The translations under genes were made by a program, and so were the position numbers. A stretch of DNA of 64,000 nt. Origin: Anaerolineae bacterium. GTDB lineage: Bacteria > Chloroflexota > Anaerolineae > Anaerolineales > Villigracilaceae. The stretch covers positions 1-64,000 of the forward strand of contig JABGOQ010000085.1 of the NCBI GenBank assembly GCA_018645405.1, in the 5' to 3' direction. Below, in pieces: positions 1 to 64,000 of this stretch. Position 1 is the stretch's first letter. Each line of letters begins with the position of its first letter. The notes beneath the pieces were generated by a model. It was not told where the DNA came from. It did no database searches and worked only from the letters and a program-made list of their open reading frames with translations.

Positions 1-26
1 TATAAAAATTTTTTTTGGAGGCGAAA

Positions 27-425
27 ATGTTAAAGGAATTTAAAGAATTTGTAATACGCGGAAACGTGCTCGATTTGGCTGTTGCCGTCATCATCGGTGG
101 TGCGTTTAAAGGAATTATCGGATCGCTCGTGAAAGATATTTTGATGCCGTTAATTGGACTTGTGATGGGCGGCATTGACTTTGCCTCGTTAAGCTTCGCA
201 GTCGGCGATGCTGTCGTTACTTATGGCGTATTCATCCAAGCCATTGTTGATTTTCTTATTATTGCCTTTGTCATCTTCCTCATCATCAAGAGTGCGAAAA
301 AAGCAGAAAAGGAAGAGCCCGCTCCCACCCCTGCCGAACCGACCACAAAAGAATGTGGCTTCTGTTTCACAGAAATTTCTATTAAAGCAACTCGTTGCCC
401 GAACTGTACTTCTGAATTGAAATAA
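27..425 (+). CDS. mscL: Large-conductance mechanosensitive channel MscL with C-terminal zinc ribbon
   Basis: This is a pore-forming inner-membrane channel that opens under membrane tension to release solutes after osmotic downshock. The 132-residue protein has the MscL N-terminus (KEFKEFVIRGNVLDLAVAV, where the family signature lies), a first transmembrane helix at about 12-40 and a second at about 60-88. The ATG at 27 is preferred over an upstream in-frame TTG at 15 because a GGAG ribosome site lies at 17-20. After TM2 and a Pro/Glu-rich linker, the usual cytoplasmic helix is replaced by four cysteines, C110, C113, C124 and C127 (CxxC-x10-CxxC), a zinc-ribbon knuckle. The channel identity is secure; the role of the ribbon is unknown. 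Confidence 0.93.
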   Translation: MLKEFKEFVIRGNVLDLAVAVIIGGAFKGIIGSLVKDILMPLIGLVMGGIDFASLSFAVGDAVVTYGVFIQAIVDFLIIAFVIFLIIKSAKKAEKEEPAPTPAEPTTKECGFCFTEISIKATRCPNCTSELK

Positions 426-436
426 CCCACCTTCTC

Positions 437-462
437 GTAGGGCGCAGCATGCTACGCCCTAC
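437..462. repeat. Palindromic element (GTAGGGCG arms), possible mscL terminator
   Basis: Perfect 8-bp arms GTAGGGCG/CGCCCTAC flank a core that is itself a palindrome (AGCATGCT), giving a 26-bp hairpin 11 bp after the mscL stop. It has no T-run, so it is probably a dispersed element rather than a canonical terminator. Its arms resemble the 29-bp palindromes at 48666 and 58007. Confidence 0.6.
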
Positions 463-473
463 ATTGTTTAAAT

Positions 474-2684
474 ATGACTCTCCTCGATTCCCTCAACCCC
501 CAACAAAAAGAAGCTGTCACCGCCGGCAATGGGCCCGTTCTCGTTCTTGCAGGCCCCGGCTCTGGAAAAACACGTGTCCTGACACAGCGCATCGCCTATC
601 TAATAGAAAAACGGGGCGTGCGCGCCTATCAAATCCTTGCCGTGACCTTTACCAACAAAGCCGCGCGTGAAATGAAAGAACGTGTCGAAAACCTGATCGG
701 AGCACAATTCTCGCAAGGATTATTATTGGGCACATTCCACTCAGCTTGCGCCCGTATCCTGCGCCGAGAAGTAGATCATCTTCCCTATGATAGCAACTTC
801 GTCATTTTCGATTCTTCTGACCAACAGAACGTGGTTAAATCTGCCCTACGTGAGTTAAATATCGACGAAAAACGCTTTAGACCCCGCTCTGTGCATGGAT
901 CAATCTCGAATGCCAAGAACGAATTAATTACTCCCGATCAATACCCGACAACGACCTATAGAGATGAAGTCGTTAAACGCGTTTATGCCCGTTATCAGGA
1001 ACTCCTGATCGAAAATAACGCTCTTGATTTTGATGACCTACTCGTTGTCACTGCACGCCTTTTAGAAAATGAACCAGCCATCCGCCAGAAATATGCCGAG
1101 CGTTTTAAGCATGTCCTTGTGGATGAATTCCAAGATACGAATATGGCGCAGTATACGCTCATCAAGCATTTAGCATCTGTGCATCATAATATTTTTGTTG
1201 TTGGCGATCCAGATCAATCAATTTACCGCTGGCGCGGTGCAGATTATCGCAACGTCAACCGCTTCGAGCAGGATAACCCTGATACAGTCACCATTCTTCT
1301 TGAACAAAATTATCGCTCCAAACAGAATATTCTCGATGCGGCGATGGCAGTGATTGACAAAAACGATCGGCGCAAGCGCAAAGAACTTTTCAGCGATCGC
1401 GGCGCAGGGAATAAGCTCTCTTATTTTGAAGCAGCAGACGATTACGCTGAAGCAAATTACATCGTTGATACCATTCTCCAGATCACGAACAGCGGCGCAG
1501 TCCAGCCCAGCGACTGCGCGATCATGTATCGCACAAACGCGCAATCTCGCCTTCTTGAAGAATCTTTCATCCGCGCGAATATGCCCTACAAGCTTGTAGG
1601 AGCACAACGATTTTATGGGCGCAAAGAAGTAAAAGATATTATTGCCTATTTACGGCTCATCCATAACCCCAGCGACCAAGTTTCTCTGGGACGTATAATC
1701 AGTACGCCTCCACGCGGGATTGGCAAGAAAACGCTTGATACGCTGCACCAAGTCGCTCGGGCTGCTGGCAACTCTCCCGGCGCTGTGTTACTCGATTTAT
1801 CGCGCGGAACCAAATCCCCATACCGGGAATCCTTCTCCGCGCGCGCAGCCACATCCCTATCCAATTTTGGAAACCTTTTTGCCGACTGGCGCGCTTCATC
1901 TGAGATATTAACCATCAGCGAACTTTTCGACAAAGTCACCGCCGATATTCGCTATCAGGATTATCTCGACGACGGCACCGAAGAAGGCACCGACCGCCAA
2001 GATAACGTGCTTGAGCTGCGCCGTCTCGCCGAAGAATATGACGAGCGCACAATGACCGAATTTCTTGAACATGTTGCGCTAATCTCCGACCAAGACACGC
2101 TCAAAGAAGGGCAAAACGCCGCCACCCTACTGACCCTACACGCCGCAAAAGGGCTTGAATATGGCGTGGTTTTCATCGTCGGCATGGACGATGGCATCCT
2201 GCCCCACAGCCGCTCTTTTGACGAACCTGAAGAAATGGCAGAAGAACGCAGGCTTTTTTATGTGGGCATCACGCGCTCTAAAAACCAGCTTTATCTCGTC
2301 CGCTCAACCATGCGCGGCGGGCGCGGATACAGCGAAGCCACCTACCCATCTCGTTTTCTCGATGATATTCCAGCAGAGCTAATGCTCGGCAAATCTCGCT
2401 CTGGGAGACGCACATCTCGAACGCTTTCCCGCTCAACAACACGCTGGACATCTTCATCATCTCAATCCTCCCCAACATTTCCGAAACGCACGCGACCCAA
2501 AGTTGCTCCCGCCAAAGAATCAAAATACCGAATGGGAACAAAAGTCCGCCACCCCGAATTCGCCGAGGGAATTATCCTGAACACCAAAAATGATGGCGAT
2601 GACGAAATCGTGACAATCGTATTCGAAAGCGTGGGGATTAAGCGCTTAGCAGCAAGCTTGGCAAAGTTGGAACTTCTTGGGTAA
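474..2684 (+). CDS. pcrA: UvrD/PcrA-type superfamily 1 DNA helicase
   Basis: This is an ATP-dependent 3'-5' DNA helicase of superfamily 1A, acting in nucleotide excision repair and in removing proteins and recombination intermediates from DNA. Visible motifs are an N-terminal Q-motif (LNPQQKEAV, 7-15), Walker A GPGSGKT (27-33), motif II DEFQDTN (about 217), motif III GDPDQSIYRWRG (about 244) and, further on, TLHAAKGLEY and the VGITR motif VI. At 736 residues it has the usual PcrA length. The C-terminus has a Ser/Thr/Arg-rich linker followed by the small RNA-polymerase-binding Tudor-like domain typical of PcrA (GTKVRHPEFAEGII). No ribosome site is obvious before the ATG. Whether it is called pcrA or uvrD is a naming matter. 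Confidence 0.95.
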   Translation: MTLLDSLNPQQKEAVTAGNGPVLVLAGPGSGKTRVLTQRIAYLIEKRGVRAYQILAVTFTNKAAREMKERVENLIGAQFSQGLLLGTFHSACARILRREVDHLPYDSNFVIFDSSDQQNVVKSALRELNIDEKRFRPRSVHGSISNAKNELITPDQYPTTTYRDEVVKRVYARYQELLIENNALDFDDLLVVTARLLENEPAIRQKYAERFKHVLVDEFQDTNMAQYTLIKHLASVHHNIFVVGDPDQSIYRWRGADYRNVNRFEQDNPDTVTILLEQNYRSKQNILDAAMAVIDKNDRRKRKELFSDRGAGNKLSYFEAADDYAEANYIVDTILQITNSGAVQPSDCAIMYRTNAQSRLLEESFIRANMPYKLVGAQRFYGRKEVKDIIAYLRLIHNPSDQVSLGRIISTPPRGIGKKTLDTLHQVARAAGNSPGAVLLDLSRGTKSPYRESFSARAATSLSNFGNLFADWRASSEILTISELFDKVTADIRYQDYLDDGTEEGTDRQDNVLELRRLAEEYDERTMTEFLEHVALISDQDTLKEGQNAATLLTLHAAKGLEYGVVFIVGMDDGILPHSRSFDEPEEMAEERRLFYVGITRSKNQLYLVRSTMRGGRGYSEATYPSRFLDDIPAELMLGKSRSGRRTSRTLSRSTTRWTSSSSQSSPTFPKRTRPKVAPAKESKYRMGTKVRHPEFAEGIILNTKNDGDDEIVTIVFESVGIKRLAASLAKLELLG

Positions 2685-2753
2685 TAAGGATTAGTAAATC
2701 AGGGAATCAGGAATGAGTGAAATAGAAAGTAAAAGAATAGGGCAACACTCATC

Positions 2754-3272
2754 TTAAAAATCCAACTCAATCCAATATCGTCCAAATTCCTTCCCGTCTG
2801 CACCTCTACCCACGCCCTCAAGTTGACCACCATTTGCCTGAATCACCTTTACCGAAGCAATATATTCAAGATCAGCAATAAGCAAGGCTTTTCTTTCACC
2901 AACTTCCCCTAAAGCTATTAATGCCTGCCGAAGTGCTTCCCGCCCATAGCCTTTGCCGCGTTTATCTCGACGGATATAGTAGCTAATATGCCCCGTACGC
3001 TCTTTCAGGCTTTTATTGAGATAATGCCACATCCGCACAATCCCAATTGCCACGCCCGCCTCGTCCACAAACCAGAAAAAACTTTGTGGGATATATCCCG
3101 ATTTCAACTTCCTGTAATCGTTACTTTCAACACAATATTGAATATACTCATCCAAAGATAATTCCCCTCTGGGGATTGCAGTGCCGCCAAAACCATTTTC
3201 ACCATCACCCAGATCGGCGAACAATTCGGCAAGCTCATCTGGGGAATCGCTTGATACTCTTTCCAAACGCAT
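2754..3272 (-). CDS. GNAT-family N-acetyltransferase (COG3981-like)
   Basis: Predicted acetyl-CoA-dependent N-acetyltransferase; the substrate is not evident. The acetyl-CoA pyrophosphate loop is clear as RRDKRGKGYG (around residues 101-110), inside a typical GNAT fold with the beta-strand GHISYYIR before it. At 172 residues the length suits a single-domain GNAT. It is the last gene of a minus-strand operon, 5 bp after 6-phosphogluconolactonase and downstream of the deiodinase-like selenoprotein. Its first 25 residues closely resemble a 29-residue ORF at 13427, so part of this gene appears to have been duplicated elsewhere in the window. Confidence 0.8.
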   Translation of the reverse strand: MRLERVSSDSPDELAELFADLGDGENGFGGTAIPRGELSLDEYIQYCVESNDYRKLKSGYIPQSFFWFVDEAGVAIGIVRMWHYLNKSLKERTGHISYYIRRDKRGKGYGREALRQALIALGEVGERKALLIADLEYIASVKVIQANGGQLEGVGRGADGKEFGRYWIELDF

Positions 3273-3277
3273 CTTAT

Positions 3278-4012
3278 CTATTGCTCCCCTTCGCGAGCAT
3301 CTTTATCTACCATCCAAAGCACACTTCCATCAGTCGGCTCAATTGACTGAGAAGGAAAACGATCCACATCTCTTATTTCGCCCAACGCTGCCGTCAAAGC
3401 CTCTGCTTTCCCTGCCCCGCTTACCAAAAAAACGATTTCCCGAGCCTGATTAAAAGCCAGCGGCGTCATCGTGATGCGGGTTGCGGGTCGCCCCTGATAA
3501 CTTCCCTCAGTCACAATAACTGGATTTTTCCACAAAGCGGATTGACTTGGAAAAAGCGACGCTGTATGTCCATCGTTGCCCAAACCTAATAGGACGAGAT
3601 CGAATCGCACGCAATTTTGGCTTGCTTCCGCATAAGAAAGCAGAGTCTCTTCGTAAGCTTCTGCCGCCTTATCTGGCTGGAGGTGAGTCTGCACCGGATG
3701 CAAATTCTCTTCTGGGATATTCACATGTTTCAGCAAAGCCTCGCGTGCCTGATAAAAATTGCTCTGCAGATCATCGTGCGAGATATGCCGCTCATCTCCC
3801 CAAAAGAGATGCACATCTTGCCACGGCACAGATTCTCTTAACGGAGATTCTGCCAGCAGACGATAGGCTTTCAAGGGAGTCCCGCCTCCACTCAACACAG
3901 CCAAAAAGCGACCGCGCTCTTCCACTGCCTGTAGAGCTTGCTTGGCAAAATGCTCAGCAAAGGTTTTCGCAAGAGCTTCGCTATTTTCGCTAATTAACAC
4001 TTCTCTATTCAT
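3278..4012 (-). CDS. pgl: 6-phosphogluconolactonase
   Basis: Hydrolyses 6-phosphoglucono-1,5-lactone to 6-phosphogluconate in the oxidative pentose phosphate pathway, in the cytoplasm, supporting NADPH supply. The 244-residue protein carries the family (NagB/Pgl fold) signatures LSGGGTPLKAY, FWGDERHI and LLGLGNDGHTASLFP, the last being the active-site block. It starts 2 bp after the stop of the deiodinase-like selenoprotein and is followed after 5 bp by a GNAT gene. Glucose-6-phosphate and 6-phosphogluconate dehydrogenases are not in the window. The coupling to a putative redox selenoprotein fits a shared link to NADPH-dependent reduction, which is inference. Confidence 0.93.
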   Translation of the reverse strand: MNREVLISENSEALAKTFAEHFAKQALQAVEERGRFLAVLSGGGTPLKAYRLLAESPLRESVPWQDVHLFWGDERHISHDDLQSNFYQAREALLKHVNIPEENLHPVQTHLQPDKAAEAYEETLLSYAEASQNCVRFDLVLLGLGNDGHTASLFPSQSALWKNPVIVTEGSYQGRPATRITMTPLAFNQAREIVFLVSGAGKAEALTAALGEIRDVDRFPSQSIEPTDGSVLWMVDKDAREGEQ

Positions 4013-4014
4013 CT

Positions 4015-4716
4015 TTATCCAAATGCCTTTCGGAATTCATCGACCGCTTTCTGACCACTTCGTTCTAATCCATTATAAAAAGCCTCCCGATCTTGGCTGC
4101 GATAATCCAAACGCTCTACGTGGAAGGGAGCTAAGCGTTCTCTTGATTTTCGACGCTCACCAACGTTTAGAAAATAGATCAGGGCGTTTTCAACGCTCGC
4201 AGCGTCAGACCAATCGGATTTATAGATGGGGATTCCTGCTCGGTTAAATATCCACGTCATATTGGGCATAGAGCCATAGGTGCGGTGACAGGCTCCATCC
4301 AACGCATCAATCAGAATCGGACGGGTCACGCCCAAAACATCGCGTAAATCATGCGCGTTTCGCGTCTTCTGCTCCATTGAAGTCAGATGCGGATAATTTT
4401 CCCCCGGATGCGCTTCGTGGGTATAGAGAAAGATCGAGCCAACGCCTTGATCCGCGTACTGGTCGGCTATGGCATTCATGGACGGCGACGCCATCCCGCA
4501 GTAAGGTCAGGTAAAACTGCCAAACTCCACAACTGTTAGTTGATTCGCCGACCAAATTTCACTCAAGGACGTTTCGCTTCCATCCAACTGCCAGAGCGGG
4601 AAATCGGGCGAAGTTTTTCCGAGTGAAGGGCTGGAATCAAATTTCATCCAGCGTTCAAATTTCTCAGGAATAAATTCATCGTAATTGTACAGAGCTAATA
4701 ATTCATCGTTATTCAT
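4015..4716 (-). CDS. Deiodinase-family thioredoxin-fold selenoprotein with in-frame UGA (Sec70)
   Basis: The frame reads through one TGA at 4507-4509. Upstream is a 69-residue segment ending VVEFGSFT, downstream PYCGMASPSMNAIADQY, then FLYTHEAHPGE. Iodothyronine deiodinases have FGSxTUPP followed by YIEEAHPS at the same spacing, so the TGA falls exactly on the catalytic selenocysteine. Unlike vertebrate enzymes the motif is Sec-Pro-Tyr-Cys, giving a resolving cysteine three residues on, which suits a thiol oxidoreductase or peroxidase more than a deiodinase. A stem (GGAUGGC/GCCGUCC, loop GUC) begins 11 nt after the UGA, with its loop 18 nt on, as in bacterial SECIS elements. The start at 4716 is chosen because AGGAG precedes it; an ATG at 4740 is also in frame. 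There is no signal peptide. It is first in an operon with pgl and a GNAT gene. The alternative is a simple nonsense mutation. Confidence 0.85.
4480..4496 (-). promoter_or_regulatory. Candidate bacterial SECIS hairpin (deiodinase-like gene)
   Basis: On the minus strand the bases 11-27 nt after the UGA form a 7-bp stem (one G-U pair) closed by a GUC triloop. Seventeen nucleotides separate UGA and loop, the same spacing as in the E. coli fdhF SECIS as I recall it, and the loop starts with the G expected for SelB contact. Structure was judged by eye only. Confidence 0.55.
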
Positions 4717-4829
4717 ATATACTCCTAAGATTTGCGACATTTAATGTCTCAATAGTATCATAAGAGCGTTTTAGTAAGAAACTTTAGTTTGTCTCCGTCT
4801 ATATCGGGATGGAAATAAATGGAGAACTT

Positions 4830-5540
4830 ATGACGGAAATAGCACAACCCTTAGAAAAAACTTTTTTGCAAAAACACGGAAACAAATTCCCTGCCTTGCT
4901 CTTTTGGATTGGTTTAATCGTAGCCTATAACTGGTATGCGACGACCAACAATCTTTCACCGATAGAAGTTGTTCAGAGTGCGCTAGATTTTATGACCGAT
5001 AGTCTTTGGGGACCGCTGATATATATCAGCCTTTACTCAGCTCGCCCTTTGATTTTATTCCCTTCTACTATATTAACGCTCGCAGGCGGATTCGTTTTTG
5101 GTCCCTTCCTTGGCGTGCTTTATACGATTATTGCCAGCAATATCTCTTCTACAATTGCCTTCTACGTTGGCCAATACTTTGGCGAAGGATTGCTACAAGA
5201 TAATGGCTCAGGTGGATTGCTTCAAAATTACGCCCGCCGAATGCGTGAGAATAGTTTTGAAACAGTAATGATTATGCGTTTCATCTTTTTGCCTTATGAT
5301 ATGGTCAGTTATTTGGCAGGGTTTTTAAAAATTAAATACTTACCCTTCATTTTAGCGACTGCACTTGGCTCGATCCCCGGAACCATAGCTGTTGTTAGTT
5401 TTGGGGCATCTATTGAGCATTTTGATGGCGGGCTGCGAACGCTCAACCCCGTCACTCTGGCTGTTTCAGTTGGTCTGCTGATTCTTAGTATCGGGCTTTC
5501 ACGTTTATTTAAGAAGAAGGAAGAGATTTCAGAGGCGTAG
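4830..5540 (+). CDS. TVP38/TMEM64 (VTT-domain, DedA-like) membrane protein
   Basis: Integral membrane protein of the SNARE-associated/VTT superfamily, whose members are linked to lipid scrambling, envelope homeostasis and metal or oxidant tolerance. Five or six hydrophobic helices are visible. The VTT core has the family features FPSTILTLAGGFVFGP and a loop with conserved glycines, followed by MRFIFLPYDMVSYLAG, matching the xRxxPxxPxxxxxxxAG-type signature. A GGAG at 4821-4824 places the start at 4830 (236 residues) rather than at 4809. The gene is followed by a disulfide-reductase-like flavoprotein, a pairing found in other bacteria and sometimes as a fusion. Substrate is unknown. Confidence 0.85.
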   Translation: MTEIAQPLEKTFLQKHGNKFPALLFWIGLIVAYNWYATTNNLSPIEVVQSALDFMTDSLWGPLIYISLYSARPLILFPSTILTLAGGFVFGPFLGVLYTIIASNISSTIAFYVGQYFGEGLLQDNGSGGLLQNYARRMRENSFETVMIMRFIFLPYDMVSYLAGFLKIKYLPFILATALGSIPGTIAVVSFGASIEHFDGGLRTLNPVTLAVSVGLLILSIGLSRLFKKKEEISEA

Positions 5541-5559
5541 ATGTGCATTGCCCATTGAA

Positions 5560-5655
5560 GACCCGAAAGGTTTCCAAAAAAATCCTTTCTAACCAGCATC
5601 TTGAACATTTTCAGATTTTTTTGTAATTCAGACCATAATAAAACCTTTCGGGTCT
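5560..5655. repeat. MITE-like inverted repeat, family A (GACCCGAAAGGTTT ends), copy 1
   Basis: A 14-bp perfect terminal inverted repeat (GACCCGAAAGGTTT at 5560 and its complement at 5641-5654) encloses an AT-rich, non-coding core. Total length is about 96 bp. Near-identical ends and length recur at 16355 and 33917, with a shorter derivative at 47528. No transposase gene is present in the window. Confidence 0.8.
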
Positions 5656-5680
5656 AGTACGACAACAAAAGGACATCACC

Positions 5681-7105
5681 ATGAAAAAACACTATCAAAA
5701 TATCGTCATCGGCGCAGGCTCGGGTGGGATGACCGCCGCAATCGGCTTGTCCGCACTTGGCAAGGAAGTTGCGTTGATTGAAGGACTCCATGTTGGGGGC
5801 GATTGCACCAATGTGGGTTGTGTGCCCTCGAAGACACTCATTCATCTTGCGAAGAATTTCAAGGAAGGCACAAACCCTGATGAAGTTTTGAGAGAAACTA
5901 TCCGCAAACGCGATGCGCTCCGAAATCTAGAAACTGAAGAAGTGCAGGAAATTGAAAATCTAACCTTCATCGAAGGAATGGCTCAATTTACCGCGCCAAA
6001 GACACTTGAAATAACGAATAGCGCAGGCGAAACCCAGCAAATTACTGCTGAAAATATCGTCATCTCGACAGGCGCACGCCCGCGCAGGCTGGATATTCCC
6101 GGGCTGCCTGCAGAACGCTCGATGACCAATATCGAGCTTTTTGATCTCGAAAATGCACCCAAACATATTGCCATTATTGGCGCTGGTGTGATTGCGCTCG
6201 AGATGGCCTTTGCGCTCCAGAAAATCGGCACAAAAGTGACTATGCTTGCCCTTGATAAGCGTGCGCTGATAACATCCATCTCCGAGGCGGCAGAGGCAAT
6301 TCAGGCGAGTCTCGACCACAAGGGTATCGCCACATATTATGGTGCTACCGCCAAATCTTACGATGAAGCCACGCAAACACTGACGCTCACGCAGGGTGAT
6401 GCCGAAATAGCGGTAAATGATGTAGATAAGGTTTTGGTGGCAATCGGACGTATCCGCAACATCAATGCGCTTGGTCTGGAGCAAGCTGGGGTCAAGTCTG
6501 ATTCGCGGATGGGGATCACGATCAACGCTTTTTGCGAGACAAACGTCAAAGGTGTGTACGCTATCGGGGATGTCACTCCCACATCCGCTTTTACTCATTC
6601 TGCCAATGCGCAGGGGCGACGGGTTGTGCAGCGGATTGCGTTCCCGCTTTTGCCGATGTCGAAAAAAGAGCCAATTTTTCCGAGCGCGACATTCTCTGAC
6701 CCAGAAGTTGCTACCGTTGGTCTGACGGCTGCCGAACTCGCGGCATCGTGCCACCAAAACGCGATAAAACGCATCCGCGTAGACCTAAAAGGGAACACCG
6801 ACCGAGCTTATACAGACGGCATCGAGGAGGGCTTCATCATTGTGGACGCGGTACGCCTGACGGGGCGGATTTTGCATGCCACGATCGTTGCGCCGCACGC
6901 TTCTGAGATGATTTCGTTCTTTACGCTGGCGATAAGTCAGAAGATTTCGTTGTATAAAATCTATCGCTTGGTATATCCCTACCCAACTTTTTCAAGCGGG
7001 ATTTTGAAAGTGGCGGACTTTTTCATGAGCGAAACGCTGACGAATTTATCAAAAGAAATTGGTGCGTATCTGCGCTATAGATTTGTAAAACCAAAAAATA
7101 ATTAA
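5681..7105 (+). CDS. FAD-dependent pyridine nucleotide-disulfide oxidoreductase (MerA/Lpd-like)
   Basis: Two-electron flavoenzyme of the dihydrolipoamide dehydrogenase/mercuric reductase class. It shows the N-terminal FAD site GAGSGGMTA (11-19), the redox-active disulfide CTNVGC (C42 and C47), the NAD(P)H site IIGAGVIALEMA, the second FAD motif YAIGDV and a C-terminal dimerisation domain with the catalytic-type His/Glu pair in VAPHASEM. At 474 residues it has normal length. It lacks the N-terminal metal-binding domain and the C-terminal cysteine pair of true mercuric reductases, so mercury reduction is unlikely. It follows the TVP38 gene with only a repeat between them. The stop codon lies inside a palindromic repeat starting at 7102. 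The electron acceptor is unknown. Confidence 0.9.
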   Translation: MKKHYQNIVIGAGSGGMTAAIGLSALGKEVALIEGLHVGGDCTNVGCVPSKTLIHLAKNFKEGTNPDEVLRETIRKRDALRNLETEEVQEIENLTFIEGMAQFTAPKTLEITNSAGETQQITAENIVISTGARPRRLDIPGLPAERSMTNIELFDLENAPKHIAIIGAGVIALEMAFALQKIGTKVTMLALDKRALITSISEAAEAIQASLDHKGIATYYGATAKSYDEATQTLTLTQGDAEIAVNDVDKVLVAIGRIRNINALGLEQAGVKSDSRMGITINAFCETNVKGVYAIGDVTPTSAFTHSANAQGRRVVQRIAFPLLPMSKKEPIFPSATFSDPEVATVGLTAAELAASCHQNAIKRIRVDLKGNTDRAYTDGIEEGFIIVDAVRLTGRILHATIVAPHASEMISFFTLAISQKISLYKIYRLVYPYPTFSSGILKVADFFMSETLTNLSKEIGAYLRYRFVKPKNN

Positions 7106-7171
7106 CCACGAAGGGCACGAAGGAACACAAAGTTAAAAACTTAAAGCTTTCCTTTGTGTTCTTTGTGGTAA
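7102..7171. repeat. ACCACGAAGG-type palindromic repeat, copy 1
   Basis: The left arm starts TTAACCACGAAGGGCACGAA and the right arm ends TTCTTTGTGGTAA, an imperfect inverted repeat of about 70 bp. It overlaps the stop codon of the preceding gene and ends 7 bp before the next start. A related element lies at 54717-54792. Arms of this sequence recur in unrelated bacterial genomes (general knowledge). Confidence 0.7.
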
Positions 7172-7178
7172 AAAAAGT

Positions 7179-8252
7179 ATGCCAACATCTTCCTTTGAAC
7201 ATATCCATATTGAAGTAACCAACGTCTGTAATTTTGCGTGCGAATTTTGCCCCGACATGATCTTGAAGCGTCCGCGCGGGCATATTGATCTTGAACTCTT
7301 ACGCAAGATATTAGACGAAGTGGCGACATTTGAAGGTCGTCCGACAGTCCTTTTTCATGTGATGGGAGAGCCTTTGCTCTATCCCCATATTTTTGATGCG
7401 CTTGAGATGGCTGTAGAGTGTGATTTGAATTTGGAATTGATTACGAACGGGAGCACTTTTCATTTAATCCCCAAGCATATTCAAAAGCTGATTGCGGCAA
7501 ATGTGCCAAAAGTGACGATTTCTCTGCAAACGCCCGATGAAGAAACTTTTACCATACGCGGAGAAATGAAAAACCTGAGTGCGGACGATTACTTTCAGGG
7601 CATCATCAACTTCACGCGTGAAAATATGCGCTCAGATTCGAAGACGATTGTCCAAGTCAAATTTATGGACAGCACCCCCACCTTCTTCTCCGTGCCCTAC
7701 AAAACCTTGCGCGTGATTAAGGGGCGCGATGAACTACGCCATCATCTTTCAGATTGGAAGAAAAAATTTCTTCAAGGAACAATCCCTGATTCAGATTTAG
7801 AAGAATTGCTGAAGAAAAAGTTTGGCAAACTCCTGCTTGGCGTTCCACAATTTTTTAAGATCCATCCAAAAATCGTCCTGTATAGTTTTCCTTTGGAGAA
7901 TTGGGGAAACTTGGACGAAGACGAGTTTTACCCAGCAAAAATCGGCTATTGTGATGGGGCAGTCGGGCAGATGGGCATTTTGCAAGATGGCAAAGTTACC
8001 CCTTGCTGTACCGACTATGAGGGATTAATCCCTTTGGGCAATGTCAACGAAAATTCACTGGTAGAAATTCTAGAAAATGATGCCACCCGCACCTTGCGAG
8101 AATGCTTTGATCGGATGCGTGTGGATGATCCGCTTTGCCAGCAATGCTTAGGCGCGAATACACGTGGCAAATCGCTCGTTCGGCAAGTCGGCGCGATTGC
8201 CTACTATAAGCTGATGAAACCGATTTTTAGGAAGAAGCAGAGGGTTGATTAA
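7179..8252 (+). CDS. Radical SAM protein with SPASM-type C-terminus
   Basis: S-adenosylmethionine radical enzyme, probably cytoplasmic. The [4Fe-4S] cluster motif is C17-x3-C21-x2-C24 (CNFACEFC), followed by the FHVMGEPLL segment, which corresponds to the GGEP motif with M in place of the first G, and by ELITNGS. Toward the C-terminus a cysteine set (YCDGAVGQMG, TPCCTDYEG, CQQCLG) resembles the SPASM/twitch domain that binds auxiliary clusters. At 357 residues it fits the family. No peptide substrate gene, sugar pathway or partner lies beside it, so the reaction cannot be stated. It has no clear ribosome site, since a repeat runs up to the start codon. Confidence 0.85.
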   Translation: MPTSSFEHIHIEVTNVCNFACEFCPDMILKRPRGHIDLELLRKILDEVATFEGRPTVLFHVMGEPLLYPHIFDALEMAVECDLNLELITNGSTFHLIPKHIQKLIAANVPKVTISLQTPDEETFTIRGEMKNLSADDYFQGIINFTRENMRSDSKTIVQVKFMDSTPTFFSVPYKTLRVIKGRDELRHHLSDWKKKFLQGTIPDSDLEELLKKKFGKLLLGVPQFFKIHPKIVLYSFPLENWGNLDEDEFYPAKIGYCDGAVGQMGILQDGKVTPCCTDYEGLIPLGNVNENSLVEILENDATRTLRECFDRMRVDDPLCQQCLGANTRGKSLVRQVGAIAYYKLMKPIFRKKQRVD

Positions 8253-8322
8253 GCCCCCCTCTAGCTCCTCCCTCAGGGAGAACCTGTCCCTTCCCCCTGA
8301 GGGGGAAGGCTAGGATGGGGGC
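8253..8322. repeat. C-rich inverted repeat before the ABC importer operon
   Basis: Ends GCCCCCCTCTAGC and GGCTAGGATGGGGGC pair with each other, and an inner CCCTCAGGG / CCCCCTGAGGGGG pair adds a second hairpin. Related C-rich elements flank the same operon at 9630-9739 and 13283-13312. Confidence 0.6.
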
Positions 8323-8371
8323 GGACTACTCAAACAACTTTTTTACAAACTCAACCAAATCAGGAGAAAAA

Positions 8372-9625
8372 ATGAAACAAACAGCAATCTTTATCTTACT
8401 CATCTTTTCAATACTACTCGCAGCTTGCTCACCAAGCAGCGAAGCCCCAACAAACGAATTTGACCTCACTGACTGGGACAGTATCCTCGCTGCCGCAGAA
8501 GGTCAGACCGTAAATTGGTATATGTGGGGCGGCTCGGATAGCATCAATGCCTATGTGGATAATTTCTACGGTACAGCCCTTAAAGAACGCTATAACATTT
8601 CTCTCAATCGCGTCCCCGTTGCCGACTCGACAGATTATGTCAATCAGATTTTGAGCGAGAAAGAAGCCGGCAATGAAAATGGTGCCGTTGACCTGATGTG
8701 GATTAACGGCGAAAACTTCTTCACCCTCAAGCAAGCCGAAATGCTCTATGCGGATTGGGCACAAGCCATCCCTAACAGTGCATTGGTCGATTGGGGTAAT
8801 CCTGCCATCAACCGCGATTTTGGCGAACCTGTCGAAGATTTGGAAAGCCCCTGGTCTTCGGCGCAGTTTCAGTTCATCTATGATTCCGCTCGCGTGGATG
8901 TAGATTCTCTCCCCCGCTCTTACGCTGATCTGGCAACTTGGGCGTGTGAACATCCCGGTCGTTTCACTTATATCGCTCCCGGCCCTGGTGCATTTCAGGG
9001 GACGCGTTTCGTCAAAGGCGCACTCTTTGAACTCAGCAGGGATGCCGCTCAATGGGGCACGCTCGATGAAGCTCTCTGGGAGAAATGGTCTCCTGAAGTT
9101 TGGAGTTATTTCAACGAATTCAAAACTTGCTTGTGGCGTGAAGGCGAAACCTATCCCAAAGATGAATATGAATTGCACGGTCTCTTCGCGAATAATGAAG
9201 TTGATTTCTCCATCACCCAAGCCATTGTCGGTGCAGGTGCGCTGATTGACGAAGGTCTCGTTCCCGAAACATCCCGCGCCTTCGTCTTTGACAATTATAT
9301 GATCGGCGACTTCAATTATGTCGCCATCCCTTCCAACGCCAGCAACAAAGCCGCTGCGCTGGTTTTGGCAAACCTAATTCTTGATCCCGAATTCCAAGCT
9401 GCACAAGTCCTCCCCGAAAACGGATTCGGTCTCGGCTTCGGCATCGACGTGACCCGTGTCATCGATCCCGCGCAAGTCGCAATGCTTGAAGACGCGCTAG
9501 AAAATCTCGGAGAAGCCGCCACCCCCGCCGACGATATGGCAAAATCTCTCGTTGGTGATGCCGCATCACCTTATCAAGCCCTCGTCGAAGATGGCTGGCG
9601 TGAGAATGTGTTGATTGGAAAGTAG
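8372..9625 (+). CDS. ABC transporter substrate-binding lipoprotein, YnjB type
   Basis: Extracytoplasmic solute-binding lipoprotein feeding the permeases and ATPase that follow. From the ATG at 8372, supported by AGGAG at 8362-8366, the protein begins with a lipoprotein signal (MKQTAIFILLIFSILLAAC). The region VNWYMWGGSDSINAYVD matches the opening block of E. coli YnjB, as does the later DLMWINGENF segment. The family's ligand is not established to my knowledge; related transporters carry thiamine, iron or polyamines. At 417 residues it has the expected length. A C-rich repeat separates it from the first permease gene. Confidence 0.85.
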   Translation: MKQTAIFILLIFSILLAACSPSSEAPTNEFDLTDWDSILAAAEGQTVNWYMWGGSDSINAYVDNFYGTALKERYNISLNRVPVADSTDYVNQILSEKEAGNENGAVDLMWINGENFFTLKQAEMLYADWAQAIPNSALVDWGNPAINRDFGEPVEDLESPWSSAQFQFIYDSARVDVDSLPRSYADLATWACEHPGRFTYIAPGPGAFQGTRFVKGALFELSRDAAQWGTLDEALWEKWSPEVWSYFNEFKTCLWREGETYPKDEYELHGLFANNEVDFSITQAIVGAGALIDEGLVPETSRAFVFDNYMIGDFNYVAIPSNASNKAAALVLANLILDPEFQAAQVLPENGFGLGFGIDVTRVIDPAQVAMLEDALENLGEAATPADDMAKSLVGDAASPYQALVEDGWRENVLIGK

Positions 9626-9629
9626 AAAC

Positions 9630-9739
9630 GCCCCCATCCCCTGCTTTCTCCCATTTTCAAAATCGGAAATTTAGGGAAGGAACCAAACTCCTCCCCTAAA
9701 TTCCATGCACTTGGAATTTGGGGGAGGCTGGGTGGGGGC
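9630..9739. repeat. C-rich inverted repeat with CCCCTAAATTCC hairpin
   Basis: Ends GCCCCCATCCC and GGCTGGGTGGGGGC are complementary over about 110 bp, enclosing an inner hairpin CTCCCCTAAATTCC / GGAATTTGGGGGAG at 9691-9726. The inner hairpin matches that at 13283-13312. It sits between the SBP and permease genes and may reduce downstream expression. Confidence 0.6.
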
Positions 9740-9750
9740 AAATCTGCGCT

Positions 9751-9777
9751 AACCTTAAACCTTCAACTTGAACCCTT
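9751..9777. repeat. Heptamer-like AACCTTN repeat at permease start
   Basis: AACCTTA-AACCTTC-AACTTGA is a run of degenerate 7-base units. Nearly the same string occurs at 45711-45743 just before era. It overlaps the proposed TTG start of the first permease. Confidence 0.5.
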
Positions 9778-10631
9778 CTACCCGCTCCACCTACCTCCGC
9801 CTCGCCCCCACTCTGGGGGTTTTGACGATTCTCCTCGGCGCGAGCCTCCTCTATGGTTTAGCGCAAAGCTTTGGCTATCTCACCATCATTGGAGAGAGCG
9901 AACTCAACCTGACCGCTTATCAAAATCTCGTCAGCGGTGAAGGCACAGCAGGCAGAGAGTTCTGGGTTTCACTCGCATTTTCCCTCTGGATTAGCCTCAC
10001 ATCCACCCTTCTCTCAGCCATTGGTGCGCTATTCCTCGCCACCCTGCTCAATCACCGTCCCTCCCGCCTCGACACCTTTGCTCTCAACTGGAATCTTGTC
10101 TTCCCCCATCTCGTTTGGGGCGTGGGTGTACTTCTCGTTTTCGCCCAAAGCGGACTCCTCGCACGTTGGGCAGGCGTACTTGGCATCATTGAAACACCCG
10201 CCCAATTCCCTGTCCTTGTCCGCGACCGTTTCGGAATCGGCATCATTTTCACCTATATCGGCAAAGAATTTCCCTTTCTCACCCTCCTCATCCTCGCCCT
10301 CCTCCGCACCCAATCCGATGGCTATCTCCGCATCGCAGAAAACCTCGGCGCAACCCGCTGGCAACGCTTCCGCCTCGTCACCCTGCCCCTCGTCCGCCCC
10401 GCGCTCATCTCCGGCTCGCTCCTCGTTTTCGCCTACATCTTCGGCGCGTACGAAGTCCCCGCCCTCCTCGGCGTACGTTATCCCAGAACATTACCCGTTC
10501 TCGCCCTCGAATCTTTCACCAATCCCGATCTACACGCCCGCGCCGAAGGAATGGCAATCAGTCTTATCATCGCCTTAATCGTTTTGCTGATTGCGGGATT
10601 CGCTCGCGCAAAAGAGAGGACTTCGGAATGA
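9768..10631 (+). CDS. ABC transporter permease (first of two)
   Basis: Inner-membrane permease subunit of the binding-protein-dependent importer. It is hydrophobic with about six helices and a cytoplasmic EAA-type loop (AENLGATRWQRFRLVTLPLVRP) that docks on the ATPase. The TTG start at 9768 is the furthest upstream. It lies in a repeat and lacks a ribosome site, so the true start could be slightly later. The stop overlaps the next start as ATGA, implying translational coupling. In E. coli the two permease halves of the Ynj system are, as I recall, fused into one YnjC protein; here they are separate genes. Confidence 0.88.
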   Translation: MNPSTRSTYLRLAPTLGVLTILLGASLLYGLAQSFGYLTIIGESELNLTAYQNLVSGEGTAGREFWVSLAFSLWISLTSTLLSAIGALFLATLLNHRPSRLDTFALNWNLVFPHLVWGVGVLLVFAQSGLLARWAGVLGIIETPAQFPVLVRDRFGIGIIFTYIGKEFPFLTLLILALLRTQSDGYLRIAENLGATRWQRFRLVTLPLVRPALISGSLLVFAYIFGAYEVPALLGVRYPRTLPVLALESFTNPDLHARAEGMAISLIIALIVLLIAGFARAKERTSE

Positions 10632-11404
10632 AAAGAAAAATTCTTATCGGGATAATTCTCCTCGCTCCGCTCTTGGTCTTGGGCTTGTTTGCCTTCTCTG
10701 AGCGTTGGTTCTACCCCCAGCCTTTTCCTGTTAACTGGACGACCGAAACATTCTCCCGTCTCCTCAGAGATGTGCGTACTCTCAAAGCGATTCTCGACAG
10801 TCTCCTCCTCGCTTTCATCGTCAGCCTACTCTCCCTCATCATCGGATACCCCGCCGCGCGCGTCATCGGCACCCAAGAATTTCCTGGTAAACGCTGGGTT
10901 TGGCTGGCAATTTTCCTCCCCACCGTCATCCCCCCTCTTGCCATCGGGATGGGCTTGAGCATCCTCGCTCTCCAAACGGGATTAGCCGGAACCCGCTTCG
11001 GCATCGTCTTGGCACATATCGTCCCCACTTTGCCTTATACCGTTTTCACATTAGCTGGCGTTTTCGCTCGCTACGATGAAAACTACGAATATCAAGCCCT
11101 CGCCCTCGGTGCCAGCCCCGCACGGATATTTTTCACCGTCACCCTGCGCCTCCTCGCCCCCGGTCTCGCCGTGGCAGGCCTCTTCGCCTTCCTTATCTCA
11201 TGGAGCCAATACCTCCTCACCCTCCTCGTCGGCGGCGGGAGAGTGCTAACGCTCCCAGTACTCCTCTTCTCCGCTGTCTCTGGCGGCAACCCGACCACCA
11301 TCTCGGCATTGTCCCTTTTATTTCTAGCCCCGCCCGTTCTCGTGATTGCCGCTACCGCCCGCTTTTTGGGCGAAAACCCAAATGAAATCCATGAACGAAT
11401 CTAA
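10628..11404 (+). CDS. ABC transporter permease (second of two)
   Basis: Second permease of the YnjB-type importer, 258 residues with about six transmembrane helices and the coupling loop ALALGASPARIFFTVTLRLL. Its ATG overlaps the stop of the first permease by 4 bp. It is followed by two tandem hairpins (11410-11499) before the ATPase gene. The two permeases are expected to form the heterodimeric channel. Substrate is unknown. Confidence 0.88.
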   Translation: MKRKILIGIILLAPLLVLGLFAFSERWFYPQPFPVNWTTETFSRLLRDVRTLKAILDSLLLAFIVSLLSLIIGYPAARVIGTQEFPGKRWVWLAIFLPTVIPPLAIGMGLSILALQTGLAGTRFGIVLAHIVPTLPYTVFTLAGVFARYDENYEYQALALGASPARIFFTVTLRLLAPGLAVAGLFAFLISWSQYLLTLLVGGGRVLTLPVLLFSAVSGGNPTTISALSLLFLAPPVLVIAATARFLGENPNEIHERI

Positions 11405-11409
11405 ACATA

Positions 11410-11499
11410 GCTGTGCATTGCACTCGATAGAGTGCGTTGCACAGCGAGTCTTGCAAACTAACCCGAACTGCAGCGTACCTGCTAGGTGCAATGCAGTTC
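11410..11499. repeat. Two tandem hairpins between permease and ATPase genes
   Basis: GCTGTGCATTGCACTC (11410) pairs with GAGTGCGTTGCACAGC (11430), and GAACTGCAGCGTACCT (11465) pairs with AGGTGCAATGCAGTTC (11484). Each 16-bp arm pair has a few mismatches and a 3-4 nt loop. No T-run follows, so mRNA processing or a repeat element is more likely than termination. Confidence 0.6.
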
Positions 11500-11515
11500 T
11501 AGAAAATATAAATTT

Positions 11516-12556
11516 ATGACAACAGTAACCTTCACGAATATCTCTAAAACTTACCCCAAAGCGGATGCCCCCGTCCTTAACAACTTTTCACTCGAAGTCA
11601 AAAGCGGCGAACTCGTTTCTCTGCTCGGTCCCTCTGGGATTGGGAAATCAACCCTGCTTAAACTCATCGCTGGTATCGAACGCCCCGACGCGGGCGATAT
11701 TCTCTTCAACGGAGAGAGCATCCTGCCGATTGCGCCAAATGAGCGGGAAGCAGTTTTTATGTTTCAGAAGGCATATCTTTTCCCCTTTTTGAGTGTGGGT
11801 GAGAATATCGAATTTGGTCTAAAAGTGAAAGGTTTTTCTACGCAAAAACGTCATATCAAAGTTGCAGAAATGCTTGACCTAATCGGCTTGCCCGGCATCG
11901 AGAATCGCCACCCCAACGAACTCTCTGGCGGGGAGCAGCAGCGCGTGGCGTTGGCTCGTTCGCTCGTCATCCGTCCGAAGGTTTTGTTGCTTGATGAACC
12001 CTTCAACAGCCTCGACCGCCCCGTCCGCTTGAATTTGCAGGAGGCGGTGCGGAATATCCAGCACGAACTTGGCATCACGACTATTCTCGTCACGCACGAT
12101 CTCGGAGAAGCGATGTCGATGTCGGACAGGATGGCGTTGATGATGCGGGGCAAAGTCGCGGCAGTGGATGAGCCAAGAATTTTATTCCAGAAACCACCCA
12201 GTGTGGAGACGGCAAAGTTTGTCGGGGTGAAATTGTTTATCGAAGGCGTAGCAAGTTCGGGTACGCTCGTCTCGGCGGAATGGGGCAAGCTAAAAATCGA
12301 AGATGAGAAAAAAACGGGTCGAAGCGTATACGCTATTCGCCCGGAACATATCCGCATCATCAAAGAAAAATGCGAAAATTCTTTTGCTGGCATGGTGCAA
12401 AATTCAGTTTATCGCGGCGAGCATGTGGAAGTGCAGGTTGCGCTGGAAGAGAAAACCATTCGGGCACATCTGCCTGCTGAGAAGGGGACTTTTTCGTCGG
12501 GAACGCCGATTGAAATTGTTTTACCGAAGAAATATTTATTCGTTGTAGAGGAGTAA
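11516..12556 (+). CDS. ABC transporter ATP-binding protein (YnjD-like)
   Basis: Nucleotide-binding subunit that powers the importer from the cytoplasmic face. Walker A is GPSGIGKST, the Q-loop is in MFQKAYLFPF, the signature is LSGGEQQR, Walker B is VLLLDEPF and the H-switch is VTHD. A C-terminal TOBE-like region (YAIRPEHIRIIKE and GEHVEVQVAL) resembles ATPases of the CUT1/MOI/putrescine-iron class and may bind a regulatory ligand. The ATG at 11516 is preferred over a GTG at 11486, which lies inside the hairpin region. The following DsbA-like gene starts 2 bp after its stop. Confidence 0.92.
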   Translation: MTTVTFTNISKTYPKADAPVLNNFSLEVKSGELVSLLGPSGIGKSTLLKLIAGIERPDAGDILFNGESILPIAPNEREAVFMFQKAYLFPFLSVGENIEFGLKVKGFSTQKRHIKVAEMLDLIGLPGIENRHPNELSGGEQQRVALARSLVIRPKVLLLDEPFNSLDRPVRLNLQEAVRNIQHELGITTILVTHDLGEAMSMSDRMALMMRGKVAAVDEPRILFQKPPSVETAKFVGVKLFIEGVASSGTLVSAEWGKLKIEDEKKTGRSVYAIRPEHIRIIKEKCENSFAGMVQNSVYRGEHVEVQVALEEKTIRAHLPAEKGTFSSGTPIEIVLPKKYLFVVEE

Positions 12557-12558
12557 TT

Positions 12559-13227
12559 ATGTCAAAACCAAAAAGCAAGAAACAGCTTCGTCGTGAAAAA
12601 GTGCGCGCAGAAAAAGAGCGCAAAAAGTGGATGAGATATGGCGCAATAGGATTGGTCTTGGTTGCCATAGTTGCCTTTATTGTCACCCGTCCGCCAAAAG
12701 CCCCGCCATTGGACGAAGCGCGCCTCGCATCAAACCCGAGCATTGGGCTTGCTTCCGCTAAAGTGACCGTGACCGAATTTGGCGATTTTGGCTGCCACGC
12801 CTGCCAATCTTGGCATGAATCTGGCATCAAGGAACAAATTATCGCCACCTATGGCGATGACGTTCAATTCGTCTGGAAGGATTTCCCCGTCATCACGGCA
12901 CAGTCGCCCAAAGCGGCGGAGGCGGGACAGTGCGCCTTCGATCAGGGTGAATTCTGGGCGTATCACGATCTGCTCTACGCAAAAGCCCCCGCGATTGGGG
13001 TAAGTAATTTAAAGGAATATGCTGCGCAAGTTGGCTTAGACACCGCACGCTTTGATGCTTGTCTCGACTCTGGTCAGAATCGCGCCAAGGCTGAACTAAG
13101 CGAAAGGGAAGCACGGCAGCTCGCTTTGCCAGGAACTCCCGCCTTTTTAGTGAACGGGACGAGGCTAATTGGACCACCATCGTTTGAAGTTTTGGCTGAA
13201 GCGATTGATGCGGTTTTGGCTGAGTAA
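12559..13227 (+). CDS. Membrane-anchored DsbA-like thiol oxidoreductase
   Basis: Thioredoxin-fold protein of the DsbA/BdbD-like family. The N-terminus is strongly basic, followed by one transmembrane helix (about 27-43) that should leave the catalytic domain outside the cytoplasm. The active site is C79-H80-A81-C82 in FGDFGCHACQSWH, and the cis-proline loop is LPGTPAFLVNG. The protein is 222 residues. It starts 2 bp after the ABC ATPase, with a GAGGAG ribosome site inside the ATPase stop region, so it is probably co-transcribed with the importer. It could oxidise disulfides in secreted proteins or maintain the binding protein; either is inference. Confidence 0.88.
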   Translation: MSKPKSKKQLRREKVRAEKERKKWMRYGAIGLVLVAIVAFIVTRPPKAPPLDEARLASNPSIGLASAKVTVTEFGDFGCHACQSWHESGIKEQIIATYGDDVQFVWKDFPVITAQSPKAAEAGQCAFDQGEFWAYHDLLYAKAPAIGVSNLKEYAAQVGLDTARFDACLDSGQNRAKAELSEREARQLALPGTPAFLVNGTRLIGPPSFEVLAEAIDAVLAE

Positions 13228-13282
13228 GCTTTGCCTCACCCCCTCTGCCCTAAAGGGCATCTGGAAGAGAAACTGCTTCGCA

Positions 13283-13312
13283 TCCCCCAAATTCTAAGTA
13301 CGGAATTTAGGG
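13283..13312. repeat. CCCCCAAATTC hairpin, degenerate C-rich repeat
   Basis: CCCCCAAATTC pairs with GAATTTAGGGG across an 8-nt loop. The sequence is clearly related to the inner hairpin of the element at 9630-9739. A CCCTAAAGGG hairpin precedes it at 13248-13257. The 13228-13426 spacer otherwise holds only the terminator at 13330. Confidence 0.55.
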
Positions 13313-13329
13313 GAGAGATATATACAGCA

Positions 13330-13368
13330 GAATTCTGAAGTCTTAAGAACTTCGGAATTCTTTGTTTA
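13330..13368 (+). terminator. Terminator-like hairpin after the importer/DsbA operon
   Basis: GAATTCTGAAGT pairs with ACTTCGGAATTC (one G-U) over a short loop and is followed by TTTGTTT. It would end the ABC/DsbA transcript. Confidence 0.55.
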
Positions 13369-13426
13369 TAACGAGATATGCTACACTTCTTTTCGTCTAT
13401 TCTTTAAGGAAATGGACTTGATTTTT

Positions 13427-13519
13427 ATGAAAGAGGAAAGAGTATCTCTCAATCTCCTACAAGAACTTGTTGAGTTATTCGCCGATATCGGCGAGGGTAA
13501 AACAAGAGGAAATTTATGA
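13427..13519 (+). pseudogene. Truncated N-terminus of a GNAT paralogue (30-codon ORF)
   Basis: A 30-residue frame begins ERVSLNLLQELVELFADIG from residue 4. It lines up without gaps with residues 1-25 of the GNAT protein encoded at 3272-2754, about 14 of 25 identical including ERVS and ELFAD. The GNAT core never follows; the frame ends at TGA overlapping the next ATG as ATGA. It is best read as the 5' stump of a duplicated acetyltransferase gene that now lies in front of the DUF2785 gene and may be translated as a coupled leader peptide. Confidence 0.5.
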
Positions 13520-14352
13520 ACAAAACATTTTGGAAAACTATAAGAAAAAACGAGTACGCTATCCCTGAAGGGTATACCGCCGAAAATTTAGCCCCCAAAT
13601 TGCTCAGTTGTTTTGCTAGCCCTGATCCTGAATTGCGCGATGATCTGGCATATTCAATCCTAACGGAGTGGGTAGACCATGATTTCTATACCTACAAGCA
13701 AATTAGGGAAATGATGATTGTTTTGAGTTCGAATTTAGAAATCGGGATTGGAGAAAAAGATACAGATTCTGTTTTTCTACGTACTTTTTCGATATTAGCA
13801 CTGGCTTTGATGATCTATCACGATAATAACAAATCATTTCTAAAAGCAGATGAGGTTGAAACACTGCTTGAAAAAGGATTGGAATATCTTCATGCAGAAA
13901 AAGACCCACGTGGATATATTCAAATTAAAGGCTGGGCACATGCCCTTGCTCACACAGCTGATTTAATGCTCGTATTAGCCGAAAATAGACATACCAATAT
14001 AGATCAGCATATTAAAATACTCGACGGCATAGCTAAAAAACTGATCAATTCAACAGATTGGGTTTATCTGCATGGCGAAGATGATCGCTTATCTGCCGTC
14101 GTAATTGCTATTCTTCAACGAAATCTAATTGAGTTACCCCATATCGAAGAATGGCTTTCTTCTTTAGCTACTCCCGTAAACGGTTTTTGGAAGGGTGCCT
14201 GGACAAAAGAAGATGCTACGCGTGCCTTCTTCAATCTTCGCAATTTCTTGCGCAGTTTATATTTACAGATAACCAGAGAAGACAATCTTGAAAACAAAAC
14301 ACAACTTCAAGAATTGATGCTAAAAACGATGCAGTCCTTAAAGGCATACTAA
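13516..14352 (+). CDS. DUF2785 family protein
   Basis: Cytoplasmic, alpha-helical protein of unknown function, 278 residues. It matches the DUF2785 pattern from memory: ELRDDLAYSILTEW near the N-terminus, VFLRTFSILALAL in the middle, and the conserved block EKDPRGYIQIKGWAHALAHT. The helical repeat character suggests a scaffold-like fold, but no catalytic site is known to me. The start overlaps the stop of a small GNAT-derived frame, and GAGGAAA precedes the ATG. Confidence 0.75.
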   Translation: MNKTFWKTIRKNEYAIPEGYTAENLAPKLLSCFASPDPELRDDLAYSILTEWVDHDFYTYKQIREMMIVLSSNLEIGIGEKDTDSVFLRTFSILALALMIYHDNNKSFLKADEVETLLEKGLEYLHAEKDPRGYIQIKGWAHALAHTADLMLVLAENRHTNIDQHIKILDGIAKKLINSTDWVYLHGEDDRLSAVVIAILQRNLIELPHIEEWLSSLATPVNGFWKGAWTKEDATRAFFNLRNFLRSLYLQITREDNLENKTQLQELMLKTMQSLKAY

Positions 14353-14389
14353 GAAAAGAAAGTATTAATTAACTGATTTACTGGTCGGG

Positions 14390-14395
14390 TACAAT
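14390..14395 (+). promoter_or_regulatory. Candidate -10 box for a leaderless transcript
   Basis: TACAAT ends 9 bp before the ATG at 14405, which would place transcription initiation within a few bases of the start codon. There is no Shine-Dalgarno sequence and no clear -35 box. Confidence 0.4.
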
Positions 14396-14404
14396 ACCAA
14401 CACC

Positions 14405-15688
14405 ATGCCTATCACGCCAGAACTTATTATCAAACTCTTCTTTTTCAGCTTTACCTTATGGCTAGGAGCCTACCTGCTGGCGCGCAACTTCAAGAAAACG
14501 ACGCTCCAACTGACAGGCTTTGGGCTACTTGCTTATGCCCTTGCCCTCGCCATAGAATTACTGACCAACCAGCTTTTCTCCGTTATCCTTCTTCTGCCAG
14601 CCATTTTATGGATCGGCGCAGCACTTCACCTTTTGCCAGAAGAAACCATCTGGCGTGAGCGTTTCATTCGCATTTGGGCACTCACTGCAATTCCCGTTCT
14701 CATTCTCACCTTGCTCAACCCATGGTTTGGCATCATTGCAGTGGCTGCGAATCTGCTCAGCACGAGGATGGTCGGTCGGCTTGCCCTACGCTCCCGTTTC
14801 AAAAACACTTTTGCAGTTCTAGCTTTGGTCGCATTATTTTTCACTCTCAGCACGGGGCTGATGGTGCTACCGTTTGATTTCCTTCCACGCATTTGGGGAA
14901 TTTCAGTTCTCGGCGTCGACCTGCTCACTCTTGGTATCCTCATCACAATCTGGGATGCTTTTGACGAAGGCGAATCCATGCGCGCTCATCTTCTACGCTC
15001 CCTCGTCGCGGCTTTTTACTACGCTGGCGCACTCGCTGCGCTGGTCATCATCTTCATCGCCCTCGACGGAGAGCTAGGGTTCACCAAATTACTTTTGCTC
15101 ACGAGCGTCATCACATTTGGGATTCTCACGCAAACTTTCTCATCACAAATCCAATCTCTTTTGGATAGATTGACATTCTCCCGCACCTCAACATTGAGCA
15201 GCGAAAGAGAAATTCTCCGCACTATGGCAGATGACTTGCCGCGCCTCTCTCCATTCAAACTTGCTGAGGTGGACGAAAAAGAATTTGCCCGTCTGACACG
15301 CCGTGCCATTAGCAATTTGGGCAATTTGCCAAAACTGGCAACCAGTCCGCTCACCAAGCTGCCAGCAGTCATCGCCCAAAGCGGAGAAAATCCGCTCGAC
15401 CGCGCCCACGCGCTGAAAGCATTACTCACAGAAAGTATTCAACGTCTCAAACCACAAGGCGATGCTAATTTTGGCGCAACAGACGAATGGCGTTATTACA
15501 ACGCTCTCTATTTCCCCTACGTTGTCGGGCTTAAACCTCATACACGTCGCACCAACAAAGAGTTCCTTGATGAAATATCCCTTCAAGCCTTAGAGTGGTT
15601 CCAAGTCTCCGTCCCAGAGCGGACTTTATATAATTGGCAAAATATTGCTGCGCACTTGATTGCAGAAGATTTAAGAAGTAAAAGATAA
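14405..15688 (+). CDS. Polytopic membrane protein with cytoplasmic C-terminal domain
   Basis: Unrecognised. The first two-thirds (about residues 5-255) contain eight or more hydrophobic helices; the remaining 170 residues are soluble, with a run of charged helices and a Trp/Tyr-rich end (EWRYYNALYFPYVVGL). No kinase, cyclase, wHTH or transporter motif was visible. The gene stands alone between a DUF2785 gene and a four-helix membrane protein, and a TACAAT box close to the ATG suggests its own promoter. A sensor or envelope role is possible but unsupported. Confidence 0.75.
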   Translation: MPITPELIIKLFFFSFTLWLGAYLLARNFKKTTLQLTGFGLLAYALALAIELLTNQLFSVILLLPAILWIGAALHLLPEETIWRERFIRIWALTAIPVLILTLLNPWFGIIAVAANLLSTRMVGRLALRSRFKNTFAVLALVALFFTLSTGLMVLPFDFLPRIWGISVLGVDLLTLGILITIWDAFDEGESMRAHLLRSLVAAFYYAGALAALVIIFIALDGELGFTKLLLLTSVITFGILTQTFSSQIQSLLDRLTFSRTSTLSSEREILRTMADDLPRLSPFKLAEVDEKEFARLTRRAISNLGNLPKLATSPLTKLPAVIAQSGENPLDRAHALKALLTESIQRLKPQGDANFGATDEWRYYNALYFPYVVGLKPHTRRTNKEFLDEISLQALEWFQVSVPERTLYNWQNIAAHLIAEDLRSKR

Positions 15689-15699
15689 CTCATGCAAAC

Positions 15700-15737
15700 T
15701 GGCAGTAGATGGCAGTATTTTTCGTAGATTTGGCAGT
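15700..15737 (+). promoter_or_regulatory. Phased TGGCAGT direct repeats (candidate operator)
   Basis: TGGCAGT occurs exactly at 15700, 15710 and 15731, spacings of 10 and 21 bp or one and two helical turns. All copies would face the same side of DNA. They lie about 55-90 bp upstream of the 15791 start and may bind an activator or repressor. Confidence 0.4.
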
Positions 15738-15790
15738 TCGGTATAGCATAAACTGGGGGCGTCTTATCCAACAAATATAGGAGCTATATC

Positions 15791-16189
15791 ATGACTGTTC
15801 AAACCCAAGCCAACAACACCTCTATTCGCCCCATTCTTTACGCTAATGCCATCTTTTCCACTCTCAGCGGACTCGAATTCGCATTGGCATCCAAATTCAT
15901 CACAAACCTCATTGGCGTTGATAATTCTCCGGTTATCTTCGATCTCGGACTTGCCTTAATTGGCTTCGGTCTTTTCCTCTTTTATAAAGCCTCACGCCCT
16001 GTTATTACCCGCGAATTCGTGCTTTTTATTATCATTGCAGATTCTCTCTGGGTTTTGAGTAGCATCTTGTTTCTCCTCACCAGTTGGGTCCCCTTCACAC
16101 TTGAAGGAAAATGGGTAGTGGGCATCAAAGCCATCATCGTGGATATCTTTGCTGGCCTACAATTCTTCAAATGGCGAAAGATGCAGTAG
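15791..16189 (+). CDS. Small four-helix membrane protein
   Basis: Unrecognised 132-residue integral membrane protein with four predicted helices (about 18-35, 47-66, 75-95 and 108-125). The architecture resembles DoxX-like or DUF-type small membrane proteins, but no diagnostic motif was seen. AGGAGC precedes the ATG at a suitable distance. It has its own upstream phased repeats and a strong terminator downstream, so it is a single-gene unit. Confidence 0.75.
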   Translation: MTVQTQANNTSIRPILYANAIFSTLSGLEFALASKFITNLIGVDNSPVIFDLGLALIGFGLFLFYKASRPVITREFVLFIIIADSLWVLSSILFLLTSWVPFTLEGKWVVGIKAIIVDIFAGLQFFKWRKMQ

Positions 16190-16217
16190 AAATTCAATTC
16201 ACTTTATTTTCACCATT

Positions 16218-16252
16218 CAAGAGAGAGCCAATTGGCTCTCTCTTGTCTTTTA
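16218..16252 (+). terminator. Rho-independent terminator
   Basis: A perfect 28-bp palindrome with arms CAAGAGAGAGCCAA / TTGGCTCTCTCTTG is followed by TCTTTT, 29 bp after the membrane-protein stop. Confidence 0.85.
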
Positions 16253-16354
16253 ATGTTTTTTAGAAACCTTAGAATTTATCTCACTCTCCACCTCCCCTTT
16301 GTGAGAAGTTTAGAAGCACGAGTATACATAACTCTAAAAAAAAAACTAAACAAA

Positions 16355-16450
16355 GACCCGAAAGGTTTCAATCACTCGATAATTAAACCAGAATTTATGC
16401 ATCCAAAAGTCTCTTGTCAAAAACGTGTCTTGATAAAACCTTTCGGGCTC
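16355..16450. repeat. MITE-like inverted repeat, family A, copy 2
   Basis: GACCCGAAAGGTTT at 16355-16368 and AAACCTTTCGGG at 16436-16447 bound a 96-bp AT-rich core, the same size as copies at 5560 and 33917. Confidence 0.8.
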
Positions 16451-16489
16451 GAATTTTGCACAGCATCACATAGATAGGGTAATTTAGTT

Positions 16490-16495
16490 TACAAT
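16490..16495 (+). promoter_or_regulatory. Candidate -10 box for leaderless rlmB
   Basis: TACAAT ends 6 bp before the ATG at 16502, so initiation would fall on or next to the start codon. No ribosome site is present. Confidence 0.4.
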
Positions 16496-16501
16496 ACCCG
16501 C

Positions 16502-17242
16502 ATGAAAGAATTTATTTACGGACGTAACCCGGTTTACGAAACGCTGCGCGCCAAACGGCGGCAGTTTTTTCAATTATTAGTCAGCGAGAACGCAAAAGAA
16601 CAAGGTCGTTTGGCTGAAATTATCCAAATGGCACGAGCACAAAAAGTCAAAGTGCTTCGTGCGCCACGCAATCGTATGGATAAAATCGCCCACAATAATC
16701 AGGGGATTGCCTTGGAAGTCAGCGACTATCCTTACCATAATGTTTTGGATATTGTGGACAAAGCGGAATCTCGTGAAGAACCGCTCTTTGTACTCATCCT
16801 CGACACTTTGCAAGACCCCCAAAATTTCGGTACGCTCTTGCGGACAGCTGAATCCGTTGGTGTACATGGGGTTATCATCCCATTAGCGCGGACGGCGCAA
16901 GTCAGTGCTGCGGTGGTGAACGCTTCATCTGGGGCGAGTGAACATTTATTGATCGCACAAGCGAATCTCGCACAGGCGATTCGGGAGCTGAAAGATGCCG
17001 GGGCGTGGATCATCGGTCTGGAGGGCAGCGAGCAAGCCCAAAGTCCAGGAGCGATCCGCCTGGATGGTGGGATTGGAATCGTCGTCGGCTCAGAGGGACA
17101 TGGCATGCGTCGCCTGACCCGCGAATCCTGTGATCTATTAATGAAGCTCCCAATGCAAGGCGAAATCGAGTCACTTAACGCAGCGGTAGCGGGGTCTGTC
17201 GCGTTGTATTTGGCTTATTTGGAAAGAGAAAAGAAAAAATAA
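16502..17242 (+). CDS. rlmB: 23S rRNA 2'-O-ribose methyltransferase, TrmH/SpoU family
   Basis: Predicted to methylate the ribose of G2251 (E. coli numbering) in 23S rRNA, with S-adenosylmethionine bound by a trefoil knot. The short N-terminal substrate-binding domain starts YGRNPVYETLRAKRR. The SpoU motifs follow: LDTLQDPQNFGTLLRTAESVGV (motif 1), IVVGSEGHGMRRL (motif 2) and MQGEIESLNAAVAGSVALY (motif 3). At 246 residues it has the RlmB length. The usual neighbour of rlmB in many bacteria is cysS, which is absent here. RlmB rather than TrmH specificity is inferred from the N-terminal domain. Confidence 0.9.
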   Translation: MKEFIYGRNPVYETLRAKRRQFFQLLVSENAKEQGRLAEIIQMARAQKVKVLRAPRNRMDKIAHNNQGIALEVSDYPYHNVLDIVDKAESREEPLFVLILDTLQDPQNFGTLLRTAESVGVHGVIIPLARTAQVSAAVVNASSGASEHLLIAQANLAQAIRELKDAGAWIIGLEGSEQAQSPGAIRLDGGIGIVVGSEGHGMRRLTRESCDLLMKLPMQGEIESLNAAVAGSVALYLAYLEREKKK

Positions 17243-17247
17243 AATTA

Positions 17248-17314
17248 ATCCTTATCCCAACGCTCTGCGTTGGGATTTTTTGAAAATCCCAACGCAGAGC
17301 GTTGCAAAAAGGAT
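17248..17314. repeat. 67-bp near-perfect palindrome before the GH1 gene
   Basis: ATCCTTATCCCAACGCTCTG and its near-complement (ending AGAGCGTTGCAAAAAGGAT) pair over about 32 bp each side of a TTTTTGA centre, and each arm also folds alone (CAACGCTCTGCGTTG). It could end rlmB transcription. The right arm ends 6 bp before the GH1 start and would mask its ribosome site (AGGATAGG at 17310-17317) when folded. Confidence 0.7.
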
Positions 17315-17320
17315 AGGAAA

Positions 17321-18655
17321 ATGGCAAAAGCAAAAATACAGTTTCCGCGCGGCTTTTTATGGGGGACGGCGACCGCTGCGCATCAGGTTGAAGGGCAAAA
17401 TACAAATAATAATTGGCACGCTTGGGAAGAAGCGGGGAAGACCGTCGATAAATCTGGTTTGGCTTGCGATTGGTGGGGCGGACGCTGGCGCGAAGATTTT
17501 GACCGCGCTGCTGAAACGGGGCAAAACGCGCATCGCCTTTCAGTGGAATGGAGCCGCATTCAGCCTGAGCGTGATCGCTGGGATGAGAGCGCGTTAGATC
17601 GTTATCGCGAAATGCTGCGCGGCTTACGTGACAGAAATATGACCGCGATGGTCACCTTGCACCATTTCACGAATCCGCTTTGGGTAGATGACCCTTCGAC
17701 AGACTCAAGGAGCGGCTGGGAAAATGATGAAACCCCACAGCTTTTTGCCGATTATGTACGCAAAACTGTTTCGGCTTTGAAGGAATATACGAATTTATGG
17801 GTGACGATTAACGAGCCAAATGTTTATGCTTATTCTGGCTATGTAGAGGGGGCCTTCCCACCGGGCAAACAGGATTTGAATATCGCTTTAAAGGTGATGG
17901 TTAATTTAGTACGTGGGCATGCGCTGGCGTATAAGGCAATTCATGAAGTACAGCGTGAAGCACGAGTGGGGATGGCACATCAATATCGTTCAATATATCC
18001 CCAAAAAACATATTCCCCCTTAGACAGATGGGTTGCGAAGGTGCAATCAAGCATCTTTAACGATCTTTTTCCGCGAGCAGCCACAGAAGGCAAGGTCAAA
18101 TTTCTATGGAAGAGTATCAAAGTCCCCGAAGCTGTGGGAACGCAGGATTTTCTGGGCGTAAATTATTACACCCGTGATTATGTCTCTTTTGATTTGCGGA
18201 TGGCTGGCGAGTTATTTGGAAGACGTTCCTTCCGTCAGGATGCCGACCTGAGCGAAACCGGATTTATCGCCAATGAGCCAGAAGGTTTCCATGAAGCGAT
18301 ACGCTGGGCAAATCGCTTTGGCAAAGACATTATCGTCACTGAAAATGGCGTAGAAGATGCGTCTGATGAGTTCCGCCCGCGTTATTTGGCGCAACATATT
18401 GAGCATTTATGGCGAGCGGTCAATTTTGGCTGGCGTGTGAAAGCCTATTTCCATTGGTCGCTGGTGGATAACTTCGAATGGGAGCGTGGCTGGACACAAC
18501 GCTTCGGTCTCTGGGAATTGGATATCGAAACGCAGAAACGCCGCAAACGCAAATCAGCAGATTTCTATGAAGAGATTTGCAAGACAAATAGCCTTTCTTC
18601 AGAGATGGTGAAGGAATATTGCCCAGAGGCCATGGAAAAGATTTTTCCGGACTGA
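17321..18655 (+). CDS. Glycoside hydrolase family 1 (beta-glucosidase-like)
   Basis: Retaining beta-glycosidase with the GH1 (beta/alpha)8 barrel, acting on beta-glucosides or beta-galactosides, probably in the cytoplasm since no signal peptide is present. The start FPRGFLWGTATAAHQVEG is the family N-terminal signature. The acid/base is E165 in TINEPN and the nucleophile is E341 in VTENG. The ATG at 17321 follows AGGATAGG, and 444 residues is normal. An upstream in-frame ATG at 17270 lies inside the palindrome and is rejected. Aglycone and sugar specificity cannot be read from sequence. No sugar transporter adjoins it. Confidence 0.93.
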   Translation: MAKAKIQFPRGFLWGTATAAHQVEGQNTNNNWHAWEEAGKTVDKSGLACDWWGGRWREDFDRAAETGQNAHRLSVEWSRIQPERDRWDESALDRYREMLRGLRDRNMTAMVTLHHFTNPLWVDDPSTDSRSGWENDETPQLFADYVRKTVSALKEYTNLWVTINEPNVYAYSGYVEGAFPPGKQDLNIALKVMVNLVRGHALAYKAIHEVQREARVGMAHQYRSIYPQKTYSPLDRWVAKVQSSIFNDLFPRAATEGKVKFLWKSIKVPEAVGTQDFLGVNYYTRDYVSFDLRMAGELFGRRSFRQDADLSETGFIANEPEGFHEAIRWANRFGKDIIVTENGVEDASDEFRPRYLAQHIEHLWRAVNFGWRVKAYFHWSLVDNFEWERGWTQRFGLWELDIETQKRRKRKSADFYEEICKTNSLSSEMVKEYCPEAMEKIFPD

Positions 18656-18706
18656 TTTTCTATAACATCAAAACATAATTTTGTTTATTCGTAAACGGAG
18701 ACAAAT

Positions 18707-19144
18707 ATGAAATTACTGCATACTGAGATACAAATTGAAGCCAGCCCTGAGACAGTGTGGTCTATTCTCATTGATTTTGAAAAATACCCTGAATGGAATC
18801 CCTTTATAATATCAATTAAAGGAAATCTTCAAGAAGGAAAAATGCTCGAAACGCTCATGTCACCACCAAATGGAAAAGAAATGACCTTCAAGCCCATTAT
18901 AAGAAGCGTTGTTGAAAACTCCGAATTCAGTTGGCTAGGTAGATTTTTATTCCCAGGCATATTCGATGGCGAGCATATTTTTACTTTATCCAAAAACGAA
19001 AATGGCTGTCTTCTCGTACAAAAGGAAAAATTCTCTGGTTTGCTTGTCCCATTCCTGTGGAAAAGTCTAGACCAAGACACGCGGGCCGGTTTTGAGCTAA
19101 TGAATCAGGCGTTAAAAGCTAGGGCTGAAAAAGGAAATTTATAA
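18707..19144 (+). CDS. SRPBCC-superfamily (START-like) protein
   Basis: Small protein of 145 residues with the helix-grip fold of the SRPBCC/polyketide cyclase group, which binds hydrophobic ligands. The opening EIQIEASPETVWSILIDFEK followed by YPEWNPFI is the typical first strand and helix of this family. No catalytic residues are defined. GGAGACAAAT precedes the ATG. It ends at a terminator shared with the convergent GNAT gene. Confidence 0.82.
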   Translation: MKLLHTEIQIEASPETVWSILIDFEKYPEWNPFIISIKGNLQEGKMLETLMSPPNGKEMTFKPIIRSVVENSEFSWLGRFLFPGIFDGEHIFTLSKNENGCLLVQKEKFSGLLVPFLWKSLDQDTRAGFELMNQALKARAEKGNL

Positions 19145-19177
19145 CAAATCATACTTGTTTCAAAAAAAATGCCCCAT

Positions 19178-19207
19178 AAAAATGCGCTCTTCCGAGCGCA
19201 TTTTTTT
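19178..19207. terminator. Bidirectional terminator between convergent genes
   Basis: AAAAATGCGCTC and GAGCGCATTTTTTT form a stem with a TTCC loop, with T-runs on both strands. It separates the SRPBCC gene from the convergent GNAT gene and overlaps the GNAT stop. Confidence 0.88.
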
Positions 19208-19730
19208 ATTTAAGTCGTTTCTCCATGCGAATATCTGTCCACATTTTACCTTGCCAATAGGTGAATTTTTCAATACGACCAATCTCTTGATACCCCATCT
19301 TTTTATACAATTTTATGGCGTTGGTATTGAATTCAAAAACGCCTAATTCAATCCGACTTAATCCCCGCGCTTTGATCTGATCTTCAAGATACTCCATTGC
19401 TTGCGTGCCGATGCCTTTTCCACGCGCGGAGGCTTCGCCGATATTGATCCCGATCCATGCACTGCTTAATTCCTTCAGATACAGTTGCTCCGGGTCGATC
19501 TGATAACTTATTTCACCGACCAATTCTCCATTTATATAGATCAGGTAAATTTGATTGTATTTAAGTCGTTTCAGCAAAGATACAACGGTGATTGCTTCCC
19601 TGGCTTCAAGTGCTTCCTTTGTAAAGTTAGGGCGAATAAAAGGAATCAACTCAGGGTCATTTCCCCATCTATTCATGGTCGCTGCAATCTCTGATGTTGG
19701 GGGAAGTAGTTCTGTGAAGGTAATATTCAT
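19206..19730 (-). CDS. GNAT-family N-acetyltransferase (RimJ/RimL-like)
   Basis: Predicted acetyl-CoA-dependent acetyltransferase of 174 residues. The acetyl-CoA loop is EASARGKGIGTQAM, followed by the strand and helix around LGVFEFNTNAIKLYKKMGYQEIG, a signature of the RimJ/RimL and ribosomal-protein acetylating branch. The substrate is unknown. It is a single gene convergent with the SRPBCC gene. Confidence 0.85.
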   Translation of the reverse strand: MNITFTELLPPTSEIAATMNRWGNDPELIPFIRPNFTKEALEAREAITVVSLLKRLKYNQIYLIYINGELVGEISYQIDPEQLYLKELSSAWIGINIGEASARGKGIGTQAMEYLEDQIKARGLSRIELGVFEFNTNAIKLYKKMGYQEIGRIEKFTYWQGKMWTDIRMEKRLK

Positions 19731-19828
19731 CTTATTTTCTCATTAGCCTAAGAAACCATTTAGCTTATTCTTTGACCCTATTATCATCTTCAAAGGCTTT
19801 CCCGTCCATATGATAAGGGATCAGATAG

Positions 19829-19903
19829 ATGTTGATTAAACGGAAGCAGGCTCAAATCTACGTGGGAATCGTATTCATCATCTTTCTCTTTTCTATCTTC
19901 TAA
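19829..19903 (+). CDS. Possible 24-residue membrane peptide
   Basis: A short frame starts MLIKRKQAQIY and continues into a 13-residue hydrophobic stretch, ending LFSIF, with AAGGGA upstream. A similar string (TTAAACGGAAGCAG here, TTTAACGGAAGCAA at about 22044) recurs before acs, so it may instead be part of a degenerate repeat. It lies in the otherwise empty 19731-19960 spacer. Confidence 0.25.
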   Translation: MLIKRKQAQIYVGIVFIIFLFSIF

Positions 19904-19960
19904 TGAGATCAATAATAGAAACTCCTGTAAGAAATTAGAATATCGCCATATCTATAAATT

Positions 19961-20539
19961 ATGAAAAAGATATGGAAACCCCTCATCCTAATTCTTGTTG
20001 TTGGTGTATTGGCTGGAATTTTCTATTTCCAGACCCAATCATCTACGGCCAATCAGGTGAATTCCACAGATGGGCTCGTAACAGGAACGTCTATCGGTGA
20101 AATCGCAACCGATTTTAGAGGCACTACGCTTGAAGGGGAAACCATCAGTCTGAGCGATTATCGCGGCAAGATCGTGATGATCAATGATTTTGCTACCTGG
20201 TGTGGACCCTGTCTGTTGGAAACGCCCCATCTTGTAGAACTCTATAATGCAAAAAAAGACGAGGTTGAAATCATTGCCTTGAATATGCAAGAAAAGGAAT
20301 CGGATGTGGCGGGGTATCAGGATGAATTCAACATCACTTATTCGCTCGTGATGGACCCAAATGGAGAATTGACCGAAGGCATCTATAGACCAATCGGCTT
20401 GCCAACCAGTTGGTTCATTGATCCCGAAGGTGTCGTGCGATATGTACATTCCGGGCCGCTGACTGCCCCGATGCTGGAGGAAGTGATTGCCGCTCTCAAT
20501 GAAGGGCGCGAGCCGGATGTCTTTTCGGTTTTGAATTAG
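19961..20539 (+). CDS. TlpA/ResA-like membrane-anchored thioredoxin
   Basis: Thiol-disulfide oxidoreductase of the TlpA/ResA/AhpC-TSA group. An N-terminal hydrophobic anchor (7-23) places the domain outside the cytoplasm. The active site is FATWCGPC (C81 and C84), with the cis-proline in GLPTSWFID. At 192 residues it has typical length. The DUF3179 selenoprotein gene begins 6 bp after its stop, so the two are almost certainly co-transcribed. The obvious hypothesis is that this thioredoxin reduces or oxidises the Sec/Cys pair of that lipoprotein. Confidence 0.9.
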   Translation: MKKIWKPLILILVVGVLAGIFYFQTQSSTANQVNSTDGLVTGTSIGEIATDFRGTTLEGETISLSDYRGKIVMINDFATWCGPCLLETPHLVELYNAKKDEVEIIALNMQEKESDVAGYQDEFNITYSLVMDPNGELTEGIYRPIGLPTSWFIDPEGVVRYVHSGPLTAPMLEEVIAALNEGREPDVFSVLN

Positions 20540-20545
20540 GTTCAG

Positions 20546-21631
20546 ATGAAGAAGAAAACGCTGCAAATCTCCACTTTTATCTTCTTTCTCTCTCTCGTTT
20601 TGGCTGCCTGCACAGCGAGAGTAGAAATACCTTCAAATGCCACTCACGCACCTGTGTTTGAATCAACGCCTTCACTTGCTCTTGATCCTATAGTCACAGA
20701 AACACCTGCACCGGGCAACGACGCTCCCATCCCCTTCCCGACAAATATACGTATTGAAGATAATATCGAATATCAAATTCCCTTTATGCTGGGATTCGAT
20801 GCCATTCGCCCTGTCTACGCCCCAATCTTTGCACCTGCAAATGTCGCCCCCCTATTGGATGATGAATTGGTGATGGGTCTTGTCATTGATGGGGAAGCGA
20901 AAGCCTATCCCGTTACTGTCTTGCGTTTTCGAGAGATGGTTAACGATGAAATTGCGGGGTGGCCTGTTTTGGTCTCGTGGTGACCGATTTGCTACACCGG
21001 TCTCGTGCACGACCGGAGAATTGATGGCGTGATCCACACCTTTGGGAACGCTGGGTCACTGGTGATGAATGCTATGACCTGGTATGACCATGAAACGGAA
21101 TCAATCTGGTCACAGCCTTGGGGACGAGCGATCGAGGGCGAATATAAAGGCGTGCAATTGAATTTGCTTCCCTTTCAACTGACGACTTGGGAACGTTGGA
21201 AAGAAGCCTACCCACATACACTCGTGATGATCAACGATCTCGATCGAATGTCAGAATCCCGTCGGCAGGGGTTTCAGGCAGATTTTGTGATCGGATTGGT
21301 CTTGGTGGAGGAATCGAAGGCTTATTATTACACTGATGTTGAGAAATTGGGTGTGGTCAATGATACGCTGGCAAATACCCCGATCATGGTCTGGGCTGCG
21401 GATGAGATTTATCAGGCTTATCTCCGTCAGATTGATGGGCAGACGCTCACCTTCAGCTTTAACGGAGAAGAGCTTATTGACAAGGAAACTGGTTCTCGTT
21501 GGGACCCAGCTCTGGGGCTGGCACTTAGCGGGCCATTGGAGGGGAAATCGCTCAAGCCTGTCCCCAGCTTAAGTTCCTATGATTGGGCATGGAAGGATTT
21601 TTATCCAGAATCGGATTTTTACAAGCCGTAG
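20546..21631 (+). CDS. DUF3179 lipoprotein with in-frame UGA (Sec146)
   Basis: The frame continues through a TGA at 20981-20983. The first part starts with a lipoprotein signal (Cys22 in LVLAAC), giving an outward-facing anchored protein. The second part holds most of the DUF3179 domain (VHDRRIDGVIHTFGNAGSLV and onward). DUF3179 proteins usually have a CPxC motif after a PVLVT/SW strand; here GWPVLVSW is followed by TGA and then PICYTG, so UGA replaces the first cysteine and gives Sec-Pro-Ile-Cys. A 6-bp stem CCGGUC/GACCGG with an 8-nt loop starts 14 nt after the UGA. Codon usage and reading frame are intact on both sides. I believe Sec versions of DUF3179 have been annotated in databases, but the function is undescribed. 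It follows a TlpA thioredoxin gene by 6 bp. Confidence 0.85.
20997..21016 (+). promoter_or_regulatory. Candidate bacterial SECIS hairpin (DUF3179 gene)
   Basis: Positions 14-33 after the UGA form a perfect 6-bp stem CCGGUC/GACCGG closed by UCGUGCAC. The loop begins 20 nt after the UGA and contains G at its third position. Distance and size suit a bacterial SECIS; pairing was done by eye. Confidence 0.5.
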
Positions 21632-21801
21632 AGCCTGAGTTATGGATAAAAAACTTGGATGCTAAGAGCTAAAAAATAACCACAGATTACACAGATGCAC
21701 ACGGATTTTTTTGTTCTTTTTCTGTGAAACCTGTCTTCAGCGTAGCGGCATCTGTAGCAAAAATCTAGCTACATGACAGTTTGTTAAAAAGAGCATCCGT
21801 T

Positions 21802-21908
21802 GGTTGAGTAGGCGGTGCTTTTCACCGTATCGAAACCAATATTTACCTGGAAAGTGCCTGTTTTGTGGTTTCGATACACCCCGAAAAAGCATTCGGAGTT
21901 ACTCAACC
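21802..21908. repeat. GGTTGAGTAG inverted repeat, copy 1
   Basis: The arms GGTTGAGTAGGCGGTGCTTT... and ...GCATTCGGAGTTACTCAACC pair, with inner GTATCGAAACC / GGTTTCGATAC arms. Total is 107 bp. A second copy with the same outer and inner arms is at 38899-39022. Confidence 0.8.
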
Positions 21909-22187
21909 ACCGTCAAAAACGAAAGTATTATGTAGCTAGGCAAATTTTAGAGTTCTGGCTTATCTGAAGCTGACGTTAAAAAAAGGGGATGATAAATACC
22001 TGAGGGTCAAAACAAGAAAAACGCTCGGGTATATAGATATTCGTTTAACGGAAGCAAGTCTAAATCAAGAGCGAAGCGAAGAGGGGATATTCAAGCACAG
22101 AAGATGTTGAAAAAACGGTATCGCGTAAAAGACCTCACACTCTCCCAATCTCCCAAAACTTTCTCTTCTTTATCGGGTTTTCTCCTG

Positions 22188-22193
22188 TATAAT
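22188..22193 (+). promoter_or_regulatory. Candidate -10 box upstream of acs
   Basis: TATAAT sits within TCCTGTATAATAG, a 13-bp string that occurs identically before nadK (38004). The acs ATG is 90 bp further on, leaving a leader. A -35 box is not obvious. Confidence 0.45.
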
Positions 22194-22283
22194 AGAGCAA
22201 CGTATGAAGTGCGATGCACTCTGCGTCCCCTGTAATTTTTCTACAAAAGAATATTTTTTCAACTCACGCCTGAGGAGGTTTGT

Positions 22284-24179
22284 ATGTCTGATAAAGAAAA
22301 ACTTGAAGGTGAAGTTTATTACCCTTCAGAAGAAGTTCTTAAGAATGCCAACGTGCCTGATTATGATACGTGGTATAAGCAATCTATTGATGACCCCGAA
22401 GGTTTTTGGGCAGATCGAGCGAATGAATTGGAGTGGTATAAAAAATGGGATAAGGTGCTAGACGATAGCAACGCGCCTTTTTTCAAATGGTTTGTAGGCG
22501 GCAAGACAAATATCGTGCATAATGCGATTGACCGCCATCTGACAAATTCGCATCGCAATAAATTGGCGTTGATTTGGGAGGGTGAGCCGGGCGATAAACG
22601 CACTTTCTCATACCATGCGCTAGACCGCGAAGTGAGCAAAATGTCAAATATCTTGAAGAGCATGGGCGTGGAGAAGGGCGATATTGTCACAATTTATATG
22701 CCCCGCATCCCCGAGCAGGTTTTTGCGATGCTGGCTTGTGCCAAGATCGGTGCGGCACATTCTGTAGTTTATGGTGGTTTCAGTGTGGAGGCACTCGCTT
22801 CACGCATCGAAGCCGCAAAAAGCCGTGTGCTGATTACGGCTGATGGGGCTTGGTTGCGCGGAAATATCATCAAGCTGAAAGATATTTCTGATGAAGCAAT
22901 GGCACGGCAAGCAACAATTGAGCATTGTATCGTTGTGAAGCGTACGGAAAATGATATATATATGGAACAGGGGCGCGATTATTGGTATCACGATCTCTTG
23001 GAATTACCGATTGCCAGCCCGAAATGTGAAACAGAGCAAATGGATGCAGAAGACTTGCTCTTTATTCTTTATACATCTGGCACAACTGGGCAGCCGAAGG
23101 GGATTGTCCACACGCATGGTGGTTATCAGGTTTATACCAATACCACGCTCAAATCTGTTTTTGATGTCAAAGATGATGACCGCTGGTGGTGTGCCGCTGA
23201 CCCGGGTTGGATTACGGGACACAGTTATATCGTCTACTCACCGCTGATTGCCGGCGTGACATCCTTTATGTACGAAGGTGCGCCGACTCACCCCTATCCC
23301 GATCGATGGTGGAAGATGGTCGAAAGATACGGAATTACGATTTTGTATACCGCGCCGACCGCGATCCGTGGCTTGATGCGCTTTGGAGACGCGTGGGCGC
23401 AGAAATACGATCTCTCCTCCCTGCGCTTATTGGGCAGCGTTGGCGAGCCCATCAACCCCGAAGCATGGAAGTGGTATTACGAAGTTATCGGAAATAGCAA
23501 ATGCCCGATCATGGACACCTGGTGGCAAACCGAAACAGGTGGATTTGTGATTACGCCCCTCCCCATCACACCGCTTAAACCCGGCTCTGGTACAAAGCCC
23601 TTCTTTGGGCACGAAGCGGATGTTGTCGATGACGACGGCAATCCCGTTGCAGCTGGCGAAGAGGGCTATCTCGTTTTGAAACGCCCGTGGCCGAGCATGT
23701 TGCGCACCATTTACGGTGATGATGAACGCTATAAAGAACAATATTGGGGAAAATTTGGCAATATGTACCAAACCGGAGATTCTGCCCGTAAAGATAAAGA
23801 CGGTTATATCTGGATTATCGGGCGGATGGATGACGTGCTCAAAGTCAGCGGTTATCGCCTAGGCACCGCCGAAGTTGAGAGCGCCATTACCTCGCACCCC
23901 AGCGCAACAGAATCGGCAGTTGTCGGGCTCCCGCATGATATTAAGGGCAACGCCATCCACGCTTATGTCATTTTGAGCGCAGGTCAAACGGGCAGTGATG
24001 AATTGGCCGCAACCTTGCGCGACCACGTTGGCAAAGAGTTGGGTCCCATCGCCAAACCAGAATCGATCACCTTTGTTGATAGCCTCCCCAAAACACGCAG
24101 TGGCAAAATTATGCGTCGTTTGTTGAAGGCACAAGCAATGGGTGAAGATGTCGGCGATACGAGTACGCTGGCGGATTAA
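22284..24179 (+). CDS. acs: Acetyl-CoA synthetase (AMP-forming)
   Basis: Cytoplasmic enzyme making acetyl-CoA from acetate, ATP and CoA through acetyl-AMP. The ANL-superfamily motifs are clear: YTSGTTGQPKGIVHTHGGY (P-loop-like), DTWWQTETGG, the hinge region around YQTGDSARKDKDGY, GRMDDVLKVSGYRLG, and the C-terminal acetylatable lysine in PKTRSGKIMRR. At 631 residues it has the Acs length, and WWCAADPGWITGHSY is typical of acetate rather than fatty-acid enzymes. GAGGAGG precedes the ATG. It is a single-gene unit closed by a strong terminator. Confidence 0.95.
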   Translation: MSDKEKLEGEVYYPSEEVLKNANVPDYDTWYKQSIDDPEGFWADRANELEWYKKWDKVLDDSNAPFFKWFVGGKTNIVHNAIDRHLTNSHRNKLALIWEGEPGDKRTFSYHALDREVSKMSNILKSMGVEKGDIVTIYMPRIPEQVFAMLACAKIGAAHSVVYGGFSVEALASRIEAAKSRVLITADGAWLRGNIIKLKDISDEAMARQATIEHCIVVKRTENDIYMEQGRDYWYHDLLELPIASPKCETEQMDAEDLLFILYTSGTTGQPKGIVHTHGGYQVYTNTTLKSVFDVKDDDRWWCAADPGWITGHSYIVYSPLIAGVTSFMYEGAPTHPYPDRWWKMVERYGITILYTAPTAIRGLMRFGDAWAQKYDLSSLRLLGSVGEPINPEAWKWYYEVIGNSKCPIMDTWWQTETGGFVITPLPITPLKPGSGTKPFFGHEADVVDDDGNPVAAGEEGYLVLKRPWPSMLRTIYGDDERYKEQYWGKFGNMYQTGDSARKDKDGYIWIIGRMDDVLKVSGYRLGTAEVESAITSHPSATESAVVGLPHDIKGNAIHAYVILSAGQTGSDELAATLRDHVGKELGPIAKPESITFVDSLPKTRSGKIMRRLLKAQAMGEDVGDTSTLAD

Positions 24180-24193
24180 TAGTTTCTCTAGGG

Positions 24194-24235
24194 TATAAAA
24201 AAACGGGACTTCTTGAGAAGTCCCGCTTTTTTATA
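24194..24235. terminator. Strong bidirectional terminator after acs
   Basis: AAAAAACGGGACTTCT and AGAAGTCCCGCTTTTTT form a perfect 12-bp stem with a TGAG-centred loop, with A- and T-runs on either side. Confidence 0.93.
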
Positions 24236-24261
24236 CTAAGTTTTTTTTGCTGAGCTGATGT

Positions 24262-24348
24262 CTACTTGCTTCGATCAGTTAGTGGGCTGAGCTTCCAGCG
24301 CCCATAAGCGATGAATCCGACAATAAGTGCCAGCACAAGATTAAACAT
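24262..24348 (-). CDS. Possible 28-residue membrane peptide
   Basis: A minus-strand ATG frame starts MFNLVLALIVGFIAYGRWKL and ends in a polar tail. One hydrophobic helix is followed by basic residues. Another short hydrophobic frame (24341-24400, starting MLGAIVWYLQ) overlaps its start. They lie downstream of the PAS-UbiA gene on the same strand. No good ribosome site was seen, so these could be remnants of a larger membrane protein. Confidence 0.25.
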   Translation of the reverse strand: MFNLVLALIVGFIAYGRWKLSPLTDRSK

Positions 24349-24676
24349 GATATTCTTGTGCCTCACCACTTTGAAGATACCAAACAATCGCTCCCAGCAT
24401 TGTTAAAACAAGCCCTAAGCCAGTCTCAGAATTTGTAGAACTTATAATAAAATATTCATTTCAAAACTCTTTTGTAATTACTCAGGCATGTCTTTGCTAG
24501 GCAGTTTTATTCCCGAAGCAATCTCGTTTTCAGCATAGGAGACTGCCACGTCGCAAAAGCATGCTCCTCGCAGAGACATCTCTGAAAGTGCTGAGTAGTT
24601 ACACTCCTTTTTTTATTTACCAATAATAAAATATTTGTGCCGATTCAAGCAACCAGAACTCAAGTTTGGTACCAAA

Positions 24677-25957
24677 TCAGCGGATCAATAAGATACCTGC
24701 AACAGTCAGCAGCCCCGCTACCATTTGCAGGTTGATCGTTTTAGAATTGGCGGCTACCAGCTCTCTGTCTTCATAATGTTTAAAGAGGATTTGGCTGGCG
24801 GAGAAAACAAGCGGCAAAGCCCCAAGCATTGCCAATGTGCCGAGTGGGAATAGCCCGGTCATCACGCCGATTATCCCAAGACCAAAAGCTGCAACCATTA
24901 GAATGATATAACCCCAGCGGGCGCGTTCTTTACCCAGCACAACTACCAGATTATGTTTGCCGCTAATACGATCAGCATCTTCATCCGGAAATTGATTAAT
25001 CCACAAAACAGCAGTGGTTAGCAACCCTACCGGCAAACCGATCGCAAAATCTTCCCAGGTTACGCGACCTGTCAGCGCAAGCACAGTACCAGCCGTTACA
25101 AGTGGGCCAAAATTCAATCCGATTAGTAATTCTCCCAATCCCTTGCGGGCAACTAGACGCAAAGGCGGTGCGGTATAAAAGTATGCTGAGAAAGCACCTG
25201 CCAAGCCAAAGAGGATCAACAAAGTTTGGCCGCTCAATAACATTACGACCAGACCAAGCGTAAAAGCTACCACTAGTGAAATCAGGCCAACTTTTAACAT
25301 GCCATTTTCAGATATCAGGCCTAGCTCCATGGAACGACTTCCTCCGGAGAAGGGTAAAAAGTAGTCGTTATTCACTTTGTCTGTGCCACTTGTCCAATCA
25401 AAATAATCGTTGAAGGTGTTCGCAGAAACATGCAAAGCACCAGCGCCAAAGAGAGTTAAAAAGAATAAAAGCCAAGGGAAGGGCGACACCGAGTGTGTGA
25501 CCACTGCCCAGGCAGCACCAATCAAAACAGGGATGAGGCTGGCTGTCAGGAATGGCAAGCGCGTGATCACCATGCCGGCGAAAACTTTGGTCATCGGGCT
25601 GATGGCAGGCATCGCATCCACTTCTTTGGATGGATTCATTGGTGTGGTGACACCACAGTATCCAATCTGTTCACCATCACTAAAAGTGGGCGTGATTCGA
25701 ATTTCAGCACTAAAGGATGTACCATCTTTTCGTAAGAATACCGTCTGACCCTTATATTCTCCTTCCTCGCTAGCAGTTTTTAACCACGCTGGTACATGCT
25801 CCAAAACCACCAGCCCAGGAGAGAAAAGTGAGACGCGTTTATTACCAATAACTTCTTCTGCGCTGTAGCCAAAAATCTGCTCAGCTCCCTTGTTATACGT
25901 TTCGATACGTCCTTCCATGTCGGTAGTAATTGTGCTTTTAACTTCTGTACGATTCAT
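24677..25957 (-). CDS. PAS domain fused to UbiA-family prenyltransferase (MenA-like)
   Basis: A single 426-residue frame joins two modules. Residues 1-105 are a PAS domain (TTDMEGRIETYNKGAEQIFG, then YSAEEVIG, then FLRKDGTSFSAEIRITP). Residues 120-426 are an integral membrane UbiA prenyltransferase with about nine helices and both Asp-rich motifs: N183-D184-x2-D187...D193 and the second block from N321 to K334 (NQFPDEDADRISGK). The QFPDxxAD form resembles 1,4-dihydroxy-2-naphthoate prenyltransferases of menaquinone synthesis. A PAS module on a biosynthetic membrane enzyme is unusual; it may sense redox or a ligand and tune quinone output, which is inference. An internal start near residue 115 is possible but lacks a ribosome site, and no stop interrupts the frame. 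Confidence 0.85.
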   Translation of the reverse strand: MNRTEVKSTITTDMEGRIETYNKGAEQIFGYSAEEVIGNKRVSLFSPGLVVLEHVPAWLKTASEEGEYKGQTVFLRKDGTSFSAEIRITPTFSDGEQIGYCGVTTPMNPSKEVDAMPAISPMTKVFAGMVITRLPFLTASLIPVLIGAAWAVVTHSVSPFPWLLFFLTLFGAGALHVSANTFNDYFDWTSGTDKVNNDYFLPFSGGSRSMELGLISENGMLKVGLISLVVAFTLGLVVMLLSGQTLLILFGLAGAFSAYFYTAPPLRLVARKGLGELLIGLNFGPLVTAGTVLALTGRVTWEDFAIGLPVGLLTTAVLWINQFPDEDADRISGKHNLVVVLGKERARWGYIILMVAAFGLGIIGVMTGLFPLGTLAMLGALPLVFSASQILFKHYEDRELVAANSKTINLQMVAGLLTVAGILLIR

Positions 25958-26044
25958 TAACGTCCTCCAATAAGATGAAATAGGGAAATTTACATATAGT
26001 AAGAAAGCAAAAAAGTGCCTGATATTTTTCGCGTTATAGAAGCC

Positions 26045-26887
26045 TCAGCCATCTATTTTATGAGGAACCTGACGGGCTCCAGCCACGATCATAGCTATCC
26101 CCAGCAATGCCAGAGTAGTCAACGAAGCTAACCAAGTCAGTGTGTTTGGCGCATCCCAGTCAATTAGCTGCACTTGAGAATCTACAATAAATAATCCCAT
26201 TATTGAAAAAATGCTAAAAGTCGCTACAGTCAATCCGGTGGCAAGAAACTCGGCAGAGGTTGATGATTTAGCTATGGTAAACATCATTACGCTGCCAGTA
26301 AAAAACATTGCACTGTATAGTTGGCTGTGAAAGACATCCAATGTCCAGGGAAACGTATCACCGAAAGTATTCGGTAGAATTAACAAACCGAGTCCATACA
26401 GACTAATCAGGATGCTCGTGCTGCGCAATATGGTGCCCCATTTAGCTGGTACTGGATTCAGATGGCTTGTAGGCATAGATCTGTACAACCACAAATGGTA
26501 GCCTGCACTAATAGGAAGAGAAATATATATTGCAAACCAGCCCCAGACTGGCCAATACTTGAAATCAAACTGACTGCTGGTAAACAGCGAAACAACAAGA
26601 ACAATGAATGTGAAGGTAAAGATGGCTCTCAACACCGGACGAGTTGGTGACCAGCGGCCTGAAAGTAACATATAGCCAACCGATACCATTGCTCCTAGAT
26701 AAATTGCACCTAAAAAACGCGTATTAAATGGAGCGATCTCCCAGGGCCATAGTGGGCGGATAAGATTTGGGAAAAAGAACAAGCCAAAGCCCGCGCCAAT
26801 CAGTACCAAAGTTTCAATCAAGGTAAAGGATCGCAAGAAAGGGGTAATTGAAGGGTTTTTACTGTCAGAATTCATTTTAGACTCCAA
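26045..26887 (-). CDS. Polytopic membrane protein of unknown function
   Basis: Unrecognised 280-residue protein with seven or eight hydrophobic helices, a short polar N-terminus and little soluble sequence. The spacing of helices suggests two related halves. Its N-terminal half includes RPLWPWEIAPFNTRFLGAIY, and a similar layout (NTFGDTFPWTLDVFHSQLYS) recurs in the second half, consistent with an internal duplication. An in-frame ATG 12 bp inside could also be the start. It is upstream of the PAS-UbiA gene on the same strand, separated by 87 bp. Confidence 0.75.
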   Translation of the reverse strand: MESKMNSDSKNPSITPFLRSFTLIETLVLIGAGFGLFFFPNLIRPLWPWEIAPFNTRFLGAIYLGAMVSVGYMLLSGRWSPTRPVLRAIFTFTFIVLVVSLFTSSQFDFKYWPVWGWFAIYISLPISAGYHLWLYRSMPTSHLNPVPAKWGTILRSTSILISLYGLGLLILPNTFGDTFPWTLDVFHSQLYSAMFFTGSVMMFTIAKSSTSAEFLATGLTVATFSIFSIMGLFIVDSQVQLIDWDAPNTLTWLASLTTLALLGIAMIVAGARQVPHKIDG

Positions 26888-26979
26888 GGCTTTAATTAGG
26901 GCATTGGAGCCATTCTACTAATAATTACCCAAATTGTCCATATACTTTCGTTTTATTACCTATTCCCCCATTCTTAATT

Positions 26980-27699
26980 TTATATCGAAAACAATACTTC
27001 TTGTCCAGAATCAAACGCTTGCTCGTCAGCACGAGTAATCAAATGCGCTTTACCCTCTCCCATAACTTGCCATTTTCCATCAATCTTACCGACCAGTGCC
27101 GTATTTTCGTCCACACCCAGGATGAACTGATCTTCTTTCAGTTGACGGCGGACAGCAAATAGATAAGCGGATGCCCATCCACGCATACGGTCAAAGTGCG
27201 GGATGATAAAAGTTGCGGGGAAAATCTGAAATGCGTCTATTGACTTTAATCCCGCCGAGCGAATGTTCGGCACCCTATCTGCCAAGATCATCGCCCCTGC
27301 AGAACATCCAGCATAAACAGCACCACGTGTCCAAGCTTTGATGGCTGCATCCCAGGCGCGGCTACCTTGCATCGTTTCATAGAGATACATCGGATTGCCA
27401 CCAGAGAAGTAAATTAGATCAGCATTCTCCAATACAGATACCCACTGAAGATCATTGGCTGAATCACGATCAACAATCCGAGCGGGAGTCACCTCTGCGC
27501 CCAAAGCCTCGAAGTGTTTCACCCCCATATTAAGCCAGCGTTCTACACTGGCATCGGATTCCTGCCCGGCTGCAGTTGGCATACAAACCACGCGAGGAGT
27601 TTGCCCATTGAGATTAACCGAAGTCAGGAGATGACGGTCAATCTCGTTCATAACAGGCAAATATTCACCTGCACCGACTAAAGCAATTAATCCCTTCAT
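26980..27699 (-). CDS. Peptidase S51 / cyanophycinase-like protein
   Basis: Class I glutamine-amidotransferase-like fold of the S51 family, which includes peptidase E and cyanophycinase. The nucleophile elbow is YAGCSAGAMIL with S133; the oxyanion/strand block is ADLIYFSGGNPMYLYETM, and a conserved IIPHFDR segment carries a candidate catalytic His. At 239 residues it is close to peptidase E length and shorter than most cyanophycinases. A closing GVDENTALVG segment is typical of cyanophycinase-like proteins. Whether it cleaves Asp-X dipeptides or another peptide cannot be decided. It has no signal peptide. Confidence 0.85.
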   Translation of the reverse strand: MKGLIALVGAGEYLPVMNEIDRHLLTSVNLNGQTPRVVCMPTAAGQESDASVERWLNMGVKHFEALGAEVTPARIVDRDSANDLQWVSVLENADLIYFSGGNPMYLYETMQGSRAWDAAIKAWTRGAVYAGCSAGAMILADRVPNIRSAGLKSIDAFQIFPATFIIPHFDRMRGWASAYLFAVRRQLKEDQFILGVDENTALVGKIDGKWQVMGEGKAHLITRADEQAFDSGQEVLFSI

Positions 27700-27770
27700 T
27701 AACTATTATTCCTTGAGGGTATGTCTTCAAATAAGAGTGAAAATAATACCAGATAGGGCAACCCTACTCT

Positions 27771-28598
27771 TTACCCCTTTGAGCGCAATACTTCTACAGG
27801 GTCTTCACCCTGCCAGAGTGTCAGCCCGTGCAAGAGCAAGCCAAACTGTGAAAACCCAAACCAAAGCAAGAAAATGGTCAGGATGATCGAAGCACGGTCT
27901 ATCCAGTCTGGGGTTTCCGCTTTCAGCATCGCTAGCTCTTCACGCCAAATGCCGATCTTCTCTTCGTATTCAGTAATTACTTTTTGCAATTCTTTTATAT
28001 TTTCCTTGGTTTCAAGTAAATCACCACCCAAAAGATAAGATGTGTCACTCAAAAAAACAGAAGCCTGATCGGCAACATCCTCTACCTGAGTAATCTCAGC
28101 TTCAAGCGAATCGGTGATTTCGACAAAAAAGTTTAGGATTTCATCATCAGGTAATTCCAGATTCACAAAGGGGATTTTATTCAAAGTCTCAATTGATGAA
28201 CGCAAATCGTCCAGCGTTTTCTGCGCTTCATTAACCTTTTCTTTGGATGCTTCCAAGCCAGGCGTAATCGTTTTATCCAGAATATCTGTTACCTTATCAA
28301 GAAGCTCTTTTGCCATCGTAGTTTGCTCGCTGAGAGATTCCAATGATGCCTCAGCAGATTCAACAATTCGCAAAGCTCGTTTCAATTCTTCTTGAGCATT
28401 CTTTAATGCGCTTTCTGCTTGAGCTAGTTCATCATCAATCATCGAGTATCTGCTGGCTGTTTCCTTTGTCAGGGGTTCGTTGTAATACCATGCCGCCCCA
28501 ATCCCAATAAGACTCAAAATCAATAAAATTGCACTGAGCGCAATCAACGTACCGCCGAGAATCTGACGTATCATTTCCTTTCTTTTATTTTCCGTCAT
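27771..28598 (-). CDS. Membrane protein with long extracytoplasmic-type coiled coil
   Basis: Unrecognised 275-residue protein: one transmembrane helix near the N-terminus (about 14-34), about 190 residues rich in Glu, Lys, Leu and Ala with heptad character (for example AQAESALKNAQEELKRALR), then a second helix near the C-terminus (about 234-256). The layout of two anchors with a coiled coil between them resembles bacterial scaffolding or tethering proteins. No enzyme motif is visible. It is divergently oriented from the flavoprotein at 28718. Confidence 0.75.
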   Translation of the reverse strand: MTENKRKEMIRQILGGTLIALSAILLILSLIGIGAAWYYNEPLTKETASRYSMIDDELAQAESALKNAQEELKRALRIVESAEASLESLSEQTTMAKELLDKVTDILDKTITPGLEASKEKVNEAQKTLDDLRSSIETLNKIPFVNLELPDDEILNFFVEITDSLEAEITQVEDVADQASVFLSDTSYLLGGDLLETKENIKELQKVITEYEEKIGIWREELAMLKAETPDWIDRASIILTIFLLWFGFSQFGLLLHGLTLWQGEDPVEVLRSKG

Positions 28599-28705
28599 TT
28601 CGTCTATTCCTCTTCATCTTCGGCTTTTTTACCATCCTGCTTACCTTTTCTTCAAGATATTCTCAAAAGAGAAAATTATACCTTAGAGAAAAAAGGCTTA
28701 TACAG

Positions 28706-28711
28706 TACAAT
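28706..28711 (+). promoter_or_regulatory. Candidate -10 box for a leaderless transcript
   Basis: TACAAT ends 6 bp before the ATG at 28718, the same geometry as at 16490. A leaderless mRNA is suggested. Confidence 0.4.
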
Positions 28712-28717
28712 TTCAGG

Positions 28718-29863
28718 ATGGATAAAATCTACGACATCATCATTGTGGGATCAGGTCCCGCGGGGCTTTCTACCGCCTTGCATCTTAACCGCTTCGCACC
28801 TGAATTTGGGCTTGATACCCTTATATTAGAAAAATCCCGTCACCCAAGACCAAAACTCTGCGCTGGCGGGATACTCGCCGAAGGGGAAAGGATTCTCGCC
28901 AAACTTGGCCTAGATCTGGATGAAGTCAAGCATGTAAATGTAGATAGCGCCTTATTCAACTACAAAGGGCGAGGTTTGGTCGCTCGCTTTTTCAACAGAA
29001 AATCTATCTTTCGCACAGTGCGCCGTAACGAGTTTGATGCGTGGCTAGCAAATAAAGCCAAAGAAAGGGGTGTAGAAATCAAAGAAGAAATTACCGTTAA
29101 AAAAGTGGAGAGCTTCAAAGACTACGTCCTCATAAAAACAGATCAGGGTGATTTTCGAGCCAAAGTTGTCGTTGGTGCAGATGGCTCAAATAGCATTGTG
29201 CGCCGTGCGGTAGAGAAAGATTCACATCCACATGTGGCACGGGCATTGGAAGTAATTACACCCAGAAAAGAAAAGGGGCTTCCGCAAGAAATAGCTTCTT
29301 TTGATTTTAACGTTGTCCCGCAGGGTATATCCGGCTATATTTGGGATTTCCCCGCCCTCGTCAATGGAGAGCCAATGCGCTGTTGGGGGATATACGATAG
29401 CAATATCGTCAAACGAGAAGGGCGTGCGCCCTTGCGGACTCTTTTAGCCGATGAAATGAAAAAGCATGGCTATAACTTAAAGGACTATAAATTAGAGGGG
29501 CATCCCATCCGTTGGTATGAGCCAACCACAACGCCAGCTATTCCGCGCGTGCTTCTTGCTGGAGATGCACTAGGTGTGGATGCACTTCTCGGCGAAGGTA
29601 TTAGCCCTGCATTAGGCTATGGACCTATAGCGACAAAAGAGATTTTGCATGCCTTCGAGAAAAATGATTTCAGCTTTCAAGGGTATAAGGGGAGGGTATT
29701 AGGCAGTCGTTTAGGCGGTGCACTTTGGCGGCGCACTTTTATGGCGAAACTTTTTTATCGTATTAAAAGTCCGCGCAAACAGCGTATTCTCTGGCATTAT
29801 TTTGGTTGGCTAGCGGGGATTTTAGGAGCGGTTTTTGTAGTCGGTTGGGAGAAGAAGAAATAA
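28718..29863 (+). CDS. Geranylgeranyl reductase-family FAD oxidoreductase
   Basis: FAD-dependent oxidoreductase of the geranylgeranyl-reductase/PHBH-like group. It begins with a Rossmann motif IVGSGPAGLSTALHLNR and continues with EKSRHPRPKLCAGGILAEG, a feature of this family. VVVGADGSNSIVRRAV is the second FAD contact and AGDALGVDALLGEGISPALG the third. Members reduce isoprenoid chains of chlorophyll precursors, lipids or menaquinone, or act on other substrates. The nearby UbiA gene makes an isoprenoid-quinone role attractive but unproven. The C-terminus ends in a hydrophobic segment that may attach to the membrane. It is 381 residues long. Confidence 0.85.
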   Translation: MDKIYDIIIVGSGPAGLSTALHLNRFAPEFGLDTLILEKSRHPRPKLCAGGILAEGERILAKLGLDLDEVKHVNVDSALFNYKGRGLVARFFNRKSIFRTVRRNEFDAWLANKAKERGVEIKEEITVKKVESFKDYVLIKTDQGDFRAKVVVGADGSNSIVRRAVEKDSHPHVARALEVITPRKEKGLPQEIASFDFNVVPQGISGYIWDFPALVNGEPMRCWGIYDSNIVKREGRAPLRTLLADEMKKHGYNLKDYKLEGHPIRWYEPTTTPAIPRVLLAGDALGVDALLGEGISPALGYGPIATKEILHAFEKNDFSFQGYKGRVLGSRLGGALWRRTFMAKLFYRIKSPRKQRILWHYFGWLAGILGAVFVVGWEKKK

Positions 29864-29865
29864 TA

Positions 29866-29933
29866 TTAGGGTTTATGCAAAACGTTTTTTTCTAATTGCA
29901 ATGCTCTGCGTTGCGGCTTTTTATAAATCCTAA
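29866..29933. repeat. Inverted repeat after the flavoprotein gene
   Basis: TTAGGGTTTAT pairs with ATAAATCCTAA (one mismatch) across a core containing GCAATGCTCTGCGTTGCGGC. The core resembles the CAACGCTCTGCGTTG arms at 17248-17314, so these may belong to one family. The element starts 2 bp after the stop. Confidence 0.5.
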
Positions 29934-29976
29934 AAGCTAAATTCAGGGAAGATGCCCGACAAGATAGAGAGGAGCT

Positions 29977-30738
29977 TCACTTCATCCCCACTTCTTTCAA
30001 AAACTGCGGTGAATTCAATCCGCGCTCCAAGACACAAGTTAGATAAAACTGCATTAAGCTCTCAATATTTGCCCTGGTTTTGGGTTTCGGATTCGCTTGT
30101 CGTGCATCATCATATGAACTGCGTTGAAAATGACGGAGGTATTTCAACATCTCTACATCAACGGGGCGGGCAGAGTTTTGCCCAACGCCACATTGTGGGC
30201 ATAAAACCCCACCCTGAGCAGCGGAGAAGAATTGGTTCTCAGCCTTGATCTCAGATTCGCAATTAGCACAGTGAAAAAGTTGAGGGCGAAATCCGACATA
30301 ATCAAGCAGGCGCATCTCATAATAGCGGATGACTGTCCAGACATCATCTCCGTGAGATAGGCGACTCAGGCTATTTTCCAGAAGATTAAAAAGGGCGGTA
30401 TTTCTCTCTTCTTCATCGTAAGTGAATCGATCTAATAACTCAACAAGATAAGAGGCATTCCCCGTCAATTTTAAATCTTCCCGCAAGGGAGGGTAGGCGT
30501 CTAAAGTTTCAACTTGAGTGATGATATAAGGTCCCCGTGTTCGTGCAACCTGGATAGAGATTCGTGTAAAAGGCTGAACATGCCCAGCCTTGCGCGAACG
30601 TATTTTACGCGCTCCTTTTGCAACCGCGCGGATTTTCCCCCGCTGGCGGGTATATAAAGTGATTAAGCGATCTGCCTCACGCCAGTTACGATGACGGAGG
30701 ACGATGGCTTCTACATTAAATGAGCGAGGGGAATTCAT
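29977..30738 (-). CDS. recO: DNA repair protein RecO
   Basis: Recombination mediator that anneals SSB-coated single strands and helps load RecA with RecR. The 253-residue protein has the N-terminal OB-fold (VEAIVLRHRNWREADRLITLYTRQRGKIRAVAKGARK), a helical middle domain and a four-cysteine zinc finger (CANCESE and CPQCG). It ends near the usual position. It is separated from the cdd gene by a palindromic repeat. The flanking cdd and CorC-type genes often accompany era and recO in other bacteria, consistent with an ancestral era-recO neighbourhood, although era here is 15 kb away. Confidence 0.92.
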   Translation of the reverse strand: MNSPRSFNVEAIVLRHRNWREADRLITLYTRQRGKIRAVAKGARKIRSRKAGHVQPFTRISIQVARTRGPYIITQVETLDAYPPLREDLKLTGNASYLVELLDRFTYDEEERNTALFNLLENSLSRLSHGDDVWTVIRYYEMRLLDYVGFRPQLFHCANCESEIKAENQFFSAAQGGVLCPQCGVGQNSARPVDVEMLKYLRHFQRSSYDDARQANPKPKTRANIESLMQFYLTCVLERGLNSPQFLKEVGMK

Positions 30739-30749
30739 GGCGTAAAGTG

Positions 30750-30806
30750 CGTATTGCGTATTACGTATTGCGTAAGATAATTACGGAATACGTTTTACAC
30801 AATACG
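30750..30806. repeat. CGTATTGCGTATTACG palindromic repeat, copy 1
   Basis: CGTATTGCGTATTACGTATT plus six more bases pairs with a 26-bp right arm across GATAA, with four mismatches. It ends exactly at the cdd stop codon. A similar element lies at 56999-57041. Confidence 0.7.
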
Positions 30807-31214
30807 TTAAGGTAAATCTCCTGCACCAAAAGCGCGGGGTAATAATTTTTCAGCAGTCGTTTCTTCAAGCAGGTTTTCTTCACCATCAGCGATGTAGACG
30901 GTCATATCGAGTCCAAACTCAGCGAGGACTTGCCTGCATGAGCCACAAGGAGAACCGCCGTTGTCGGTCACGACAGCGATCGCGTCAAATTCACGTTCAC
31001 CTTCAGAGACAGCCTTAAAGATGGCTACACGCTCGGCACAAAGGGTAAGTGGATAAACGGCATTCTCTACATTTACACCGGTGTATATTTTTCCGCTTTT
31101 GCCAAGAAGTGCCGCGCCAACCGCATAATTGGAGTATTTTGCGTAGGCATTTTTTCGAATCTCATTGGCGAGCGTAATTAGTTCTTGAGAAGAATTATTT
31201 TTTATTTTGCTCAT
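30807..31214 (-). CDS. cdd: Cytidine deaminase
   Basis: Zinc enzyme that converts cytidine and deoxycytidine to uridine and deoxyuridine in pyrimidine salvage. The zinc/active-site motifs are CAERVAIFKAV (Cys and catalytic Glu) and PCGSCRQVLAEF (two Cys), and GVNVENAVYPLT marks the substrate site. At 135 residues it is the small tetrameric type. The gene overlaps the end of the CBS/CorC gene by 20 bp, indicating translational coupling. Confidence 0.95.
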   Translation of the reverse strand: MSKIKNNSSQELITLANEIRKNAYAKYSNYAVGAALLGKSGKIYTGVNVENAVYPLTLCAERVAIFKAVSEGEREFDAIAVVTDNGGSPCGSCRQVLAEFGLDMTVYIADGEENLLEETTAEKLLPRAFGAGDLP

Positions 31215-32475
31215 CTTCTTTTTCTTCCTTTACAAGGATTGATTCATCCACAACGCGGACGCGACGGATGCGTCTGGCAGAAACCTGCTCGATGGTCAGT
31301 AGCAAGCCGTTCTCACGAACGCTTTCTCCGCCTTTTGGCACACGTCCCAATTTTTCGTAGAGAAATCCGGCCAGGGTATCAGCATCGCCCTCGGGCAAAT
31401 CCCTCCCTGTAATATCAGCAAAATCGTCCAAATCTATACGTCCACGAAAGAGATATTCTCTTTTGCTAATTTCTTCGTAATTTTCTTCTTCTAGTCCATC
31501 ATATTCGTCTTGAATTTCGCCGATGATTTCCTCAATGATATCTTCGAGGGTTACCACGCCAGAAACACCGCCGTATTCGTCTACGACGATTGCCATATGA
31601 CGGCGGTCTTTTTGCATTTCGGAAAGGAGGGCATCAGCTTTTTTAGTTTCAGGGATGAAATACGCCTCGCGCAAAAGGGTGCGAAGATTGACATCTTTTT
31701 TATCCGATTGAAGAGTGGGAAGAAGGTCTTTGGCATAGAGAAAACCGAGGATATTGTCAATGCTTTCGGCGAAGAAGGGTAGGCGGGAATAGCCAGAATC
31801 GAGAAAGGCTTGCACAGCAGATGTGAGCGTGGTCTCGGCTTCGTCGAGCGCGATGACATCAATGCGTGGCACCATAATTTCGCGCGCCATTGTTTCTCCG
31901 AATTCCATAATTTCGGAAATCATACGTTTTTCTTCTGGTTCCAACTCTTTATTTTCTTCTGATTCTACCCAAATTTTGAGCTCGTTTTCTGTCATTTGGT
32001 CAAGAGAATTATGTGATGTGCGGCGTGGACTAAGCAAAAGAAGAGGCAATATGACAAAGGGCGTAAAGAGAAAAAGCAAAAATTGCCCGAAGAATGCAAG
32101 TTGCTGCGCCCATTTTTCTGCGTTTTCTAAGGCTGTTGTTTCAACAGTAAATTCAATAAGGAGCATGATGAGCGTCATTAAAATTAGCCCAAATAATTGA
32201 AAAAGCCAAACAGGTTGCGCATCACCGATCCATTTTTGGAGAAGAGAGAAGCTCAAGATTGCAATGCCAAAACGCATAAAGGTTTGACTTAGGCGCAAGA
32301 CTGCACCCAAACGAGAGCTTTCAATGAGTTGGATAACACTTTTTGTTCTACTATCGTTTTTATCTACTAATTTAGCTAGGCGCACATTAGATAAGCTAAC
32401 GCGTGTGGCGGCGATGAGTAAATCTAAAATGAGCAGGAGGGCAATTATGAGAATACCCCATTCTGTTTTTATCAA
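31195..32475 (-). CDS. CNNM/CorC-type membrane protein with CBS domains (hemolysin C-like)
   Basis: Membrane protein of the CorC/TlyC family, proposed to move or regulate Mg2+ and Co2+. The order is an N-terminal DUF21 membrane domain with about four helices (1-160), a CBS pair (MVPRIDVIALDEAETTLTSA and HMAIVVDEYGGVSGVVTLED) and the C-terminal CorC_HlyC domain (DADTLAGFLYEKLGRVPKGG). At 426 residues it is the typical length. Older hemolysin names are misleading. It is translated just upstream of cdd with overlap, a pairing common near era and recO. Confidence 0.9.
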   Translation of the reverse strand: MIKTEWGILIIALLLILDLLIAATRVSLSNVRLAKLVDKNDSRTKSVIQLIESSRLGAVLRLSQTFMRFGIAILSFSLLQKWIGDAQPVWLFQLFGLILMTLIMLLIEFTVETTALENAEKWAQQLAFFGQFLLFLFTPFVILPLLLLSPRRTSHNSLDQMTENELKIWVESEENKELEPEEKRMISEIMEFGETMAREIMVPRIDVIALDEAETTLTSAVQAFLDSGYSRLPFFAESIDNILGFLYAKDLLPTLQSDKKDVNLRTLLREAYFIPETKKADALLSEMQKDRRHMAIVVDEYGGVSGVVTLEDIIEEIIGEIQDEYDGLEEENYEEISKREYLFRGRIDLDDFADITGRDLPEGDADTLAGFLYEKLGRVPKGGESVRENGLLLTIEQVSARRIRRVRVVDESILVKEEKEDEQNKK

Positions 32476-32498
32476 TTTTTTGTCCTTTTTTAATCAAC

Positions 32499-32538
32499 GT
32501 GAACGAAGATAAGCAAAAATATTTTTATCTTCGTTCAT
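32499..32538. repeat. GAACGAAGATAA palindrome between glmU and CBS gene
   Basis: GAACGAAGATAA pairs with TTATCTTCGTTC over a 12-nt AT-rich loop. It lies in the spacer between glmU and the CBS/CorC gene and could attenuate or end the glmU transcript. Confidence 0.55.
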
Positions 32539-32544
32539 CTCCGT

Positions 32545-33894
32545 TTACCTCTGGTTCAATTTCCGTATAGACCGCGCGGGCATCCCCACCGCAAGCGTAT
32601 CTTCTTTCACATCTTTCGTTACCACTGCGCCCGCACCAGTGCTCGCACGGTCGCCAATATTAAGCGGGGCAACGAGCATAGTATCACTACCTATAAACAC
32701 TTTTTCGCCAATTTCGGTATGATATTTATTTTTGCCATCATAATTGCAGGTAATCGTCCCTGCGCCAATATTTGTTTCCGCGCCGATGGTAGCATTGCCC
32801 ACATAAGAGAAATGCCCCATCTTCACGCCCTCACCAAGCCGCGAATCTTTCACCTCGCCGAAATTGCCCATGTGAACACCTTTCGATAAATACGCGCCTT
32901 TTCGCAGGCGGGCAAAGGGGCCCATATCTACGTCATCTTCCAATATCGCTTTTTCTAGCACTGAAGATAAAATTTCACAGCGGTCGCCAATTGTGCAATC
33001 AGTAATAATGCTGTTGGGACCAATCTCACAGCCTGCGCCAATTTTTGTTTCTCCACGCAAAAATGTGTTGGGATGGATGACGCTATCTTGCCCAATTTCT
33101 ACATCCATGCCAATATAAGTGGATGCGGGGTCAATCATCGTGATGCCTTTCAACATATGCGCCCGATTCACACGTGACCTCATGCCTGCTTCCGCTTCAG
33201 AAAGATGGATTCGGCTATTAACGCCGATGGCTTCAACTGCATCATCGAGCGTGATCGCTTCTACGCGCATCCCGGCATCTACCGCTAAAGCAACAGTATC
33301 AGTGAGATAATACTCTCCCTTCGCCGAAAGCGGGATCCGTGAGAGCGCATCCCAGAGCCAGTCTGCGCTAAAACAATATGCGCCAACATTAACTTCTTTG
33401 ATCGCTTTTTGCTCTTCTGTGCAATCTGCTTCTTCGAGAATGGCGCGTACACCACCATCTTCTCCGCGCATGATGCGACCAAATCCGCGCTGGTCGTCTG
33501 CGATGATGGTGAGCATGGTCATGGGACCAGTATTCGCTTTTTGCGTGCTAACAAGTTTGGAGAGGGTATCCTCTGTCAGGAGGGGCATATCGGCACTGCT
33601 CACAAGCACAAAAGCAGCCTCACCTTTCAATGTAGATTCTGCTTCTTGCACGGCATGTCCGGTTCCCAATCTTTCTTCTTGGACAACGAATCTCGCCGAA
33701 TCCCCGACCGAATCACGGACTTGCTCAGCACCATGTCCAATTACCATAACGGGCTTCTCGCTCGTCGCAGATTGCGCGGCTTGGAGAGCGTGCCAGACCA
33801 TCGGCTTCCCACAAACAGGGTGAAGCACTTTCGGCAATTCAGATTTCATACGCGTTCCCTGCCCTGCGGCAAGGATGATGGAGGTTATTTTCAT
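32545..33894 (-). CDS. glmU: Bifunctional GlmU (UDP-GlcNAc pyrophosphorylase / GlcN-1-P acetyltransferase)
   Basis: Makes UDP-N-acetylglucosamine, the precursor of peptidoglycan and surface polysaccharides, in two steps. The N-terminal uridyltransferase shows LAAGQGTRMKSELPKVLH and the C-terminal acetyltransferase is a left-handed beta-helix with hexapeptide repeats (for example ILEDDVDMGPFARLR, GEVKDSRLGEG, GAGTITCNYDGKNKYHT). At 449 residues it is full length. GGAATC lies before the ATG. An intact GlmU implies that some UDP-GlcNAc-based polymer is made, relevant to the degenerate PBP at 54702. Confidence 0.95.
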   Translation of the reverse strand: MKITSIILAAGQGTRMKSELPKVLHPVCGKPMVWHALQAAQSATSEKPVMVIGHGAEQVRDSVGDSARFVVQEERLGTGHAVQEAESTLKGEAAFVLVSSADMPLLTEDTLSKLVSTQKANTGPMTMLTIIADDQRGFGRIMRGEDGGVRAILEEADCTEEQKAIKEVNVGAYCFSADWLWDALSRIPLSAKGEYYLTDTVALAVDAGMRVEAITLDDAVEAIGVNSRIHLSEAEAGMRSRVNRAHMLKGITMIDPASTYIGMDVEIGQDSVIHPNTFLRGETKIGAGCEIGPNSIITDCTIGDRCEILSSVLEKAILEDDVDMGPFARLRKGAYLSKGVHMGNFGEVKDSRLGEGVKMGHFSYVGNATIGAETNIGAGTITCNYDGKNKYHTEIGEKVFIGSDTMLVAPLNIGDRASTGAGAVVTKDVKEDTLAVGMPARSIRKLNQR

Positions 33895-33916
33895 AGAGAT
33901 TCCTTAAGTAATTGAA

Positions 33917-34012
33917 AACCCGAAAGGTTTCAATCGAAGAATAGCTAGTTTAGAATTTAGTTCTTAAAAATCATCTTATCAATAGAAAGAAAATAATAAA
34001 ACCTTTCGGGTC
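33917..34012. repeat. MITE-like inverted repeat, family A, copy 3
   Basis: ACCCGAAAGGTTT (33918-33930) and AAACCTTTCGGGT (33999-34011) bound about 96 bp of AT-rich sequence between glmU and tRNA-Gln. It matches the ends and size of copies at 5560 and 16355. Confidence 0.8.
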
Positions 34013-34021
34013 TTTATAGAC

Positions 34022-34075
34022 AAAAAAACAAGCCTTCATCTGTTCCCAAAGGCAACGGAGAAAGGCTTGTTTTTT
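34022..34075 (-). terminator. Terminator for tRNA-Gln
   Basis: AAAAAAACAAGCCTT and AAGGCTTGTTTTTT pair across a 26-nt loop. On the minus strand it lies 16 bp after the tRNA 3' end and ends in a T-run; it also works in the other direction. Confidence 0.75.
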
Positions 34076-34090
34076 CTTGCATAAAATTAG

Positions 34091-34161
34091 CAGGGGTACC
34101 TGGATTCGAACCAAGATCAACGGCTTCAAAGGCCGGTGTGCTGCCATTGCACCATACCCCT
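34091..34161 (-). tRNA. tRNA-Gln (anticodon UUG)
   Basis: On the minus strand the 71-nt sequence folds into a cloverleaf. The acceptor stem AGGGGTA/TACCCCT has seven perfect pairs with discriminator G. The D-stem is GTGC/GCAC, the anticodon loop CTTTGAA gives UUG, and the T-arm is CTTGG-TTCGAAT-CCAGG. The 3' CCA is not encoded. A1-U72 and G73 fit bacterial tRNA-Gln identity. Confidence 0.93.
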
Positions 34162-34226
34162 TTGTAAAAAGTTTGCCGATTTAGGCGGACGGTATTCTAA
34201 CATAGGGGAGGGGATAACGCAAAGTT

Positions 34227-35279
34227 TTAAGCATCGTCTTGCGGCGTTAGCCCAAGTTGTTGTGCTTGTTCATAAGAGAGCTTGTCGGCATCTACTTCTT
34301 GTACTTTTTGTGTTTCTACGGCATCATCCCAAAAAGAGGTAATTTCATCTGTTTGAATTTTTGTTTTCTGTTTGAAGAGTGCGTCCAGCTCATTTGATGT
34401 GATTTCATCTTCAACTTGCTCTTCTGGAATATCTTCTGATTCAAGGTACTCATCCATCTCCTCTGCGGAGGGACGAGTAATACCAATCGCATCGAGAACA
34501 TGCTCTACTTCGCTTTTCAGCATCATCAAGGCATCGGTCAGATCAAGCACCTTTTTCCGTTCGGCAATTTTTTCCCCTGCGACAACCAGCGCATGAGCAT
34601 GATTAACAGGCACCAATAATACATCTTGATCGCCTCCTGGAAAGATATGATAGCTCAAGGGTGTTTCCTGATGAATATAGCCAGATACTTTTTGTCCGGC
34701 ACGAAAAATACCCATCAGCGCCGAAAGAAGCGAAGCCTCGAGGCTGCTATCCTCGAGCACACCCGCTCTCGCTAGAACATGCCCCTGATCAGAAAGCAAG
34801 AAAATAACTTGTGCTTTCATATTCTGGCGAAATTTAGCAAGCAAGCCAGACATATTCTTATGCGCGTCAGAAACCTCACCATTATCCTCTTCTGTAGGAA
34901 GAACGGTTCTTTCTATTTCCAGACATCGTTCAACAGCATCAAGAAAATCGGTCAACGAGATTGGTTTCTCGAAAAAAGCAAATGCGCCCGCATCTCGCAA
35001 CTCATTACGGATTTTTCTTTCTTTAGACCCAGAAATCAGAATGATCTGTGCATCTGGATTGCGGGCTTTGATTTTAGCCATCAACTCCAAACCAGACATG
35101 CCAGGTAAGAGGTAATCAATGACGGCAAGGTCAATATTGTTCCGTGAGACTTCTAAAAACGCTTCCTCCCCAGAAGGAGTCTCTATAATCTCAAATTCAT
35201 GTTCGAGAGAATCCAAAGCCGAGTGAAGTAAACGGATTACATCACGATGGTCATCAACAATTAAAATACGATGGGTCAT
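34227..35279 (-). CDS. Response regulator with roadblock-like output region
   Basis: Receiver domain at residues 1-120 with the phospho-acceptor Asp in AVIDYLLPGMSG, preceded by the acidic pair in IVDDH and followed by SGS and the FFEKPIS lysine. After a linker (about 125-140) a second domain (about 141-265) reads like a roadblock/LC7 module (KAQVIFLLSDQGHVLARAG, then LVPVNHAHALVVAG). The last 80 residues are acidic and low complexity. There is no DNA-binding or enzymatic output. It may control motility or polarity through a small GTPase as in other roadblock systems, but no such GTPase or kinase is nearby. Confidence 0.82.
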   Translation of the reverse strand: MTHRILIVDDHRDVIRLLHSALDSLEHEFEIIETPSGEEAFLEVSRNNIDLAVIDYLLPGMSGLELMAKIKARNPDAQIILISGSKERKIRNELRDAGAFAFFEKPISLTDFLDAVERCLEIERTVLPTEEDNGEVSDAHKNMSGLLAKFRQNMKAQVIFLLSDQGHVLARAGVLEDSSLEASLLSALMGIFRAGQKVSGYIHQETPLSYHIFPGGDQDVLLVPVNHAHALVVAGEKIAERKKVLDLTDALMMLKSEVEHVLDAIGITRPSAEEMDEYLESEDIPEEQVEDEITSNELDALFKQKTKIQTDEITSFWDDAVETQKVQEVDADKLSYEQAQQLGLTPQDDA

Positions 35280-35384
35280 AAGAAAATTCCCTGTTTCAGA
35301 ATAATAGAAGATTATAGCAAAGATTTTGAAAATCTGAGAGAAAAAGAGCTTGCAGTTTTTTTATATTTGAGTAATGGCACAGCC

Positions 35385-37319
35385 TTATTTATCTTCTGGT
35401 GCAAGTAAAGTCGGTGCACCGTATAGCGCGTGGGCAATACCACCAAGATAACTTTCAAAGGGAAGGGTGATATTTCGATAGGCTTCGGTTATTTTGCTTG
35501 AGAAAAGGGGTAGGGCGGGTAAGTTATCCCAGAGCAACACTTCAATTTCAAAAAGCTGTTCACGTGCTTGCTCAAGGTTGCTAGTCTCTAAAAATTGCGC
35601 ACATTTTGATTGCACCGCTACGTTGCTATAATTATAAGGATTCTCTTCCGCGAAAAAATCACAGAGATAATCAGGATATAAAGAAAGACTCCAGCCGACA
35701 ATCGCTAGATCGTAGTCGGCAACACCATATACAGTGAAGAAAAGATCGTCAGCGGGGATAATTTCTGTTTTTAGCGGGACGCCAAGCTGACCTGCCAGCT
35801 CTTCAATATAGGATGCCGCAGCTATTCTGGATGGGTCTTCACGTGGAGCGAGGAGCGTGATAGATGGGAAGTTTTCTCCCGACGGAAGCTTCAACCCGCT
35901 CCCGACGTGATTTGGGCTTGGTTCCTGCTCCCAGACATAGCCTGCCATTTTGAGGGTGCGCATCCCCGCAGCAAGACGAGCATCCGCGTCCATATCGGCG
36001 CAGGGTGGCTCGATCTTGCCGGGATACCAACCGATGTTCTCGGGGTGTATCCAGCCGAATGCAGGCGCGACTGCCCCGTCGAGTTTTGTGTTAGCAAGAA
36101 ATTCAGGGTCAATCAAACAGAATAGAGCGCGGCGCAGTGCAATATCATCCAAATAAGAGTTCTTCGTGTTGAAAAGTAGAAATCGAATGTCGTTGCGGCG
36201 ATTTTCAATAAAATCGATCGCGGGGTCGGTAGAAAGCTCTTCGATTTCAGTGGCGGTGAGCCCCTGCCGACTGAGCATAAAATCTACTCCGTTGGCTAGG
36301 AGGGCTTGCAGCGCAGTATCACGAGAATGGAGCGTATAACGAGCATTTTCAAAATGGGATGTAGTGAGAGCGGTGTTTTCAACAAAAGGATTTTCTTTTG
36401 AAAGTTGCCAGAACCCTGCGCGAGGTTCATTGGCATCGTCGAGTGCGTAAAGAGCAGCGCGAGCAATGGCAAGCTTTTCGCGTTTTTTTCTTTGGGCAAG
36501 TTCGAGTTTCTTTTTGAAAGAATCTCGTCGAAATTTACGATCTATTAGAAGTTGGTTTTGCCCACGATATTCGCTGGTTTTCTCTTTTAGTGTTTGCATA
36601 TATTCAAAAATAATCGTTGCTTCAGTATCGAGGGCATCAATTTGGGTTTGATATTCAGCCATGAGGAGATCATCTTCGGCAAGAGGCAGGAGATTTTTGG
36701 CTTCAATAATTTTTTCTTGCCAGTAAGCTTGGTTAGCAAAGACACCAATTAAGGCACCGTGTTGCCAATCTCCCGCACTGGGTGGCTGCAAGAAGAAGTA
36801 TTTGATCGTTTGAGTGTCTACGACTTCAACATGATCCAATTTTTCTTTATTATAGAATTCTGCCCAATTTAAGCCGAGTTCAAATTCCAGCGCGGTATTG
36901 ATCGTGAAAGCGACGTCTTCAGTGGTAAGGGGTGTATCATCTGACCAAACCAGATTCGGGAGCAGGGTAACTGTGGCGGTGAAATATTCACCCTCTTCTA
37001 CTATAGGAGATGGAAATCCATCGACAAGGAGAGGGGTGAGTTCGTTGTTGGGTGGGGCAAGATGATAAAGACGCGGATAATATTCCCCTTGCACGGCGTA
37101 GTTTTCGTAGGAGGCACCTTCTTCGTCAAAGAGAGACCAAAGGTTAACGGAAGTCGTGGGAGCGAGAATCGCGTATCGAAGCGGAGGCAAGCTCACGTCG
37201 GCGGGCGGGACGGGCGAAGCTATCTCAGCCGCTGGAAGCGTTGGGAGGGGGGCATCCGTTTGTGGAGCGCATCCTGTTAGGAGAAGGATCGTGAGGAGGG
37301 AAAGGAGGGTTTTATTCAA
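35385..37319 (-). CDS. Oligopeptide-type ABC substrate-binding lipoprotein (SBP_bac_5)
   Basis: Extracellular solute-binding lipoprotein of the peptide/nickel family. From a TTG at 37319 the protein has a clean lipoprotein signal, NKTLLSLLTILLLTGCAP; an earlier in-frame TTG at 37415 would put 32 extra residues before it, so 37319 is preferred. The family features are VWSDDTPLTTEDVAFTIN near the N-terminal third and FENARYTLHSRD / RNDIRFLLFNTKN and RRALFCLIDPEF in the middle. An insert of charged heptad-like residues (around 215-275) is longer than usual. No permease or ATPase genes adjoin it, so it is an orphan. The ligand is unknown. Confidence 0.82.
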   Translation of the reverse strand: MNKTLLSLLTILLLTGCAPQTDAPLPTLPAAEIASPVPPADVSLPPLRYAILAPTTSVNLWSLFDEEGASYENYAVQGEYYPRLYHLAPPNNELTPLLVDGFPSPIVEEGEYFTATVTLLPNLVWSDDTPLTTEDVAFTINTALEFELGLNWAEFYNKEKLDHVEVVDTQTIKYFFLQPPSAGDWQHGALIGVFANQAYWQEKIIEAKNLLPLAEDDLLMAEYQTQIDALDTEATIIFEYMQTLKEKTSEYRGQNQLLIDRKFRRDSFKKKLELAQRKKREKLAIARAALYALDDANEPRAGFWQLSKENPFVENTALTTSHFENARYTLHSRDTALQALLANGVDFMLSRQGLTATEIEELSTDPAIDFIENRRNDIRFLLFNTKNSYLDDIALRRALFCLIDPEFLANTKLDGAVAPAFGWIHPENIGWYPGKIEPPCADMDADARLAAGMRTLKMAGYVWEQEPSPNHVGSGLKLPSGENFPSITLLAPREDPSRIAAASYIEELAGQLGVPLKTEIIPADDLFFTVYGVADYDLAIVGWSLSLYPDYLCDFFAEENPYNYSNVAVQSKCAQFLETSNLEQAREQLFEIEVLLWDNLPALPLFSSKITEAYRNITLPFESYLGGIAHALYGAPTLLAPEDK

Positions 37320-37421
37320 GGGGAAGTGAAAATCTCTAAAATGGTTTTTGATGAGAGAAAGATACCAGATAAAAGCACTTTCGGATATGGTTTTTGTAGA
37401 AGATTGAAATACCAAACACGG

Positions 37422-37427
37422 TATAAT
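37422..37427 (+). promoter_or_regulatory. Candidate -10 box upstream of the Cas4-like gene
   Basis: TATAAT ends 9 bp before an ATG at 37437 that opens a 17-codon frame (37437-37490). The last bases of that frame overlap the Cas4-like start as ATGA. A leaderless leader peptide coupled to the nuclease gene is possible. Confidence 0.35.
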
Positions 37428-37486
37428 TCTTTGCTGATGGTGAAAGAAATAATCATCATACGCCTCACTAACACTTTTGATAAGAA

Positions 37487-38002
37487 ATGACTATTTATAT
37501 TTTCCTTATTCTCCTTCTCATTGCAATCTTTCTCTTCTGGCAATCAAATCGTCAGCGGAGGCGAACTGGTTTACCAGGTGGACGCGTGATCTATACGGAC
37601 ACCGGTCAATGGGGGCGGGTGGAGAAGCCTCTTTACGATGCCTCAATGCGTTTAACCGGCAGGCCAGATTATCTTGTGGAGCGAAACGGGAAAATTATCC
37701 CCATTGAAGTGAAGTCGGGAAAAGCACCTGATGCGCCTTATGATTCCCATATCTATCAATTGGCGTCCTACTGTTTGCTTGTCCACAAAACGATGGGGAA
37801 ACGTCCTCCTTATGGAATTATCCACTATAGCAATCGGGATTTTGCAGTTGATTATACGCCGGCGTTGGAAGCCGCTCTTCTTGATATTCTTGCCGAAATG
37901 CGACGAGATGATAGGCGCAAGGAAGTCGCTTGTTCGCATAGTTCTGCCTCACGTTGCAGAGGCTGTGGTTATAGAAAAATCTGTGACCAAAGACTTGCAT
38001 GA
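37487..38002 (+). CDS. Membrane-anchored Cas4-like PD-(D/E)XK nuclease
   Basis: A 171-residue protein beginning with one hydrophobic helix (3-18) followed by a basic patch. The rest resembles the Cas4/RecB-like exonuclease core: D61 in TGRPDYLV, E74 and K76 in IPIEVKSG, and a QxxxY motif (Q91, Y95). Four cysteines near the C-terminus (C149, C157, C160, C166; CRGCGYRKIC) could hold an iron-sulfur cluster as in Cas4 and AddB, although Cas4 proper has its first cysteine at the N-terminus. No cas genes or CRISPR repeats occur in the window, so this is a solitary Cas4-family protein. A membrane anchor on such a nuclease suggests action on DNA at the envelope, for instance uptake; that is inference. 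Confidence 0.82.
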   Translation: MTIYIFLILLLIAIFLFWQSNRQRRRTGLPGGRVIYTDTGQWGRVEKPLYDASMRLTGRPDYLVERNGKIIPIEVKSGKAPDAPYDSHIYQLASYCLLVHKTMGKRPPYGIIHYSNRDFAVDYTPALEAALLDILAEMRRDDRRKEVACSHSSASRCRGCGYRKICDQRLA

Positions 38003-38008
38003 GTCCTG

Positions 38009-38014
38009 TATAAT
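38009..38014 (+). promoter_or_regulatory. Candidate -10 box before nadK
   Basis: TATAAT within TCCTGTATAATAG, identical over 13 bp to the sequence upstream of acs (22183). It ends 9 bp before the nadK ATG, implying a leaderless or nearly leaderless mRNA. Confidence 0.45.
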
Positions 38015-38023
38015 AGGGGCGTT

Positions 38024-38908
38024 ATGTCTTCTTCATTTATACCTAAACAAGTTGTCGTTGCTGTTCATCCGAGATTTCCTGAAGCCTTATATGAGGCTCA
38101 GGCGATTGTAGATTATCTCAATGAGAAAGGGTTGGACGCCGCGATCGGCTCGCTTAATAACGAAGATTTGCGTAAACGTGTTAAAGCAGGCGAGTTTGAC
38201 CTTTTGATCTCAGTTGGCGGTGACGGAACAGTTTTACGTGCCGGGCATCTCTGTGCTCCCTGCGATGTACCTATTTTGGGAATCAATATGGGCAAGCTGG
38301 GATTTCTGATCCAGGTACAACGTGATTCCTGGCACGAGATGATTGATAAAATGTTGCTCGGCGATTTCTGGATCGAAAAACGTTTAATGCTCCGCGTAGA
38401 ATTATTCCGTGCTGGAGAGAAACAAGGTACTTGGCACGCGTTGAACGAGGCCGTTGTCAGTCGTGGGCAGTATCTTAACCCCGTACATATTTCTGCCAGC
38501 GTGGATGGCTTACAACTAACAACCTATGTTGCAGATGGTTTGATCGCCTCAACAGCGACTGGCTCTACAGCCTATGCGCTCGCAGCGGGCGGTCCCATTT
38601 TGCCACCAGAGTTACGCAATATTCTGATCGTGCCAATTGCTCCGCATCTCTCCATTGATCGGGCTGTTGTTTTGGCAGAGAGATCCTCTGTCAGTATCAC
38701 CGTACACAGTGAAAATGCCGTTCTCAGCGTGGATGGGCAAACACCTATCGGGCTGGATGCAGGAGATCGCGTAGACGTCCGCTCGGCAGATTACTCTGCA
38801 AAATTCATTCGCTTTGGTGATTTGGATTACTTCTATCGCAACTTGACAGCACATATGGATCAAAACCCTTCTAATAGAGAAGTAGAAATTTATACGGTGG
38901 TTGAGTAG
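38024..38908 (+). CDS. nadK: NAD kinase
   Basis: Phosphorylates NAD to NADP in the cytoplasm. The 294-residue protein has the GGDGT motif (65-69) in LISVGGDGTVLRAGH, the NADP-site block LNEAVVSRG and the conserved TATGSTAYALAAGGPILPP. The last four residues and the stop are encoded inside a GGTTGAGTAG repeat that begins at 38899, so that repeat has replaced or extended the native 3' end. A 21-bp gap separates it from the Cas4-like gene. Confidence 0.94.
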   Translation: MSSSFIPKQVVVAVHPRFPEALYEAQAIVDYLNEKGLDAAIGSLNNEDLRKRVKAGEFDLLISVGGDGTVLRAGHLCAPCDVPILGINMGKLGFLIQVQRDSWHEMIDKMLLGDFWIEKRLMLRVELFRAGEKQGTWHALNEAVVSRGQYLNPVHISASVDGLQLTTYVADGLIASTATGSTAYALAAGGPILPPELRNILIVPIAPHLSIDRAVVLAERSSVSITVHSENAVLSVDGQTPIGLDAGDRVDVRSADYSAKFIRFGDLDYFYRNLTAHMDQNPSNREVEIYTVVE

Positions 38909-39022
38909 CCGATGCTTTTCGGCGTATCGAAACCACATTTAGGTAATACTGGTTTCGACACTTGTACCTGCGCCGCAAGTGCAGGTGTACGCCCCTCTAA
39001 AAGCATTCGAGACTACTCAACC
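38899..39022. repeat. GGTTGAGTAG inverted repeat, copy 2
   Basis: The outer arms GGTTGAGTAG/CTACTCAACC and inner arms CGTATCGAAACCA / TGGTTTCGACAC match copy 1 at 21802. An extra inner hairpin (ACCTGCGCCGCAAGTGCAGGT) is present. It contains the nadK stop codon. Confidence 0.8.
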
Positions 39023-39069
39023 AACACCTTTTCTTTAAAAATCTGCTAAATCTGTGGATAAACAATTTT

Positions 39070-39621
39070 ATGACTCAACTCTACTGCGCTAACCACCCTA
39101 CAACAGAAACTACCCTCCGTTGCAATCGATGTGAAAAACCGATTTGCCCAAAATGCGCCGTTCACATGTCAACGGGCTATAGGTGCAAAGAATGCGTCAA
39201 CGCGCAGAAAAAGACTTTTGAAAATGCGCTTTGGGCAGATTATCTCTTGGGCTTCTTCACAGCTGCGATTCTTTCCGGCATCGCTTCTGCCATCGTTGGA
39301 TTTATTTCAAATTGGTTTTATGGCTTTGGGGTACTCTTTTTTGCCCCCTTTGCCGCAACACTCATTGTACGCGGCGCACAAGCCGCTACAAACCGCCGTC
39401 GTTCACGCACGCTCTTTATTGTCATTACAGTTGGCGTTGTTTTAGGTGGGCTTCCATCTATGCTCGGCGGAATATCCACGCTTCTATTCATATTTTCCAA
39501 CCCTGAATATATGGGAAACTTTTCCATCTTCTGGCTTTTACCAGTTATTTGGCAAGGCGTTTATCTTTTCATCGCCACACCTGCCGTCTATGCCGGTCTT
39601 TCAGGATTTACGATTAAATAA
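39070..39621 (+). CDS. B-box zinc-finger membrane protein
   Basis: The N-terminal 45 residues are a B-box-type zinc finger (CANHPTTETTLRCNRCEKPIC, split as C-x2-H then CxxC, then CPKCAVHM and CKEC). The remaining 135 residues form three or four hydrophobic helices. Proteins with this layout occur in Chloroflexota and related groups, with unknown function. The ATG follows a repeat, and recN begins 2 bp after the stop, so they are probably co-transcribed. A role in membrane-located zinc sensing is possible but unsupported. Confidence 0.82.
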   Translation: MTQLYCANHPTTETTLRCNRCEKPICPKCAVHMSTGYRCKECVNAQKKTFENALWADYLLGFFTAAILSGIASAIVGFISNWFYGFGVLFFAPFAATLIVRGAQAATNRRRSRTLFIVITVGVVLGGLPSMLGGISTLLFIFSNPEYMGNFSIFWLLPVIWQGVYLFIATPAVYAGLSGFTIK

Positions 39622-39623
39622 TT

Positions 39624-41348
39624 ATGCTTAAAGAACTTCGTATTCAAAACTTCGCAATTATTAACCAGCTCGAATTAAATTTTGGCAAAGGTCTCGTCAT
39701 TCTCACAGGCGAAACTGGCGCAGGAAAATCCATCATCCTTGACGCTGTCGAAATTCTCATTGGCGGGCGTGCCGATACCAGCATGGTACGTGCCGAATCG
39801 CATCAGGCCCTCGTTGAAGGCACTTTTCACCTCGCAGGAGATGAACGTACTGCAATCCTCGAGATACTTAAATCTGAAGACTTGCTTGATGATGAAGATT
39901 ATCTCACCCTCAGCCGCGAAATTAAACCAGAGGGACGCAGCGTTGCCCGCGTTAACGGGCGGACGGTGAATGTTGGGATTCTCAAATCGCTTGGTGCCTA
40001 TTTGATAGATATTCACGGGCAATCCGGGCATCTATCTCTGCTCGATACGCACGCGCATTTGGGCTTGCTCGACCGCTATTCAAATGCAGATTCGGCCCTA
40101 AGCACCTACCGCACGACATATAAAAAACTCACCACCCTCCGCACTGAACTGAATAAATTACGTCGTCTGCAAGAAGATGCCAAAAGCCGCATAGAACTGC
40201 TCACCTATCAGGCAGAAGAAATTGAAGCGGTCAATCCCCTCCCCAACGAAGATGAGACTCTCAAAGAAGAGCGCGACAGACTCGCCAATGCTGAGGCTCT
40301 CGCCCTTCATGCTCAAGAGTCTCTTGCTATCCTTGACGAGGGGAATCCTGAAGCCCCCCCAGTGACAGATGCTTTTGGGGAGGCGATAACGCACCTCTCT
40401 GCTCTCACGAAAATAGACGCCGCGCAAGCTGAAATCCACGAGCGTGCCGCACTCATCCTTGAAAATCTCGGCGATCTCTCACGTGATTTGCGCACCTATC
40501 TTGAAAAAGTCGAATTTAATCCCTCCCGACTTGAAGAGGTTGAAGAGCGTCTTGATCTATTGCAAAGTTTAAAACGAAAATACGGTGGCTCCATTGAAGC
40601 TGTGATCGCCTTTGGCGCAGACGCCAGCCGTGAGTTGGAGAATATCAGCACAGCTTCTGAACGAAAAGATGAGCTTGAGAAAGCGGAAAAGATTTTGCTC
40701 AAAGAGTTAGCAAAGCAAGGGAAAAAACTCTCCGATTTGCGAAAAGCTGCCTCGCAAAAAATGAGCAAGGGTATCGTTGCCGAATTGGCAGATCTACGTA
40801 TGGAAAAAGCGAAATTTGCCGTTGATTTCACAACCCTGCCTGATGAAGAGGGCTTGCCGCTCAATGGAGAACGGATTGCCTTCAGCGAAAATGGCTTTGA
40901 CCAAGTGGAGTTTTTGCTCGCACCAAATATAGGCGAAGGGTTGAAACCGCTTGTCAAAGTTGCCTCTGGTGGTGAAACCTCGCGAATGATGCTTGCTCTT
41001 AAAAATATTCTTGCCCGCGCTGATGAAGTCCCCACGTTAATTTTTGATGAAATTGATCAAGGCATCGGCGGCCGAATCGGAATGGTCGTTGGTGAAAAAC
41101 TTTGGCAATTAGGACGACAGCATCAAGTCTTTTGTGTAACTCATTTACCTCAATTGGCAGCTTTTGGCGATCAACATTTGAAAGTAGAGAAATTGCTTCA
41201 TGACGGGCGCACACTGACTCGTGTTGAGACTCTGGAAAAAGACGCTCGTTTGCTTGAACTGGCGCAAATGCTCGGCGATGTGGGCGAAGGGACCTTGCGT
41301 TCTGCCCACGAGATTTTACAGGCTGCACAGGAGATTACGGCAACATAG
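39624..41348 (+). CDS. recN: DNA repair protein RecN
   Basis: SMC-like ATPase acting in double-strand-break repair by homologous recombination. It shows Walker A GETGAGKS (29-36), a central coiled coil (residues about 150-370) and the C-terminal VASGGETSRMMLALKN signature and LIFDEIDQGIGG Walker B. At 574 residues it has the usual RecN length. It is 2 bp downstream of the B-box membrane protein. Its promoter is not apparent in the sequence between. Confidence 0.94.
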   Translation: MLKELRIQNFAIINQLELNFGKGLVILTGETGAGKSIILDAVEILIGGRADTSMVRAESHQALVEGTFHLAGDERTAILEILKSEDLLDDEDYLTLSREIKPEGRSVARVNGRTVNVGILKSLGAYLIDIHGQSGHLSLLDTHAHLGLLDRYSNADSALSTYRTTYKKLTTLRTELNKLRRLQEDAKSRIELLTYQAEEIEAVNPLPNEDETLKEERDRLANAEALALHAQESLAILDEGNPEAPPVTDAFGEAITHLSALTKIDAAQAEIHERAALILENLGDLSRDLRTYLEKVEFNPSRLEEVEERLDLLQSLKRKYGGSIEAVIAFGADASRELENISTASERKDELEKAEKILLKELAKQGKKLSDLRKAASQKMSKGIVAELADLRMEKAKFAVDFTTLPDEEGLPLNGERIAFSENGFDQVEFLLAPNIGEGLKPLVKVASGGETSRMMLALKNILARADEVPTLIFDEIDQGIGGRIGMVVGEKLWQLGRQHQVFCVTHLPQLAAFGDQHLKVEKLLHDGRTLTRVETLEKDARLLELAQMLGDVGEGTLRSAHEILQAAQEITAT

Positions 41349-41429
41349 ATAGGATTTCAATTTTATGTGGAGAGATATAATGATCTAAGGGATTTACGCC
41401 CCTCTTTATTACCCTAGAGTGAGAAAAAG

Positions 41430-44400
41430 ATGCTAGATATTCGTTTACTTGGCCCGCCCCTTGTATATCTGAACGGTGAACTAATTACCGTTCGGAGACG
41501 TGCAACGCGGGCTTTGCTTTTTTATCTGGCAGCACACGGTAAACCGATTGGACGAGAGCAATTAGCAGAACTTTTCTGGCCAGAAAAAACTGATGAAAAA
41601 CAGCGTCGTCAATTACGAGATCTGTTAAATAAATTACGTCGAATTCTGCCTGATAGTGAATTTGTACAAACTCACCAAGATACGATTTCATTAGATTTTG
41701 AGCAAGTATCTGTTGATCTACGAGAATATGAAGATTTGATCTTGAAGGCTGGTAATTTGCCCAGAATTTGGCAAGAAGACCGCCCTTTACCTGTTCATAT
41801 TTATCAACAACTTACCAAAGCTGTTGAACTTTGGCACGGGTCTGTATTTCATAATGCAGATATGTCAGTTTCGTATAGGCTGGAAGAATGGTGGACACAA
41901 ACAACCCAAAATTTAGAGCAAGGTTATATTTCTGTTCTGAAGAGCCTTATCAGGCATGAAAATATTGTCAGTGCAGATGAGAAAGCACTTCAATTATTAC
42001 GAACGGCTCTTGAAATTGATGGGTTTGACGAAGAACTACATTATGAGTTACTGATCTGTTTGCTGAAAATAGGTCAGCCTGAAAAAGTTCAACAGCATTA
42101 TATTGGCGTAAAGACATTATTTGACAAAAAGCTGGGGGTGCCGCTTTCAGAGAGAATCCGTTCATTGGAACCGGTAATTTTTCAAAAAACGGAAGCAAGC
42201 CCCTCACACGTACGTCCCGCATGGTCTATCAAATCCAGTTTAGAAGCACCCTTTGTTGGTCAGCAGGACTCTATCCAAATTCTAAAAGACTCTTACCTTA
42301 AAGGTAATGCTGCATTAATTCTGGGGGAGGCTGGGGCAGGGAAAACCCGTCTTGTTAAAGAATTTTATCAATCTCTGGAAGTTTCTCCACGTCTATTAGT
42401 TTTATCTTGCAATCCCACAGATGAAAACCTCCCTTATCGACCTTGGGCAGATATGCTTCGTCGTGAGATTAGCGAAGAAACTTGGGAAGAGCTACCAGAT
42501 ATGTGGCTCGAGCCTTTAGCAATGCTCCTGCCCAAACTACGCAAGGGGAAAGGTGATCTGACAGAAGAGCTGGAAACGCCATACGCAAATTCATTTATTT
42601 TCGAGGCAATTAAAAATCTTCTCTCGTTAATATCGAAAGAAACACCTTGCATTCTTTTTGTGGATGATGCACATTGGGCAGATGAGGCGACCTTATCTTT
42701 ACTGACATTTTTAGTAGAACAATCTGTCTTTTTAAGCCAAACTTTGAGCCTAATTATTACAGCTCGCATAGAAGAGAAAAACTCTGGGATAGATCAGCTT
42801 TTATTGGGCGCAATAAGAAATCGTATAGAGCTTATCGAAATGCTTCGATTGAATACAGAAGATATTTCAGATTTAGCCTTTTATCTTTTTGAAGAAAAAC
42901 TGTCACCAGAAATTGCTACCCGTTTTTTGCGTGATACAGGTGGAAATCCTTTCTTTGTATTGGAGATGTTGTCAGCGTACAGAGAATCATCAGAAAAAGG
43001 AAGGGTTGATTTTCATCTACCTATCCCTGCCAGTATGAAAGCATTGATCGAGATGAGAGTCAAAAAACTCTCTCCCCTTGCACGAGAAGTTCTAATACTT
43101 GCCGCAATACAAGGAAGCCCTTTTGACTTTTCTCTTTTGGAGAAAGCGGCCGCTCTATCTTTAGAGTTAATGGCGCATATTATTGAAGAATTGGAAGAAG
43201 CTCAACTCATTCAGAAAACGAGCGACAAAAACGATCTCGAGTTTAGATTTGTGCATGAGAAAATTCGTGAAATATTAATTGCTTCTCTGCCTATTATCAA
43301 AAGTCGTTTATTGCATAAAAAAGTAGCCAGAGCATTAGAAGAAATTGGCAAAAAAGGCCAAGATACACAGGCTGCCATTTTGGCAGAACTCTATGAACAG
43401 GCGGGCGAATTCTCTCTCGCCTTTGATCTGTGGGTACAGGCGGGTAAAGATGCTTATTATCTTCTCTCTATCAAAGATGCAACTACCGCCTATAAACGTG
43501 CAGAAGCCTTAATCAACACAAGATCCCTGCAAGATAAACAAATCTACGATCTTTATGCAAGCTGGCAGATTATGCTCTTCCAAAATGACGATGCAAATGC
43601 GCTGGAAGAAATTATGCAAGCCTTCTTCTCTATAGGAAAAGAGCGCACCAGCAAGTTGCTCATCGGTGCTGCACTGGATGGTATGAGCGACGTTCATATG
43701 GTCCGAAATGAGTTCGAAGAGGGTTTAGCACGCGTTGACGAAGCATTGCCTTATCTCAAAGGAGAACTTACTGTTGCAGAGATGAATGCAGAAATACATC
43801 GTGGTGTATTTCTGTATATGCGCAGCCAATTTCAAGAATCGCAAGAGCCTATTCGAAAGGCCTTGCACCTGGGGGAAAACGCTCAAGATTTAGATATATT
43901 AGCAGCTTCAGGACATGCTAATTATCAAATGGCAGTTATCTGGATAGGAACGGGCTGGCCCGCAAAAGGCATTGAATCCGGGATGCGTTCTTTACGCGAA
44001 CTAACCCTTTCAAGAGCCATAAATGGCCCTGTTATTGCCCATAGTATTATGGGCTTGGGGCATTATTTCCTTGCTAATTATGAAAAAGGTAAGGAGCATT
44101 CCCTTAAAGCTGTTCGTTTAGCTAAACAAGTAGATAGTTGGCGCATGTTGGGATATGGCTATTCCTATGCAGGAATGAATGAAACCGAGCTCGCCTCCTT
44201 TGGCACAGCGTGGGAATATGCCCATAAAGCGATTGAAATTGGTGAAAATCATGGTCATACTGAAATAGTTTCCATGGGCTATAAAGTGCTGGGAGATATA
44301 AATACTCGTCTGGGTGCACTCCCCAAAGCAGCAACTTTCTATAAATTTGGTGTTGATGCGGATGAAGGAAGTTTTGCCAAGCTGGAGAATCTCGCGCGTC

Positions 44401-44924
44401 TCGGCGTGACCCTAAGCTTGCTCGGTGACCCTAAAGGTGATGCCCTGCTTCAGCAAGCGTACGCGTATTCACAAGCAGCTGGGCTAGACACCATTCTCCT
44501 AAATGCAAAAGCATTGGAGCTAAGTGTCTTTCTCTCTCAGAACAATCTGACTGCCTTTGAAGAAAATCTCCCCAAAGTCAGACAAACCCTTATAGAACAT
44601 TCTCACCCAGACTCTTTCGTGTGGACAGACTATCTTCAAGCTCTCTCCCTCTTCAGACACGGCAAAACGGAGCAGGCATTAAAAGAAATCGAAGACTTAC
44701 TCCTGGCTTTCAATAAGACTCCCTTCTTCTGGATCAAATTACGCGCGCTGAAACTCCATGGTCAGATGCTCCATGCATTAGGGCGTGAAACAAATAGCCC
44801 TAGTGCCCAGCTCGAAGAAATGCTCCAAAAAGTTGAGAGCAATCTGGGAAACGCTCCACTCGAAGAGGAATGGCAAAATTTCAGAAAGAAAATGCGTGCC
44901 TTCAAATATAAACAGGAAAAATAA
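41430..44924 (+). CDS. Large SARP/BTAD-AAA-TPR transcriptional regulator
   Basis: A 1164-residue signalling ATPase regulator like AfsR/SARP or LAL-type proteins. The order is an N-terminal winged-helix domain (1-90, LDIRLLGPPLVYLNGELI and REQLAELFWPE), a bacterial transcriptional activator domain with TPRs (95-250), an AAA/STAND ATPase (Walker A LGEAGAGKTRLV near 297, Walker B ILFVDDAHWADEATL near 415) and a long TPR-rich C-terminus to the end. Targets are unknown; these proteins usually integrate a signal with DNA binding. Codon content is more AT-rich than its neighbours. The next gene overlaps its stop as TAATG. Confidence 0.9.
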   Translation: MLDIRLLGPPLVYLNGELITVRRRATRALLFYLAAHGKPIGREQLAELFWPEKTDEKQRRQLRDLLNKLRRILPDSEFVQTHQDTISLDFEQVSVDLREYEDLILKAGNLPRIWQEDRPLPVHIYQQLTKAVELWHGSVFHNADMSVSYRLEEWWTQTTQNLEQGYISVLKSLIRHENIVSADEKALQLLRTALEIDGFDEELHYELLICLLKIGQPEKVQQHYIGVKTLFDKKLGVPLSERIRSLEPVIFQKTEASPSHVRPAWSIKSSLEAPFVGQQDSIQILKDSYLKGNAALILGEAGAGKTRLVKEFYQSLEVSPRLLVLSCNPTDENLPYRPWADMLRREISEETWEELPDMWLEPLAMLLPKLRKGKGDLTEELETPYANSFIFEAIKNLLSLISKETPCILFVDDAHWADEATLSLLTFLVEQSVFLSQTLSLIITARIEEKNSGIDQLLLGAIRNRIELIEMLRLNTEDISDLAFYLFEEKLSPEIATRFLRDTGGNPFFVLEMLSAYRESSEKGRVDFHLPIPASMKALIEMRVKKLSPLAREVLILAAIQGSPFDFSLLEKAAALSLELMAHIIEELEEAQLIQKTSDKNDLEFRFVHEKIREILIASLPIIKSRLLHKKVARALEEIGKKGQDTQAAILAELYEQAGEFSLAFDLWVQAGKDAYYLLSIKDATTAYKRAEALINTRSLQDKQIYDLYASWQIMLFQNDDANALEEIMQAFFSIGKERTSKLLIGAALDGMSDVHMVRNEFEEGLARVDEALPYLKGELTVAEMNAEIHRGVFLYMRSQFQESQEPIRKALHLGENAQDLDILAASGHANYQMAVIWIGTGWPAKGIESGMRSLRELTLSRAINGPVIAHSIMGLGHYFLANYEKGKEHSLKAVRLAKQVDSWRMLGYGYSYAGMNETELASFGTAWEYAHKAIEIGENHGHTEIVSMGYKVLGDINTRLGALPKAATFYKFGVDADEGSFAKLENLARLGVTLSLLGDPKGDALLQQAYAYSQAAGLDTILLNAKALELSVFLSQNNLTAFEENLPKVRQTLIEHSHPDSFVWTDYLQALSLFRHGKTEQALKEIEDLLLAFNKTPFFWIKLRALKLHGQMLHALGRETNSPSAQLEEMLQKVESNLGNAPLEEEWQNFRKKMRAFKYKQEK

Positions 44925-45367
44925 TGATCACAATCCGCCCTTACAAAGAAAAAGATTGGAAAAGAATCTGCGCTATTCATGATGCCGCACGCCCCGATGA
45001 ACTACTCGGCTCCTGTGACCCAAGAGCTTTTGTGCCTATCGAAAAAGATGATGAAGTGGAAGAACTCAAAAAGAGCGATAAATTTGTCGCCGTGGATGAA
45101 GACGAAGTCGTTGGCTTCGTCGGTGTGGACGGGACATACCTCGCGTGGCTCTATGTTAACCCCGACTATTATCATCAAGGCATTGGGCGTCGTTTGCTTC
45201 AAAATGGAATCGAAACCATCGGCTCTGGCGCATGGACTATCGTCCTGGACGGCAATAAAAATGCGATCTCTCTCTACAAAAGCGAAGGCTTTATCGAAGC
45301 ACGTCGCTTTAAAAGTGATAACGCGGGCTATCCCTGCACCTGTTTGCGATTAGAACGGAAAGATTAA
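44924..45367 (+). CDS. GNAT-family N-acetyltransferase
   Basis: A 147-residue acetyltransferase with LAWLYVNPDYYHQGIGRRLL, where the acetyl-CoA loop QGIGRR lies, followed by VLDGNKNAISLYKSEGFIEA. Its ATG overlaps the stop of the BTAD/AAA regulator by one base, so it is translated by coupling. The substrate is unknown; a self-resistance or regulatory acetylation role is possible but unsupported. Confidence 0.85.
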   Translation: MITIRPYKEKDWKRICAIHDAARPDELLGSCDPRAFVPIEKDDEVEELKKSDKFVAVDEDEVVGFVGVDGTYLAWLYVNPDYYHQGIGRRLLQNGIETIGSGAWTIVLDGNKNAISLYKSEGFIEARRFKSDNAGYPCTCLRLERKD

Positions 45368-45486
45368 TTTTTTTCGAGCTCTGAAAAGATTGGCTTTCTA
45401 TATATTTCTGAGAATCCATCAAGCTAAAAGGGCACAAATCGAAATCAAAGCGAAGAACGTGAATATCCTGACGATTATGTTGGTGG

Positions 45487-45669
45487 ATGTTATTTTCTTT
45501 GGAGCAATATCCCCAAGAAAGACAACCCCGTATTATAGAAATGACAGCCCACGCGCTCGAAGGTGATCGTGAAAAACACCTTGCAAATGGCATGGATGAT
45601 TACGTCAGCAAACCGATCAGCATAAAGGCTCTCATTGCAGCTATAGAAAAAGCATACCCCATTTCCTGA
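45487..45669 (+). pseudogene. Remnant of a receiver domain (response regulator)
   Basis: This frame gives [17 protein letters not shown] followed by [16 protein letters not shown], which is the C-terminal half of a hybrid-kinase receiver domain (TAxAxxGDREKxLAxGMDDYxSKP). The N-terminal half with the phosphorylated Asp is missing; a broken LTIMLVDV remains in another frame at about 45466-45490. Deletion and frameshift explain it, so the gene is dead. The 45368-45750 spacer holds only this and the heptamer repeats at 45711. Confidence 0.65.
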
Positions 45670-45710
45670 TCTTTGCATGGTAAACTGACACTAAGATTTT
45701 AGAAACTTTC

Positions 45711-45743
45711 AACCTTGAACCTTCAACTTTAAACCCTAAACTT
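45711..45743. repeat. Heptamer AACCTTN repeat upstream of era
   Basis: AACCTTG-AACCTTC-AACTTTA-AACCCTA is a run of 7-base units ending 8 bp before the era ATG. It matches the string at 9751-9777 closely, and there is no ribosome site in its place. Confidence 0.55.
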
Positions 45744-45750
45744 ACCCCCT

Positions 45751-46674
45751 ATGGAAAATAACTTTCGCTCTGGCTTTGTCGCCGTTATCGGCCGCCCCAA
45801 TGTTGGTAAATCCACCCTCGTTAACGCGTTGCTTGGTCAAAAAATTGCCGCTGTTTCGCCTCGCCCACAGACCACACGCCGTGCGCAACTTGGCATCCTC
45901 ACCTCCGATGTAGCACAAATCATTTTTGTTGATACTCCCGGTTTGCATAACCCGCACCATAAATTGGGCAAAGCCCTCAACCTGAATGCGGAAGAAGCCC
46001 TCGATGGTGTGGATTTGATTCTCTGGCTGGTAGATGCCTCCGTTAATCCAACAGATGAAGACAAGATGATCGCCTCCCTTTTATTGGAAATTCCGCGTCG
46101 CCCGCCTCTTCTACTTGCTACCAATAAAACAGACAGGTTAACGCCCGAGGAAACAGAATCCCGTCAAAACGCCTACAGAGAGATTTTCCCCGCAGCAGAT
46201 CTGGTGCTCCCCCTCTCCGCCACACGTGGCGACGGGCGTGATGCGCTCATCGAAATAATTATCGAAAACCTTGAAGAACGCCCTCCCGATTTTCCTCCCG
46301 AGCAAGTCACTGACCTCTACGAACGTGATATTGCCGCAGAGTTGATTCGCGAAGCCTGTCTTATTTTCCTCCGCCACGAAATCCCGCACAGCATCGCCAT
46401 CCGCGTGGACGAGTTCACCGAGCGTGGAGATAAGGGTGCCTATATCGCCGCGACTGTCTTTGTTGAACGAGATTCGCAAAAAGGTATCGTTATTGGCGAA
46501 GGCGGGAGAACGCTTAAAAAAATTGGTTCCGCTGCCCGTAAAGAAATCGAGGCAATGAGCGGGCGCAAAATCTTCCTGCAATTACGCGTAAAAGTTCTCA
46601 AAGATTGGCGCAACAACGAAAACTACCTACGCCGTTTTGGATATAATCCACCGAAAGAAAAGAAAAAACGCTAG
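45751..46674 (+). CDS. era: GTPase Era
   Basis: Ribosome-associated GTPase that binds the 3' end of 16S rRNA and helps 30S assembly. The G1 motif is GRPNVGKS (14-21), G3 is DTPG, G4 is TNKTDR, and the C-terminal KH domain shows VIGEGGRTLKKIGSAARKEIE. It is full length at 307 residues. The heptamer repeats immediately upstream take the place of a ribosome site. YhhN follows with its own ribosome site (AGGAG). Confidence 0.94.
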   Translation: MENNFRSGFVAVIGRPNVGKSTLVNALLGQKIAAVSPRPQTTRRAQLGILTSDVAQIIFVDTPGLHNPHHKLGKALNLNAEEALDGVDLILWLVDASVNPTDEDKMIASLLLEIPRRPPLLLATNKTDRLTPEETESRQNAYREIFPAADLVLPLSATRGDGRDALIEIIIENLEERPPDFPPEQVTDLYERDIAAELIREACLIFLRHEIPHSIAIRVDEFTERGDKGAYIAATVFVERDSQKGIVIGEGGRTLKKIGSAARKEIEAMSGRKIFLQLRVKVLKDWRNNENYLRRFGYNPPKEKKKR

Positions 46675-46689
46675 GCCAGGAGAAAAATC

Positions 46690-47355
46690 ATGCAATTTAT
46701 TCTCATCCTCACCCTATTATCTGCCCTGCTAGATTGGTACGCTGTCTATAAAGGCTGGAAAAAACTGGAGTATTTTCTAAAACCGGTTACGATGGTTTTT
46801 CTCTTTATCTTTCTGCTTATATCTACGGGATTACAAGGCATTACTCTCTGGTTCGGGATTGGGATCATTCTTTCAATGGCGGGAGATATTTTCTTAATGC
46901 TCCCGAAAGAACAATTTATTGCTGGTTTAGTCGCTTTTTTACTGGCACATATTGCTTATATCATTGGCTTTAATCAAACTCTCCCCGCATTTAATATAGC
47001 AGCTTTAATTTGGGCTGTCTTATTGGGCATTATTGCTGCACAACTTTATAAACAAATTGCAACAGGCTTGGTCAAGCAAAGCAAAGAATCCTTATTAAAA
47101 CCTGTCCTTACCTATACAGCCGTTATCGCGATTATGTTACTCTCAGCACTGATAACCCTCTCTCGCCCTGAATGGAGTTCTGGCGCCGCGATCACTGTTA
47201 GCATTGGGGCTGCCCTCTTCATGCTCTCCGATGCGATCCTTGCCTGGAATAAATTTGTCCAGCCAATTAAGAACGGGCGAGTGATGAATATGGCGGCCTA
47301 TCATCTAGGGCAGATCATTTTGATTTATGGGGTTGTGATGCACGCAGGAAGCTAA
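46690..47355 (+). CDS. YhhN-family membrane protein (lysoplasmalogenase-like)
   Basis: A 221-residue integral membrane protein with eight predicted helices. The family features include PVTMVFLFIFLL near the start, MAGDIFLMLPKEQFIAGLVA (the GDxxLMLP motif) and MLSDAILAWNKF. Eukaryotic homologues (TMEM86) hydrolyse lysoplasmalogens, and that activity is only inferred for bacteria. A ribosome site CCAGGAG lies before the ATG. Whether this organism makes plasmalogens is unknown. Confidence 0.87.
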   Translation: MQFILILTLLSALLDWYAVYKGWKKLEYFLKPVTMVFLFIFLLISTGLQGITLWFGIGIILSMAGDIFLMLPKEQFIAGLVAFLLAHIAYIIGFNQTLPAFNIAALIWAVLLGIIAAQLYKQIATGLVKQSKESLLKPVLTYTAVIAIMLLSALITLSRPEWSSGAAITVSIGAALFMLSDAILAWNKFVQPIKNGRVMNMAAYHLGQIILIYGVVMHAGS

Positions 47356-47388
47356 TCGACGATTCAAATAAAGTGCGTACAAAAATAA

Positions 47389-47480
47389 GTCTTTGCGAGG
47401 AGCATGCACTTGCGACGCGGCAATCTCTATACTGAGAAGGAGATTGCTTCACCCCGAAATGCATCAGGGTTCGCAAAGAC
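47389..47480. repeat. GTCTTTGCGAGGAGC palindromic repeat
   Basis: GTCTTTGCGAGGAGC near the left and TTCGCAAAGAC at the right pair, with inner CAATCTC/GAGATTG arms. This is the type of dispersed element seen widely in bacteria (for example GTCATTGCGAGGAGC forms, from general knowledge). Confidence 0.65.
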
Positions 47481-47527
47481 GTGCTATTGTGCGAACTCTA
47501 AACAGTTTATTAATAAGACAAATTTAA

Positions 47528-47570
47528 GACTCGAAAGGTTTTATTAGGCACAATCGAACCCTTTCGGGTT
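47528..47570. repeat. Short family A derivative
   Basis: GACTCGAAAGGTT and AACCCTTTCGGGTT bound only 43 bp. The ends match family A but the core is mostly deleted. Confidence 0.6.
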
Positions 47571-47659
47571 TTCTGTTGTTTAAGATTTATACACACCTCA
47601 CAGTTAATTAGGTAGAACAAGACCCCATACATTTATAGGTAAATAGGAGATGTGTATTT

Positions 47660-47956
47660 ATGGATAACGAGGATAAATCAAATCTGCTCAATCTGCTCTT
47701 TGAGATTCCAAAAATTGGGGGCATTATTTCACTGATCATATTATTAGGGCCACTCGCCATCTTGGTCACATTTACTATCGATTATCTCGGTAATGCGAAC
47801 ATCTTGGTCTTTAGCATCGCCATGTTACTCTGGTTGAGATTTCTAGAAAACGCTGTGGGAATAAGAATGCTTCTCCCCATCCCTATCATTAATATCCCCT
47901 GGATATGGTTTACGTGGGCTGGAATTCTTCTGGGAGTAATTACTTTGTTTGAATAG
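47660..47956 (+). CDS. Small membrane protein of unknown function
   Basis: Unrecognised 98-residue protein with a polar 15-residue N-terminus followed by three hydrophobic helices (about 20-40, 46-62 and 72-93). The ATG is preceded by AGGAG with 12 bp spacing (TAGGAGATGTGTATTTATG), which is slightly long. It is a single-gene unit with a strong terminator downstream. Confidence 0.7.
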   Translation: MDNEDKSNLLNLLFEIPKIGGIISLIILLGPLAILVTFTIDYLGNANILVFSIAMLLWLRFLENAVGIRMLLPIPIINIPWIWFTWAGILLGVITLFE

Positions 47957-48025
47957 GCAATTTCTTTGGGAGAGAATCTTGCCTAAAGTGCGTAGCTCGG
48001 CACAGCCCTGTTCAGAGACAAAGCA

Positions 48026-48069
48026 AAAAAGTTGCCAAGAAAAACATAAGTTTTTCTTGGCAACTTTTT
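48026..48069. terminator. Strong terminator after the small membrane protein
   Basis: AAAAAGTTGCCAAGAAAAA pairs perfectly with TTTTTCTTGGCAACTTTTT (19 bp) over a CATAAG loop. It works in both orientations and separates the gene from msrA. Confidence 0.92.
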
Positions 48070-48086
48070 GTCAATAATCTCAGGTG

Positions 48087-48118
48087 ACAGTCACTTTAAA
48101 AGTGACTGTACTTTTTTC
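48087..48118. terminator. Second hairpin, next to the msrA stop
   Basis: ACAGTCACTTT pairs with AAAGTGACTGT and is followed on the + strand by ACTTTTTTC. On the minus strand it is the first hairpin after msrA. Confidence 0.6.
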
Positions 48119-48646
48119 TTATTTCAACTTGAACTCAAATTTCTTTCTAAATTTATCAACTTTTGGGGCAACCACCGCACGACAATAAGGTTGGTTGGCG
48201 TTATTAGCAAAATAATCTTGGTGATAATCTTCGGCGGGATAGTATTCTTCGAGCGGCACGACTTCTGTCACGATAGGATTTGCCCATTCTGAAGCTACTT
48301 CAGTGATGATTTTTTCAGCGGATTCTTTTTGCTCGGCTGAATGATAGAAGATGGCAGAGCGATATTGAGTCCCCACGTCCGCGCCTTGGCGGTTGAGAGT
48401 CGTGGGATCGTGGATCGTGAAGAAGATGCGCAGCAGATCGTCGAAGGAGATGATTTCAGGGTCAAAGCTAATTTGCACCACTTCAGCGTAACCTGTTGTC
48501 CCTGTACAAATAGCATCATAACTTGGATTTGGCATCTCTCCACCCGAATAACCAGATTCGACTTTAGTGACACCTTGTAGATCAAGGTAGACTGCTTCGA
48601 GACACCAGAAGCATCCACCAGCGAGGGTTGTGATTTCTTGGGGCAT
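48119..48646 (-). CDS. msrA: Peptide methionine sulfoxide reductase A
   Basis: Reduces methionine-S-sulfoxide in proteins using thioredoxin. The active site is GGCFWCLE with C12 as the nucleophile; VKVGYSGGEMPNPSYD-like and QYRSAIFYHSAEQKESAEKI complete the family pattern. It has cysteine rather than selenocysteine at the active site and no MsrB domain. At 175 residues it is a normal MsrA. It lies next to the clpC operon in the same direction, separated by a palindromic repeat, and fits the stress-response content of the segment. Confidence 0.94.
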   Translation of the reverse strand: MPQEITTLAGGCFWCLEAVYLDLQGVTKVESGYSGGEMPNPSYDAICTGTTGYAEVVQISFDPEIISFDDLLRIFFTIHDPTTLNRQGADVGTQYRSAIFYHSAEQKESAEKIITEVASEWANPIVTEVVPLEEYYPAEDYHQDYFANNANQPYCRAVVAPKVDKFRKKFEFKLK

Positions 48647-48665
48647 AAAGTTCTCCTTTAAAAAC

Positions 48666-48694
48666 GTAGGGGCGGGTCTGAGACCCGCCCCTAC
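48666..48694. repeat. 29-bp palindrome (GTAGGGGCGGGTCT), copy 1
   Basis: 14-bp arms GTAGGGGCGGGTCT / AGACCCGCCCCTAC around a central G. An identical 29-bp copy is at 58007-58035. It lies between clpC and msrA. Confidence 0.85.
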
Positions 48695-48711
48695 GGCAAG
48701 ATTTAACGATA

Positions 48712-51216
48712 TTACACTACAGGCTCAGGCTCTGTATCCATAGCGGGAGCAAGTTCCTTTGTAAGGATGATCTCGCCGTCATCGTCCAGGTCTACCAATA
48801 CAGTATCACCTTCAGAAAAATCTCCAGCGAGAACGGCATCAGAAAGAGGATCTTCCACTTTCTGTTGGATAATACGCTTGAGCGGACGTGCGCCAAACTC
48901 GGGGTCGTAGCCAAGTTCACCGAGATGCGTGAGGGCAACGGGGGTGGCGGTTAGGGTCAGCCCCTGGTTAACGAGGCGAGCGGAGACTTTATCCAATTCG
49001 ATGGAAACGATTTGCTGGATATTTTCTTCGTTGAGCGCGCGAAAGACGACCACACCGTCGAGGCGGTTGATAAACTCAGGGCGAAATTCGCGCTTGAGGG
49101 TTTCAGTGAGTTTCTTGCGCATATCTTCGTAAGAGAGGCGATCTTCAGTTTCTTTATCTTGCTTAAGTTGGAAACCGAGTGAGCCTTGCTTTTTGATCAT
49201 CTCTGCGCCAACGTTGGAGGTCATCACAATGATGGCATTGCTGAAATCAACCTTGCGACCGCGTGCATCAGAGAGATGGCCTTCTTCCATGATTTGCAAA
49301 AGCATATTATGGACTTCACCGTGCGCCTTTTCAACTTCGTCAAAAACAACAATTGAATAAGGGCGGCGGCGTAATGCTTCGGTCAGTTGACCAGCATCAT
49401 CGTATCCGACATAGCCGGGAGGGGCACCAACAAGACGGCTGGCTGTATGACGCTCCATGAACTCAGACATATCGAGTTGGATGGCGGCATCTGCGCTACC
49501 AAACATGAATTTGGCAAGGGCTTTGGTCAATTCGGTTTTGCCTACACCTGTTGGACCTAAGAACATCAGTGAGCCGATTGGTCGTTGCGGGTCTTTCAAA
49601 CCAGCGCGGGCGCGGCGCACAGCACGGGCAATAATATCAATTGCTTCATCTTGCCCAATGATATGTTCACGTAGCTCATCTTCCATTTGTAAGAGTCGCT
49701 CAGTTTCTTCTTGTGCCAATTGCATGAGCGGCACGCCTGTCCACATTGAAACCATTTCGGCAATATCTTCTTCGCTCACAACAGGGCTTGTTGCACGATC
49801 CCAGCCTGTGCGCAGTTTTTCAATTTTTTCCTCGATTTCTGTCAATGCAGTGTCGATGGCTGCCAAGGCTTCGGCTTCTTCGCCTTCTTCTTGTGCTAAT
49901 GTGCGGGTTTGCTTTGTTTCTTTTAATTTTAAGTAAAGGTCTTTTGCTTCTTTCGCTGCCGGGGATTTATACATCCGTACCCGTGAAGAGGATTCGTCTA
50001 TTAAGTCGATTGCCTTATCTGGGAGGAAACGCTCCGAGATATAACGTGACGAGAGCTGGGTCGCCGCTTCAAGGGCTTCATCGGAGATGACGAGATGGTG
50101 ATGATCTTCATACGCTTTGCGGATTCCCTTAAGAATGGCAACTGTCTCTTCTTCAGAGGGTTCTTCTACCATAACTGATTGGAAGCGGCGTTCTAGCGCA
50201 GCATCCGACTCAATGCTTTTTCGATATTCATCTAATGTAGTCGCGCCGATCACTTGTAACTCACCACGCGAGAGGGCGGGCTTGAGGATATTGGCGGCAT
50301 CTACGGCAGAGCCAGCCGAGCCTGCACCAACAAGCATGTGGACTTCGTCTATGAAGAGGATCGCGCCTGATTTTTTCAGTTCGTCGATGACGCGTTTCAG
50401 ACGTTCTTCGAATTGGCCACGATACATTGTTCCGGCGACGAGAGAGCCAACGTCGAGTTGCATGACTTGTTTCTTCATCAACGGTGCGGGGACATCGCCA
50501 TCGACGATTCGTTGGGCGAGTCCTTCAACGATGGCAGTTTTGCCAACGCCAGGTTCACCAATCAGGGCGGGGTTATTTTTTGTTCGACGTGCCAAGATCT
50601 GGATAACACGCTCAATTTCAGTTTGCCTGCCGATAACGGGGTCAAGTTTCTTTTCTTCGGCGAGAGCTGTCAGATCTGTGGCGAGTTGATCTACGAGAGG
50701 GGTCTTCGGTCCTTTTTTGGCGGGAGCCTGCCGAGAGGTACGTTTGCCCCGTTGCATTGTTGGGGAAGAGGATGATCCCTCGTTGAGTATCCGTCGGACT
50801 TGTTTACGGATTTGGTCGGAGGTCAATCCTAATTTATCAAAAACGAATTTAACTGTCCCTTCGCTACGAGTAAGGGCAAGGAGCAAATGCTCGGTGCCAA
50901 TATAATGATGCCCAATGGAGCGGGCTTCGTCGATGGCATACTCAAGAACTTTTTGAGTATCAGGGGCGAGTTTGGGTGTGTCACTGGGAGATGTTTGGGG
51001 CTGGTCGTCGGTGACGCGTTGTACAATTTCACGGACACGTTCAACATCGAGCCCGAGTTCATGCAGAACACGACCTGCAACACCACCTTCTTCGACAAGT
51101 AAACCAAGAAGGAGATCTTCTGTTCCAAGTGATTCTTTATTCGCTTTTTCTGCCTCTTTGTGGGCGAGGCTCAGCACCCGTCGGGCACGCTGGGTAAAGC
51201 GTTCCATGCTTGCCAT
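48712..51216 (-). CDS. clpC: ATP-dependent Clp protease ATP-binding subunit ClpC
   Basis: AAA+ unfoldase that feeds ClpP. The 834-residue protein has the N-terminal Clp repeats ([16 protein letters not shown] and [13 protein letters not shown]), a first AAA+ domain (Walker A GEPGVGKT) and a second (Walker A GPTGVGKT, followed by [11 protein letters not shown]), and a middle coiled-coil domain (around 410-475). The UVR-type motif of classic ClpC is weak in the linker. The C-terminus ends with an acidic tail. clpP is not in the window. Confidence 0.93.
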
Positions 51217-51364
51217 AATAAACTCCTGTTATTGCTTCTTACTTTTCAGTTGGCCATTTTTTCAGACCAATATATATGCCAATACTCTTCAGCGTGTTTT
51301 TTGCTAATCAATTTTATCTTTGTGAAGAGTGGCGATGATCGGCTTTTTTTATTGGAGGGGAGGG

Positions 51365-51472
51365 ATGGGCCAATCTGACAAGGTTAGTCTTGTTTTGATT
51401 GTACCAAAGATGGGAAAGGGGAAGTATAGGAAAAAGATTAGAGAAATTCAGTCTTGCGGTCGGTTGGTCTAG
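51365..51472 (+). CDS. Possible 35-residue peptide
   Basis: A frame opens with MGQSDKVSLVLIVPKMG and ends in a lysine- and arginine-rich segment. It has an unusually strong ribosome-site-like sequence (GGAGGGGAGGG just before ATG). It runs into the inverted repeat at 51450, and it is divergent from clpC. It is weakly supported. Confidence 0.25.
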   Translation: MGQSDKVSLVLIVPKMGKGKYRKKIREIQSCGRLV

Positions 51473-51531
51473 CAGGCCTGTTTAGCACTAATTGACCTTT
51501 TAGACCATTTCGACCAATCGACTATAAGACA
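51450..51531. repeat. Imperfect inverted repeat (AGTCTTGCGGTCGG)
   Basis: AGTCTTGCGGTCGGTTGGTC pairs with GACCAATCGACTATAAGACA with five mismatches in 20, over a 42-bp core. It is probably a further dispersed element. Confidence 0.45.
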
Positions 51532-51536
51532 AAAGA

Positions 51537-51866
51537 CTATCTCTCATCCCCATCGCCTTTGATGGTTCCACGTTCGAGGCGACCGTAAAGTTTATCAATA
51601 TTATACTCAGCAATTTCTTCGAGGGTCAAATCAAGTTCGGTGGCGAGTTGAGCAAGATACCAAAGCACATCACCAAGCTCTGCTTTTAACGCCGATTTAG
51701 TCTCACCGTTGATTTCACCGCCTTTATCGCGAAATACTTTTTTTACCTTACCCGCAACTTCGCCAGCTTCGTTCACTAACCCAAGTGCAGGGTAGACGAT
51801 GGGGTCTCCGATGGATGGATATTTAGCAGTCTTACGAGATTTTTTCTGATAGTCATTAAAGTTCAT
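51537..51866 (-). CDS. MazG-like nucleotide pyrophosphohydrolase
   Basis: Small all-alpha NTP pyrophosphatase of the MazG type, probably clearing aberrant or (p)ppGpp-related nucleotides. The Mg2+ site is the EAGE pair in LVNEAGEVAGKVKK and the ELGDVLWYLAQLA block (ExxE-x-ExxD layout). At 109 residues it is a single MazG module. It lies 46 bp downstream of the penicillin-binding-like gene (ends 51913) on the same strand. Confidence 0.88.
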   Translation of the reverse strand: MNFNDYQKKSRKTAKYPSIGDPIVYPALGLVNEAGEVAGKVKKVFRDKGGEINGETKSALKAELGDVLWYLAQLATELDLTLEEIAEYNIDKLYGRLERGTIKGDGDER

Positions 51867-51912
51867 TTTTTCTTTACCTTAGTGTATAGATTTGATGCTT
51901 ATCATCATGTTT

Positions 51913-54702
51913 TTATTTCCTCACTTCAAAATTCAGTTCTTCTTCTATTTCATTCCCCGCTCGATCTCTGGCGACGATTTGGAGATAATGCTCCCCTTCA
52001 GATGCTGCCCACGTCCAAATATAAGGTGCTTCTGTCAATATGCCAATTTCCTGATAATCGAGGTAAAACTTGATCGACTCGACGCCCAAATTATCATCCG
52101 CTTCTGCCTGAAAATTAATTTGTCTGTTACGAAGATAATCTATTCTCTCTCCATCTTCAGGCGAAAGGATGTGCAGCGTGGGCGGCTGATTGTCAATGCT
52201 GATTTGTGTCGTCGCTATATCAACACGTTGGTCTTCTCGTACAACCAATAATTGGATTGCGTAAAGCCCGCTTAGATCATTTGTATCCCAGATTGTGAGC
52301 AAACTATCCGAAACGGATTCGTGAATATCTTCGCCGATCTGTGTCCATGCTTGCGGATTCAACCCCTGTCCAACTTGAATGCGGTAATAATCAAAATCTT
52401 CACCCGATGCCGTACCGCGAATTTTGAGCACGCCGCGTACATCTGTAAAAAGCTCGGGAGCGGTCAGATGAGCGTCCGCCAAACGTGGAGGAGCGAGGAT
52501 TGCATCATAGGAATCAGGAGGCGATTCCACCCCAGCCGATTCTGCCCAATCTCGTGCATCATCGGGAACAAGCATATATATATTTTCTTCGACCAATTCC
52601 GGGGGCGTGAAGACTGTTGCAAGATAGCCTGTTTCCCTATTGACATCAAAGCTGCGATATAAATTATCGTATTGACTTGGTTCAGAACCATTCAAAAAAA
52701 CGTCACTGACGATATTTGGGCAATCAGCTGTGGGGAGCAAACCCGATGGGTCGCAAACATCTACTTTTCTAACACCAACAGGCATATCCCAGCCTATGGG
52801 GGGCAAATCGGCACTAGCGGTTTTGATGAGCGCATGCCAAATCCCTGCCGCAGCTTCGGGATCAAAAATCTCATCTGCACCTGCCCAAACAACAACGACT
52901 CGCTGGGGAGTGTAGCCTATTGTCCACGCAGAAAGGCTCTCCACATTCTGCCCGATTTTTGCGGCGGCAGGCAAGCCAACGTCCAGGGCGTTATCCGTGC
53001 CCAAACTCTGCCAGCGTGCGCTCCCGTCGCTCAATATATCGTTCATCAAATAGGCCAATTGTGGCGAAACCACGGCCTGTGATTCTGGTTCACTCCAATC
53101 TAGCCAGGTTTTCTCCTCTGTATCAATGATTTTTAGCACCGTTATGGCTTGCAGATCATCGTCAATTTTCTGCCCGTGCATCACGCCATCTGCCGCGAAA
53201 ATGCCGTACGCTTCTGCCAAATCTTGCAATGAAAGTGAAGCTTCTAGCGAATTCATCACGTCAAAATCCAAGCCAAAAGATTGCGAGATTTGGCTCACAT
53301 TTTCTGCACCCATTTGCGCCAAAACCCCGTTCATCGGGACTAAATAATCGTTTGCCAAGGCTGTTCGCAAACGCATTGGTCCATGAAATTCACCATCAAA
53401 ATTTTGGATCTTGGATTCCGCTGGAATATCCCATAAAAGCGATGCGGGATTCAAACCACGCGTAAAACCGGTTAGATAGATGAAGGGCGTCAAACTTGAC
53501 CCCGCCTTGCGCGCCGCCAAATGAGCAGATTCGCCATTTAGCGTAGTCTCACCAACCACTGCCAAAACCTGACCATTTACCGGGTCTATTACCATAGCAC
53601 TGGCGTTGACATTATTCAGCGCATCCATTGCAGGCAATGTCGGGAGGAGCCGCGCCGCATCGCAGTTTTCGGCATTGATCCCGCTCAAGCGTGAAACTTG
53701 TGCCGCAACCGTGCAAGCGGATTCTCTTTGCAAATCCAGATCGAGGGTGGAGATAATGGTCAGCCCACCACGCTCGATTCTTTCACGGGGGTAAAATTCT
53801 GATAGCTGGGAAAAGATTAACGGGATAAAAGCTGGGGCGGGAATCTCAAACTCATTAAACGTGGGCAAGTCGAAAGGCGTGCGTAACGCCGCGTCCACTT
53901 CATCTGCATCAAAGATTTCTAATCCCTCCAAAATATATAAAGTTTCCTGCCTACGCTGATAGGCGGCTATGGTCGCATCAATCGGATTGAGGGCAGGTGT
54001 TTGACTCGCTGCCGCGAGTGTGGCAGATTCCGCTAAATCCAATTCCGTAACCGATTTGCCAAAATAAAGCTGCGCGGCAGACTCTGCGCCATAGGCATTA
54101 TGCCCGAAGTTCGCGCTGTTTAAATACCACTCGAGAATTTGCTGCCTGCCATATTGCTCGGTAATCTGCGCAGCGAGCAGACGCTCACGAATGGCGCGGC
54201 GGAGGGAGGGTTCTTCACCCCAAAGTAAAAGGTCGGCAACAAGTTTTTGGGTGAGGGTCGGGTGTGATGTAGGGTTGTCAAGCTCGGCAAGGCTATAGCC
54301 AGAATGCTCCCAGAAAACAGGATCAACGAGGGCGAGCGTGGCTTGTACAAGAGAATCGGGGAGGTGTTGCAGGTTTTCTGCGCTGAGGGGGATGTAGCGG
54401 CGGCCTTTATCCTCTGGCGCGAAAACCTGAATGAGATGCTCGCCACTGCGATCGTAAATCCGTGTTGGCTGAAGCAAGGTGCCATTGCGTGGGTTGAGCA
54501 AAGCTTCAAGTTTTTCTACTTTGGGGAGATCATTGGTGAGACTCTGATAACTGAGAACAAGGGAAAAGATAAGAAAAATCAGCAGAAGGCTGAGGATAAA
54601 TCCGCAGCCCATACCAAGATTGCGACTCCCTTGTTCCAGGCGGCGATCAGGGCTGTTGCGCCTCTTTCTGCGATTGCGGAGGATATTGAGGGTTGATGAC
54701 AT
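51913..54702 (-). CDS. Degenerate class A penicillin-binding protein with Ig-like tail
   Basis: Architecture is that of a class A PBP: cytoplasmic basic start and one transmembrane helix (34-52), a glycosyltransferase-51 domain (about 75-270), a transpeptidase domain (about 370-625) and a C-terminal Ig-like domain (about 840-929). Catalytic residues are altered in both. In GT51 the EDxxFxxHxG block reads V126-D-P-V-F-W-E-H-S-G, losing the general-base Glu, and GGSTITQQ is SHPTLTQK. In the transpeptidase the SxxK box is S402-S-L-T405 (Lys lost), SxN is D-Y-L (452-454) and KTG is K-I-G (582-584). The frame is intact and long, so it is maintained, perhaps as a scaffold. The start at 54702 is chosen since the upstream ATG region lies in a repeat. 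Confidence 0.87.
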   Translation of the reverse strand: MSSTLNILRNRRKRRNSPDRRLEQGSRNLGMGCGFILSLLLIFLIFSLVLSYQSLTNDLPKVEKLEALLNPRNGTLLQPTRIYDRSGEHLIQVFAPEDKGRRYIPLSAENLQHLPDSLVQATLALVDPVFWEHSGYSLAELDNPTSHPTLTQKLVADLLLWGEEPSLRRAIRERLLAAQITEQYGRQQILEWYLNSANFGHNAYGAESAAQLYFGKSVTELDLAESATLAAASQTPALNPIDATIAAYQRRQETLYILEGLEIFDADEVDAALRTPFDLPTFNEFEIPAPAFIPLIFSQLSEFYPRERIERGGLTIISTLDLDLQRESACTVAAQVSRLSGINAENCDAARLLPTLPAMDALNNVNASAMVIDPVNGQVLAVVGETTLNGESAHLAARKAGSSLTPFIYLTGFTRGLNPASLLWDIPAESKIQNFDGEFHGPMRLRTALANDYLVPMNGVLAQMGAENVSQISQSFGLDFDVMNSLEASLSLQDLAEAYGIFAADGVMHGQKIDDDLQAITVLKIIDTEEKTWLDWSEPESQAVVSPQLAYLMNDILSDGSARWQSLGTDNALDVGLPAAAKIGQNVESLSAWTIGYTPQRVVVVWAGADEIFDPEAAAGIWHALIKTASADLPPIGWDMPVGVRKVDVCDPSGLLPTADCPNIVSDVFLNGSEPSQYDNLYRSFDVNRETGYLATVFTPPELVEENIYMLVPDDARDWAESAGVESPPDSYDAILAPPRLADAHLTAPELFTDVRGVLKIRGTASGEDFDYYRIQVGQGLNPQAWTQIGEDIHESVSDSLLTIWDTNDLSGLYAIQLLVVREDQRVDIATTQISIDNQPPTLHILSPEDGERIDYLRNRQINFQAEADDNLGVESIKFYLDYQEIGILTEAPYIWTWAASEGEHYLQIVARDRAGNEIEEELNFEVRK

Positions 54703-54716
54703 TTTTATCACCACAT

Positions 54717-54792
54717 AGAGCACAAAGAGACACGAAGGAAAAACTTATCTAGTTTTTCCCTTTGTGAGCCTTCGTGGTCTTCGTGGTTAAAT
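54717..54792. repeat. ACCACGAAGG-type palindromic repeat, copy 2
   Basis: ATCACCACATAGAGCACAAA at the left and CCTTCGTGGTCTTCGTGGTT at the right pair around a central AAAAACTTATCTAGTTTTT hairpin. It is related to the element at 7102-7171 and lies between two minus-strand genes. Confidence 0.7.
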
Positions 54793-54795
54793 CTT

Positions 54796-56121
54796 TTAAA
54801 AAGTCTCATTAAGCCAACCCATAACCCCACCTTTTTCTTTTGGTTTTAGCTTTTTAGGCAATTCCCCATATACTGCGCCAGTTTGCCCGTTAATGAGTAC
54901 TGTAAAGGCATCATCGTCGTAGGGATAGGTGGTCATCCAAAGAGGCAAGAGGAGTAATTTATAAGAGGTAACTGCCAAAGAAGCAGAAGAAGAACGGAAT
55001 TTTTTCAGATAATACATACTCCGTTGGGCTTTTTTATGCTCGGCTTTATACGCGCGACTGCGGGCTTCGAGGGCGGCATCGCTTAAGGCAACTTCATAAG
55101 TCTCAGCCGACCAACTGGAAAGATAGCGCGGGTTATAGGGTTTTGTTTCGCGCAGTTCATAATTTTTCAGAAAATTATCTATATATTGTTCATATTTCTT
55201 TGCGGCGGGGATAATTAGATCATCCACAAAGAGAGCTAAATCTCCGCGCTCGGTTTTATAAACTTTTTCTGATTTGAAACCAAAACCTTGACGCTGCTCT
55301 TCTTCTACAAGACGCTCGCCTCTATAACTAATTGAGCCACCAATATCAAAAGTCCAGACGGGGATATAAAATCCGCGTGGAGGCAAAACCCTGCCCTGTG
55401 GCGTAAAATTATTTTCCTTGACCCATTCGACCAAAATTTTTGCCGCACGACGTTGATCAAAGGTATGCGGGATTATTGCATCGGGGTCGAGTAATTCACG
55501 TGTTTCACCGTGATTAATAACATGCGGTGAAGCACAATAAGCGCAAGATGCCGAGAGATTATCGGGCGGAAGCAAAAACTCTGCCCCACAGCCCTCGCAA
55601 TGAAAAATCTTATGCGCAACGGGTTTTCTGTGTCCGCGCAAGGTTGCCATGGCAGAGAAAAAATCCTGCTCTTTGGCTTCTTCGCTTTCAGAAGCAACCT
55701 CGTCTCCCACTTCGCAAAAATCGCAAATTAACGTTTGACCATTGGGGGAAAAGCTCATTCTGCCACCACAATTTGGGCACTCGAAACGATCTGCGTTGGC
55801 CTTTTTGTCGCCCATATCTGGTGCGGCGATTTTATCTGCATCAACGATCTCAGTTGGTTTGAGCGTACCATTCAAAATTGCCAAAGAGCGCCGTGCGCGC
55901 GGGTGCGTCATTCGATATGAAAGCGCCTCGTCTAAAGCGTGGCGTTTTTTTTCTTTTTCACTTTCGACTTCGCTCAAATAAAACCATAAATCGGCGAGCA
56001 TATCATGGTCTCTGGCAGTATAAATAGCGCGCTCAAGATAATTTCTAGCCGAACTCATCTCCCCAGCTTTTAGCGCGGTCACGCCGCTATACATTAAACT
56101 TCGAACCCGTGCCTCACTCAT
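54796..56121 (-). CDS. TPR/zinc-ribbon protein of unknown function
   Basis: A 441-residue protein with a short helical N-terminal repeat region (about 1-75, TPR-like), two zinc ribbons (CPNCGGRMSF with CDFCEVG, and CEGCGAEFLL with CAYCASP, about residues 120-215) and a C-terminal domain (about 235-440) with a likely amphipathic end. I recognise the overall type as a conserved Chloroflexota-type hypothetical protein. No catalytic residue is evident; the ribbons suggest nucleic-acid or protein binding. Its ATG overlaps the folP stop by 4 bp (ATGA). Confidence 0.78.
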   Translation of the reverse strand: MSEARVRSLMYSGVTALKAGEMSSARNYLERAIYTARDHDMLADLWFYLSEVESEKEKKRHALDEALSYRMTHPRARRSLAILNGTLKPTEIVDADKIAAPDMGDKKANADRFECPNCGGRMSFSPNGQTLICDFCEVGDEVASESEEAKEQDFFSAMATLRGHRKPVAHKIFHCEGCGAEFLLPPDNLSASCAYCASPHVINHGETRELLDPDAIIPHTFDQRRAAKILVEWVKENNFTPQGRVLPPRGFYIPVWTFDIGGSISYRGERLVEEEQRQGFGFKSEKVYKTERGDLALFVDDLIIPAAKKYEQYIDNFLKNYELRETKPYNPRYLSSWSAETYEVALSDAALEARSRAYKAEHKKAQRSMYYLKKFRSSSASLAVTSYKLLLLPLWMTTYPYDDDAFTVLINGQTGAVYGELPKKLKPKEKGGVMGWLNETF

Positions 56122-56987
56122 CGGCGTACAATCGCATCTGTCATACGTACGATCCTCGTCATTTCTTTAACATCGTGAACACGGATAATATCTGCCCCAC
56201 GCGCAATGCCGATGGCAACCGATGCGGCCGTCCCCTCCACGCGTTGGTCGGCGGGCAGATCAAGGGTATAGCCGATAAAGGATTTTCGCGAGGGGCCTAA
56301 CAAGACGGGATAGCCTAAAGCGCGGATTTCATTTAGGCGGTTGTTCAATTCCAGATTTTCTTCGATGGTTTTCCCGAATCCGATTCCAGGATCAAGAATA
56401 ATAGATTCGCTCTTAACCCCAGCTTGCTCGGCGATCTCAACCGATTCGAGCAATTCGGCTTTGACCTCTTCGAGCAGATTCCCATACTCTGCACCGATAA
56501 ACGCGTTCCCCAGCTTCTCACGGACTTCAACACTGGCGGGGTTGCTGCGGTTATGCATCAATATCACGGGGCAATCAAACTTCGCCACAACGGAAGCAAG
56601 TTCACTATCCGCGCGCAGCCCCCAAACATCGTTGACGATATGCGCTCCCGCTGCCAGAGCTGCCTCTGCAACCGAAGCCTTGTAGGTGTCCACCGAAATC
56701 AATGTTTTGGGCATCTCCTCTGCAATCGCACAGATGATGGGAATCACGCGCCGAATCTCTTCATCCGCATCCACTGGCTCTGAGCCCGGACGAGTTGATT
56801 CACCGCCCACATCAAGGATATCTGCGCCATCCTCTACAAATTGGTGGGCTTGGGCGAGCGCATTCTGGGCATTTTGCGCGTATAAACCATCGCCCGAAAA
56901 ACTATCGGGCGTGGCGTTGAGAATGCCCATCACATAGGTGCGTTCACCCCATGCGAGGGTTTGATTGTTGATCGATAGAGGGAGCAT
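56118..56987 (-). CDS. folP: Dihydropteroate synthase
   Basis: Condenses 6-hydroxymethyl-7,8-dihydropterin pyrophosphate with p-aminobenzoate in folate synthesis; the target of sulfonamides. The DHPS signatures are MGILNATPDSFSGDG and DVGGESTRPGSEPV near the N-terminus, followed by DVWGLRADSEL and LILDPGIGFGKT-like segments and GPSRKSFIG. At 289 residues it has the normal length. Its 3' end overlaps a zinc-ribbon protein gene. folK lies 500 bp upstream on the same strand with one gene in between. Confidence 0.94.
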   Translation of the reverse strand: MLPLSINNQTLAWGERTYVMGILNATPDSFSGDGLYAQNAQNALAQAHQFVEDGADILDVGGESTRPGSEPVDADEEIRRVIPIICAIAEEMPKTLISVDTYKASVAEAALAAGAHIVNDVWGLRADSELASVVAKFDCPVILMHNRSNPASVEVREKLGNAFIGAEYGNLLEEVKAELLESVEIAEQAGVKSESIILDPGIGFGKTIEENLELNNRLNEIRALGYPVLLGPSRKSFIGYTLDLPADQRVEGTAASVAIGIARGADIIRVHDVKEMTRIVRMTDAIVRR

Positions 56988-56998
56988 GATGCCTATTG

Positions 56999-57041
56999 CG
57001 TATTTCGTATTGTTTAATTTTCTTACGCAATACGAAATACG
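56999..57041. repeat. CGTATTTCGTATTG palindromic repeat, copy 2
   Basis: CGTATTTCGTATTG pairs with the right arm (CGCAATACGAAATACG) over 13 bp. It is related to the element at 30750-30806. It lies between the SpoIIAA-like gene and folP. Confidence 0.65.
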
Positions 57042-57050
57042 TTTTAGATT

Positions 57051-57473
57051 CTAAACAAATTGATCCAGCGGGAGAGCCAACCATTCTTCGGCTTTTTCCA
57101 CATCGGTATAGATATGAATATCAGCGGCGAAGTTCGTGTCTGCCAAGGCGGCAACTTTGCGAATGCCTTCGGCAACGGCATCATTTGCGACGACCACCGC
57201 CAAACGGATTTTGCGCGCTGAGGGATCACTATTTAATCGAATAGCAGAGCGCATCGCTTCTTCAGGAATATCAGATACTTGGCGCAAATCGTATAAATTG
57301 CGGGTTAGGCGGTCGGCATCGAGCAGGTGGGTTTCTGCAAATTTTTTCCAATGATTAATTGTTGCTTCGCTCAAATCGGTAAAAACGTAGTGCATCCCGC
57401 CATCGTTGCGGCGAACAACATGATAACCAATACCTGGTTCGTGTGTCCAATTGAGGGGCTTTGGGTCAGACAT
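57051..57473 (-). CDS. SpoIIAA/STAS-like protein of unknown function
   Basis: A soluble 140-residue alpha/beta protein: MHYVFTDLSEATINHWKKFAET and NLYDLRQVSDIPEEAMRSAI followed by KIRLAVVVANDAVAEGIRK. The strand-helix pattern is consistent with the SpoIIAA-like (STAS-related) fold. No catalytic residue is visible. Located between folK and folP, it could be a folate-operon regulator or a bystander. Confidence 0.7.
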   Translation of the reverse strand: MSDPKPLNWTHEPGIGYHVVRRNDGGMHYVFTDLSEATINHWKKFAETHLLDADRLTRNLYDLRQVSDIPEEAMRSAIRLNSDPSARKIRLAVVVANDAVAEGIRKVAALADTNFAADIHIYTDVEKAEEWLALPLDQFV

Positions 57474-57515
57474 GGTAAACCTCCGAAGGTTTTAATAAAT
57501 TAATTGATGAAATGA

Positions 57516-57995
57516 TTATACCGAAAAAGGGGTGATTTCGCTGGTATCTACATCCTGCAAAAGTTCGATTATCGTTTTTTCAATCAGGGGGTGCTCAAGC
57601 TCAGGCGCAATATCTGCCAGGGGCATCAATACAAAAGCGCGCTGATGCAAGCGTGGATGCGGGATGATCAGATTTTCTTCATTCATAATAAGGTCGTCGT
57701 AAAAAAGGATGTCCAGATCGATCAACCTGGGGCCATTGCGAAAGTTTTTTACGCGCCCCAGTTCATCTTCCTTTTTTTTGAGATAGACGAGTAACGCACG
57801 CGGGTCCAGGTTTGTTTCCGCTTCAATAACCATATTTAGAAAAGCAGGTTGATCAGTGAAACCCCAGGGCGGGGTTTCGTAAATGGTCGATTCACGGGTA
57901 ACGCGTAATTCTGGCGCAAAAGATTCGATTGCAGAGCGTAAATTGGCGAGGCGGTCACCGAGGTTGGTGCCGAGAGCGATGTATGTTGTTTTCAT
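57516..57995 (-). CDS. folK: 2-amino-4-hydroxy-6-hydroxymethyldihydropteridine diphosphokinase
   Basis: Pyrophosphorylates the pterin alcohol in folate synthesis just before FolP. The signatures are ALGTNLGDRLANLRSAI, YETPPWGFTDQPAFLN and the RxxRxIDLDIL-like segment NGPRLIDLDILFYDD followed by PHPRLHQRAFVLMPL. At 159 residues it is a typical stand-alone FolK. It is separated from the thiolase gene by a palindromic repeat. Confidence 0.94.
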   Translation of the reverse strand: MKTTYIALGTNLGDRLANLRSAIESFAPELRVTRESTIYETPPWGFTDQPAFLNMVIEAETNLDPRALLVYLKKKEDELGRVKNFRNGPRLIDLDILFYDDLIMNEENLIIPHPRLHQRAFVLMPLADIAPELEHPLIEKTIIELLQDVDTSEITPFSV

Positions 57996-58006
57996 AGTAT
58001 ATATTC

Positions 58007-58035
58007 GTAGGGGCGGGTCTGAGACCCGCCCCTAC
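58007..58035. repeat. 29-bp palindrome (GTAGGGGCGGGTCT), copy 2
   Basis: Identical over 29 bp to the copy at 48666-48694, including the central G. It lies between thiolase and folK. Such identity over 9 kb indicates recent spread or conversion. Confidence 0.85.
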
Positions 58036-58038
58036 AGG

Positions 58039-59202
58039 TTAAACCCTTTCGAGAATAGTCGCGGTTGCCATGCCATGGCCAATGCACATAGTCTGCAAGC
58101 CAAAGCGGGATTTGCGGCGTTGCATTTCGTGGACAAGTTTTGTCATCAGGATCGCACCGGTTGCACCAAGGGGATGTCCTTGTGCAATCGCGCCGCCGTT
58201 GGGATTCACTTTTTCCATATCAACATCAAGTTCTTTTGCCCAAGCTAAGACAACGCTGGCAAAGGCTTCGTTAATTTCTATTACATCCATATCATCTAGA
58301 GTCAAGCCATTGGTCATTTCCAAGACTTTTTTCGTTGCGGCGATGGGACCATCGAGGGCTAGAACGGGGTCAGTACCAACGACAACGCGCGCCAAGACGC
58401 GGGCAATGGGCATTAAATTATAGCGTCCCACTGCATCGGCAGAGGCGAGCAATAGTGCGCCTGCCCCATCACTAATTTGGGAGGCGTTGCCAGCGGTAAC
58501 GGTGCCATCTTCTTTGAAGGCGGGGGCTAATTCGCCCATTTTCTGACGGTTTGGTCGACGACGCACACCTTCGTCTGCATGAAAGAGATAGGACTTTCGC
58601 TTCCCGTTTTCTGATTCGGGAATCGTTAACGGTAAAATTTGTCCGCCGAAATAGCCCGCATCCATAGCGGAAGCAGCTTTCTCATGAGAGCGAAACGCAA
58701 AATCGTCCTGCTCCTCTCGCGTCAGATTCCATTTTTCGGCCATCATTTCTGCGCTAATCCCCTGATGGACTAAATCGTGGGGAATGGATTTGGGGAATTC
58801 ATCTGGATAATCCGCCCCAAGCATTTGATGCGACATCATTTCTGTACCGCCTGCCAAAACAAGATCGGCGTCGCCCGCGAGAATGGCTTGCGAGGCAAAG
58901 TGAACAGCCTGCTGGCTTGATCCGCACATACGATTGATGCTGATAGCGGGGACATGCACGGGGAAATTGGCATTTAGCGTAGCAAGGCGCGCCAGATTTG
59001 CACCCTGGTCGCCGATGGGGGTGACGACGCCCCAAATCACATCGTCGAGGCGTTTGGGGTCGATGCCTGCGCGACGGATAGTTTCTGCCATTACTTTCGA
59101 GGCGAGGTCAACAGGAGCGAGGGGATAAAGCGCGCCCGATTCTTTGCCAAGAGCTATGGCAGAGCGGAGCGCGGAAACGATAAAGACGTCGGTATCAGAC
59201 AT
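58039..59202 (-). CDS. Thiolase (acetyl-CoA acetyltransferase)
   Basis: Cleaves or condenses acyl-CoA/acetyl-CoA in fatty-acid degradation or acetoacetyl-CoA formation. The nucleophile is C93 in ISINRMCGSSQQAV; the second active-site block is GGAIAQGHPLGATGA, and CIGHGMATATI stands in for the usual GGGxGxA end. The ATG at 59202 is preceded by AAGGATCCCC; an ATG at 59283 in frame would add 27 atypical residues and is rejected. At 387 residues it is the standard size. The gene is divergent from a NUDIX gene and not in an obvious beta-oxidation operon. Confidence 0.92.
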   Translation of the reverse strand: MSDTDVFIVSALRSAIALGKESGALYPLAPVDLASKVMAETIRRAGIDPKRLDDVIWGVVTPIGDQGANLARLATLNANFPVHVPAISINRMCGSSQQAVHFASQAILAGDADLVLAGGTEMMSHQMLGADYPDEFPKSIPHDLVHQGISAEMMAEKWNLTREEQDDFAFRSHEKAASAMDAGYFGGQILPLTIPESENGKRKSYLFHADEGVRRRPNRQKMGELAPAFKEDGTVTAGNASQISDGAGALLLASADAVGRYNLMPIARVLARVVVGTDPVLALDGPIAATKKVLEMTNGLTLDDMDVIEINEAFASVVLAWAKELDVDMEKVNPNGGAIAQGHPLGATGAILMTKLVHEMQRRKSRFGLQTMCIGHGMATATILERV

Positions 59203-59269
59203 TGGGGATCCTTTTTTGGGTGCTATACTTTGTGGGTTTATGGTATCACGAATATGGTGAATAAAACGA

Positions 59270-59806
59270 ATGAAACTACTCAAAACTATCTATCGATATA
59301 AAAAGATAAATATCAAAGGCAAAACTTTTCTGCGCGAGGCGGTCCGTGGAATCATTTTTCGTGAGGGAAAGTTGCTGATGATCTACTCACCCGTCAACGG
59401 GGATTATAAATTTCCCGGCGGAGGGGTGGATGCAGATGAATCGTATCACGAAGCATTGCATCGCGAGATCAACGAGGAGGCCGGTGCGACAGTGATAGCG
59501 ATTACAGGGGAGTTTGGCAAAATGTTGGAATACTCAAATGCAATAGAAGAAGATTATGAGACATTCAAGATGTATTCCTATTATTATTTCTGTAAGATCG
59601 AGAAGGGTTTTGGCGTACAGCGTTTAGATGATTATGAAGAAGAGTTGGGATTTAGACCCATTTGGGTAGATATAGAAAGGGCGTTAGAAACGAATAAAAA
59701 ACTCTTGGCAGAATCAAATCCCGCCCCACGGTGGACGAGACGGGAGGTCTTTGTTTTGGAGATGTTGAGAAAAAATCTGGGCAAAATCTCTTTGACAAGA
59801 AAATAA
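59270..59806 (+). CDS. NUDIX hydrolase
   Basis: Nucleoside-diphosphate-X hydrolase. The NUDIX box begins with GGGVDADESYHEALHREINE and continues EAG, so the metal-binding RExxEE-type segment appears as REINEEAG, close to the G-x5-E-x7-RE-x2-EEx-G form. The substrate is unknown. The 178-residue protein has a basic N-terminus that precedes the domain by about 20 residues. It is 2 bp upstream of the cytochrome gene, so they are probably co-transcribed. Confidence 0.87.
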   Translation: MKLLKTIYRYKKINIKGKTFLREAVRGIIFREGKLLMIYSPVNGDYKFPGGGVDADESYHEALHREINEEAGATVIAITGEFGKMLEYSNAIEEDYETFKMYSYYYFCKIEKGFGVQRLDDYEEELGFRPIWVDIERALETNKKLLAESNPAPRWTRREVFVLEMLRKNLGKISLTRK

Positions 59807-59807
59807 T

Positions 59808-60998
59808 ATGACTAAATCAAATCTGCAAGAAAAAAAGATACCGAGTGGAGTCAAGTTCCTGATGATTGCTTTGGGCCTTCTTTTGGTGTTGTTTTTTGCG
59901 ATTGGCATGCCCCCTATTGCAGGTGATCCAGAAATTGCTGAAAAAGATTGGGAAGCTGAAGCGGCAGGAAGCGCGGAGCTACCACGCGACTGGCCTAATA
60001 TTGATACCGATATTGATCCTGAGCTTGCCAACCTCGGCTACCAACTTTTCTTTGATCCGATCTTGTCTGCTGATAATGATCTATCTTGCGCACACTGTCA
60101 CCACCCTGATAAAGGCTTTGGTGATGGTTTGACTGTAACTCAAAACGCCGCAGGCGAAAAACTCAACCGCCATTCTTCTTCTCTTTGGAATATTGTCTAT
60201 GTCCCCAGTCTCTTCTGGGATGGGCGCGTTGATACTTTGGAAGAGCAAACACGAATCCCGCTCCTTGCCGCTAATGAGATGAATCAAAACCCTGAAGAAT
60301 TAATCGTAGAATTAGAAGCTATAGATGTTTACGTCGCTGCCTTTGATGCTCTCTTTGATGACGGTGTAACATTTGATAATCTGACAACAGCCATCGCAGA
60401 GTTTGAACGAACCTTGATCAGTAATGGCTCCGCTTTTGATGCTTACGCCGAAGGTGATTTGGATGCAATGAGTGCCCAACAACTGCGCGGGTTGGCTATC
60501 TTTCGCTCAGATACGACACGTTGTATTGGTTGCCATATTGCCCCGGCCTTCACCGATCAAAGTTTTCGAGTAGTCGGCGTCCCTGATAATGGCAGCAACG
60601 ATAAAGGGCGCGGTGATATCACTCCCGGCTTGGAATACGCTTTTAAAGTACCAACGCTGAGAAATGCTGTTTTAAGTGCTCCCTATATGCACAATGGGGA
60701 AATTGTTATCATTGAAGATGTCGTTGATTTTTATGGAAAAGATGCACAGAAATTTGAGCAATCACAGGTAGATTTTCAAGTTGAGATGGGTTTCAATTTG
60801 ACAGAAGATGAAAGAAATGACCTGGTCAGTTTTCTTTACGCATTAGTGGATGAAACTATCCCCGAGGAATATTGGGAGGGGCTCAACTATATTGATGCTG
60901 AAGGGCATATCCTGATCCCTGATTCGGTGCCATCTGGCTCAGATTTTGTAGTCAAGGCTTTTGATAACCCGACACGTGTAGGAGGAGGCACCCAATAA
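59808..60998 (+). CDS. Di-heme cytochrome c peroxidase / MauG-like protein
   Basis: A 396-residue secreted or membrane-anchored di-heme protein. The N-terminal segment (about 16-34) is one hydrophobic anchor. Heme 1 binds at C94-A-H-C97-H98 and heme 2 at C239-I-G-C242-H243. The family segment NRHSSSLWNIVYVPSLFWDG and PYMHNGEIVIIEDVVDFYG mark the cytochrome c peroxidase/MauG superfamily. It could reduce H2O2 or oxidise a protein substrate; the acceptor is unknown. It fits the redox theme. A bidirectional terminator follows. Confidence 0.9.
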   Translation: MTKSNLQEKKIPSGVKFLMIALGLLLVLFFAIGMPPIAGDPEIAEKDWEAEAAGSAELPRDWPNIDTDIDPELANLGYQLFFDPILSADNDLSCAHCHHPDKGFGDGLTVTQNAAGEKLNRHSSSLWNIVYVPSLFWDGRVDTLEEQTRIPLLAANEMNQNPEELIVELEAIDVYVAAFDALFDDGVTFDNLTTAIAEFERTLISNGSAFDAYAEGDLDAMSAQQLRGLAIFRSDTTRCIGCHIAPAFTDQSFRVVGVPDNGSNDKGRGDITPGLEYAFKVPTLRNAVLSAPYMHNGEIVIIEDVVDFYGKDAQKFEQSQVDFQVEMGFNLTEDERNDLVSFLYALVDETIPEEYWEGLNYIDAEGHILIPDSVPSGSDFVVKAFDNPTRVGGGTQ

Positions 60999-61036
60999 TC
61001 AACTCTTCCTGTTTATAATTGAATGGATGAATTAAA

Positions 61037-61071
61037 AACAAAAAGGCTTCCCGAAGGAAGCCCTTTTGTTT
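61037..61071. terminator. Bidirectional terminator
   Basis: ACAAAAAGGCTTCC and GGAAGCCCTTTTGTTT pair over CGAA, closing the cytochrome gene and the convergent small protein gene, whose stop it overlaps. Confidence 0.88.
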
Positions 61072-61231
61072 AGCCTAACCCCAAAAGGGCATCCCCATTT
61101 TCCCAGAGCCAATATCCTCCGCCGCCAACAACAACGAGACAGCAACACAGCATGATCAGAACAATGCCAATAATTAACATGGTATTAGGTTTCTTTTTTT
61201 CTTCAACGGGGGGAACTAAATTGTCGTTCAT
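61070..61231 (-). CDS. Small single-pass membrane protein (53 residues)
   Basis: A short minus-strand frame starts MNDNLVPPVEEKKKPNTM, then has a 20-residue hydrophobic segment with a CCC run, then glycine-rich GGGGYWLW and a polar tail. The ribosome site GGAGG sits five bases before the ATG, which makes the call convincing despite the length. It lies directly 24 bp downstream of a DUF4190 gene on the same strand and may be its functional partner. Confidence 0.65.
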   Translation of the reverse strand: MNDNLVPPVEEKKKPNTMLIIGIVLIMLCCCLVVVGGGGYWLWENGDALLGLG

Positions 61232-61255
61232 ATAAGCCTCCAGATATAAAAGGGA

Positions 61256-61570
61256 TTAGAAATTCATTCCTTCAAGGATGGGTACGGTCATGCCCATTGC
61301 AAGCATTACGCCAATAACGCAGATACAAAGTACAGCGGGGACAAGTTGCAAATATCCCATCACGAGACCAGCAGTCGCCATGCCATCGCCACCTTCTCTG
61401 CCCATACGTTCTTTAATTTCTTTTTTTGCCATATGCCCTGTGATAATGGCAACGAGCGAGCCGAGAAATGGAGCAACTGTCCAGCCTACAATCCCAGCGA
61501 TCAAACTGGCGAGTGCCATTGAGTTGGTTGGCACAGCAGGTGGTGCTTCTTGGTAAGGTTGTTCATTCAT
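61256..61570 (-). CDS. DUF4190-type small membrane protein
   Basis: A 104-residue protein with a proline-rich polar start, two hydrophobic helices (about 17-40 and 67-95) and an intervening basic loop with EIKERMG. The pattern ASLIAGIVGWTVAPFLGSLVAIITGHMAKKEI, read in parts, is the DUF4190 signature. The function is unknown. Its ATG overlaps the stop of the DUF4126 gene by 4 bp, and it forms a small membrane operon with the 53-residue protein. Confidence 0.8.
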   Translation of the reverse strand: MNEQPYQEAPPAVPTNSMALASLIAGIVGWTVAPFLGSLVAIITGHMAKKEIKERMGREGGDGMATAGLVMGYLQLVPAVLCICVIGVMLAMGMTVPILEGMNF

Positions 61571-62151
61571 CTTCTTTCTCCTTGATCTATTTTATTGGCG
61601 TTGGCTTTGCGCCATCTCCACCAAATGAAAGTAATTGTAAGCAACACTAGAATAATACCAATAATTATGGGAATTAGAATAGCCAAAATAGATAAAAATG
61701 TGGATATGACATCTTCTGCGATGCTGACAGGTGTATTCGCCGCCCCGGCAGTTGTGGCTGTTAGCGCGGGACGCACCGCAGCGGACTTGACCGTGTGCAC
61801 GCTTCCGGCTATAAACAACCCGGCGATCATCGACAGGATCGGGCTAATCTCCGTGAGAACATTTGCGCTGGCCGCAAAGGCAATCGCTCCTGCAATGGGT
61901 CGGACAAAGGTCTGGATGATGTCATTAATATGATTAACAGCGGGGATTTTGTCGGCAAAGAATTCGATACTGCCGAGTACGACGAGCACCCCGATCACCC
62001 ACCAGCTTGTGAGCGTATCCCAGGGGGATTGAAGGTTGATCAAATCGGTGAATTTTGCCAACAGGGAGATCGTGAGCAAAGGTATATAAGCGTTCAGCCC
62101 TGCGCTGGCAGATAGCCCGAAGGCAGAAAAGATGCCGGTGAGGAGTTCCAT
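61567..62151 (-). CDS. DUF4126-family membrane protein
   Basis: A 194-residue integral membrane protein with five predicted helices. The segment GLSASAGLNAYIPLLTISLLA resembles the DUF4126 N-terminus, and IAGSVHTVKSAAVRPALTAT is the conserved centre. The function is unknown. It overlaps the downstream DUF4190 gene (ATGA-type), and a palindromic repeat lies just upstream. Confidence 0.82.
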   Translation of the reverse strand: MELLTGIFSAFGLSASAGLNAYIPLLTISLLAKFTDLINLQSPWDTLTSWWVIGVLVVLGSIEFFADKIPAVNHINDIIQTFVRPIAGAIAFAASANVLTEISPILSMIAGLFIAGSVHTVKSAAVRPALTATTAGAANTPVSIAEDVISTFLSILAILIPIIIGIILVLLTITFIWWRWRKANANKIDQGERR

Positions 62152-62178
62152 TTTTTAGTCCTTTCGTTGTCAATATAC

Positions 62179-62278
62179 GTAGGGGCGACCCGTTTTGGAA
62201 AAAAGAAAAATGATATTGTAGACAAAATGTTTAGTGAGAACAAAAACTTTTTTGTACAGAACAAAGGGTCGCACTTAC
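62179..62278. repeat. GTAGGGGCGACCC terminal inverted repeat, 100 bp
   Basis: GTAGGGGCGACCC (62179) pairs with GGGTCGCACTTAC (62266) with two mismatches. The enclosed 74 bp is AT-rich and non-coding. The end shares GTAGGGGCG with the 29-bp palindromes, so a MITE-like relationship is possible. Confidence 0.65.
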
Positions 62279-62285
62279 TAGGTGT

Positions 62286-63098
62286 TTATCCTAATGGAAA
62301 CGCTCCCCAAGTGCCTGTCATTAGTAGGCGAAGAAGGTCAATGACGAGAAGCATGATCAAGGCAAGAGTCAGGCCAGCTGTAAGGGCAAGCCACATTTCT
62401 TTTAGGTTGAAAAAGCTATTTTCCTGACGCATGATCATCATCCAAACGACGCTAAAGATAAGGCTGAGAAGAGCAAGGACGCCGAAAACACTGATGAAAG
62501 CGATTGGATAAAGAATATAGACAGAACCGGATAAAATGCCCAAGTCGACGAGAAGCATAATCCCGATCAGCAAGCCTAAATCACGCCATGTCCCGAGGGC
62601 GGGACGCGTATCCAATTCTTTCCACGCAGTCTGATTGAAGGCGGCGTAGAGGACGGCTCCCATCCCCATCCCCATCCCTGTACCTGTCAGAAGACGGAGG
62701 GTGTTATTCGGGATATAGATATTCGGGATTTGTGGCAATGCACCTTCGTAAGTTTGCTTGATGAGGTAGAGATAAGAATTTGCTCCATCAAATGCCCAGG
62801 CGAGAAAAAACACGACGAGAGCAAGGGCGATTTTCTTGGCTGGCATTCCACCACGTTTTGGTTTAAGAAAAGCAAGAAGAAGTAAAGTCACGCCTGCGCT
62901 GGTAAAAGTACCCGTATCACGCGCGCACATCGGGAGTTGCCGAGCATGAATATGAAAAGAGCGTTCGTCTATGCGATGACAAATAGCGTAACCAACTGCA
63001 TCCGCTTTGCCGAGCAGCCCTGGAGGAGAAATATAGATAAATGCAGCAATCGCAAAAAGTGCAGCGAGAGGAACGATCCAGCGAGTGATTTTTTGCAT
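62286..63098 (-). CDS. DUF2085-type membrane protein
   Basis: A 270-residue integral membrane protein with about eight helices. The family signature ICHRIDERSFHIHARQLPMC followed by ARDTGTF is clear and its Cys and His residues may bind a metal. The ATG at 63098 gives a sensible start; an upstream in-frame extension to 63194 is rejected. Function is unknown. The gene is divergent from a zinc/manganese-type transporter gene and shares its upstream region. Confidence 0.85.
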   Translation of the reverse strand: MQKITRWIVPLAALFAIAAFIYISPPGLLGKADAVGYAICHRIDERSFHIHARQLPMCARDTGTFTSAGVTLLLLAFLKPKRGGMPAKKIALALVVFFLAWAFDGANSYLYLIKQTYEGALPQIPNIYIPNNTLRLLTGTGMGMGMGAVLYAAFNQTAWKELDTRPALGTWRDLGLLIGIMLLVDLGILSGSVYILYPIAFISVFGVLALLSLIFSVVWMMIMRQENSFFNLKEMWLALTAGLTLALIMLLVIDLLRLLMTGTWGAFPLG

Positions 63099-63162
63099 GG
63101 GGTGATTATAGCAGTTTATTTCACAGGTTTTTGCAGATTTTGAGAAAACAAGAAAGGGTTTC

Positions 63163-63191
63163 TTGACGCAGGGAAGCGGTGAAGCTAGAAT
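63163..63191 (+). promoter_or_regulatory. Sigma-70-type promoter for the metal SBP gene
   Basis: TTGACG (63163-63168) and TAGAAT (63186-63191) are separated by 17 bp, the best -35/-10 pair in the window. The ATG at 63232 lies 41 bp after the -10 box. Confidence 0.7.
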
Positions 63192-63231
63192 CAAACTCGA
63201 TAGCGAAAATGATTTTTAATAAGGTAATTTT

Positions 63232-64000
63232 ATGAAGAAAAAACTAGTTTTATTTTTGCTCCTGAGCATTTTTCTCGCATCCTGCAACTCAGAAGTGTCT
63301 TCAAATTCTGATTCAGGGAAACTACAAGTTGTCGCCACAACCAACATCGTCGCGGATGTAGCCCGTCAGGTTGGCGGTGATTTGGTGGATGTGCAGATTC
63401 TCCTCCCTGAAGGCACAGACCCGCATAGCTTTGACCCGACTCCCCAAGATATTGCCAAAGTCGCAGATGCAGATATCATCTTTGCAAATGGTGTTGGGCT
63501 GGAAGCCTTCATTGAAGATCTGCTGGCAAGTGCTGATGCCGAAGAGCGAATTGTCGAAGTCTCGGAGGGCATCCAGTTACTGGAGCATCCGGAAGATGAG
63601 GCAGAGCATAATGAGGAAGAACACGACCACGCCGAACATAAAGGCGACCCGCATACCTGGACAGATCCGAATAATGTCATCATTTGGGTAGACAATATTA
63701 AATCAGAACTTATTGATGCTGAACCCGAAAACGCCACGACTTACACAGCCAATGCCGAAGCATATATTTCAAAACTTAACGAAGTAGATGCCTGGATCAG
63801 GGAAGAGATTTCCAAAATCCCGCCAGAAAACCGAAAGATTATCACAGATCATCGTTTGCTTGGCTACTATGTCGAAGAGTATGGGCTAGAGATGGCCGGG
63901 ACAATTATCCCGGGCTATAGCTCTCTTTCAGAACCTTCGGCACAAGAATTAGCAGAAATCGAAGATCTGATCAGCAAGCTAGGTGTCAAAGCGATATTTG
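63232..64000 (+). CDS. Metal-binding SBP lipoprotein (ZnuA/TroA-like), partial
   Basis: The gene runs off the window; 256 codons are present. A lipoprotein signal with Cys18 (MKKKLVLFLLLSIFLASC) starts the protein. The cluster A-I/ZnuA fold is indicated by VVATTNIVADVARQVGGD, the metal ligands in DPHSFDP and KGDPHTWTDPNN, the later ITDHRLLGYY (second His), and the His/Glu-rich loop between about 119 and 142, which is typical of zinc-type proteins. GAAAATGATTTTTAATAAGG lies upstream. Zinc is more likely than manganese because of the loop, but this is inference. No permease or ATPase is visible inside the window. Confidence 0.9.
   Translation, partial: MKKKLVLFLLLSIFLASCNSEVSSNSDSGKLQVVATTNIVADVARQVGGDLVDVQILLPEGTDPHSFDPTPQDIAKVADADIIFANGVGLEAFIEDLLASADAEERIVEVSEGIQLLEHPEDEAEHNEEEHDHAEHKGDPHTWTDPNNVIIWVDNIKSELIDAEPENATTYTANAEAYISKLNEVDAWIREEISKIPPENRKIITDHRLLGYYVEEYGLEMAGTIIPGYSSLSEPSAQELAEIEDLISKLGVKAIF

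Follow-up and report, generated by a model that had tools for sequence, protein, structure and literature searches.

The window, a stretch of 64,000 nucleotides from the draft genome of an Anaerolineae bacterium (contig JABGOQ010000085.1, positions 1 to 64,000), carries a DUF3179 gene with an in-frame TGA. A gene for a thioredoxin-fold protein lies directly upstream, and a second redox gene with its own in-frame UGA lies on the opposite strand. The features discussed below are as follows:

4015-4740, minus strand: predicted deiodinase-like redoxin selenoprotein gene, motif FGSFTUPYCGM (UGA at 4507-4509)
19961-20539, plus strand: TlpA/ResA-like thioredoxin-fold gene, 192 aa, with WCGPC and an N-terminal membrane anchor (open reading frame, motif, profiles)
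20546-21631, plus strand: predicted DUF3179 selenoprotein gene, 361 codons with in-frame UGA (PF11376 match, homologue conservation, selection on both sides of the TGA)
20600-20611, plus strand: lipobox LAAC with putatively lipidated Cys22 (identified by eye in the sequence; Cys22 near-invariant in 35 homologues)
20981-20983, plus strand: UGA codon, predicted Sec146, first position of UxxC
20990-20992, plus strand: Cys149 codon, putative resolving partner of Sec146
20997-21016, plus strand: SECIS-like hairpin CCGGUC-UCGUGCAC-GACCGG, at a fixed position in the TGA rows of the alignment
21263-21628, plus strand: second DUF3179 repeat, predicted Rieske-like fold without CxxC (hhalign, VIA, own Pfam match)

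Re-reading the sequence bore out the layout given in the first-pass annotation: a 361-codon frame with a TGA at 20981-20983 in the motif GWPVLVSW-U-PIC, a lipobox, and a gap of 6 bp after the TlpA gene (which ends at 20539; the ATG is at 20546). The UGA is the first position of the CPxC motif of DUF3179. A family search with the full frame, which that annotation had proposed, matched Pfam DUF3179 with an E-value of 1.6e-61 (208.8 bits against a gathering cut-off of 27); the family is PF11376, and the number cited earlier, PF11329, was wrong. The C-terminal repeat, which lies entirely 3′ of the TGA, matches DUF3179 by itself (E 4e-13). Besides Cys22, Sec146 and Cys149 are the only Sec or Cys residues of the protein. 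The DUF3179 protein has no thioredoxin match, a search of solved structures by sequence found no relatives of it, and defence-system models gave no match.

The family has been catalogued before. Two reviews (PMC9312934, PMC13188914) tabulate DUF3179 (pfam11376, UxxC/T) as a selenoprotein family, first reported from a deltaproteobacterial worm symbiont, and cite Zhang and Gladyshev (2007), the Olavius symbiont study, for it. The selenoprotein kind is therefore not new, and the earlier description of the system as 'undescribed' does not hold. The literature passages on DUF3179 consulted here assign no function, and those from the 2026 review (PMC13188914), which also lists deiodinase-like selenoproteins, do not mention Rieske or Chloroflexi. 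The protein in the window belongs to the catalogued family and has Sec at the same first position of UxxC, but it comes from Chloroflexota and is described here together with its TlpA adjacency, hairpin and predicted fold. New here are the predicted tandem Rieske-like fold, the putative RNA insertion signal, and the TlpA and deiodinase-like gene neighbours.

Among 135 non-redundant homologues, the codon for residue 146 is TGA in ninety-four and Cys in forty-one, with no other residue present; since one of the searches behind the set was seeded with Sec forms, this ratio is no census. The homologues with TGA span several phyla, and Cys149 is kept in 135/135. The alternation of Cys and Sec anticipated at this site is thus present, and homologues with Cys are far from lacking. 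In 150 related genomes, the best matches have a single in-frame TGA at the identical site; four relatives with 55-69% identity share this lone TGA. A scan of named genomes found eighty DUF3179 loci, mostly in metagenome bins of Chloroflexota and Acidimicrobiia. When the Sec or Cys label is placed on the tree, it is clustered, with seven changes compared with thirty-five for shuffled labels; both forms have therefore been inherited, with several interchanges between them. The frame shows no decay after the TGA, an outcome that the first pass had named as fatal to its reading. A comparison of the window gene with its nearest relative gives a pN/pS of 0.153/0.682 before the TGA and 0.148/0.638 after it; because synonymous sites are close to saturated, these values are informative only as a contrast between the two parts. 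Purifying selection is the same on the two sides of the TGA.

The 6-bp stem reported earlier at 14 nt past the UGA is also there. It is perfect, pairing CCGGUC (20997-21002) with GACCGG (21011-21016) around an 8-nt loop. The set of six core pairs is complete in 87% of the TGA rows, compared with 1.8% expected under synonymous recoding; for the Cys rows the corresponding values are 2.4% and 0.9%. The position of the stem is constant while the paired sequences differ, with CCGGUC/GACCGG in the group of the window, CGGGAAU/AUUCCCG at the same place in the paralogue group and CGGCGAUG/CAUCGCCG at the same place in Acidimicrobiia. Nearly all hairpins in TGA rows have GU at a constant place in the loop, and folding energies agree with the hairpin. 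The hairpin fits a bacterial SECIS element and would be a putative target of SelB.

As for the Sec biosynthesis set that the first pass had called for, most of it was found: the source genome encodes SelA, SelD (with an in-frame UGA of its own) and a tRNA-Sec gene, but SelB was not found in the draft, which is 96% complete. A SelB candidate on contig C170 was rejected, as its sequence reads as IF-2. SelB scores above cut-off in 8/8 congeners searched, so an assembly gap is the likely reason for its absence. Sequence comparison establishes the Sec codon and its conservation, along with the hairpin and the greater part of the machinery, and 20546-21631 is almost certainly a genuine selenoprotein gene in which UGA is translated as Sec.

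The source genome has a second DUF3179 gene (contig C73, locus L023, 6528-7559) with UGA at the Sec site. This paralogue has a further in-frame TGA near its C-terminus (SSFUFGW), at a codon that is TGG (Trp) in the orthologue from genome G017, and no hairpin of note lies downstream of this second TGA. It may be a sequencing error, a late nonsense change or something else.

Structure prediction gave a pLDDT of 87 for the whole DUF3179 protein and 94 for the first repeat by itself. The two repeats match each other in hhalign (probability 99.9, E 8e-31), which identifies the two halves as a duplication. The structural matches listed for both repeats are Rieske-domain proteins. By VIA, the model of repeat 1 resembles the Rieske-type protein 3c0d (Z 8.7, 98 aligned residues, rmsd 3.6) and that of repeat 2 the Rieske ferredoxin 5bok (Z 9.2, 92 aligned residues, rmsd 3.0), these Z scores being just above the level often reached by models without a clear match. 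Foldseek E-values to Rieske proteins are weak (5.8e-3 and 0.47), hhalign detected nothing against two Rieske proteins of the source genome, and a Pfam search at E 10 listed DUF3179 as the sole family, with no Rieske. With modest Z scores, weak Foldseek E-values and no profile match, the link to the Rieske fold is likely but falls short of proof. The Rieske cluster ligands (CxH/CxxH) are absent, so the DUF3179 protein is not a Rieske iron-sulfur protein. Compared with Rieske-type ferredoxins, the likeness lies in the predicted fold of each repeat; DUF3179 differs in being duplicated, in having UxxC instead of CxH/CxxH and in the lack of detectable sequence similarity. The models thus describe what is likely a tandem Rieske-like fold without cluster ligands. 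We do not place UxxC at the first Rieske ligand loop, since the alignment ranges put it at an earlier point, close to the turn of the hairpin before that loop. In a library of viral folds, one match to the DUF3179 model fell below 0.001, a giant-virus protein (Indivirus ILV1, A0A1V0SD44) with a Foldseek E-value of 6.6e-8 and 12% identity.

TlpA-like proteins serve as reductants of extracytoplasmic disulfides. The gene at 19961-20539 is of this kind, with profile matches above cut-off to AhpC-TSA (3.5e-21) and Redoxin (3.3e-18); its best NCBIfam match is ResA, below the strict cut-off of that model. It would act in extracytoplasmic thiol redox chemistry as TlpA/ResA oxidoreductases do, whereas DUF3179 lacks a thioredoxin match and has a different predicted fold. 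The adjacency that the first pass had thought might be conserved is real, with a TlpA gene directly upstream of DUF3179 in three closely related lineages (the window, G017/L099 and L100), but elsewhere the neighbour is a deiodinase-like redoxin or neither. In seven other genomes (L027/L101, L029/L116, L103, L107, L108, L110, L139) a deiodinase-like gene with FGSFTUPYCGM lies directly 3′ of DUF3179; the product of 4015-4740 is 71% identical to it and is its orthologue. This deiodinase-like bacterial selenoprotein (PF00837) shares a UGA-encoded UxxC redox motif with DUF3179, but it has a thioredoxin fold and is not homologous. It also has no evident signal peptide, which would disqualify it as a direct partner outside the cytoplasm. 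A thioredoxin-fold gene adjoins DUF3179 in about half of the twenty genomes of the nearest clade, and in several of the remaining ones the DUF3179 locus is cut by contig ends.

Taken together, we lean slightly towards reading the DUF3179 protein as an extracytoplasmic selenol oxidoreductase that is recharged by the upstream TlpA. The ribosome would decode the UGA at 20981-20983 as selenocysteine. SelA and SelD would serve to charge the tRNA-Sec for this step, and SelB, bound to the hairpin 14-33 nt 3′ of the UGA, would deliver it. The protein would then be exported, with Cys22 as its anchor, and on the outer side of the cytoplasmic membrane its Sec146 and Cys149 would act as a redox-active UxxC pair carried by a tandem Rieske-like scaffold without iron-sulfur ligands. 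Because these two residues are the sole Sec and Cys besides Cys22, an intramolecular Se-S bond would be the natural oxidised state. This bond could be reduced by the membrane-anchored TlpA encoded directly upstream, and the substrate may be, at a guess, a peroxide or an oxidised thiol. We infer the export, the Se-S chemistry and the TlpA partnership. The missing SelB, the restriction of TlpA adjacency to close relatives, an alternative neighbour without evident signal peptide, weak Foldseek similarity to Rieske proteins and the lack of a profile match count against this reading. A selenol outside the cytoplasmic membrane requires a reductant, and the adjacency suggests a candidate. More tentatively, DUF3179 proteins at large could be extracytoplasmic selenol enzymes, widespread in Chloroflexota and Acidimicrobiia, in which UxxC on a duplicated Rieske-like scaffold replaces the cluster and TlpA-type proteins provide the recharge. 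The Sec form is present in many genomes of these groups, where annotation that takes UGA as a stop truncates the gene at its presumed active site. A mapped Sec site, together with the conserved RNA element, the fold prediction and the candidate partners, makes the function of DUF3179 testable.

A serious alternative, to which we give roughly a one-in-three chance, is that the protein contains Sec without having TlpA as its partner: the neighbours would be co-inherited redox genes, and reduction would come from another exported thioredoxin or from no dedicated reductant. The adjacency in only three lineages, the seven genomes with a neighbour lacking an evident signal peptide and the half or so of the nearest clade with neither neighbour (partly through contig ends) fit this alternative, while both kinds of neighbour are thioredoxin-fold redox proteins and the TlpA gene, only 6 bp upstream, encodes its own membrane anchor.

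It is improbable that the protein is a lipoprotein for binding or sequestration, in which Sec146 and Cys149 hold a metal or an electrophile (mercury or arsenic, for example) with no redox cycling. A soft metal could be bound by a UPxC pair carried on a beta scaffold, and passages of the 2026 review indicate that Sec may act as a metal ligand in some selenoprotein families (PMC13188914), but the neighbours are thioredoxin-fold redox proteins and not metal-resistance genes.

A reading of the TGA as a genuine stop, a lesion in a pseudogene or an error of sequencing is very hard to maintain. Standard annotation would terminate the gene there, and SelB is absent from the draft, but the same codon in ninety-four homologues of several phyla, purifying selection past it, the hairpin and the Sec machinery speak against this, and we rejected a broken gene or sequencing error on the grounds of conservation, selection and hairpin. 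Reassignment of UGA, or readthrough as another amino acid, is the least credible of all: the second TGA of the C73 paralogue does fall at a site with Trp in relatives, but we reject the idea because homologues have Cys alone at the main site, never Trp or Gly, a tRNA-Sec is present, and the window's ordinary genes have open frames under table 11.

In a divergent DUF3179 subgroup (L073, L074, L076, L077, L078 and L080, from several genomes of the same order), the motif is UVVC, UIVC, UPAC or UAPC, and all members have Sec. Two redoxin-like matches in the source genome, L183 (contig C116) and L184 (contig C154), have one in-frame TGA each and are possibly further selenoproteins of this bacterium.
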